DNA of 33,786 nt from Fastidiosipila sp. (GTDB taxonomy: Bacteria > Bacillota > Clostridia > Saccharofermentanales > DTU023): positions 1 to 33,786 of the forward strand of contig JAAZGO010000006.1 in the NCBI GenBank assembly GCA_012511175.1, written 5' to 3'. This document shows, piece after piece, positions 1-33,786 of this stretch (the first letter of the stretch is position 1; each line of letters starts with the position of its first letter). Below the pieces are notes generated by a model. It ran no database searches. It saw only the letters and a program-made list of their open reading frames with translations, and was not told where the DNA came from. A program made the position numbers and the translations under genes.

Positions 1-51
1 CAGGCTTACACCATCACAATTGAGGCCAAGGAGTCTATGAGGATGCTCTAA
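1..51 (+). CDS. C-terminal end of an unidentified gene cut by the window edge
   Basis: Frame 1 is open from the first base to a TAA at 49-51 and encodes a 16-residue tail ending in KESMRML. Nothing in so short a piece identifies a family. The next gene downstream is a GIY-YIG/DUF4357 protein, a type often found beside restriction-modification genes, so this could be the end of such a gene. That is inference from position only, and the open frame could also be chance. Confidence 0.3.
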   Translation, partial: QAYTITIEAKESMRML

Positions 52-69
52 GCCTTCCGGCTAGCCTGT

Positions 70-996
70 TTGGAACTCAATGGCCTTCAACACGCGCGCG
101 GGTGGCCTCCGTCATCCGCGCGATTGGCCTTTTATCGGCGCGGAGGTGGCCTTCTTTATGCGTGGTTTCCAGACGGAAATCCAAACGGGCGCATAATGTG
201 TGAATTGTCAAACTGGAATGGACGTGTCTATAAAATAGCGAGAAGTGAACTTTCCAAATTTGCTGAACGAGGAGACGCAGACAATACAGGAATCTATTTT
301 TTGCTAGGAAAAGATGATTTTAACGTTGATACGATTTATATCGGTGAATCGGAGCACATCTTAACTCGCCTTAAGCAACACCTTAATGACAGCCGATATT
401 GGAATGATGCGATTGCCATTATTAGCAAAGATGATGTGCTTAACAAGGCACATATAAAATATCTTGAAAATCAATTTTTTGAATTTGCCAAAAATTCAGA
501 GCGTGCAATTATCCAGAACCAAACAACTCCTACGAGATCCTCCATATCTGAATATGATGAAGCGATGCTCGCAGAATTTATCAGCAACACAAGGCTTTTG
601 GTAAATGTGCTGGGGCATAAAGTATTTGACTCGGTGGAAGAAACAGTCATCAAGCAAGACGAACAGAGGATCCAATATTTACTCACTGGGCCACGTGGTG
701 CGAATGCACAAGGTTATGTTGTGGTTGACGGTTTTGTGGTTATCGAAGGATCGGTGGTTGCGTACGAGACTGTCCCCAGCTTCCCAGATTCATATCACAG
801 TCTCAGGGACTTGCTGATAAAAAGAAATATTCTCGACTCCAATTATCGTTTCATCCGCGATTACATTTTTACAAGTCCTTCAACCGCCGCAAGTATAGTT
901 CTGGGCCGAGCCGCTAATGGAAGAACTGCATGGTGCACGGAAAAAGGAAAAAAGCTAAAAGACATGGAAGAACAGAATATGTCAAAATTGAACTAA
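70..996 (+). CDS. GIY-YIG nuclease family protein with C-terminal DUF4357
   Basis: Likely a GIY-YIG-fold nuclease-like protein of the DUF4357 class, usually found in defence or restriction islands; its exact activity is not established. Numbered from position 70, the GIY motif is at residues 74-76 and YIG at 90-92. Arg100 and Glu133 (in YLEN) fit the catalytic Arg and metal-binding Glu. DUF4357 covers about 203-300, with a GFVVIEGS strand and an SPSTAASIVLGRAANGR motif. The start is unresolved. Position 70 is a TTG without a good ribosome binding site, and the only upstream-proximal in-frame ATG (196) lies after the family-typical PDGNPNG (residues 34-40). A GGAGGTG at about 141-147 precedes an ATG at 158 in the +1 frame, so a one-base indel near 158-175 may have disturbed the true start. 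The gene is convergent with the DUF262 gene. Confidence 0.88.
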   Translation: MELNGLQHARGWPPSSARLAFYRRGGGLLYAWFPDGNPNGRIMCELSNWNGRVYKIARSELSKFAERGDADNTGIYFLLGKDDFNVDTIYIGESEHILTRLKQHLNDSRYWNDAIAIISKDDVLNKAHIKYLENQFFEFAKNSERAIIQNQTTPTRSSISEYDEAMLAEFISNTRLLVNVLGHKVFDSVEETVIKQDEQRIQYLLTGPRGANAQGYVVVDGFVVIEGSVVAYETVPSFPDSYHSLRDLLIKRNILDSNYRFIRDYIFTSPSTAASIVLGRAANGRTAWCTEKGKKLKDMEEQNMSKLN

Positions 997-1001
997 GGGA
1001 T

Positions 1002-1016
1002 ACTTGGCCCCCAAGT
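1002..1016 (+). terminator. Short hairpin after the GIY-YIG gene
   Basis: Perfect 6-bp arms ACTTGG and CCAAGT surround a 3-base loop, 6 bases after the stop codon. The tract that follows is only a weak T run (TGTCAAATTTT), so termination is possible but not convincing. The gap to the next gene also holds two copies of ATGTGCAAA (1074-1082 and 1110-1118). Confidence 0.3.
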
Positions 1017-1121
1017 TGTCAAATTTTCCGTCTCCATGGTAACGGGGATCGTCACTTCAAACGAGAGAGATAAATGTGCAAAATCTTTGACAGCACCCGA
1101 TGGCGATCTATGTGCAAAGAC

Positions 1122-3689
1122 TCAAAAATCATCATCAACTTCGGCTAACGCAGACATCAACTTATCGAACTGATTAACCAGCCAATCGAAATTCTTTCGA
1201 TAACGTTCCGGATTGAATGCATCCGCCTTAATCTCATGGATGATTCTCTTTGATTTGCTGTTTTTGCGACTCACATCCCACTCAAGAGTTGAACCATAAA
1301 TCACCTCCATTTCCGCTTTCATAGACTTCAACTTCTCAAAACGTTCAGTTTGGTAAATATGCAGGCCAATACGCAGATTCCCCGTCTTCATCACCTGGAA
1401 GAAGGCAATGTATTCACTGCTGCCAATCGAGACGTCATAAGTTCTCGATTGACTCGCTTGCCTGGAGCCTATATCGTTGCTCCTGCCAGTCGATTGACAA
1501 TATTCAACAAAATGGGTCCAGAACTTCAAGCGTTCCATTTGCAGGTCATTCAAATCTTCTGTTTCGGCTAGATATTCATAGTCCCGCTCTAAGTCAAATT
1601 CATAGGAAGGTTTAGGTAACTCAGGCTTTTCATCCCTGTATTCATTCACAAAGGAAATGTGGAGCAAAGCCTGCTTTTGTTCGTCGGTGAAACGCAGTCT
1701 CCATCGAATTTCCATAAAGCTCAACAGTCGAAGGCCTCTGTCCATGATGGAAGATGCCGTCCAATCTTCTTCCTGGGCGACCTCGATTTCAGAGTGTGAT
1801 CCATTCATATAACCTCTCCTCTTTGACGAAGAGTGCTTTTTTTCAGGGAAGCTATCATTTTGCAAAGAAGAATTAATGCTCTGAGCGAGGGGTAGAAGAT
1901 TGCCCAAACTGCCGGACAAAAACTTGATTTCGTCGTCACTGAAGTGTCGGAACTGATTTCGCCAGTACCATTTGTTAGGGGTCTGGGGCAAAATGTGTTC
2001 AATGGTGACCTTATCTTTTTCAGATTTCGAGAACTGCTGCCAAAACACCTTAGGCAGATTGTTCTTTACGGAAAGATGGCTTTCGTATTCAAACAAAAAG
2101 TAGCGTAGATCCCGCCAAGCATAGAAACCTGCATCATTTTCAAATCTTTTGTCAGTTCTGGCCATGAAGTTGGAAATGATGGGATGCAAAACGTCGTCGG
2201 TCTTCTGTCTCAAGTCATCCGCCAGCGCGGTCAAATTTGAATTGTCCTGCGCCAGCTCTCTGGCTTTATTGTAATAAAACGCGCTTTGATAGCTTGGGTT
2301 GAATCTGGCCATCCGGAAGTTAAGGAATATAAATCTCTCAATCTCTTTCAAAAGATAAATCCTCTCCTCTTGGGTGACTTGATTCCCCAGTGACAGAGCG
2401 ACCGCAACCAAAGGGCGAAAGTAACCCATGCCCAGTCGGTCAAGCTTGTTTATCCATTCCTTCTCATTTTCAGAGAGTTCTTTACTGTCGCCAGGGAAAA
2501 AGGTGTAATACCAATACTCGGAAAATTCCTTCAAGCTGTTAACGTAGTCTTTGATCTCTTGAGGTGCGAGGTCGCTGACCAAGTTCACATCGACTTCATC
2601 ATGATCATAGAGTTCATCATCCGAATAGTCCTCGTCGGAAAGTTCAGGTTCTAAAATTTCATTTTCCACTAAGACAGGATGCTTTTCAAAAACATTTTTT
2701 GTTGAAAATTTCTCTAGCAAGAACCGGATGTAGTCATCACCCTTACGACGGGTGTACTTGAAGTAGCTCGTCCAGTGGTTCCTCAGCAGTTCATCATCAT
2801 GCAAGGGGTGGTCTCTATTTCTTCCCAACTGGTAATAAATTTCTTTCCAAGCATTGTTGATATTGTCTCTCAGTTTACTTCCATCCTGCCTATCGAGTTG
2901 CCCGGAATCGTATAGGGTGGTCAAATAAATTAACCGGTTTTTTAGGAGCTCCAAATTACTCAATTTTTTGCCACGGTTATTCATGGTCTCGAAAGCAACA
3001 AAAACATCATAGTCGTCTTCGATCTCGTGCAGGTTAAACGTCAGATTAAGTGTTAATTTTTTATATAGGCTCTCGATTGCAGTCAACCCCTCTTCTTGAT
3101 ATAGAGCTTTGAGATTGGAGGAAAAAAATCTCTTTGCGAACATCAGGTTCTGCGTGTAATAAGTTTCATCAATTTTGCCACCATAAGGTTCTTCAAATAT
3201 CCGATGTTTCAGGTAGTTATAACTCGGGTTGTCTCGCTCATACCCGAATTTATAAGTTTTGATAAGATTTTCAGGCGGCCTCTCTTTGACGATGTACTTT
3301 TCTTTGATGGATCTAACCGATTCAAAACCGATAAACATTTCATCTTCTAGTCTATCTTGGTTCTCGTCCAGGTTCTCAACCAAACGAATGATCTCGTAAA
3401 TGAGGATGGAGAAGGTCGTTAATCGCTGTTGGCCGTCAACAATGTGATAGGCATTATATCCAGATTCAAGCAACCAACTATCATCTTTAGAAGTGAGCAG
3501 AGCCTCTTTGCCTATTTTCTTCAAGGACAATAAGCCTGTATAGTGATACCTTTCATCATGGAGGTTAAGCAAATCTTCCCAGAAATCTTCAAGTTGTTCT
3601 TTTTTCCAGGCATAACCTCTTTGATAATCGGGAACCCGGAAGAGCCGATTCGGATATAGTGAAGAGAGGGGGTAGAGCTGACTTGACAT
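1122..3689 (-). CDS. GmrSD-like DUF262-DUF1524-DUF4268 protein (putative modification-dependent restriction enzyme)
   Basis: An 855-residue protein related to the GmrSD/DUF262 defence family, in which a DUF262 NTPase-like domain is linked to a DUF1524 His-Me-finger nuclease. The DUF262 motifs are VPDYQRGYAW (19-28), DGQQRLTT (85-92) and FETMNNRGKKLSNLELLKN (233-251). An acidic stretch at about 346-368 separates it from DUF1524, where EHILPQ supplies His565 and LGNLLPL supplies Asn597. The last about 120 residues resemble DUF4268, a module often fused to restriction proteins. The start was moved from the upstream in-frame ATG (3749) to 3689. GGAAGAAGG lies about 8 bases before the latter, and a TATACT -10 box at 3729-3724 would put transcription initiation downstream of 3749. 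The GIY-YIG gene is convergent. Substrate specificity (such as modified phage DNA) is inference. Confidence 0.9.
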   Translation of the reverse strand: MSSQLYPLSSLYPNRLFRVPDYQRGYAWKKEQLEDFWEDLLNLHDERYHYTGLLSLKKIGKEALLTSKDDSWLLESGYNAYHIVDGQQRLTTFSILIYEIIRLVENLDENQDRLEDEMFIGFESVRSIKEKYIVKERPPENLIKTYKFGYERDNPSYNYLKHRIFEEPYGGKIDETYYTQNLMFAKRFFSSNLKALYQEEGLTAIESLYKKLTLNLTFNLHEIEDDYDVFVAFETMNNRGKKLSNLELLKNRLIYLTTLYDSGQLDRQDGSKLRDNINNAWKEIYYQLGRNRDHPLHDDELLRNHWTSYFKYTRRKGDDYIRFLLEKFSTKNVFEKHPVLVENEILEPELSDEDYSDDELYDHDEVDVNLVSDLAPQEIKDYVNSLKEFSEYWYYTFFPGDSKELSENEKEWINKLDRLGMGYFRPLVAVALSLGNQVTQEERIYLLKEIERFIFLNFRMARFNPSYQSAFYYNKARELAQDNSNLTALADDLRQKTDDVLHPIISNFMARTDKRFENDAGFYAWRDLRYFLFEYESHLSVKNNLPKVFWQQFSKSEKDKVTIEHILPQTPNKWYWRNQFRHFSDDEIKFLSGSLGNLLPLAQSINSSLQNDSFPEKKHSSSKRRGYMNGSHSEIEVAQEEDWTASSIMDRGLRLLSFMEIRWRLRFTDEQKQALLHISFVNEYRDEKPELPKPSYEFDLERDYEYLAETEDLNDLQMERLKFWTHFVEYCQSTGRSNDIGSRQASQSRTYDVSIGSSEYIAFFQVMKTGNLRIGLHIYQTERFEKLKSMKAEMEVIYGSTLEWDVSRKNSKSKRIIHEIKADAFNPERYRKNFDWLVNQFDKLMSALAEVDDDF

Positions 3690-3723
3690 GGAACAACCTT
3701 CTTCCTTTGATGCCTTTTCCACT

Positions 3724-3729
3724 AGTATA
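3724..3729 (-). promoter_or_regulatory. Probable -10 box (TATACT) for the DUF262 gene
   Basis: On the minus strand TATACT lies 35 bases before the ATG at 3689, which gives a leader of about 28 bases. No strong -35 hexamer is seen 16-18 bases upstream, so it may be a weak or activator-dependent promoter. Confidence 0.45.
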
Positions 3730-3824
3730 ACAGTCTCGGCGCCAGGCATCTCAGCTGTTTGGTTTCATGTCTTCCAGGGGGCCGGGGGTATCTCATTTCT
3801 CGGACGAAAAAATGGGCTATCTGG

Positions 3825-3912
3825 TGTAGAGTGACCCCATAAGTTGGACAAAAGGATCTAACTTGTGACTGTTTGATCCATTCCCGGATCACCATCTTGA
3901 CTTAACAAGATG
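3825..3912 (+). mobile_element. Possible IS3-family terminal remnant
   Basis: The stretch TGACCCCATAAGTTGGACA at 3832-3850, preceded by TGTAGAG, resembles the terminal inverted repeat of IS3-family (IS150-like) elements. No orfA or orfB homology follows before the surface-protein gene. Two small inverted repeats lie just inside: GATCC/GGATC at 3875-3890 and CATCTTG/CAAGATG at 3893-3912. Recognition is from memory of the family end, with no second end visible, so this is tentative. Confidence 0.3.
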
Positions 3913-3969
3913 ACTAATTCATGACAGCATTCACGATTCAAAGGCGAGCTGGCCGTATTGCGGCAGACC

Positions 3970-4013
3970 AAAAATTAACCGTAAAAGACGGCGACATAAA
4001 CGCCGTCCTTTAC
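3970..4013 (-). terminator. Rho-independent-type terminator of the InlB-repeat surface protein gene
   Basis: Inverted arms at 3981-3993 and 4001-4013 (13 bp with one mismatch, GACGGCG core) enclose a 7-base loop, 20 bases beyond the stop codon of the minus-strand gene. On the minus strand the hairpin is followed by GGTTAATTTTT, a modest U tract. Stem and position fit a terminator. Confidence 0.6.
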
Positions 4014-4032
4014 CACTCCAAGAGTATCTTGC

Positions 4033-7000
4033 TTATGTCCTTTGTTCCCTTCTGTACATGATCAGAGCCAGTGTACCCACCAGGCCGAAGACCAGGAGCC
4101 CCAATAACGGATAAGTAAGATGGACGCCTGTCGCGGGGGCCCCTTGGCCCTCCGCACCGGCAAAGACCGCGAGGGGAGAAAGTTCGGTGACCGTGAAGGT
4201 TGCACGACCGTTCTGAACGACCGTTGTGTAGGTCTTGAGTCTACCCTGAGCGCAATGCAGGATATCCACCTTCTTGCCGTTATACGTGGGATCGACTGGA
4301 AGACTAATCGTCAGCTCACCCGAAAAAGCCTGGGTAAGCGAGATATCCCAGTGCAGCAAAAGGCTGTCAACCTCATTCTCCGCTCTTTTCCGGATGGCGT
4401 CACAGGCGGCGCATTCTCCCGGATCATGCGGCTCGGCCTCCGTGACGACCAGCTCGGCATCTTCCCGGATATTGCCGGAGACAGAAATGCCTGTCTGAGG
4501 GTCGGTCAAGGTCATAGGGAGGTGCTGGGGCTGATAAGGGGCGATCACGAAAGAGCTGATTTCGCCGGCAGCGTGGGTCGCCGTTTCTTTGACTCGGACC
4601 TGATAAGTGCCGTCCCCAAGCCCCGTGAGTGCGCTGTCGGTACCGTCAAGCCAGAGGGTGTCTTCAGGGCCTTTATATTCCATGGCACTGGTCACGCCCA
4701 GAAGGCTGCCGTCATTGTTCGCCAAAGTTGTGCAGTCGGTCTTTGAAACACCGGTGACAGCGGGGCCCGCCGCTTTCGTTACAGGTGCGTTTGTCACGGC
4801 GGTCAGGCTTCCTGTCTGAACATCACTGGTCACCCGGCAGCTGATGATTTGCCCGATATCTGTCTCAATCAGGGTATAGGCCGGTCCGGTGACCCCATCG
4901 ATCGCGCTGCCTCCGCGCAGCCATTGGTAAGATAAGGTGCCAGTATTGTTGGTGATGGCACTTGTGTCGACGGACAGGGCCTCACCGAAGACAGAGGATC
5001 CCGTCAAGGATACAAACCCGTCAAGTGCCTCCGGAGTCCACTTGGCGTAGAGGGTCAGGTCTGAGGTGACTGTGTCATTGTCGAAATCCCAAGGATCGGT
5101 TCCATCAGCTTCCTTGGTCCAGCCGTCAAAGGTGAAGCCGATTTTTTCAGGGTCCGTGGCTGGCAAGGTGACCTTCCCGTCCTGCCTGACCTCCTGAAAG
5201 TCGGGGATCGGTAGGCCGCCCGCCGTGTCAAAGTCGACTCGGTAAAGATTGGCATAGGTTGCTGTGACCACGACATCCTGGCGGTTTATATAGGCCCTAT
5301 AGCGGTTGGGAACCCTTGGATCGGCAGTCAGACTGACGCCGCCGCTTTCGAGGACCCATTTGTCAAAGACCTGTCCGGCCGGCGCGGGATCCGGATCGAT
5401 GTAGAACAGGCCTCGGTAAAAGAAGTATTGGCCGCTGCCCGTCCCATGGTTGACCGTCAGTTTATAGGTGTTGTTGATAGCGGCGGTCCCCTCACCCCAA
5501 ACCGTCGGGTCAAAATCAGAGGTAGCCCGGATCGTAATCTTCCTGGACTTTTCATCCCAGCCCACGGTCAAATCACCTTGCTGGTTTATGAATGTATCCG
5601 GGCTGGTATTTCCGCTGATTGACCACGACACCTTTCCGGCATCCGGGGGGAGGCCTTGGTGCTGGCTCACTTCCGCACTGACGATCTTGTTGCGGGTGGT
5701 GCCGCCATCGATTTGTTCGTTAAGCGTGAGGTGCACATGCACACGCACCCAGTTGATGCCAATATTCCAGGTGGCATAGAAGGTCTGTTCGGTTTGGAGT
5801 GCGAAGACTTCGTCACCAACGTTGTAGAGGGAACCTGTCAATGGATTGTTCAAACGCCAGCCGCCAAAGTAGGGCCTATCATCCGGCGCGCTGAATTGAG
5901 GTTCCGGCAAAGGATAGTAATTGGCCTTCGGTGTCACGACTGTTTCCATTGTGCCTGTGCCGCCATTGGCATCAAAGTGGACGGTGTACATACGCTTCAT
6001 CTGGACGGTAATAACAATGGGTCCCGTGACATTTTGTCCAAAAATCTCCAAGTCACCGGTGTTGCTGTTATAAGTGTAATCGGTAAGATAAGTTAGCGAC
6101 GTTCCATCGACCGTGACTTGAGCGGTGTCCGATGGCAAAGCAAAGTGGGTTTGAGGCAGAAGTTTCCCCGTGAAAGCTTGGCCGTGCGTTGCCACGGGAC
6201 TGCCTTCCCAGTCGGCTCCGCTGACAAGAACCGGATATTGATCTTCGCCGATCTCTGTCCATTGGGCGTAAAGGGTCAGTGACGAGGTCGGTGGAAGATT
6301 AAAGCCATAGGTAGGGGATGTGACCTCGGGTCCTGTTGTCCAGCGGGTGAAGACGTAGGCCGGGTCCGAAGCCTCAGGGGCAGGTGGGATGGTGGCAGAC
6401 ATCAACGAGGTTCTGTACTGAGAGGAGGGCAGGGTGCCTTCCACCAGGTCCTGCTCGTTGGCATCAAAAGTTATTTTGCTGAAATTGACTGAGGCATGGG
6501 TGGTGGTGCCATTTGCCGGGGATATAGTCCTGAAACGCTGACCATGGACTTCAAGATCATAAACTCCCGCTGGCAGCTGGACCGAGTATTGACCGTTGTC
6601 CTTGTTGGTGAATTCATAGCATTCAGTCGAGTCGCTCCTGGATCTTGCGGTGATGACGGCATCAGTGAAAGGCGCCCAATCGACAGTGACACCCAGATTA
6701 TAGGTGGGCCAATTGAGCCAGCGGGCATGAAGGATCAGATCGCTGTTGACAGGATCGGAGAATTTCCAATCAGTGTAGGAGTCATCGTAGTCTAAAAAGA
6801 CCCAGCGACTGAAAACAACCTTCTCTCCTTCAGGTACTTCCGGGTCTGCAGGCCTTGCAACCGTACTTCCGCGGGGGATCGTCCGGATAAGATCCGGATA
6901 ATCATAGCCGGGCTTAAAGATCACGGTGACCTCATCCGGAGGTTCAGCCGCAACAGGGATGGGGCTTTGATTAAACGTTGCCGCGATGGCAATGAGGGGA

Positions 7001-7056
7001 AGCGAGGCGGCCAGCATCAAAAGGCACAGCAAGGTAGCCGGAACCGTCTTATTCAT
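4033..7056 (-). CDS. InlB-type (Listeria-Bacteroides) repeat cell-surface protein
   Basis: A 1007-residue exported protein, probably wall- or membrane-anchored. It has an N-terminal signal peptide (about 1-26, hydrophobic, ending near IAIAA). There are at least four InlB_B-type modules, recognisable by a FDANGG- or FDTAGG-like start and a final LYAKW/LYAQW/FYATW/LHARW. They begin near VTVIFKPGYD, ITFDANEQD, VHFDANGG and VDFDTAGG, with divergent beta segments between. An Ig-like module follows (LSYQWLRGG, then a DIGQIISCRV strand). The tail has APATG at 973-977, a hydrophobic segment, then MYRREQRT, which has the layout of a sortase signal but not a canonical LPXTG. GGAGG lies 9 bases before the ATG. 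The role is probably adhesion or surface binding, and the ligand is unknown. A decayed relative lies at about 15.8-16.9 kb. Confidence 0.88.
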   Translation of the reverse strand: MNKTVPATLLCLLMLAASLPLIAIAATFNQSPIPVAAEPPDEVTVIFKPGYDYPDLIRTIPRGSTVARPADPEVPEGEKVVFSRWVFLDYDDSYTDWKFSDPVNSDLILHARWLNWPTYNLGVTVDWAPFTDAVITARSRSDSTECYEFTNKDNGQYSVQLPAGVYDLEVHGQRFRTISPANGTTTHASVNFSKITFDANEQDLVEGTLPSSQYRTSLMSATIPPAPEASDPAYVFTRWTTGPEVTSPTYGFNLPPTSSLTLYAQWTEIGEDQYPVLVSGADWEGSPVATHGQAFTGKLLPQTHFALPSDTAQVTVDGTSLTYLTDYTYNSNTGDLEIFGQNVTGPIVITVQMKRMYTVHFDANGGTGTMETVVTPKANYYPLPEPQFSAPDDRPYFGGWRLNNPLTGSLYNVGDEVFALQTEQTFYATWNIGINWVRVHVHLTLNEQIDGGTTRNKIVSAEVSQHQGLPPDAGKVSWSISGNTSPDTFINQQGDLTVGWDEKSRKITIRATSDFDPTVWGEGTAAINNTYKLTVNHGTGSGQYFFYRGLFYIDPDPAPAGQVFDKWVLESGGVSLTADPRVPNRYRAYINRQDVVVTATYANLYRVDFDTAGGLPIPDFQEVRQDGKVTLPATDPEKIGFTFDGWTKEADGTDPWDFDNDTVTSDLTLYAKWTPEALDGFVSLTGSSVFGEALSVDTSAITNNTGTLSYQWLRGGSAIDGVTGPAYTLIETDIGQIISCRVTSDVQTGSLTAVTNAPVTKAAGPAVTGVSKTDCTTLANNDGSLLGVTSAMEYKGPEDTLWLDGTDSALTGLGDGTYQVRVKETATHAAGEISSFVIAPYQPQHLPMTLTDPQTGISVSGNIREDAELVVTEAEPHDPGECAACDAIRKRAENEVDSLLLHWDISLTQAFSGELTISLPVDPTYNGKKVDILHCAQGRLKTYTTVVQNGRATFTVTELSPLAVFAGAEGQGAPATGVHLTYPLLGLLVFGLVGTLALIMYRREQRT

Positions 7057-7455
7057 CTATTAAGTCCTCCAGATTCACTCTTTGATCACAGCGCGGAACT
7101 GTGTAGCCGGAACGGCTGATCAGGGCCTTTGCCGACTCCCAGTCCTGATGTGCGGATAAGAGTAATCAATGAATCGGACTGACTACCTTCTCGCAGTATA
7201 AGCCATGGAGGCAGTTGCTGCCATGCATTGATTGAAAGTGTAGCAATTCAAGAAGACATCTCATCCGGCGGGCAAGCCGCGACAGAACTTGACAGATATG
7301 GCCATTGTCGATGTGAAAAGTTGTCGATGCCGCGGTGACCGTTAAACAGAAACAACACAGAAAGTGACCTTTTGCCTTCCACCCCTCTGCCTGGCTAATC
7401 GTTTTTTTGTCAGGCTATAATAGAAAAACGGATTGCTGGACGCCGGATTGATCAC
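7057..7455. promoter_or_regulatory. Divergent intergenic region with a TATAAT box for the downstream + gene
   Basis: This gap of about 400 bases separates divergent genes and contains no convincing ORF. TATAAT at 7416-7421 is a perfect -10 box 50 bases before the chosen start of the + gene. The base stretch 16-18 upstream of it is a poor -35. A small hairpin, GGCAG-TTG-CTGCC, is at 7210-7222. Nothing else is recognised. Confidence 0.4.
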
Positions 7456-7470
7456 ATGAGGGGAGCACAA

Positions 7471-8238
7471 ATGTCAGCTGACTTTTTAGGCAAATTTTTG
7501 GGCAGTGCTTTCGGGATCGCTCTTGTGGTGATCCTTGTCCTGGCGATCGCTTATGGTCTCATCCGGCGCAGACTGCGACAAACCGTTCTCTTCAGCCTGA
7601 TCGGAGCCCTTCGAAAAGAGTTGAAAGGCGGCCAGGTTGACATGAGCCTGGAAAGGCCCCGATCCTTAAGTGGCCTGGACCGGATCTATCTGCCCCAGAT
7701 CGAAAAGGCCTTTGGGTCATTCAATCTGGAAGAATTCAGAAGTCATGCGGAGGTGCTGCTTTTAAGTGCCCTGGAGTCTGTCAAGCATCAAGATTTGAGC
7801 CTGCTTTACCAAGCGGGTCCAAGTTACAGGGAGCAAATCCATCAAGCCATCCGGGCCATGAAAGGCGCCGGTCAAAGCCTGCGGGTTGAACAAGCGAAGA
7901 TCCACAAGACTGTCATCAGTGCGTTTAAGCACCGGGCGTCGGCATCGGAGATTATCTTCCAGTCAGCCCTGGAAGCCCGGATTGCCCTCTTGGACCGGGA
8001 GGGCAAGATCATAAGGGGCAGTCTGGATCACTTGAATCAACTGCGCTTTGACCAGACCCTGATTCATGTCATCAATCCGGACCACTATCAGGAAACCGAT
8101 CAAAGACTATTAACGGCAAACTGCCCCAACTGCGGAGCCGTCTTGAATCCACACAGTGAAACCTGTGCTTATTGCGGAAGCCATATTGACTTCATTCCGA
8201 GTCGGGTGTGGCTATTCTCAAGCTTGAAACAGACATAA
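7471..8238 (+). CDS. Membrane-anchored protein with Tim44-like domain and C-terminal zinc ribbon
   Basis: A 255-residue protein with an N-terminal transmembrane helix (about 6-28, rich in V, L and I), then an Arg/Lys-rich start of a soluble domain. The helical middle (YLPQIEKAFGSFNLEEFRSHAE and onward) resembles the Tim44-like/zinc-ribbon protein type common in Clostridia. The C-terminus has a zinc ribbon with Cys218, Cys221, Cys232 and Cys235 (CPNC and CAYC). Its function is unknown; a role in protein or lipid handling at the membrane is only a guess. The start was set at 7471 because GAGGGGAG lies just upstream; the ATG at 7456 would put this site inside the gene. It appears to be a single-gene unit, with about 150 bases before the next gene. 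Confidence 0.75.
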   Translation: MSADFLGKFLGSAFGIALVVILVLAIAYGLIRRRLRQTVLFSLIGALRKELKGGQVDMSLERPRSLSGLDRIYLPQIEKAFGSFNLEEFRSHAEVLLLSALESVKHQDLSLLYQAGPSYREQIHQAIRAMKGAGQSLRVEQAKIHKTVISAFKHRASASEIIFQSALEARIALLDREGKIIRGSLDHLNQLRFDQTLIHVINPDHYQETDQRLLTANCPNCGAVLNPHSETCAYCGSHIDFIPSRVWLFSSLKQT

Positions 8239-8392
8239 GCTCCCAGAAGGTTAGCTAAGCTAAGCGAAACAATAAAAGATATAATAAACAGAATTGAATG
8301 GAAGTGACTTCCATCGAGTGAAGGGTGTTTGCTGAGAGATCTCGGGACCATCGGTTCATCGGTAATGATCAAAGACCTGTGAGGGCGGCTTT

Positions 8393-10180
8393 ATGGCTGA
8401 TCAATTGATCGTCATTTTAATTATCCTGGCGACCCTTTACCTCTTTGTTGACGGAAGAATCCGCTATGACTTTGTCGCTCTCCTGGCGCTGGTGGCCCTG
8501 GTCCTGACCGGAATGATCGATGGGAAAGAGGCCTTTAAAGGTTTTGGCCATCCTGCTGTGATCACCGTCGCGGCCGTTTTGATCATTTCCAGTGCCTTAA
8601 TCAAGACAGGCGCCATTGAAAAGCTGGTCGCTCTGCTTGGCAGGGGAAATGACAGTATTCGGCTGAAGATTTTCAGCCTCATGTCCATCACAGCCCTGCT
8701 GTCCGCCTTTATGAACAATGTAGGTGCCCTGGCTTTAATCATGCCCATCTGCATGACGCTCGCCAAAGACAAGGACATCCCGCCCTCCAAGCTCTTAATG
8801 CCGGTTGCCTTTGCCTCTCTGCTCGGGGGCATGATCACGGGGATCGGGACCCCGCCCAATCTCATCATCTCCACCTACCGGGTTCAGGCAGGATCCGATC
8901 CCTTTTCCTTCCTGGCCTTCACGCCTGTTGGATTGACGGTCGCTTTGGCAGGCATCCTGTTCACCTCCCTGATTGGCTGGAAATTGATTCCTGTCCGAGG
9001 GTCATCAAAGCTTGAAGACAGGTTTAACCTGGATAATTATCTTTTTGAGCTGATCGTGACGGAAGCCTGCCCAAGCCAGGGGATTAAGCTGAAAGATTTT
9101 CAAGGCCTCTATGGGGAGTCGGTCAATGTCGTCAATATTATGCGGGAAAGCGATCAGATTCTCTCACCGGGTGCCAGTCAGAAGATCTTTCCCAAGGACT
9201 TATTGATCGTCAAATCCTCCTCTGAAAGATTGAATGACCTGACCCGTAAAAGTTGTCTGCAATTAAAGGGACCCAAAAGTCAGAAGCTGATTTCCGAAAA
9301 CAACCTGCGCTCCAGTGATATATCCCTGGTTGAAGTCGTTTTGAGAGATGATTCCCCTCTCATCGGGAGGACCGCGGTCGAAACCCAGTTGAGGACAAGG
9401 TACAATGCCAATTTAATTGCCGTGTCCCGCAAGGGCACCGTCAATGTTGAGCGGCTAAAGTCCTTGAAATTCAATCGGGGGGATATCCTTTTGCTGCAAG
9501 TAGCCACCTCTTCCATGGATGATGTCTTCAGCAAAATAAGGTGTCTGCCTCTGGCCCAAAGGGAGACCGGCTTGAAAGTTTTGGACTCATCAAGGGAACA
9601 GACGATCACGGTCCTGATTTTTGGAATTTCAATCATCCTGACCGTTTTGGAAGTCATGCCGGTACAGGTCTCTTTTGCTCTGGCCAGCCTGGCCCTTGTC
9701 ATGTTTCGGATCATCAGTCCCAGAGAATTTTACCAGGCAATCGAGTGGCCCACCATTATTATGATCGGTTCCCTCTTTGCCCTGGGAGAGGCACTGGAGA
9801 CAAGCGGGGGTTCTGAAACCCTGGCCCATCTCATCTCCACGGCCTCTGCCTACTTATCACCTGGACTGATGCTGGCTTTAATCATGGCCATGACGGTGAT
9901 CCTGACCAATATTGTGAACAATAATGCCGCGACCATTTTAATGGCTCCCATCGCCCTGCGTGTCGCTGCCTTGCTTGGCGCCTCACACGACCCCTTTTTA
10001 ATGGCTGTCTGTGTCGGTGCCTCCATCTCCTACATGACACCCATCGGCCATCAATCCAACACCTTAATCATGGGCCCCGGAGGCTTAAAATTCGCGGACT
10101 ATTGGCACTTGGGCCTGCCCCTGTCAATTTTGTCGATCGCAGTAGGAACCCCCATCATCCTCATGGTCTGGCCTTTGTAG
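8393..10180 (+). CDS. SLC13/DASS-family anion permease with internal RCK_C (TrkA-C) domains
   Basis: A 595-residue polytopic transporter, likely sodium- or proton-coupled, for an anion such as sulfate or a dicarboxylate; the substrate is not deducible. The first membrane half (about 1-200) includes MNNVGALALIMP and GIGTPPNLIIST. A soluble centre (about 205-385) holds two TrkA-C/RCK_C-type domains, seen as paired segments with LRDDSPLIGRT and KFNRGDILLLQV. The second half (about 395-595) has NIVNNNAATILMAP and SYMTPIGHQSNTLIMGPG, the repeat counterparts of the first-half motifs. This permease-RCK_C-permease order is usual for bacterial SLC13 proteins of about 600 residues. A GAGGGCGG sequence precedes the ATG. 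No partner gene is adjacent. Confidence 0.92.
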   Translation: MADQLIVILIILATLYLFVDGRIRYDFVALLALVALVLTGMIDGKEAFKGFGHPAVITVAAVLIISSALIKTGAIEKLVALLGRGNDSIRLKIFSLMSITALLSAFMNNVGALALIMPICMTLAKDKDIPPSKLLMPVAFASLLGGMITGIGTPPNLIISTYRVQAGSDPFSFLAFTPVGLTVALAGILFTSLIGWKLIPVRGSSKLEDRFNLDNYLFELIVTEACPSQGIKLKDFQGLYGESVNVVNIMRESDQILSPGASQKIFPKDLLIVKSSSERLNDLTRKSCLQLKGPKSQKLISENNLRSSDISLVEVVLRDDSPLIGRTAVETQLRTRYNANLIAVSRKGTVNVERLKSLKFNRGDILLLQVATSSMDDVFSKIRCLPLAQRETGLKVLDSSREQTITVLIFGISIILTVLEVMPVQVSFALASLALVMFRIISPREFYQAIEWPTIIMIGSLFALGEALETSGGSETLAHLISTASAYLSPGLMLALIMAMTVILTNIVNNNAATILMAPIALRVAALLGASHDPFLMAVCVGASISYMTPIGHQSNTLIMGPGGLKFADYWHLGLPLSILSIAVGTPIILMVWPL

Positions 10181-10323
10181 ACCAATGCCATTGATCCGAT
10201 GGAATAGGAACCATCTCAGCTCTTCCCGATGACTCCTTTTCGGTACCAGGCACCGGCGTCGTTTTGATGCCATAGGTCTTGTTACCAAACGGATCTTGGA
10301 GAAGCAGACTGCTCACTGTTTTT

Positions 10324-10881
10324 CTAAGGTGATGCGGGGTCTTCTGACAGAGAGGCCAGTTCAAGAAAGAAGTCATGGATGGCATTCACTGCCCGGTAAT
10401 CCATAAAACCGCTGGAATTGTCATGGGCGTAGACGCGTTCACCGGAGGCATACTTAATAAGCAGGAGGGAACCTAAACCTTCCGGCAGGCCATTGACCTG
10501 TCTGTCGATGCCGTTGTACCGGGGAAGGTCGTACTGGTCAACCAGTGTCTGCAAATCATCAAGGGTGGCAAGAGGGAGATCCAGCTGCAGACCGATGGGC
10601 TCAATCCCATTGCCATAAGCGCTCATTTGGTAGGAGGCATGATCCTTTTCGCGCACCAGCTGAAAAACGGCAAAGTCGTAGCCACCCTCCTGTATGGTGT
10701 TGAAATTGAGCTCACACTCGAATCGCAGGATTTCCTTTGACTGGATGGTCTTGGGCGCCTCCCAGGATTTGTCCCTCAAGCCACCCGGCATGTCTTCCTC
10801 TTTGATTGTTTCCTTGCCGGCACAGGAAGAAAGAAGCGACAAGACCAGCACCACACCAACTGCCAGGATCAGTTTGTTCAT
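10324..10881 (-). CDS. Lipoprotein of unknown function
   Basis: A 185-residue lipoprotein. It has a signal peptide MNKLILAVGVVLVLSLLSSC with the lipobox cysteine at residue 20, so it is predicted to be anchored on the outer face of the membrane. The mature part is acidic and mixed alpha/beta (FECELNFNTIQEGGYDFAVFQLVREK and onward), with no family that I recognise. The start was chosen at 10881: GGAGGG at 10893-10888 lies 6 bases upstream, while the adjacent ATG at 10884 is too close and an earlier in-frame ATG would bury the signal peptide. It converges with the SLC13 gene (143-base gap, no clear terminator) and diverges from the TauE/SafE gene. Confidence 0.72.
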   Translation of the reverse strand: MNKLILAVGVVLVLSLLSSCAGKETIKEEDMPGGLRDKSWEAPKTIQSKEILRFECELNFNTIQEGGYDFAVFQLVREKDHASYQMSAYGNGIEPIGLQLDLPLATLDDLQTLVDQYDLPRYNGIDRQVNGLPEGLGSLLLIKYASGERVYAHDNSSGFMDYRAVNAIHDFFLELASLSEDPASP

Positions 10882-11159
10882 CATTTTCCCTCCTGCCGAC
10901 CAGCTTAACATAAGAAGAGGAGACATCCCTTTGTTCTACAGTGATGATAAAGATTTTCGGTGCCTGAGGCCCCAGTTGAAAAGTTGTACGTTTTTTGGGA
11001 ACCGGCGGTGGCTCATTTACCGGATGAAACAGATGTGGAAAGCATCCGGCAGCGCTGAGCGGCGCGGGTGATTTCGTTGCCTGACCCGGCCTCACAAAGA
11101 CACCTGCCCTCATTTATGGTTCAATAAAGAAAGTCAAACGGAAAGTTGGCCCAGCCCGC

Positions 11160-11903
11160 ATGATTCTATTCTTCATCCTCCTCTTTCTCACCCACATCCT
11201 GGAAGCCATCGCCGGCTTCGGCTCCCCGGCCATTGCCATCCCCATCCTGTCCCTGGTTCTGGGTACTGAGACCTCCGTTGCCCTCTTTTCTGCCGCAGGC
11301 CTGGTCCTCTGCTTGCTCATCGCCTGCAATGGCCGAAAACAAATCCAGTTCAAGGAACTCTTTTTCATGCTGGCCGCCATTGTCCCCATCATGCCGGTCG
11401 GTTACCTGCTCTTTTCCAGGCTCCGCCCTTATGAATGGGCGCTGCGCCTGGTCATGGGCCTGATCGTCTGTTTTGTCGCCGGCCGGGAAATCTGGCGAAA
11501 AATGATCAGGAAGGAGGCAGGTGATCCCCCCAAATGGTTTGTCTACACCACCTTCGCCATCGGGGCCGTTGTCCAGGGCATGCTGTCCATGGGCGGAGCC
11601 TTGATCAATGTCTATGCCCTGACCCGGATCAAGGACAAAAGCAAGTTCCGGGCCACCATGGTCATGGTCTGGCTGATCACCAATACCATCTCCCTCTTCT
11701 ACCGGGTCTTTGTCCTTGATGTTTACACCCCGGCCATCTGGTTGAATGTCCTCTATTCCATCCCCCTGGTCCTGATCGCCTTTTTCATCGGCAACCGCCT
11801 CCACCAGGAGATCCCCAACGCCAAATTCGCCAACTTCGTTTACATGGTCCAGCTGGCAAGCGGTATCTTCGCAATCGCAGGGGGCTTCACGCTGAGAGCC
11901 TAG
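11160..11903 (+). CDS. TauE/SafE (TSUP) family permease
   Basis: A 247-residue membrane protein with seven to eight hydrophobic segments. The family signatures are an N-terminal LEAIAGFGSPAIAIPIL and a second-half GAVVQGMLSMGGALINVYAL, the internally repeated pattern of TSUP transporters. Members export or import sulfite, sulfoacetate or other small organic acids; the substrate here cannot be told. No strong ribosome binding site precedes the ATG (GGAAAG is 14 bases away). The preceding 230 bases separate it from the divergent lipoprotein gene. The next gene follows within about 50 bases on the same strand, so co-transcription is possible. Confidence 0.85.
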   Translation: MILFFILLFLTHILEAIAGFGSPAIAIPILSLVLGTETSVALFSAAGLVLCLLIACNGRKQIQFKELFFMLAAIVPIMPVGYLLFSRLRPYEWALRLVMGLIVCFVAGREIWRKMIRKEAGDPPKWFVYTTFAIGAVVQGMLSMGGALINVYALTRIKDKSKFRATMVMVWLITNTISLFYRVFVLDVYTPAIWLNVLYSIPLVLIAFFIGNRLHQEIPNAKFANFVYMVQLASGIFAIAGGFTLRA

Positions 11904-11955
11904 CGACTGATGGAGGGTGGTGACAGCATGTTACTTCCTGCATCCGGAGGATGAA

Positions 11956-12843
11956 ATGCTTGAAATCAGCAGTGCATTGGCCCGGGCCTTGGTGAAAGAA
12001 CAGTTCCCACAATGGGCAGAACTTCCCATCTATCCAGTAGAAGAAAGCGGTCACGATCATCGGACCTTCCATTTGGGAGATCGCATGAGCATCAGGTTGC
12101 CCAGCGAGGAAGCCTATGTCCCGCAAGTGGACAAAGAAGATCGATGGCTCCCTTACCTGTCGGATAAGCTACAAGTGCCAATCCCTATTCCTATAGCCAA
12201 GGGGCGACCCGGATCAGGCTATCTTTGGCCCTGGTCGGTCAGGAGTTGGGTCGACGGGAATACGGCAAGCCGGGAGAGGGTAAAAGATTTGGAAAAGTTT
12301 GCAATCGATCTAGCGGCATTTTTAACCTGCTTGCAATCAATTGACCCTTCAGACGGCCCTGCTCCTGGTGAACATAATTTTTATCGCGGCGGATCCCTGG
12401 CCGTTTATGATGATGAAAGCAGGGCCGCCATTGAGCGGTTCAGGGATGAATTAGATGCTTCGCTTTGCCTGGCGATCTGGGAAAGAGCGCTCTCGACAGC
12501 GTGGGGTGCAGAACCTCTCTGGATCCATGGTGACATGGACCAGGGAAATCTCCTGGTCGACCAATCTGGCAGATTGAGCGGGGTGATCGACTTTGGTTTG
12601 CTGGGCATCGGCGATCCTGCCTGTGATCTGGTCTTGGCCTGGACATTCTTTGACAGGAAAAGCCGCATAAGCTTCAAAGAGGCCGTGAATCTGGATGAGA
12701 ACACCTGGGACCGGGCGCGGGGTTGGGCCCTTTGGAAAGCACTTATCAGCTATCATGCTGACCCAGGCAGCTCTTGGGATCAAGTTTCAAAAGAAAAGGC
12801 TACGCTGGCAGCTATTTTTGAAGAATTTTTATCGCCGGAGTGA
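11956..12843 (+). CDS. Aminoglycoside phosphotransferase (APH/choline kinase-like) family protein
   Basis: A 295-residue kinase-fold protein. The catalytic loop is HGDMDQGN (His191, Asp193, Asn198) and the metal-binding motif is IDFG (Asp212), followed by GDPACDL, the classical APH pattern. The N-lobe has RMSIRLPS as the likely lysine-strand equivalent; the residue that would replace the usual Lys is not obvious. Substrates in this family include aminoglycosides, macrolides, homoserine and sugars, so a resistance function should not be assumed. The start at 11956 has GGAGG 5 bases upstream; GTG codons at 11917 and 11920 overlap their own potential binding site. A PfkB kinase relic follows immediately. 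Confidence 0.85.
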   Translation: MLEISSALARALVKEQFPQWAELPIYPVEESGHDHRTFHLGDRMSIRLPSEEAYVPQVDKEDRWLPYLSDKLQVPIPIPIAKGRPGSGYLWPWSVRSWVDGNTASRERVKDLEKFAIDLAAFLTCLQSIDPSDGPAPGEHNFYRGGSLAVYDDESRAAIERFRDELDASLCLAIWERALSTAWGAEPLWIHGDMDQGNLLVDQSGRLSGVIDFGLLGIGDPACDLVLAWTFFDRKSRISFKEAVNLDENTWDRARGWALWKALISYHADPGSSWDQVSKEKATLAAIFEEFLSPE

Positions 12844-12919
12844 GCCGGGGAATTATCTAGGTGTTGGATTCAATCCAAATGGTCTTTACCAGCGCGCGAC
12901 ACCAGCATCACTCCGTATC

Positions 12920-13030
12920 ATCACCATCGGACCGGAAGAGGTACCTGTCTGTGATCAAGATGGGTTCCTGTCCGTTCCAGGCCTCAAAGCACAAGTCGTT
13001 GATACAACCGGTTCTGGCCATGCCGCGTGA
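12920..13030 (+). pseudogene. Relic of a PfkB-family sugar/nucleoside kinase (C-terminal part)
   Basis: The + frame ending at the TGA at 13028-13030 encodes ITIGPEEVPVCDQDGF, then VPGLKAQVVDTTGSGHAA. This matches the PfkB C-terminal segment in which VVDTTGAGDAF carries the catalytic Asp. Here the core reads GSGHAA then stop, so the catalytic Asp is lost and the rest of the domain is missing. No N-terminal part is visible upstream, where the APH gene ends at 12843. It is best read as a short decayed fragment. The remainder of the gap 12844-13074 shows no gene. Confidence 0.55.
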
Positions 13031-13074
13031 TGCTTCAGCTTTACCGGTCAGCGGCACCAATCAGTCACGTGATG

Positions 13075-13818
13075 TTAGGCGTCCTTTGTGGCCGTAAAAG
13101 TAACCATGGCTGACACTTCTTTGCCATAGCCTGTTTCATGGCTGATGTCCTTGAAGTGCATGTGGGATAAGAGCATCTCAAATTCCCGGATCCCATACCA
13201 ATACAAAACCAAATGAGCTGTCTCCGTCATCATAACCTTCCCTCTTTGGATCAGTTCATATCGGTTGACAAAGGATGTCTTCTGGTTCAGCCAATCGATG
13301 TTTTCGCTGTGGCTTGTGAATATGAGTTCCCTGTCCTCGGTCATTGGAAAACGACTTGTGCTTGTCTGCCCCGCTTTGAAGGACACGGGCATTTCCAGGT
13401 CAAGGATGATTTGCCCTCCTGCATTGAGATGTTGATGGAAATTCCTAAGAACCTCTTTTACCTTTTCCCCGGGTAGAAGACAAAATGTTCCCGCGGGCAT
13501 GATGATGGCATCGTATCGATGAGGCAAAGACAGATCTGCCAAGTCCTGCTCATACAGGAGGGCTTTAACCTGGTGTCTTTCCAAATTACTCCGGCATTGT
13601 TCCAGCATGTCTGCGGATGAATCCACGCCATCGACGGTATGACCCCTTCCGATTAAGGGGATCAAGATCCGCCCCGTCCCCACACCGGCTTCCAAAATAC
13701 GGCCGGTCACCTTCTCACATTTTTTTGAATAGTAGTCAATATCCCCATCAAGGGAGCAGCCGACAGGCTTGGTCAATTCATAAAACAGGGTGCTTAAGTG
13801 TCCGTATTCTTTCGACAT
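13075..13818 (-). CDS. Class I SAM-dependent methyltransferase
   Basis: A 247-residue cytoplasmic methyltransferase. Motif I is LEAGVGTGR (42-50), the acidic end of beta2 is Asp65 (VDGVDSS), and motif II/III-like segments are YDAIIMPAGTFCLLP and GGQIILDLEM. The C-terminal half has an antiparallel sheet typical of small-molecule or unassigned methyltransferases (Methyltransf_25 type). The acceptor substrate is unknown. The start is well supported by AGGAG 7 bases before the ATG. It diverges from the rubredoxin/glutamate-synthase-like gene across about 300 bases. Confidence 0.88.
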   Translation of the reverse strand: MSKEYGHLSTLFYELTKPVGCSLDGDIDYYSKKCEKVTGRILEAGVGTGRILIPLIGRGHTVDGVDSSADMLEQCRSNLERHQVKALLYEQDLADLSLPHRYDAIIMPAGTFCLLPGEKVKEVLRNFHQHLNAGGQIILDLEMPVSFKAGQTSTSRFPMTEDRELIFTSHSENIDWLNQKTSFVNRYELIQRGKVMMTETAHLVLYWYGIREFEMLLSHMHFKDISHETGYGKEVSAMVTFTATKDA

Positions 13819-14116
13819 CCATCGTCTCCTGATAAAAAAGTCATCTTCTGCGGTTCCCGATCGCCGCAGCCCTCATGTTTTCACGCGCCTCTGGGCCATG
13901 CTGGAGGGCTAATGAAATTGTATCAATCTCAATGAGCCCAGATAAAGAGGACCTGGTATTTTGCTGGAGGGCGGGCAAGGAAATTGATATTATTAGATAA
14001 TTAAAAAAAGTGATGAGACCGACCGGCCGGGGTCGCCGAGCCTGCCATCTGCCGGACTTGTGAGATGAGTGTATGAAGGTGCTAAGACAGATCTGAAGGA
14101 GAAAGGATCGAAAACC
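13819..14116. promoter_or_regulatory. Divergent promoter region
   Basis: About 300 bases lie between the methyltransferase and the flavoprotein gene. For the + gene, TTGCTG at 13961-13966 and TGATAT at 13985-13990 (18-base spacing) are a weak sigma-A-like pair, in an A+T-rich patch (TTGATATTATTAGATAATT) that stands out from its surroundings. The short ORFs in this gap look like chance. No riboswitch was recognised. Confidence 0.3.
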
Positions 14117-15691
14117 ATGAAGTATGTGTGTGGTGTATGCGGATATATCTTTGATGAGGAGGCCGAAGGTAAGAAATTCGAAGAGCTGACTCGCTGCCCC
14201 AATTGTCACTCCCCGGCCTCGGTTTTCAAACCCTTGAAAGAAGAGGGGGAGGAAGCTTCAAAAGAAGACTCGGATTCCGGAAGGGTCTATCAGTGCGGCG
14301 TTTGCGGCTACATCTTTGATGAAAAGGCGGAGGGCAAGAAGTTTGAAGAACTGACCCACTGCCCCCGCTGCCATTCGCCTGCCTCCGTCTTCAAGCGCAT
14401 TGACGGGGGAGAGGTGGCGGAAGAAGACCCGGCAAGCTCGAAGAGCGGGAGCCGGGAAAACTCCCACGACCTGGACTACGATAGCGAAACCATGAGGACC
14501 GACCCCGAAGAACATTACATGGATGACATCCATGAAATGGCGAAAGAAGGGAAGACAATCATTGGTTCCATGGGTCCTCGAGCTGTCAGGCCTTCTTGGG
14601 ACGACATCTTCATCCTGGGAGCTCAACTGGATCCCATGCCCCTGGATGAGCACGCCCCCGTGGATATCACAACCGTAATTGGCAGACGCGCGGCCAAGCC
14701 CATGGTGCTGGACATGCCCGTCTACATCTCCCATATGTCCTTTGGAGCCCTGTCCAAAGAGGCCAAAATATCCTTGGCCAAAGGTGCGGCCATGGCGAAA
14801 ACCGCCATGTGCAGTGGTGAAGGCGGGATCCTGCCCGAGGAAATGGAGGCGGCTTACAAGTACATCTTCGAATACGTGCCCAACCAATACAGCGTCACCG
14901 ATGAAAATCTGCGGAAGGCCGATGCCATCGAAATCAAAATTGGCCAGGCGGCCAAACCGGGGATGGGCGGACAGCTGCCCGGTCACAAGGTCACCTCGGA
15001 GATCGCGGCAATCAGAAACCGCCCGGTGGGAGAGGATATCCTGAGTCCCTCCCGCTTCCCGGGGATTGAGAGTCAGGACGATTTGAAAAAACTGGTGGAC
15101 AGCTTGAGAGAAAGATCCGGCGGCAGGCCCATCGGCATCAAGCTGGCTGCTGGCAGAATCGAAAAAGATCTGGCCTTTGCGGTCGGGGCCGGCATCGATT
15201 TTGTTACCATCGACGGCAGGGGAGGCGCCACGGGGGCAAGCCCAAAACTCTTGCGGGATGCCACAGGTCTCCCGACCATTTACGCCCTGCGCCGGGCCAG
15301 AAAATTTCTGGACTCCATCGGGTCAGATATCGAACTGGTCATCACCGGGGGCCTTCGGGTTTCCTCGGATTTTGCCAAAGCCATCGCCCTTGGCGCCGAT
15401 GCTGTGGCCATCGCTTCGGCGGCCCTGATGGCAGCGGCCTGCCAGCAGTACAAGATCTGCCACACCGGCTATTGCCCCACGGGAGTGACGAGCCAGGATC
15501 CGGAACTCCGCAAACGGCTCCACGTCGACGTCGCCGGGCAAAGAGTCTACAATTTCCTCAAAGTGTCAGCGGAAGAACTCAAAATCTACGGGAGAGTCAC
15601 GGGGCACGACAAGATCCACCAACTGACCTTGGAAGACCTCTGTACCGTCGATCGGGATCTGGCCGAATACGCCGATATTCCGCACGCCTGA
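14117..15691 (+). CDS. Glutamate synthase-like FMN protein with two N-terminal rubredoxin-like domains
   Basis: A 524-residue protein of the glutamate-synthase FMN-domain family, resembling the stand-alone alpha-type subunits of anaerobes. The N-terminus has two nearly identical rubredoxin-like zinc/iron knuckles: Cys5, Cys8, Cys27, Cys30 and Cys60, Cys63, Cys82, Cys85. The FMN/[3Fe-4S] barrel follows (about 150-510), with GGQLPGHKV, FVTIDGRGGATGASP and a 3Fe-4S cluster motif CQQYKICHTGYC (Cys442, Cys448, Cys453), the C-x5-C-x4-C spacing of GltB. No glutamine amidotransferase domain is present, so ammonia-dependent or unrelated redox chemistry is possible. The start at 14117 is the Met directly before the first knuckle, with GGAGAAAGG upstream. 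The gene is followed by a hairpin terminator. Confidence 0.9.
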   Translation: MKYVCGVCGYIFDEEAEGKKFEELTRCPNCHSPASVFKPLKEEGEEASKEDSDSGRVYQCGVCGYIFDEKAEGKKFEELTHCPRCHSPASVFKRIDGGEVAEEDPASSKSGSRENSHDLDYDSETMRTDPEEHYMDDIHEMAKEGKTIIGSMGPRAVRPSWDDIFILGAQLDPMPLDEHAPVDITTVIGRRAAKPMVLDMPVYISHMSFGALSKEAKISLAKGAAMAKTAMCSGEGGILPEEMEAAYKYIFEYVPNQYSVTDENLRKADAIEIKIGQAAKPGMGGQLPGHKVTSEIAAIRNRPVGEDILSPSRFPGIESQDDLKKLVDSLRERSGGRPIGIKLAAGRIEKDLAFAVGAGIDFVTIDGRGGATGASPKLLRDATGLPTIYALRRARKFLDSIGSDIELVITGGLRVSSDFAKAIALGADAVAIASAALMAAACQQYKICHTGYCPTGVTSQDPELRKRLHVDVAGQRVYNFLKVSAEELKIYGRVTGHDKIHQLTLEDLCTVDRDLAEYADIPHA

Positions 15692-15709
15692 CCATGTTGA
15701 CCTGAGAAC

Positions 15710-15758
15710 TCAAGGGGCCGTCCCTTCACACTTTTTGTGTTTTGAGACAGCCCCTTGA
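15710..15758 (+). terminator. Extended hairpin terminator after the flavoprotein gene
   Basis: Outer arms TCAAGGGGC (15710-15718) and GCCCCTTGA (15750-15758) pair perfectly. An inner ACAC/GTGT stem (15728-15731 and 15737-15740) caps a T5 loop. The hairpin starts about 20 bases after the stop codon and is followed by ATCAAATTTT. It also separates the gene from the minus-strand pseudogene, so it may act in both directions. Confidence 0.65.
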
Positions 15759-15790
15759 ATCAAATTTTCGTCCTTCGGCGGATAGAACTC

Positions 15791-16860
15791 CTAATCCCTC
15801 GTCACTGTCACCTCCGCCAAGGGCAGCCCACCCGACACAAAGGTATAGTAATCGAATCCATGAAGCTCATCTTGGAGCTGATCGATCCCAGCGCCGTTAA
15901 GGTTGTAGACTTCTCCAATGAACTGGATCGCTCCATCTGCCTTAAGAGCCACGCCATCGTCAGCGCGCTTCAGGTGGAAAGTACCCTTGAATTGGTTGAA
16001 AATGAGCTGGCCGTTCACTCCGAGCCCCAAGTCACCTGACGAGCGAATGTCAACGGAAGAGCTGCCCTTGAGCACCAGGTCACCCGAAACGTGGGTTGCA
16101 TATCCGCTTGAGTACAAAGTCGAATTCTCAAGTTCCATATCGCTTTCGAAAAAGGCGCCCAGGCCTTCAGACTGGATGCGGACACTTGAATCGGTGAAGA
16201 TCCATTTAAAGCTCCCGGGCCGCTGTCACTGAACAAGGGGATGACTTCTTCTAAGGGAGCCAAGTCCCTGTGAGCGAAACATCCAGCCTAATCGAATGCA
16301 CGCTCCAGGGGCGGTTGGCGTAGATGGTCACGGTGTCGATGGACTTCAAGGTCAGGCCGGCCCCGGCGCCGACTCCCAGGACTGTAAGGGGCCGGTAAAG
16401 GCGGACCGTCCAGGCGTCAGGCGTGAGGTTCTCAAGCAGGCACCTCTTCAAAGGAAACGTTTGTCTGGTAGGGTGCCGTGAGGGATTTTTGAGTCGTCCC
16501 ATCAGTAAATTGACCTTGGTTGGCGTCAAAAGTGACCGCCATATCCCGGAGTTCCCGATCATAGATCGCGTAAAGAGTCCGGTGGTCGGTGATGAAAAAT
16601 GAGGTATAGTCTTCACCTTTTGTGCCGTCCGCCGTCCCGGACCAGCCGGCAAAGCGGTAATGGCAGTGTTCATCGCCCGGGTGTTGCGGGACTTCCTGGA
16701 AAGAGGCCATCGAACCGATCCGGGGTCCGTTTCCTCTTCCGTTTTCATGGCGGACACAAAGGTGACGATGTCACCATAGGTCTTTCGGTCCCTCAGGTTG
16801 ATGGCGGCGGCGATGCCATTTTCAAATCAAACAGGCGCTTCAGATGCTCTTTCCAGGAAG
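15791..16860 (-). pseudogene. Decayed InlB-repeat surface protein gene with multiple frameshifts
   Basis: Coding signal runs along the minus strand but changes frame repeatedly. It begins with ENGIAAAINLRDRKTYGD and then EEETDPGS (to about 16700). It shifts to FQEVPQHPGDE, YRFAGW and MAVTFDANQGQFTDG (InlB-like), ending at EEVPA plus TGA (16432). One extra T there moves the reading into ENLTPDAWTVRLYRPL and SIDTVTIYANRP. A further shift near 16255-16265 leads to LAPLEEVIPLFSDSG. Another near 16215-16225 leads to PGSFKWIFTDSSVRIQSEG, then VSGDLVLKGSSSVDI, ending in PLAEVTVTRD at 15791. The last part is a beta-strand-rich domain. An additional TGA interrupts the extreme upstream end, and coding-like sequence may reach about 16990. 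No single start was found. This is a relative, not a copy, of the gene at 4033-7056. Confidence 0.7.
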
Positions 16861-17114
16861 TGATCCAGGTTTAAACCTGGACAAATCTTCAAAACGCTGC
16901 TGCAGGCCATTGATCCGCGCCAAAACGCACGGTACCCTCCTTGCCGTTGCGTGTGTTCTCCAGTTCAATTGCCCTATAATTTTAAGGCACAAACGACCTC
17001 TCATCTTTCGACAGCCCCTCATAATGCAACCTGGCTGGACATACTTTATTACCTCATGGGAACGGGAAACAGCCGGCATGGGAGCTCAAAGCGGCAGTGC
17101 TCAACCTACCTATT

Positions 17115-17142
17115 TTGTTGGTACAACCTGCAAAAATATAAT
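17115..17142 (+). promoter_or_regulatory. Candidate promoter (TTGTTG-N16-TATAAT) for the nucleoside/Mch-like operon
   Basis: TTGTTG at 17115-17120 and a perfect TATAAT at 17137-17142 are spaced by 16 bases, a reasonable sigma-A promoter. It would give a leader of about 370 bases before the BMP lipoprotein gene. A second A+T-rich box (CTATATAAAT) lies near 17261-17270 without a good -35. Confidence 0.4.
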
Positions 17143-17198
17143 CGATATATTAAACGGAAAGTTGATTATCGTAACAAAATTATGTTAGCATCTACTCG

Positions 17199-17240
17199 TC
17201 AAGTCAATTGCTGACGATGTTTGACGTTTCAATTGATTGA
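17199..17240 (+). promoter_or_regulatory. Inverted repeat in the operon leader
   Basis: TCAAGTCAATTG (17199-17210) and CAATTGATTGA (17230-17240) are complementary apart from one bulged base. The 19-base loop repeats TGACG. It could be an operator or an RNA hairpin just inside the leader. It does not match a purine, THF or other riboswitch that I know. Confidence 0.35.
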
Positions 17241-17405
17241 TCTGGCCGTTTTGTGCCGGTTCTATATAAATACAAGGTGTTCACATCGCTTCCGTTTTGT
17301 TGTGAGTGCCGGGAAACAAGGTTCAGAACAAGGCAGTTGCGGCATGTGACTGTATTGGCACGCAATGGCGTGGCTGCACGGAGAATGGGGAAAAGGAGGG
17401 TTTGA

Positions 17406-17423
17406 ATGTTCCTGTCTGGTTGA
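17406..17423 (+). other. Five-codon leader ORF with an ideal Shine-Dalgarno
   Basis: AAGGAGG at 17393-17399 lies 6 bases before an ATG that opens a minimal ORF (M-F-L-S-G-stop). It is about 100 bases upstream of the BMP gene. Between them is GGCC-TCTTTTTTT-GGCC (17467-17481) followed by the palindrome CTGGCCAG. The order of strong binding site, tiny ORF and T-run hairpin suggests an attenuation-type leader, but five codons give no amino-acid clue, and chance is possible. Confidence 0.25.
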
Positions 17424-17521
17424 CGGCATGCACGGATCATGACGGTAGGCAAGGCAAGAACATACGGGCCTCTTTTTTTGGCCAAAACTGACTGGCCAGA
17501 ACAAATCATAAGGAGAGAATT

Positions 17522-18574
17522 ATGAAAAAGACAACGATTGCAATTTTGGCCTTGATGCTGCTCCTGATGCTCATCGTTACAGCCTGCGCACCAAGCACAC
17601 CGCCTGAAGAGGAACCTGAAAAGACTTTCACCAGTGCCATCTTAATACCCGGTACATTGGGGGACAATCCCATTTTTCAGATGATGGTGGGAGGTGCGGA
17701 GGAAGCTGCCGCAGAGGCGGGATATGACAAACCAAAGGTGGTCGAGGGCGGCGATGATTATGCGGGATACGGAAACCTGCTCCTGAGTCTGGCGGAAGCT
17801 AAATCATATGACCTTTTAATCACCTACACCGACAGCATGGTTGAAGATGTACTGAGCATCGCTGAAACTTTCCCTGAGCAGAAGATTCTGCTTCTTGATG
17901 GGGATATTCCTGCCACAGGGCAGAAAAACCCTTCCAATGTCTACTCAGCCCGTTTCAAGAACGAGGATCTCGGTTATCTGGGGGGATGTTTCGCTGCTCT
18001 TATTACCAAAAGTGACTTGCCAAATGCCAATGCGGATCTCAAAGTTGGACTGATCTTCACGGACATCTATCCCACATGGAGCAATTACACCCAGCCGGGA
18101 TTTGAGAACGGCGTCAAGGCTGTTGATCCCGAGGTGGAAGTTGTCTTTTCCGTGGTGGGCAACTGGGTCGATCCCCTCAAAGGGGCTGAAGTTGCCAGGG
18201 CACAGTTCGCGCAAGGTGTGGATGTGGTCTGGTTTACGACAGGGGCATCCACCTACGGAGCTGTCGATGAAGCGAAAAGGCAGAACAAGTACGCGATATG
18301 CAGTGATAACAACGGAATCGCGGACGCGCCCGAAGTCATTCTGGGTTGTACATTGATCGAAGGCAGAGAGTCGGCAAAAGACGCTTTCATTAAAGCCTAC
18401 AAAGGTGAGCTGCCCTACGGCACTGCTGATGTAATGGGAGCCAAAGAAGGTGTTGTAAGCTTCACGTTCGATGATCCAAGCTATCTGGAGAAAGTTCCGA
18501 AAGATATCAGGGACGCGATGGAAGCCATCTACAAAGATTTGGTTGACGGGAAAATTGATACGCTAGCAAAATAA
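17522..18574 (+). CDS. BMP-family (PnrA-like) nucleoside ABC transporter substrate-binding lipoprotein
   Basis: A 350-residue extracellular lipoprotein that captures substrate for the adjacent ABC transporter. The signal peptide ends in the lipobox VTAC with Cys22, followed by a Pro/Glu-rich linker. The mature domain has BMP/PnrA features: LGDNPIFQMMVGGAEEAA near the start, DLLITYTDSMVEDVL, the VYSARFKNEDLGYLGG segment, and VGLIFTDIYPTWSNYTQPGFENGV. Characterised relatives bind purine nucleosides. GGAGAG lies upstream of the ATG. It is the first gene of a seven-gene run on one strand and is preceded by a leader of about 370 bases from the candidate promoter. The ligand may be a modified nucleoside, given the downstream enzymes (inference). 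Confidence 0.92.
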   Translation: MKKTTIAILALMLLLMLIVTACAPSTPPEEEPEKTFTSAILIPGTLGDNPIFQMMVGGAEEAAAEAGYDKPKVVEGGDDYAGYGNLLLSLAEAKSYDLLITYTDSMVEDVLSIAETFPEQKILLLDGDIPATGQKNPSNVYSARFKNEDLGYLGGCFAALITKSDLPNANADLKVGLIFTDIYPTWSNYTQPGFENGVKAVDPEVEVVFSVVGNWVDPLKGAEVARAQFAQGVDVVWFTTGASTYGAVDEAKRQNKYAICSDNNGIADAPEVILGCTLIEGRESAKDAFIKAYKGELPYGTADVMGAKEGVVSFTFDDPSYLEKVPKDIRDAMEAIYKDLVDGKIDTLAK

Positions 18575-18631
18575 CGGACATTGCCATGAATGTCGCTTGG
18601 TACTCCTGTTGTCTTAAGGAGGTTTTTGGTT

Positions 18632-20182
18632 GTGCAAAACTTTTTGGAAATGACGGGAATCTGCAAAACCTATGAGGCCTACGGCACGCAAATCAAAGCA
18701 CTGGATGATGCATCCATCAGCGTGAAAAAAGGTACTGTTCATGGGCTTTTGGGGGAAAATGGTGCGGGCAAATCCACCCTGATGAAGATCCTTGGCGGTG
18801 TCGAAAAGATGGACGCCGGTTCCGTTCAGTTCAACGGCCGGGAAGCAAGATTGAGAAGTGCTTCCCAGGCCGCCGAACTCGGTATCGGGATGGTTCACCA
18901 GCATTTCAGCCTGATTGAAGACTTTACCGTGGAGGAAAATGTTGTCCTGGGAATTGAACCAACACGTTTTCCTGGCGTCATTAGCATGAAAGAGGTGCGC
19001 GAAACTTTATCCCGGATGGCACAGGAATGTGGCTTCAAGCTGGATCTTAAGGCAAAGGTAGGCAGCCTTTCCATGGGACAGCGCCAGAAGGTGGAGATCT
19101 TGAGACTCCTTTACAGCAACTCAGAATTGTTGATTTTTGACGAGCCTACTTCGGTGCTTATCGAGCAGGAAGTTGAGAGTCTGCTGAGGACCATCGCCTT
19201 GCTTAAGGCCAAGGGGAAAACAATCATTTACATCAGCCACAAGGTGGAGGAGATCTTGAAGATAACCGACGAGGTAACTGTTTTGCGTTCAGGCAAAACA
19301 GTTGCCCGCGTCGCGACCGAAACAATCAACGCCGAAAAAATGGTACAGATGATGGTCGGTAAACACATCCCGCTTGAAGTGGAGAAAGAACAACAGGCGG
19401 CGGGAGATGTGCTGCTGGAAGTAAAAAATCTGAGCATTGATAATGGTTTGATCCAAACGGTCAAGAATGTCTCCTTTGAGCTGCGGGCCGGTGAAATTGT
19501 TGCTGTGGCAGGCATCAGCGGAAACGGTCAGCAGGAGATGATCGAAGCCATCCTGGGCTTCAGGGAGCCCGCCAGTGGCCAGATCTATATTGGAGAAGAG
19601 GAAGTGACGGGACTGACCCCGCGTCAACGCAGACAAAGGGGGGTCTGTTATATCCCCGAAGACAGGATCCAGGTCGGTTCATGTGCCACAGCCACCCTGG
19701 CTGAAAACATGATCGTGGATCGATATTTCGAGGCACCCCTGGCCAAACGGGGCTGGATCAATCTCAAAACGATGCATGCGCTGGCACGGGAACTGGTCGC
19801 CAAGTATAAGATCAAGACTGCCAACACTGACTGCATGATCGGAACCTTATCCGGCGGCAATATCCAAAGAACTATCATCGCCAGAGAATTAAGCGCGGAT
19901 CCCAAGCTTCTTTTTGCATGCGAGATTACCATGGGTCTGGATGTCGAGTCGTGCCGATACGTTTACGACATGCTGCTCAACATGCGGAGAGAACAAAAAG
20001 CAGTCCTGCTCTTGTCAAGCAATATCAACGAAGTGATGAGCCTTGCTGACAGAATACTCGTCATTCATGAGGGGGAAATTGTTGCCCACTTTCCCCGAAG
20101 TGAAGACTTCAACAAGGAGGAGTTGGGTGAATACATGCTTGGGCTCAAGGTTCAGGACCGCCAGTTGAAGGAAGTAAGCTAA
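18632..20182 (+). CDS. Nucleoside ABC transporter ATP-binding protein (two NBDs)
   Basis: A 516-residue double ATPase of the RbsA/YufO type that powers the two permeases downstream. NBD1 has Walker A GENGAGKST, signature LSMGQ and Walker B LLIFDEPTS (here followed by VL). NBD2 has the usual degenerate Walker A GISGNGQQEM, signature LSGGN and Walker B-like LLFACEITMGLD. In the latter, CEIT replaces the usual QPTR, a variation in the degenerate site. The start is a GTG at 18632, chosen for AAGGAGG upstream; the longer in-frame start has no binding site. It lies 57 bases after the BMP gene. Confidence 0.93.
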   Translation: MQNFLEMTGICKTYEAYGTQIKALDDASISVKKGTVHGLLGENGAGKSTLMKILGGVEKMDAGSVQFNGREARLRSASQAAELGIGMVHQHFSLIEDFTVEENVVLGIEPTRFPGVISMKEVRETLSRMAQECGFKLDLKAKVGSLSMGQRQKVEILRLLYSNSELLIFDEPTSVLIEQEVESLLRTIALLKAKGKTIIYISHKVEEILKITDEVTVLRSGKTVARVATETINAEKMVQMMVGKHIPLEVEKEQQAAGDVLLEVKNLSIDNGLIQTVKNVSFELRAGEIVAVAGISGNGQQEMIEAILGFREPASGQIYIGEEEVTGLTPRQRRQRGVCYIPEDRIQVGSCATATLAENMIVDRYFEAPLAKRGWINLKTMHALARELVAKYKIKTANTDCMIGTLSGGNIQRTIIARELSADPKLLFACEITMGLDVESCRYVYDMLLNMRREQKAVLLLSSNINEVMSLADRILVIHEGEIVAHFPRSEDFNKEELGEYMLGLKVQDRQLKEVS

Positions 20183-20205
20183 AAGGCGTTGAGAGGTAGT
20201 CCGTC

Positions 20206-21246
20206 GTGAAAAAAATCAAACAACATTTGACTCAGATTCTCGTGATCGGGTTCGGCTTGCTGATGGCCTGCATCGTGATCCTGCTCACCAGCAAGGAACC
20301 TTTTACCGCCATAAAATACTTCTTTATTGGACCCTTCAGCAGCCGTTACTTTTTGGGCAACATGATCAGCTATGCCATCCCCCTGATTATTACAGGGCTT
20401 GCCGCCTGTGTTTCTTTTTCAGCGTCGGTTTGGAATATGGGACTTGAGGGACAGATGTATTTTGGCATGTTGTGCGGTACCTACGCCGCTTTTCAGCTCC
20501 CTTCCATGCCGGCTGTCATGGCAGTTCCCTTGATTTTGGTGGTGGCTTTTGTCGCGGGAGGAAGTGTTGCGGCCCTGTCCGCCTTTTTGCAGCAAAAAAT
20601 GCGGGTGGATGTCATTGTGTCCTCTTTGTTGATCTCCAATGCGGTATTTTATCTGGTCAACTTTATTCTTGAAGGGCCCTTCAATGACCCCACCTCGGGT
20701 GCGGGCATCACCTCACCCCGCTTCAACTCCAAATTCATGCTCCCCCGCATTCTGGCTCCATCGGAGCTCCATGCCGGCCTGTTTTTTGCCCTCCTTCTGG
20801 TGGCAGTCATCCACATCATGATGAAGCACAGGGTGCTGGGCTACGAAATCGGGATTACCGGAAAGAATCCTTTATTCGCGCAGTATGGAGGAATGAATGC
20901 CCCCAAGGTGGCAGCCCTGGCCATGTTACTCAGCGGCGGTTTGGCCGGACTCGCAGGAATGACTGATATCCTGGGCACCCAGGGACGCATGTTGGCCTAC
21001 ATGAGCGGCTTCGGCTGGGACGGAATTTCTATTGCCCTGATTGCACGCAACAATCCTGTTTTCACAGTTTTTGTGGCTTTCTTTTTTGCCTTGTTGCAAA
21101 AGGGCGCGGAAAATGCCTCTCTATTCTCAGATATTTCACCTGACATTGCCCAACTTATTCAGGCAGCCATTTTATTTCTGGTGACCGGAGAGGCACTTTT
21201 CAGTTTTTCAAAAAGACGTAAAGATTTACGAGAGGCGATGAGGTGA
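20206..21246 (+). CDS. Nucleoside ABC transporter permease, first subunit
   Basis: A 346-residue inner-membrane permease of the BPD_transp_2 (branched-chain amino acid/ribose/nucleoside) family, YufP-like. It has about eight to ten hydrophobic segments, with the family signatures NMGLEGQMYFGM and AGLAGMTDILGTQGRM, then SGFGWDGISIALIARNNP. It starts with GTG, with GAGAGG upstream, 23 bases after the ATPase gene. It should pair with the next gene to form the channel. Confidence 0.92.
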   Translation: MKKIKQHLTQILVIGFGLLMACIVILLTSKEPFTAIKYFFIGPFSSRYFLGNMISYAIPLIITGLAACVSFSASVWNMGLEGQMYFGMLCGTYAAFQLPSMPAVMAVPLILVVAFVAGGSVAALSAFLQQKMRVDVIVSSLLISNAVFYLVNFILEGPFNDPTSGAGITSPRFNSKFMLPRILAPSELHAGLFFALLLVAVIHIMMKHRVLGYEIGITGKNPLFAQYGGMNAPKVAALAMLLSGGLAGLAGMTDILGTQGRMLAYMSGFGWDGISIALIARNNPVFTVFVAFFFALLQKGAENASLFSDISPDIAQLIQAAILFLVTGEALFSFSKRRKDLREAMR

Positions 21247-21250
21247 CTTC

Positions 21251-22174
21251 GTGCTTTATAATCAGATCAACAGCTTTCTATTCACAATCGTCGCGACTTC
21301 CACGCCCATCTTATTGGCCTCACAGGGTGGTTTGCTAACTGGCATGAGCGGTATGTTCAATGTGGGGCTGGAAGGAATGATGCTGATGGCAGCTTTCTTT
21401 TCGGTCTTCACCTGTAACGCCACTGGCAGCCTTGTTTTGGGTTTGGGCGCGGGCGTCGGCGTTGCCATGCTGGTGGGTTTAATGATGGTCTTTATTTCGA
21501 CCAAGCTCAAAGCCGACATCTTCGTCGTGGGCATCGCTACCAATTTGCTATCAACAGGGCTGACAACCTTTCTTGGAAGTTGGCTCCTGGGACTCAAAGG
21601 CACGCTGCTTTTCAAGGATGCCCCCCGGTTGGCTCTTTTGGATATTCCGCTGATCCGCGACATTCCTTTGCTGAATGGTTTTCTGAACGGCCACCACCTG
21701 ATCGACTACCTTGGAATTGTACTGACCATTCTGCTCTATCTGATCGTTTTCTACACGACCTTTGGACGCCATTCGATGGCTGTCGGCATCAGCCCCTGGG
21801 TCGCGCATGCGAGGGGGATCCCGGTGGATAAGATCAGGTACTTGTCCTATCTTGGATGCGGGTTGTTTTGTGGTTTGGCCGGAGCCGCCTTGTCACTGCC
21901 CATCGGCGCTTTTATGGGTGGCCCTGTTGGAATGACTAACGGCCGGGGCTGGCTTGCCATGGCTGTCGTTGTCATTGGAAACAACAATCCGCTGAGGATA
22001 CTGATGGTGGCTTGGGCCTTCGGAGCAATCTCCGCTGCAGCGGACATCATCCAGGCAACAACCCATTTCTCCCCCCGCCTGCTGATGGCCTTTCCCTTCA
22101 TAGGCGCACTCTTGATCACGATGCTTTATTCCATGCGGAAGGGCAAGGGCGGTCCCGGAACAAGCGGATTGTAG
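21251..22174 (+). CDS. Nucleoside ABC transporter permease, second subunit
   Basis: A 307-residue permease, YufQ-like, partner of the previous subunit. It carries MFNVGLEGMMLMAAF and the cytoplasmic-loop motif ISPWVAHARGIPVDKIRYLSY, then GLAGAALSLP, typical of the family. It starts with GTG 4 bases after the preceding TGA, with GAGGTGA overlapping that stop as the binding site, which indicates translational coupling. It ends 31 bases before the amidohydrolase gene. Confidence 0.92.
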   Translation: MLYNQINSFLFTIVATSTPILLASQGGLLTGMSGMFNVGLEGMMLMAAFFSVFTCNATGSLVLGLGAGVGVAMLVGLMMVFISTKLKADIFVVGIATNLLSTGLTTFLGSWLLGLKGTLLFKDAPRLALLDIPLIRDIPLLNGFLNGHHLIDYLGIVLTILLYLIVFYTTFGRHSMAVGISPWVAHARGIPVDKIRYLSYLGCGLFCGLAGAALSLPIGAFMGGPVGMTNGRGWLAMAVVVIGNNNPLRILMVAWAFGAISAAADIIQATTHFSPRLLMAFPFIGALLITMLYSMRKGKGGPGTSGL

Positions 22175-22205
22175 GCCATCGACATCAAATGATAAGGAGT
22201 GACAG

Positions 22206-23558
22206 ATGATCCTGGTAAAAAACGTTTCCTTTATGGTTTGCCATGACGATGAGATCAAACATGACCTGGATCTTTTAATCGAAGGGAATACTATCGCGGC
22301 GATTGGAACAGATCTTGTGCAGGATCCTGATCGCTGTCACACGGTCCTGGATGGGCGGGGGAAACTGGTCATGCCGGGATTGATCAATTCCCACACCCAT
22401 TTATGGCAATCATTCCTCAAGGGGAAAAGAGATGATCTGCCATTGACTCCCTGGTGCGATGAGATCATCTTGCCTTTCCTCAAAAAGCTGACTCAGTGTG
22501 ATGGGAGGAAAGGCTCGGGAGAGATCTCCTATTTGTGGTCCATGCTGGGCGCTATGGAAATGGTGCGGTCTGGAATTACCACGGTCATTGACATGGACCT
22601 CGGCTTCCAATCCCATCTGATACCCCAGGCCTGGGTTGATTTGGGAATGAGGGGTGTGATTGCCGTTGAGATGTCCGACCAGTGGGGATCTTCAGCAGAA
22701 GGAGCCTCGATTGAAGATGAGATGGAAAACGTTCTGGATCTGGTCGAGCGCTGGCACCGCCCCTGGACAGGAGATAATCTGGTCCAGGTAGCCCTGGGAC
22801 CCTCTGCACCTTTTATCTGCAGTGAGACTTTGCTGGCCTGGGTGAAGCAACAGGCAGAAACTTACGGGCTGGGAATCCAAATCCATGTCTCCGAGACAAA
22901 AGGCGAAGTGGAGGAGGCTCTCGCAAGATGGGGGAAACATCCCCTTGAGTATTTGGAGACAACGGGTCTTCTCTCCTGTCCGGTTTCTGCAGTCCATTGC
23001 GTGCACCTGACTCCACAAGAAATCGAACTGGCACGCCGTTACGCCGTTGTTCCCGTCTATTGCCCAAAAAGCAATATGAAACTTGGAAGCGGAGTTGCAC
23101 CGCTGAAAGAAATGCTGGACGCTGGACTGGAGATCGCGTTGGCAACTGACGGAGCGGCCTCCAATGACCTTTTGGATCCCTTTGAAGAGATGCGGGCAGG
23201 TGTCATGCTGCAAAAAGCGACGCGCGAAGACCCCGCGGCAGCCAGCGCACATCAACTGCTCCGGATGGCAACCAGCGGGGGGGCCAAAGCCTGCAGGCTG
23301 GACGCTGGCATCATTGCGCCCGGGAAACTTGCGGATCTTGTCATCTTGGATTTTGACGCGCCTCATCTGCTGAGCTTTGATTCCGACCTTGTGCCGGCTC
23401 TGGTTTATTGTGCGAAAGCCGGTGACGTCGAGTCAGTCATCATTAATGGCAAACTGGTCATGCGGGACAGAAAGTTCCTCTGCATCGATGAAGACTTGCT
23501 CTATGATGAAATTGTGGCAGCAGGTCGTTATTATGCGGACGGTCAAGTCTGGGAATGA
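22206..23558 (+). CDS. MtaD/SsnA-like amidohydrolase (putative nucleoside or base deaminase)
   Basis: A 450-residue cytoplasmic metal-dependent hydrolase of the ATZ/TRZ-MtaD group, whose members deaminate methylthioadenosine, S-adenosylhomocysteine, guanine or related rings. The metal ligands expected in the family are visible: His63 and His65 (NSHTH), His227 (QIHVSE, with Glu230), His264 or His267 (AVHCVHLT) and Asp315 (ATDGAASN). The C-terminal beta part ends in VIINGKLVMRD, usual for the composite domain. GGAG precedes the ATG. The transporter in front and the Mch-like enzyme behind suggest that it acts on the imported nucleoside or its base. The exact substrate cannot be read from the sequence. 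Confidence 0.88.
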   Translation: MILVKNVSFMVCHDDEIKHDLDLLIEGNTIAAIGTDLVQDPDRCHTVLDGRGKLVMPGLINSHTHLWQSFLKGKRDDLPLTPWCDEIILPFLKKLTQCDGRKGSGEISYLWSMLGAMEMVRSGITTVIDMDLGFQSHLIPQAWVDLGMRGVIAVEMSDQWGSSAEGASIEDEMENVLDLVERWHRPWTGDNLVQVALGPSAPFICSETLLAWVKQQAETYGLGIQIHVSETKGEVEEALARWGKHPLEYLETTGLLSCPVSAVHCVHLTPQEIELARRYAVVPVYCPKSNMKLGSGVAPLKEMLDAGLEIALATDGAASNDLLDPFEEMRAGVMLQKATREDPAAASAHQLLRMATSGGAKACRLDAGIIAPGKLADLVILDFDAPHLLSFDSDLVPALVYCAKAGDVESVIINGKLVMRDRKFLCIDEDLLYDEIVAAGRYYADGQVWE

Positions 23559-23584
23559 AGTGAATCCGGCAGGAGGGTGGACGC

Positions 23585-24553
23585 TTGTTTGAAGAACAAT
23601 TTCAAATGGACAAAAGGTGCAGGACCTTACTGGAGCGGCTGTGGAATCACAGGGAGGACTACGGCCTGAGATTTGCGACACTCGGCTCAGGCGCGCAGAT
23701 CGTTGATGCAGGTGTGGAAGTCCGGGGCTCCCTTGAGGCGGGGCGGCTGATCACTGAACTCTGCCAGGGGGGGTGTTGCACCACATCGCTTGATCTGACG
23801 GACATCGGGGGTATCGTCTTGCCCCGGATCACTGTCCAATCCTTTTTCCCAACCTTTTCAGCCTATAAATTGCAGGCAGCCCGCGATGTTGACGGAAAAA
23901 TGGTATCAGGCCCCATCCGTCTTTGTTTGGAAACCAGCGAGCGGGGAGAACCTAACATAATGATTGAGCCAGTCAAGGCCTGCGGCATTGCCGTCGTCCA
24001 GTCCGATGACCTTCCTTCAGAGGCATGGGTCAAGTCACTGGCAAGTCAAAGCGGTCTCCGGCCACCGGATTTGACTCTGGTGGTCGCCCCCATCCTGAGT
24101 GTGGCCGGCGCCACGCAAATCGCCGGCAGGGTCAATGAGAATGTCATTTTTTCCATGGAACAAAGCATCGGCAGCGATTCCACCAGGGTTAAACAGTTGA
24201 TCGGCAGTTCACCCGTTGCCCCTCTTGGAAAAGATCCCAACGACTATAACAGACCTTTCCCCGATGATCTTCTGCATTATGCGGGCAGGGCATATCTTGT
24301 TCTGGATGCCAAGCCGGAGGAAGACGTCCAGAAACTCGCTGACGCCCTGTGTTTTCAATCCACGTCTCTTTATGGCAAGTTTTTCGGTACGGTCCTTGAG
24401 GAGGTCAATGGTGTATTCATGGATATCCCCGGGCTTCTCGACATCAACAAAATTGCTCAGGTGACCATCAATGATCTGAATACGGGCATGCTCTACCATG
24501 CGGGTCGGCAGGAATACGCCCTGTTGAATGAACTCTTGACCCGCAGGTCATAA
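23585..24553 (+). CDS. Methenyltetrahydromethanopterin cyclohydrolase (Mch) homologue
   Basis: A 322-residue homologue of the archaeal and methylotroph enzyme that hydrolyses the imidazolinium ring of methenyl-tetrahydromethanopterin to a formyl product. Similarity runs the whole length: GVEVRGSLEAGRLITELCQGG (43-63), LTLVVAPILSVAGATQI (163-179), SPVAPLGKDPND (209-220), LHYAGRAYLVLDA (230-242), STSLYGKFF (259-267) and INDLNTGMLYHAGRQEY (295-311). The Arg-x-x-Glu pair known to be catalytic in Mch (Arg183/Glu186 in archaeal numbering, from memory) is present as Arg182/Glu185. It starts with TTG, supported by AGGAGG 8 bases upstream, 26 bases after the amidohydrolase gene. No other tetrahydromethanopterin gene is in the window, so a different substrate is possible. 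Confidence 0.88.
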   Translation: MFEEQFQMDKRCRTLLERLWNHREDYGLRFATLGSGAQIVDAGVEVRGSLEAGRLITELCQGGCCTTSLDLTDIGGIVLPRITVQSFFPTFSAYKLQAARDVDGKMVSGPIRLCLETSERGEPNIMIEPVKACGIAVVQSDDLPSEAWVKSLASQSGLRPPDLTLVVAPILSVAGATQIAGRVNENVIFSMEQSIGSDSTRVKQLIGSSPVAPLGKDPNDYNRPFPDDLLHYAGRAYLVLDAKPEEDVQKLADALCFQSTSLYGKFFGTVLEEVNGVFMDIPGLLDINKIAQVTINDLNTGMLYHAGRQEYALLNELLTRRS

Positions 24554-24643
24554 GCTGCATTTGCTCTCAGGTCAGCCAAAGCACGGAACCTTGTCAGGGC
24601 AGGACAGGATGCATGTTATGCTCATAGTTGAATGGAGCGATCG

Positions 24644-26836
24644 ATGGCGGTATTTCCTGATGAATACATCGAAAAGATTTACGCCGGCTGGCTGGCGAAA
24701 GTAATTGGCGTCAGGCTTGGCGCGCCCATCGAGGGCTGGACTTACGACAAAATCCGCCACACCCTGGGTCAGCCAGACGGTTACGTTGCAAACTACAGGA
24801 ATTTCGCAGCGGATGATGACACGAACGGCTCGATTTTTTTCCTGAGAGCTTTGGAGGATAAGCCACCCGGTCAGCCTTTGGAACCCGCTCATGTAGCGAC
24901 AGCTTTGCTGAATTATGTTCCTTATGAGCACGGATTTTTCTGGTGGGGCGGTTACGGCGTATCGACGGAACACACGGCCTACCTGAATCTGCAAAATGGA
25001 ATCCCGGCACCGCGCAGCGGCAGTGCCGAACAAAATGGCCTCATGCTTGCGGAGCAGATTGGCGGGCAAATCTTTATTGATACGTGGGGGTTGGTTGCCC
25101 CCGGCAACCCTGATCTTGCCGCATGCCTGGCGGAAGCGGCAGCAAGTGTTACACATGGGCAGAATGGAGTATTTGGCGGTGTTTTCATTGCTGCCGCTAT
25201 CAGCGAAGCTTTTGTCGAAAAGGATATCGGGCGCATCATCGAAAAGGGCTTGGCCTATCTGCCCGAAGATTGTGAGTATCGCCGCGTTGTGAACGCAGTC
25301 ATCGATTTTCATCAAAAAGACCGTGAAAAAAACCACGACCAAGCGAGCTGGGAAAATTGTTACCACTATATTTACAAACATTTTGGCTACGACAAATATC
25401 CAGGTGCCTGCCACATCATCCCCAACGCTGCCGTGATCATTTTGTCGCTGCTGTACGGTGAAGGTGATTTTTCAAAGACAATCACCATTTGCAATCGTTG
25501 TGGCTGGGATACGGACTGTAACGCAGGCAATGTCGCGACTATCATGGGCGTCCGCAACGGACTGGATGCCATCGATTACGAGAAGTGGAGAAGGCCGGTC
25601 AATGATCTGCTTATTTGCTCGAGTGTCGTAGGATCCCTGAATATCATGGATATTCCTTATGGGGCAGCCTACATGGTCAAACTGGCCGCCGCCATGGCCG
25701 GACAAGAACTTTCGGAGCCTTGGCGAACGATTGTTTCGCAAGCTGTCAACGCTTGCCATTTCGAATTCCCCGGTTCAACTCATGCCATCAGGGCGCGCTT
25801 GGGAACATCACACGCTGACTCAACCTATTCCGGCCCCCTGTCGATTATCAATAGCACCGAAACAGCTTTTTCCGGTCAACGTTCCTTGAAAATTGCCATC
25901 CCCGCCGTCCATGACTGGGAAGAATTTTTTGTGTACAAAAAAACATACTATCTTCCTGATGATTTTGATGACAGCAGGTATGACCCCTGCTTTTCACCTC
26001 TTGTGTACTCCGGCCAAACCATCAGGGGCGCAGCGATGGCTCCCGCTTATGGTTGCGCATTGTCTGTACAGCTTTACGCCCATGACTTGATCAACAATAA
26101 TATTCTTCGCTCCGAAGCCCAGACCCTGGAAGCCGGCCAATGGAAAAGATTGAGCTGGCAGCTTCCGGCAGGATGCCCAACCCTGATTGATGAAATTGGC
26201 TTTGTCTTCAATGTCAGGTACAGATCGGACCGGCCTGTCCAGGCAGTTGCCTTTATTGACGACTTATTTGCAGAAGGTTGTCCTGATTACCGCTTGGATT
26301 TCTCCGACTCCACGATAGACGTTTGGAGTCAAACTCATAGAACATTGGCACAGTTTTCAAGGCTCAAGGGAAATCACTATCTGGACAATGGCCGAATGCA
26401 CCTCTCCGCAGCGGATTTTGCTGAGATTTACACTGGCAGTCACGATTGGCGCGATTATGAAGTGACTTTTGAGTTAACGCCCTTGGCAGGACCTGAAGTC
26501 AGAGTCAACTTCCGGGTGCAAGGGGCAATGCGCTGCTACGCGGTCGCCTTCTTGGAGGGAGACCGAATTTGCCTGCTCAAGAACGACAGCGGCTATTCGT
26601 CCCTGCTAAGCCGGCCTTTCGTTTGGCAACAAGATGAATCCTACACCATTACCGTCCGGGCAAAAAAAGCAGCATACACGGTGTTCGTCAATGGTGAACA
26701 GGTGTTTTCTTATGTGGACGATCACGAACCTTTCTTATATGGTGCAATCGGTTATTCGGCATTCCGGGGCAGTCGCCTGTCCAGTCATGGTTTCAGCGTC
26801 AAGCCCATCCAAGAAGCATGCAGCCCAACGCAATAA
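24644..26836 (+). CDS. ADP-ribosylglycohydrolase-family protein with C-terminal beta-sandwich modules
   Basis: A 730-residue protein. The N-terminal about 330 residues are an ARH-fold glycohydrolase: DDDTNGS (57-63) and GWDTDCNAGN (287-296) fit the two metal-binding Asp-rich motifs of the family. ARH enzymes cleave N-glycosidic bonds of ADP-ribose, and relatives near nucleoside transporters may cleave nucleosides (inference). The C-terminal half has two beta-rich segments. One (about 375-540) resembles a carbohydrate-binding domain. The other (about 560-725) resembles a LamG/DUF1080-type sandwich, with HDWRDYEVTFEL and VNGEQVFSY. No signal peptide is seen, which is odd for such modules. The start at 24644 has GGAG 6 bases upstream; the earlier ATG at 24632 does not. 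It lies 90 bases after the Mch-like gene and is probably the last gene of the operon. Confidence 0.87.
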   Translation: MAVFPDEYIEKIYAGWLAKVIGVRLGAPIEGWTYDKIRHTLGQPDGYVANYRNFAADDDTNGSIFFLRALEDKPPGQPLEPAHVATALLNYVPYEHGFFWWGGYGVSTEHTAYLNLQNGIPAPRSGSAEQNGLMLAEQIGGQIFIDTWGLVAPGNPDLAACLAEAAASVTHGQNGVFGGVFIAAAISEAFVEKDIGRIIEKGLAYLPEDCEYRRVVNAVIDFHQKDREKNHDQASWENCYHYIYKHFGYDKYPGACHIIPNAAVIILSLLYGEGDFSKTITICNRCGWDTDCNAGNVATIMGVRNGLDAIDYEKWRRPVNDLLICSSVVGSLNIMDIPYGAAYMVKLAAAMAGQELSEPWRTIVSQAVNACHFEFPGSTHAIRARLGTSHADSTYSGPLSIINSTETAFSGQRSLKIAIPAVHDWEEFFVYKKTYYLPDDFDDSRYDPCFSPLVYSGQTIRGAAMAPAYGCALSVQLYAHDLINNNILRSEAQTLEAGQWKRLSWQLPAGCPTLIDEIGFVFNVRYRSDRPVQAVAFIDDLFAEGCPDYRLDFSDSTIDVWSQTHRTLAQFSRLKGNHYLDNGRMHLSAADFAEIYTGSHDWRDYEVTFELTPLAGPEVRVNFRVQGAMRCYAVAFLEGDRICLLKNDSGYSSLLSRPFVWQQDESYTITVRAKKAAYTVFVNGEQVFSYVDDHEPFLYGAIGYSAFRGSRLSSHGFSVKPIQEACSPTQ

Positions 26837-27073
26837 TCTGCATAAACCACCCTGCCTGAACCGTCTGCAGATCATACCCGACGGAGGAGGAACACTCTGT
26901 AATACAAGCAGTATCCGGGGGCTCACATTGAACTGTTCCGAACTTGGCTGCCAACCAAAAGATCTGATCACGAAGGAAAAAGGCAGCTGGTGTGTCTGGG
27001 TGATGCAAATGTGAGGTCTTTGCTTGCCGTTACTGCCAGCGTCAGATGACCGGAAAGAGCTGGGCCATTTTGA

Positions 27074-27226
27074 CAAGGATTTGCCGGACAGGCTGTCACA
27101 CCAAGTGAACCGGCCAGATCCGGCGAAGAGAGTGCAAAATCAAATTTCCTGTTCAGTTACAAAGCGAATATCGTGGGCGGGGAGTATGATCTTTTCTCGG
27201 TGCGCCCCATCGAGAATATGAAGTGA
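27074..27226 (+). pseudogene. Possible gene fragment (protein-like 50-codon reading frame)
   Basis: Downstream of a TGA at 27071-27073 a frame of 50 codons ends at 27224-27226. The end reads NFLFSYKANIVGGEYDLFSV, then RPIENMK, which looks like real protein sequence, but no start or family is recognised. It may be the tail of a gene destroyed by insertions, as IS110 relics lie next to it. The rest of 26837-27315 shows no gene. Confidence 0.2.
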
Positions 27227-27228
27227 CC

Positions 27229-27250
27229 TCCGCGATTGCACGGTCGCGGA
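27229..27250. repeat. 7-bp inverted repeat upstream of the IS110 relic
   Basis: TCCGCGA (27229-27235) and TCGCGGA (27244-27250) flank an 8-base loop, 65 bases before the decayed transposase. In IS110-group elements the noncoding left end encodes a structured bridge RNA, so this hairpin could be a remnant of one. That is speculation based on position. Confidence 0.3.
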
Positions 27251-27315
27251 TTTGCCCATAGTCTTGCTGAAGAACACAAAAAGCGGAGATTACCGCGCAC
27301 AATGGAGAGGTTACT

Positions 27316-27670
27316 ATGAAGCGTATTGTTTCTGTTGGTATGGATATCCATACGACCGGCATCACCCCTTGCTGCTTGCAGCCTAATCGATCCGAAAAGA
27401 TGCCTTCTTCAGCTAGATGGAGGTCAAGACATCGGCAACCGAAGTTTGGCGCCACCTGAATCGAATCAAGGAACGATACAAGGAAAAACAGGAGGGGAAC
27501 TGCGCTTTATTTGTGGCCATAAGGTCGGGTGCATGGGCTGTACACTCTATCATGATCTGACGCGTTTTGGCATCGACTGTGTCATATCGATCAAACGGAT
27601 GAATCGAAATCAGACAAGCGTGTTGCTTGACATGGGGTTACCGCACAACAGTTATGCCTTTGATGCTTGA
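27316..27670 (+). pseudogene. Decayed IS110-family transposase (N-terminal part)
   Basis: The start MKRIVSVGMDIHTTGITPCC matches the RuvC-like N-terminus (GMDVHTT) of IS110 transposases, and GGAGAGG lies before the ATG. The reading then changes frame. One frame gives MEVKTSATEVWRHLNRIKER and YKEKQEGNCAL (to about 27500). A third gives FICGHKVGCMGCTLYHDLT and RFGIDCVI (to 27670), matching the family's FxCGYEAGCLGYSLYxxL and GIDCVI. So the 5' third of the gene is present with at least two frameshifts, and the C-terminal Tnp20 domain with its serine motif is missing. The element is dead. Confidence 0.75.
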
Positions 27671-27730
27671 TACCGGTGTCTTGCGCCATGGCCGCCCTGG
27701 CAGGAGGCTATATCCCGGCACCAATTGTAG

Positions 27731-27736
27731 TATAAT
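27731..27736 (+). promoter_or_regulatory. TATAAT box for the zinc-ribbon gene
   Basis: A perfect -10 hexamer lies 65 bases before the ATG at 27802, in an A+T-rich patch. No good -35 is seen 16-18 bases upstream. Confidence 0.35.
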
Positions 27737-27801
27737 TATTAAACGCAGAATGTCTTATGTGACCGGCCATCGGAAGAGCAAAAAATCTGGGAGACAGAAC
27801 C

Positions 27802-28830
27802 ATGAATCCTTCCTATTGTCCCCGTTGCGGGAATCCTATGGCTGAGGAAGAGGCCTTTTGTATCCGCTGTGGGAGCCCGAGGCAAGCTCCCGTCGAGGCC
27901 CCTTTCTACCCACCCCCCTATCAGGCCTATCCCCCCTATCCACCTCCAGTTGTGAAAAAGAAGAGCGGTCTGCCAGCCTCTGCGGTCGTCCTCATTGTGC
28001 TGGTCTCCCTGACCTTGTTGGGAGGAGCAGCCTTTGGGGTCTGGCATCTATTCCTGAAGCCGGAAAAGCCGGCCCCGGAAGGGCCTTCGGGGAGCCTTTT
28101 TGTAACTCCTTCCAGGACCCGGCCTTCTTCCCGGACAAAAGCGACGACCCAGAAGGAGTCTCAAGAATCCACAAGCCTCCCCACCAGCCCTCCTCCTTCC
28201 ACGACAGAACCAACAACCGAAGCATGGCCGGGACCGGAAATGCTCGACCTATTCCTGAATATCATTCCCGATCAACACAGCGGGGGAACTTTACAGCGCT
28301 GGGAGAAACCTATCAGGATCCAGCTTGCCGGGAATGTGATCGATACAGACTACTCCTGTCTGCAGCCATTGATTGAGGATGCCAAGCTGCTGCGTCTTTT
28401 ACCGCCAATCGAGCTGGTGGAAAGTGATGGCAATGTTTTCTTTTATTACATAGAAAAATCCCGATTTCCAGAAGTATTCAGTAGTTTATCTGGCGATAAT
28501 CTCGAGTTCGATGCCTATTTTGGATGCTTGAATGATCCCGGGACAAAAGAGCTTACAAAGATGAGTGTCGTGATCAACTCGCAGCTGGCTATGGATTACG
28601 GTTCAGAAGAAGATAAGCTGGCAACCAGAAATGGCTATACCCGAAGCTTTTTTATGAGGAGTTTAGGAGTCTTGGGTGACAGGTCGCAGGCCTTTGACAG
28701 TGTCCTCGCGCAGGGCAACGAGCTCAAACGCCTGGGTATAACCGATATACAGTTGCTGACCCTCCTTTACGACTCACGTATCCAATCCGGGATGACGATT
28801 GAGGAGGCTGTCGGCATCTTGACAAGGTAG
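27802..28830 (+). CDS. Zinc-ribbon membrane protein with Ser/Thr/Pro-rich linker and unknown C-terminal domain
   Basis: A 342-residue protein. It has an N-terminal zinc ribbon (Cys6, Cys9, Cys20, Cys23), a Pro/Tyr-rich stretch (30-50), and one transmembrane helix (about 56-78). A Ser/Thr/Pro-rich linker follows to about 140. The C-terminal domain of about 200 residues is of unknown family, presumably outside the cell, with the ribbon inside. Such zinc-ribbon/TM/linker proteins are common in Clostridia and mostly uncharacterised. GGGAGA lies about 8 bases before the ATG. It converges with the LRR pseudogene. The region 28831-29051 behind it shows no gene and no clear terminator. Confidence 0.8.
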   Translation: MNPSYCPRCGNPMAEEEAFCIRCGSPRQAPVEAPFYPPPYQAYPPYPPPVVKKKSGLPASAVVLIVLVSLTLLGGAAFGVWHLFLKPEKPAPEGPSGSLFVTPSRTRPSSRTKATTQKESQESTSLPTSPPPSTTEPTTEAWPGPEMLDLFLNIIPDQHSGGTLQRWEKPIRIQLAGNVIDTDYSCLQPLIEDAKLLRLLPPIELVESDGNVFFYYIEKSRFPEVFSSLSGDNLEFDAYFGCLNDPGTKELTKMSVVINSQLAMDYGSEEDKLATRNGYTRSFFMRSLGVLGDRSQAFDSVLAQGNELKRLGITDIQLLTLLYDSRIQSGMTIEEAVGILTR

Positions 28831-29051
28831 TTGGAAGACTGGGAAATGTTTGCTCCATTGCAGAAGTATTGTAAAAGAGAAAGCTCCAAAAAACGAGGAT
28901 CCCTGCAACGGAAATTTTTGTCGATCAAGAAGCATGTTGTATTGACCGGCAGGTGATTGAATGGGACAAGGCCCTTGGCTTGCCTTTTGTTCTGTAGAGC
29001 CGATCCCATGGCTTTACGAAGAAAAATATTCATTTGGTAGAGAAAGAAGGT

Positions 29052-29345
29052 TCATTCCCCAGGGAGTGAAGAATCTTTCTTATGGTTTCTTCTGATGACA
29101 AAAAACCAAACCAAACCACCCGCTGTGGCAAGAACCAGTACGATCAGGGGGATCAGCCAGAGGAGGGGACTGGTCCCTTTCCCGGATGTTGCTTCGGAAC
29201 CTGGCAGGCTTTCGCGGATATCAGTTTCCGTTTGGCGGGTGGTTTGAACTTGTGCTGTGGTTTCATGCGGATCGGTGGCCAAGCGGGTTTCAGGCTCAGG
29301 CTCTTCACTTTGACCGGTCGTTTGACTGTGAAAAATCAAGTCCAA
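29052..29345 (-). CDS. C-terminal TM-anchor fragment of the split LRR-Fn3 gene
   Basis: The 97-codon frame uses a start inside the IS21 end (the first six codons or so belong to the element), so it is not an independent gene. The genuine part starts at the target duplication: a Glu/Thr/Gln-rich linker, a TM helix of about 25 residues (WLIPLIVLVLATAGGLVWFF) and a basic end VIRRNHKK. The layout is a stop-transfer anchor without an LPXTG motif. Confidence 0.6.
   Translation of the reverse strand: MDLIFHSQTTGQSEEPEPETRLATDPHETTAQVQTTRQTETDIRESLPGSEATSGKGTSPLLWLIPLIVLVLATAGGLVWFFVIRRNHKKDSSLPGE
29320..29326. repeat. Left target-site duplication (GTTTGAC)
   Basis: Identical to 31839-31845 on the other side of the IS21 element. 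Collapsing the two copies restores the host reading frame. Confidence 0.9.
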
Positions 29346-29406
29346 GTCCCGAAATCATCACGGTTATTTGGCCAAAGTTATCACGAGGAATTCCCCACTT
29401 TTATCA
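29327..29406. repeat. IS21 left-end repeat array
   Basis: TGTGAAAAATCA (29327-29338), CCGAAATCATCA (29349-29360), CCAAAGTTATCA (29372-29383) and CCACTTTTATCA (29395-29406) are related 12-mers spaced 22-23 bp. They are probably transposase binding sites. Confidence 0.7.
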
Positions 29407-29435
29407 CCTTGAGCCAGAGGTGATGGAATCTACCT

Positions 29436-30206
29436 TCAAGCCATACCTACCTCCATTACTGCAGCCGTATTCTTTCGCATGAGCGCATTGGCAATACGGT
29501 AACTTGGTCCACCGCACAGGATTAGATAGCCAAAGTGGACCAGGCGGTCAATCATGGCAGCCGCCATCTGTTCATCGGTGAAGATGGTTCCCCAGGCAGA
29601 GAACTCCATGTTGGTTGTCACAATGAGGCTCTTACGTTCGTAGCAGTCCGAGATGACACGAAAGAGCAGTTGACTTCCCTGTCGGTCGACGGGCACATAC
29701 CCCCACTCATCGAGGATGAGTAAATCCAGTCCCTGGATCTCTGCCATGAGCCGCTCAAGCCTCCCTGAACGATGTGCTTCACCCAAACGCAACACAAGGT
29801 CAGAAAGCGTGTAGAAGCGCACAGCATAATCCTGTTCGCAGGCCAGCATGCCGAGCGCAATGGCCAGGTGAGTCTTGCCAGTCCCGACCTGTCCGTAGAA
29901 GATGAGATTTTGTTTCTGCCGGATATAGCTGCCATCAGCCAGATCTTCAATCGTGACCCCTGTAGGAAACTGTACATTCGAAAAGTCAAAGTCTTCCAAT
30001 CGTTTCCGGGAAGGGAAGTTGGCTTTGTTAAGTCTTTTGGCCCGGCGGCTTTGGTTGCGGTGTTCCACCTCAGCATGGAGTACATCATGCAGGAAGCGCT
30101 CTTGTTCCTCATTGGCCCTCTGTTCGCTCAAAGCAACCACACGCTGGGAAAGCTTGAGCTGTTTGCAATAGGCGGAAAGTCTTTGCCTCAAATCTTCCCG
30201 ATCCAT
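29436..30206 (-). CDS. istB: IS21-family helper ATPase IstB
   Basis: A 256-residue AAA+ ATPase that stimulates and targets the IstA transposase. It has the IS21 N-terminal helical domain, Walker A GQVGTGKTH, Walker B LLILDEWG and sensor-1-like SLIVTTNMEFSAW, ending with a typical HFGYLILCGGPSYRI segment. The start at 30206 (MDRED) is preferred: it lies just after the istA stop, and the family start is similar. A GTG at 30215 would overlap istA by 8 bases. Length is normal for IstB. Confidence 0.93.
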   Translation of the reverse strand: MDREDLRQRLSAYCKQLKLSQRVVALSEQRANEEQERFLHDVLHAEVEHRNQSRRAKRLNKANFPSRKRLEDFDFSNVQFPTGVTIEDLADGSYIRQKQNLIFYGQVGTGKTHLAIALGMLACEQDYAVRFYTLSDLVLRLGEAHRSGRLERLMAEIQGLDLLILDEWGYVPVDRQGSQLLFRVISDCYERKSLIVTTNMEFSAWGTIFTDEQMAAAMIDRLVHFGYLILCGGPSYRIANALMRKNTAAVMEVGMA

Positions 30207-30207
30207 C

Positions 30208-31677
30208 CTAGGCACCTGCCTTTCTGCTTAAGAAGAACCGGTCGTAGACGCCAAGATCGATACGGGAAGAAGATTCCCTTCCTCCCTCTATCCCACTGTC
30301 CAGGATCTGGGCCGCATAAAGGGAAGCTGTGGCATAGCCGCCGTTCCCTTCGTCTAATGAGCGTAATAAGGCCTGGAGACTTATCTCCTTGCTGTAGCGC
30401 TCAGACAGTTGCAAAAGAACCCGTAGCGCCCGCTTCAATTCCACAGCGTCCAAGTCATCCAGCCGATCACGGACACTCGAAGGCATGTGCTCTCGAAGCC
30501 CACTGTTGCGCCAGGCATTGGGGGCGCGCACAAGTTGCAGTAAGGTGGTGTAATGGTCGGTCGAATCCGTTCGTTGGTTTCCAAAGCGCCGTTCATGTGA
30601 AGCCACTGACCGCCCATTAGTGTCAAACAGCTCAACCATGTGAGCGCGAATACCAACCAGGATCTCCTCTTGCCTTAACTCCGGGCAGCTGGAGTAATAG
30701 TGCTTACCGTCCAGACAGATCTTGCCGTAGTTATCCGCTTGCCGGGTCTCGTAGCGAACGACGTCAAACCGGGCGGCGGGAAGTTCACGCATGGCATCGC
30801 GATCTTCATCGAAGAGCTCCAGGACCAACTTCGACTTCTTGTAGTGGCGGTCTTGCCCCTGTGATTCACATTCGTGTAAAAGCTCCCGGTTGAAAGATAC
30901 GAGATCCTCCAGCTCACGTACAGGGACAAAGAGGTTACGTCGGATATAACCGACCTTGTTTTCAACATGGCCTTTCTCATGCCCACTGTTGGGATTGCAA
31001 AAACGGATCTTGAAACCGTGATGTAATCGAAAACGACGAAAGAGGTCGGCTTCCCGCATGACATTCTCGATGCGTACTCCCACGCCAGCTGCGTTGTCAA
31101 AGACAATTACAAGAGGTATCGCCCCTATATGGTAAAAGATATCCAAAAGCCCTTGACAGGCACACTCGGCCGTCTCACCACGGAAGACCTGGACGTAGGC
31201 CTGGTTGCTGTAGGGAAATGACAGGGTAAGGTAATGGAGACGTTCCAGCTTCCCTGACACAAGAAAGTCTGCCTGCCCGAAGTCCGCTTGTGCCTGGCCT
31301 GGATACCAATGCAGTTCCAGGAAGGTCGTCCCTTCATGGTGTTTCCTGCGCCATGCTTTCACGTAGCGCTGGACGGTGGGATAGGAGCCCTGGTAGTCCG
31401 TTTCCTGCAAGAGACGGTCGTAAATCCTTTTGGCGGTATGACGTTGCTTATGCCAGCTGTTACGGTCATCAGAAAGCCACCGGTTGATGAGAGCCTTATA
31501 GGGATCCAGGATGGAGACGCGTTCCTTCTTCAAGGGCATTTTCTCGGTGAAATCCTGTGCTTCAAGGTATTTTCTGACCGTTTTCCTGTCATAGCCCAGG
31601 TCACGGGCTATCTCGCTGATGTAACTGCCATTCGCGTAGGCATTTTTGATACTATCGATTTGGGGCATGTTGAGCAT
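30208..31677 (-). CDS. istA: IS21-family transposase IstA
   Basis: A 489-residue DDE transposase. The N-terminal helix-turn-helix (NGSYISEIARDLGYDRKTVRKYL) is followed by the RNase H-like core: Asp in QADFGQADF, Asp in VIVFDNAAG, and Glu in GHEKGHVENKVGYIRR, the expected D, D, E triad. The C-terminal beta-barrel has KHYYSSCPEL. The frame is open upstream to 31797, but that part lies in the terminal repeat array. The ATG at 31677 begins the usual IstA N-terminus and has GAGAGG about 10 bases upstream; ATG at 31668 is an alternative. Confidence 0.93.
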   Translation of the reverse strand: MLNMPQIDSIKNAYANGSYISEIARDLGYDRKTVRKYLEAQDFTEKMPLKKERVSILDPYKALINRWLSDDRNSWHKQRHTAKRIYDRLLQETDYQGSYPTVQRYVKAWRRKHHEGTTFLELHWYPGQAQADFGQADFLVSGKLERLHYLTLSFPYSNQAYVQVFRGETAECACQGLLDIFYHIGAIPLVIVFDNAAGVGVRIENVMREADLFRRFRLHHGFKIRFCNPNSGHEKGHVENKVGYIRRNLFVPVRELEDLVSFNRELLHECESQGQDRHYKKSKLVLELFDEDRDAMRELPAARFDVVRYETRQADNYGKICLDGKHYYSSCPELRQEEILVGIRAHMVELFDTNGRSVASHERRFGNQRTDSTDHYTTLLQLVRAPNAWRNSGLREHMPSSVRDRLDDLDAVELKRALRVLLQLSERYSKEISLQALLRSLDEGNGGYATASLYAAQILDSGIEGGRESSSRIDLGVYDRFFLSRKAGA

Positions 31678-31758
31678 TCCTTCCCAGCCTCTCTTTCTTC
31701 TTTTCTTATCCGAAAGAATAGGCATTTTGGGACAGGGGCTCAACCTGTCCCTTTTTGT

Positions 31759-31838
31759 TGATCTTTTTGGGGATTTCCCCATGATCTTTTTGGCCATGCC
31801 TCGTGATTTTTTTGGGTGTTTTTAGATTACGCTATACA
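31759..31838. repeat. IS21 right-end repeat array
   Basis: TGATCTTTTTGG (31759-31770 and 31782-31793) and TGATTTTTTTGG (31804-31815) are spaced 22-23 bp, then GATTACGCTATACA reaches the end. They are the inverted counterparts of the left-end array. Confidence 0.75.
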
Positions 31839-32230
31839 GTTTGACGGTCTGTCGAGGCCGGAGTGGTTGATGCGGTAGTTGCCGCCTGAATGGTTTGGGC
31901 TGACAGCCGACTGCTGGAATAGGAGCTGAGTTTGTGAAACACACCTTCGTACATGTACAAAATATCGTTGGCGACCTGAACGGAATACTTGTAGCCGGTG
32001 CCGGGTGAAAGTGCTGAGTGGGTGAAGGAGGGAGAGCCCTTGTCGACCTTGCCCAGGGATGTCCACTTGCCTCCCTGGTCGAGGAAAACCTCGTAATGCG
32101 CGACCGTTATTGTATCTTGTTGGTAGGTAAAATCAGGACAGGCTTTCCAGGAAAGCTTGATCCAGTCTTCACCGGCCTCCGCTTTCAGGCCTTTCACCGG
32201 TGTCAATTGGGGTTCAAAATATATATTCAC
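31832..32230 (-). CDS. Fn3-domain fragment of the split LRR-Fn3 gene
   Basis: The open frame from 32230 encodes one fibronectin type III domain (PVKGLKAEAGEDWIKLSW to SPGTGYKYSVQV) and a Thr/Ser/Ala linker. It runs into the IS21 end and stops at TAG (31834-31832) inside the element. Coding continues upstream of the apparent Met in the same frame (ISSGSSTLKLLQSLKD), confirming that this is the middle of a larger gene. Confidence 0.65.
   Translation of the reverse strand: MNIYFEPQLTPVKGLKAEAGEDWIKLSWKACPDFTYQQDTITVAHYEVFLDQGGKWTSLGKVDKGSPSFTHSALSPGTGYKYSVQVANDILYMYEGVFHKLSSYSSSRLSAQTIQAATTASTTPASTDRQTV
31839..31845. repeat. Right target-site duplication (GTTTGAC)
   Basis: Second copy of the 7-bp duplication flanking the IS21 element, directly after its terminal ACA. 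Confidence 0.9.
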
Positions 32231-32253
32231 GTCCTTGAGGCTTTGCAGCAGTT

Positions 32254-33474
32254 TCAGGGTGCTGCTGCCGGATGAGATATCCAGGTAGTTGTAGCAGATA
32301 TCAAAGTATCCCCAGGACTTTTCCGTGATACTGGGAGGCAGGCTGCATAGCCGGTTGAATTCCGCGTAAAAGCGGGTCGATGCTTGGCTTTAAAGAGGGC
32401 CTCAGACAATGAAGTCAGCTGATTGTACGAGACATCCAGTTCGATCAGCCCGCTGGTTCCGATGACCCCATCCAAGCCTTGCGGAAGGCTGGTCAGCCTG
32501 TTGTAAGATACATCCAATTCCTTCAGATTGGAGGAAGCAAAAAGTGAAAGAGGCAACGAGGTCAGATTGTTCCCCCGAACATGCAATTGCTCCAGCTTGC
32601 TCTTGCCGATGGAGTCGGGCAGGCCTGTAAGTTCATTTCCAAATGCATCTAACTTGATCAGATTCCCCATTTTGTCCGGCAGGCGCTTGACTTTGTTTCC
32701 ATCAATATGGAGGCCCTCCAGCTTGGGGTAAACCCCCAGGTCGGCCGGCAGTTCGGAGATCTGATTGTCAGCGACATCGATACACTCCAAGGTCTTGTGA
32801 CCCTTAAGGAACGGGAAACTGGTGAGCTGATTATTAGACAGGCCCAGGTAACCCAGCTTGGGCAGGTCCAGGTCGGCAGGAAAACTGCTGATCCCGCATC
32901 CTCTAAGATAGAGCCGCTCAAGATTTTTGCAGCCATCCAGCCCTTGCAGCGTATTGCCGATGGGATTTTCGGATAGAATGAGTTCTCGAAGGTTGGGGAG
33001 TTTTGAGACAATCGGAGGAACCTGGGTCAGTTGACATTGTTGCAAGTCGAGATCTTCCAGTTTCTTCATGGACTGTATGTCAGGCAGATGGTTGACGGGA
33101 TTACCCGACGCGTCAAGCCTGGTCACATTGACGCAGTGCTGGATCCCTTCCAGGTCCTTGATATTTCTTCTGTCGACACCCAGCCTGCCGGTCAGCCCCC
33201 AAAGGTCGTTATCGGTCAGCTTGTAGCCGGGAGACTTCCCGCAGGCTTCAAGCAGGGCCTTCTCCAGGCTGGGGTCAGGGATGTCAACCTCTTGGGGAAG
33301 GAATGCTGAAGGAATAATCAACGGTACAGAGGGAAGGGAGAACGAATGGATTTCCCGAGCCCTGCCATTGGCTAAAAGCGACAGGCCGATGCTTATGAAG
33401 ACGGCAGCCAGTATCATGCCCGGCATGACTTGACGGTTCTTTTTGTTCCTGGAATGCTTGGTTTTCATGGTCAC
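32254..33474 (-). CDS. Leucine-rich repeat protein, N-terminal fragment
   Basis: A 406-codon frame with a membrane/signal segment at about 16-36 (MPGMILAAVFISIGLSLLAN) after a basic start. A DPSLEKALLEACG cap follows, and then about ten LRRs of 21-23 residues with a LxxLxLxxNxL or LxCIDVADNQIxxLP pattern (about 105-365). Exported LRR proteins of this kind bind proteins or glycans. The last about 45 codons (from KHRPAFTR) are out of frame relative to the real gene. The GTG start at 33474 has AAGGG upstream; ATG at 33468 is an alternative. Confidence 0.8.
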   Translation of the reverse strand: MTMKTKHSRNKKNRQVMPGMILAAVFISIGLSLLANGRAREIHSFSLPSVPLIIPSAFLPQEVDIPDPSLEKALLEACGKSPGYKLTDNDLWGLTGRLGVDRRNIKDLEGIQHCVNVTRLDASGNPVNHLPDIQSMKKLEDLDLQQCQLTQVPPIVSKLPNLRELILSENPIGNTLQGLDGCKNLERLYLRGCGISSFPADLDLPKLGYLGLSNNQLTSFPFLKGHKTLECIDVADNQISELPADLGVYPKLEGLHIDGNKVKRLPDKMGNLIKLDAFGNELTGLPDSIGKSKLEQLHVRGNNLTSLPLSLFASSNLKELDVSYNRLTSLPQGLDGVIGTSGLIELDVSYNQLTSLSEALFKAKHRPAFTRNSTGYAACLPVSRKSPGDTLISATTTWISHPAAAP

Positions 33475-33786
33475 TTCATCCCTTCTTTGGAGATGCGGAA
33501 TGCTTGCCCTGGTCAGGCAGGCGGCGAATCTTCATGGGTATCTCTGAAAGGGAGGCCGCATAATGCGGCAGGTACAGGTTCCCGGCAAGCGGGCCGGGTC
33601 CGGCGGAAAACCTGGATCGGATTCCAATCAAGGCTTCAGTATCTGCTTGCTGCCTGATCAGGCAAAAGCAAAGGCCGCTGTCCCAAGTATTTTAATTATA
33701 GCAGACACTTCTTGACGTCATCTTGCCCATGTCCGACTCAGACAGCAGAGGATGCTCCGTCTAACAGGCAAAAGACCTTATATCGC
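33475..33786 (-). promoter_or_regulatory. Leader and promoter region of the LRR gene
   Basis: On the minus strand TGC-TATAAT (33703-33695) is an extended -10 box that would start a leader of about 210 bases. The leader holds a perfect 14-bp palindrome, TGCCTGATCAGGCA (33651-33664). A near copy, TGCCCTGGTCAGGCA, lies at about 33504-33518. A GCCGCAT-A-ATGCGGC hairpin is at 33555-33569. None matches a riboswitch that I know. No gene is seen from 33475 to the window end. Confidence 0.4.

Follow-up and report, generated by a model that had tools for sequence, protein, structure and literature searches.

What does an Mch-family cyclohydrolase do in a clostridial-type bacterium whose genome holds no recognisable route to methanopterin, and why does its gene stand behind an importer? 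We addressed this question at a stretch of 33,786 nucleotides from Fastidiosipila sp. (contig JAAZGO010000006.1; hereafter the window), part of a draft genome (G000) of 1.7 Mb in 42 contigs that is 97.7% complete. The initial annotation rightly called the genome clostridial-type; a relative of the same genus is filed as a Clostridiaceae bacterium. It also regarded the setting as unusual for Mch. Within its family Mch is indeed very rare, being carried by 2 of 38 genomes; across the phylum it is less unusual and is found in 26 of 398 genomes, often in two to five copies each. The features of the locus are as follows.

17522-18574, + strand: BMP-family substrate-binding lipoprotein (SBP), RfuA-like (PF02608, 7.7e-44)
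18590-20182, + strand: ABC importer ATPase with two ABC domains (PF00005, two stretches)
20206-21246, + strand: ABC importer permease 1 (PF02653)
21251-22174, + strand: ABC importer permease 2 (PF02653)
22206-23558, + strand: COG0402-type amidohydrolase of a subfamily tied to Mch and Ftr (PF01979, 8.5e-67)
23571-23576, + strand: Shine-Dalgarno site AGGAGG, 8 nt before the TTG
23585-24553, + strand: divergent Mch-family cyclohydrolase, the focal gene (PF02289; TTG start; R182/E185)
24632-26836, + strand: DraG-like ADP-ribosylglycohydrolase with a C-terminal 3-keto-disaccharide-hydrolase-type domain (PF03747, 8.5e-59; PF06439)

A full-length Mch homologue with its catalytic pair retained

The focal reading frame is open, begins with TTG and encodes 322 residues. 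As the initial annotation had proposed, it is an Mch homologue over its full length: residues 10-316 match positions 4-309 of the 311 in the Pfam MCH profile (PF02289; 1.2e-49), and the score of 169.7 bits, against a curated cutoff of 25, places it in the superfamily. The match is far above chance, and among PDB entries the protein matches Methanopyrus kandleri Mch (1qlm, 9.5e-37) and the A. fulgidus structures 4gvq and 4fio. The R-x-x-E pair is likewise intact. In both the M. kandleri and the A. fulgidus enzyme, Arg183 and Glu186 are the counterparts of Arg182 and Glu185; these residues are reported to be important for catalysis in A. fulgidus Mch, and a column-wise comparison found the pair invariant in all 46 full-length Mch homologues.

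The TTG start is supported because AGGAGG lies 8 nt upstream, and because this site, its spacing and the TTG are all kept (locus L006) in a second window-type Mch, 92% identical, on contig JAAZGN010000018.1 of another genome of the same genus (G008). Between the two copies dN is 0.048 and dS 0.323, and the dN/dS of about 0.15 therefore indicates purifying selection and a maintained protein. Short Mch-like paralogues without the Arg/Glu pair adjoin other bacterial Mch genes, and the window protein might similarly be a non-catalytic binding or regulatory derivative. We consider this very improbable, however, since the window protein is full length and Arg182, Glu185 and the SGP motif are under purifying selection.

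Window Mch departs from canonical Mch

Judged by its sequence, the window Mch is a long, isolated branch and not an ordinary Mch. On the equivalog profile TIGR03120 it scores 164.9 bits, below the cutoff of 228.8, whereas three other Mch copies of the same genome score 245-267 bits. We compared residues across 15 canonical and 29 other bacterial Mch sequences, using M. kandleri numbering (A. fulgidus Mch numbers one lower above about residue 190, so that N227 is its N226), and assessed the pocket region of the window protein by conservation alone; an AlphaFold2 model from a two-sequence alignment reached a mean pLDDT of 33 and was set aside. In window-type Mch, G96-W97 and A222 are deleted, Y128 is replaced by Ile (I127) and N227 by Asp (D227). 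Canonical Mch shows no variation at these columns, and the other bacterial paralogues almost always retain them; the window protein has lost W97, Y128, A222 and N227 alike. K191 is replaced by Ser, in a column that varies among the other bacterial copies. Retained are D37, G39, the SGP motif (S109-G110-P111), Q179, R183 and E186.

In maximum-likelihood trees the window and G008 copies share a long branch of 3.27 changes per column. One tree sets them among bacterial canonical Mch (support 98/98) and another with archaeal Mch (70/99), and an AU test of a canonical group that excludes them gives p = 0.53; we attribute the conflicting placement to the long branch. A bacterial paralogue clade of 29 sequences, which we call class B, has 100/100 support with both window-type copies outside it, and we rejected membership of the window Mch in that class. 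No further window-type copies were found in a class-level genome scan, and no further relatives in viral contigs. A separate bacterial lineage with altered pocket-region residues, which the initial annotation had named as the outcome in its favour, is thus what the deletions and the Y128I and N227D replacements describe. The opposite outcome, in which the protein would nest in a canonical clade and keep every pterin-contact residue, is contradicted by the residues, while on placement the trees divide.

The window copy therefore has in common with canonical Mch (PF02289/TIGR03120, EC 3.5.4.27) the fold, the catalytic Arg and Glu and the SGP motif. It differs in its sub-cutoff score, long branch and lost residues, and also in its context: the gene lies within an importer operon, in a genome without RFAP synthase.

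The gene lies in an importer operon

The operon runs SBP, ATPase, permease, permease, amidohydrolase, Mch and DraG-like gene, with intergenic gaps of 4-31 bp except for the final one, which spans 78 bp. This 78-bp gap shows no strong terminator on the + strand, and the DraG-like gene is probably, from the gene arrangement, the last gene of the operon; gene order is the same in G008, whose contig stops short of that gene. The amidohydrolase carries the motifs HxH (63-65), HVSE (227) and D315, and the DraG-like protein carries the metal-site-like motifs DDDT (61) and GWDTD (291).

The SBP has as its best PDB match T. pallidum TpN38(b) (4iil, 1.9e-46), with PnrA (2fqw) at 2.6e-18. It is 32% identical to RfuA, with which it has an NAD insertion and the GNW-D and DNG-A-AP motifs in common, so that by sequence comparison it is nearer to this riboflavin binder than to the purine-nucleoside binder. 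Elsewhere in the phylum, SBPs linked to Mch also belong to the BMP family but do not resemble RfuA. The operon thus resembles the spirochaete riboflavin importer RfuABCD in its SBP and in the order SBP-ATPase-permease-permease, but the identity falls below the >38% used as the threshold for RfuA orthologues (PMC4418817), and neither an FMN riboswitch nor any other Rfam match was found at the operon. A riboflavin role argued from an FMN riboswitch is accordingly unsupported. Firmicutes rfu-like operons have purine riboswitches upstream, and rfu-type operons outside spirochaetes may carry other substrates (PMC4418817).

The window also holds features apart from the operon. An IS21-like pair (IstB-like ATPase and Mu-type transposase; 29436-31797) lies downstream and fits an accessory region. 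A GmrSD-type (type IV restriction) protein with DUF4268 is encoded at 1122-3749, next to a GIY-YIG/DUF4357 protein at 70-996. A 540-residue reading frame at 14069-15691 opens, by eye, with two CxxC..CxxC rubredoxin-like units in an unusual tandem arrangement, after which comes a glutamate-synthase-like FMN domain.

Ftr occupies the Mch position in an orthologous operon

Contig 10 of G153, a genome of another family, holds an orthologous operon (L113) with the nearest of all relatives of the amidohydrolase. Identity to the window operon is 81% for the SBP, 74% for the ATPase, 79% and 81% for permeases 1 and 2 and 70% for the amidohydrolase. Directly after the amidohydrolase, however, stands not Mch but Ftr, 58% identical to the Ftr of G000. 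RFAP synthase (TIGR00144) is absent from the G153 draft. On sequence grounds, then, a single importer operon is combined with either of two enzymes, Mch and Ftr, which are not homologous; what they share is the methanopterin C1 carrier. Their common position behind this importer points to pterin-type C1 compounds as what is imported.

Of 398 genomes, seven hold a member of the amidohydrolase subfamily (at least 360 bits), and six of these seven have Mch (Fisher test, about 4e-7); this p-value is optimistic because three of the genomes (G210, G265 and G290) belong to one genus, and the genome counts are not phylogenetically independent. In the window's family the amidohydrolase orthologue is confined to the two genomes with window-type Mch. 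Contig C24 of G000 carries two relatives at 45% identity, one adjoining Ftr and one adjoining Mch. Of the 19 non-canonical stretches, 12 have a BMP-type importer next to Mch; the five canonical clusters have no such importer, nor does one occur in any of 16 other G000 stretches. In G232 (L075:2786-9260) an Mch that groups with canonical sequences nonetheless adjoins a BMP importer, although the genome has neither Ftr nor RFAP synthase; this case is a second, independent link between Mch and an importer, and the association as a whole points to repeated recruitment.

Class-B Mch genes have neighbours of their own. Directly beside them in five genomes are short Mch-like proteins of 240-271 residues (L062:8897-9703, L066:13669-14391, L069:8965-9723, L070:7558-8337 and L071:8722-9537), which form one 100/100 clade and lack the catalytic Glu in all five cases and the Arg in four; by sequence these are perhaps a non-catalytic partner subunit. 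At L064:8468-14581, L066:7064-12584, L072:8774-14242 and L119:8986-13237, class-B Mch flanks or adjoins genes for a complex of two-subunit TPP-dependent E1 and lipoyl E2, and for an SDR dehydrogenase, which suggests oxidative side-chain cleavage in the same pathway. Genes resembling methyl-H4F:corrinoid methyltransferases adjoin class-B Mch at L065:7412-8206 (PRK07535, 229 bits) and L079:9192-9989 (assigned by the likeness of its start), together with genes for a DAO oxidase, an amidohydrolase and an ECF-type transporter.

A divergent Ftr-like family was also noted (L115:10732-11616, L117:8377-9252 and L118:8507-9433; 82-96 bits, about 25-27% identity to the G000 Ftr). The genomes concerned lack RFAP synthase, and the operons that hold this family also have dehydrogenases, an FGGY-type kinase-like gene and a COG0402 amidohydrolase.

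Methanopterin-type enzymes without a recognisable route to methanopterin

Of the five Mch homologues in G000, C24 carries three and C32 one; the fifth is the window copy, which is much more divergent than any of the others. C24 is also the site of genes for Ftr, FhcA-, FhcC- and FhcB-like proteins, an MptN-like RimK ligase and an ATP-grasp protein, and near its Mch paralogues lie the purine-type genes XdhA-like, YgeY, YgeW-like, PreA-like and cytosine-deaminase-like. That the window contig or the other Mch contigs come from another organism is extremely unlikely. The assembly is a draft, and the G+C of C24 and C32 is slightly below that of the rest; against an artefact, the tetranucleotide profile of the window fits the genome (0.978), C24 and C32 are also close, a second genome of the genus (G008) has the 92% identical copy with its gene order unchanged, and the single-contig genome G210 likewise has multiple Mch copies. 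Contamination by a G153-like organism was rejected, the composition of G153 being far from that of C24, C32 and the window.

RFAP synthase is the committed enzyme of methanopterin synthesis. By a single profile (TIGR00144), it is absent from all 18 of the 27 Mch genomes without a canonical Fhc-Mch cluster, among them the draft G000 and the single-contig G189, G201 and G210, and it is present in all nine with such a cluster. MfnB (PF04476) is also absent from G000, which is less telling because it was missed in four of the nine canonical-cluster genomes too. With neither marker detectable, G000 is probably unable to make methanopterin. As far as sequence profiles can tell, it holds methanopterin-type enzymes without a recognisable route to methanopterin, and this, together with the importer operon, changes the likely role of the window Mch. 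The methylotroph formaldehyde-oxidation module (FhcABCD-mch-mptN) has related enzymes on C24, and its Ftr has a counterpart in the orthologous operon, but the canonical clusters (L061, L063, L073, L078 and L080) have no importer and sit in genomes with RFAP synthase.

Such a gene set could also serve a true Mch working on salvaged H4MPT, in which the intact cofactor is imported and Mch, Ftr and Fhc oxidise C1 units to formate. The C24 enzymes would suit this, in a genome without RFAP synthase or MfnB, and Hakuba actinobacteria have fwd/ftr while the methanopterin biosynthesis genes sought in them were absent (PMC7325909). We nevertheless regard it as unlikely: five Mch copies would be superfluous, the pocket region is changed most in the window copy, which also scores below the equivalog cutoff, and Ftr is missing from 12 of the 27 Mch genomes, including the single-contig G189 and G201.

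A change of carrier to tetrahydrofolate, which would make the window protein a methenyl-H4F cyclohydrolase, has a precedent in the proposal that a haloarchaeal Mch (Haloferax HVO_2573) acts on tetrahydrofolate (PMC8305020), and folate enzymes are present in G000. The haloarchaeal case is alike in that Mch is used outside methanopterin metabolism, but it concerns a single C1-metabolism gene, where the window genome has FolD as well as an importer operon. The folate C1 enzymes of G000 are normal, with FolD and an FTCD_C/FchA-type protein present, and Mch is therefore not needed for folate chemistry there. A missing folate cyclohydrolase was rejected as the main reading, and a switch to tetrahydrofolate, which accounts neither for the importer operon nor for the Ftr that fills the Mch position in G153, is quite improbable.

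The purine-type genes beside other Mch paralogues make a purine-like substrate possible. BMP importers often carry purine nucleosides, and COG0402 deaminases and DraG-like N-glycosidases suit nucleosides. The DraG-like enzyme would remove ribose, the amidohydrolase would deaminate the ring, and the Mch fold, its pocket-region residues altered, would then open the cyclic amidine of the imported purine or other N-heterocycle. Yet the SBP is closer to RfuA than to PnrA, the orthologous operon has Ftr, which has no obvious purine role, and we know of no Mch-fold purine enzyme. On balance, a purine or other N-heterocycle cyclohydrolase seems to us rather doubtful.

Discussion

We favour, with moderate confidence, the explanation that the window protein is a divergent Mch-type hydrolase recruited to scavenge or degrade an imported pterin or C1-carrier-like compound, a substrate that we infer from the genomic setting. 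The importer would take up a pterin- or flavin-like molecule, most likely a methanopterin-like cofactor or C1 adduct released by neighbours. The DraG-like enzyme may cut a ribosyl link of this compound, and the amidohydrolase may either deaminate its ring or take off a formimino or formyl group. Through Arg182 and Glu185, the Mch-like enzyme would convert a cyclic amidinium, the methenyl bridge of a reduced pterin or close analogue, to an N-formyl form, and it would not serve any home-made methanopterin pathway. Counting against the pterin reading, similarity to RfuA is just 32%, BMP importers have often changed substrates, and a methanopterin-binding Mch would be expected to keep W97, Y128 and N227.

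A more specific version, which we put forward tentatively and hold to be somewhat unlikely, would explain every gene of the operon: with methanogens as neighbours, it would be an H4MPT uptake-and-degradation (or reuse) system in anaerobic bacteria. The RfuA-like importer would take in the cofactor or its C1 adducts, the DraG-like enzyme would split the alpha-ribosyl link, the pterin-deaminase-type amidohydrolase would attack the pterin, and Mch- or Ftr-type enzymes would remove the C1 unit. The ribosyl link of methanopterin is indeed alpha, and DraG-type enzymes also cut alpha bonds. The isolate label of the same-genus relative resembles those of anaerobic-digester studies.

In the open-access literature, with subscription papers mostly outside the search and novelty thus provisional, we found no description of Mch-family genes in importer operons, and no paper on an anaerobic route that recycles pterin C1 cofactors of methanogens or other microbes. 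An anaerobic riboflavin-to-lumichrome gene neighbourhood is described in Clostridium scindens, with no mention of a cyclohydrolase, an amidohydrolase or methanopterin (PMC12934955).

Because the orthologous operon has Ftr where the window has Mch, a single binding protein and two enzymes would suffice for a direct test of the substrate. When Mch turns up in a metagenome, it is often taken to signal methanopterin C1 metabolism, methylotrophy or methanogenesis; in the window and in much of the phylum sample, Mch-family genes stand beside nutrient importers without the biosynthesis markers, so annotations of this kind can mislead. Should the substrate be a pterin C1 carrier, the operon would represent an anaerobic bacterial route for recycling the cofactors of methanogens or other microbes, and our analysis suggests that bacteria like G000 salvage or degrade pterin cofactors that come from their neighbours.
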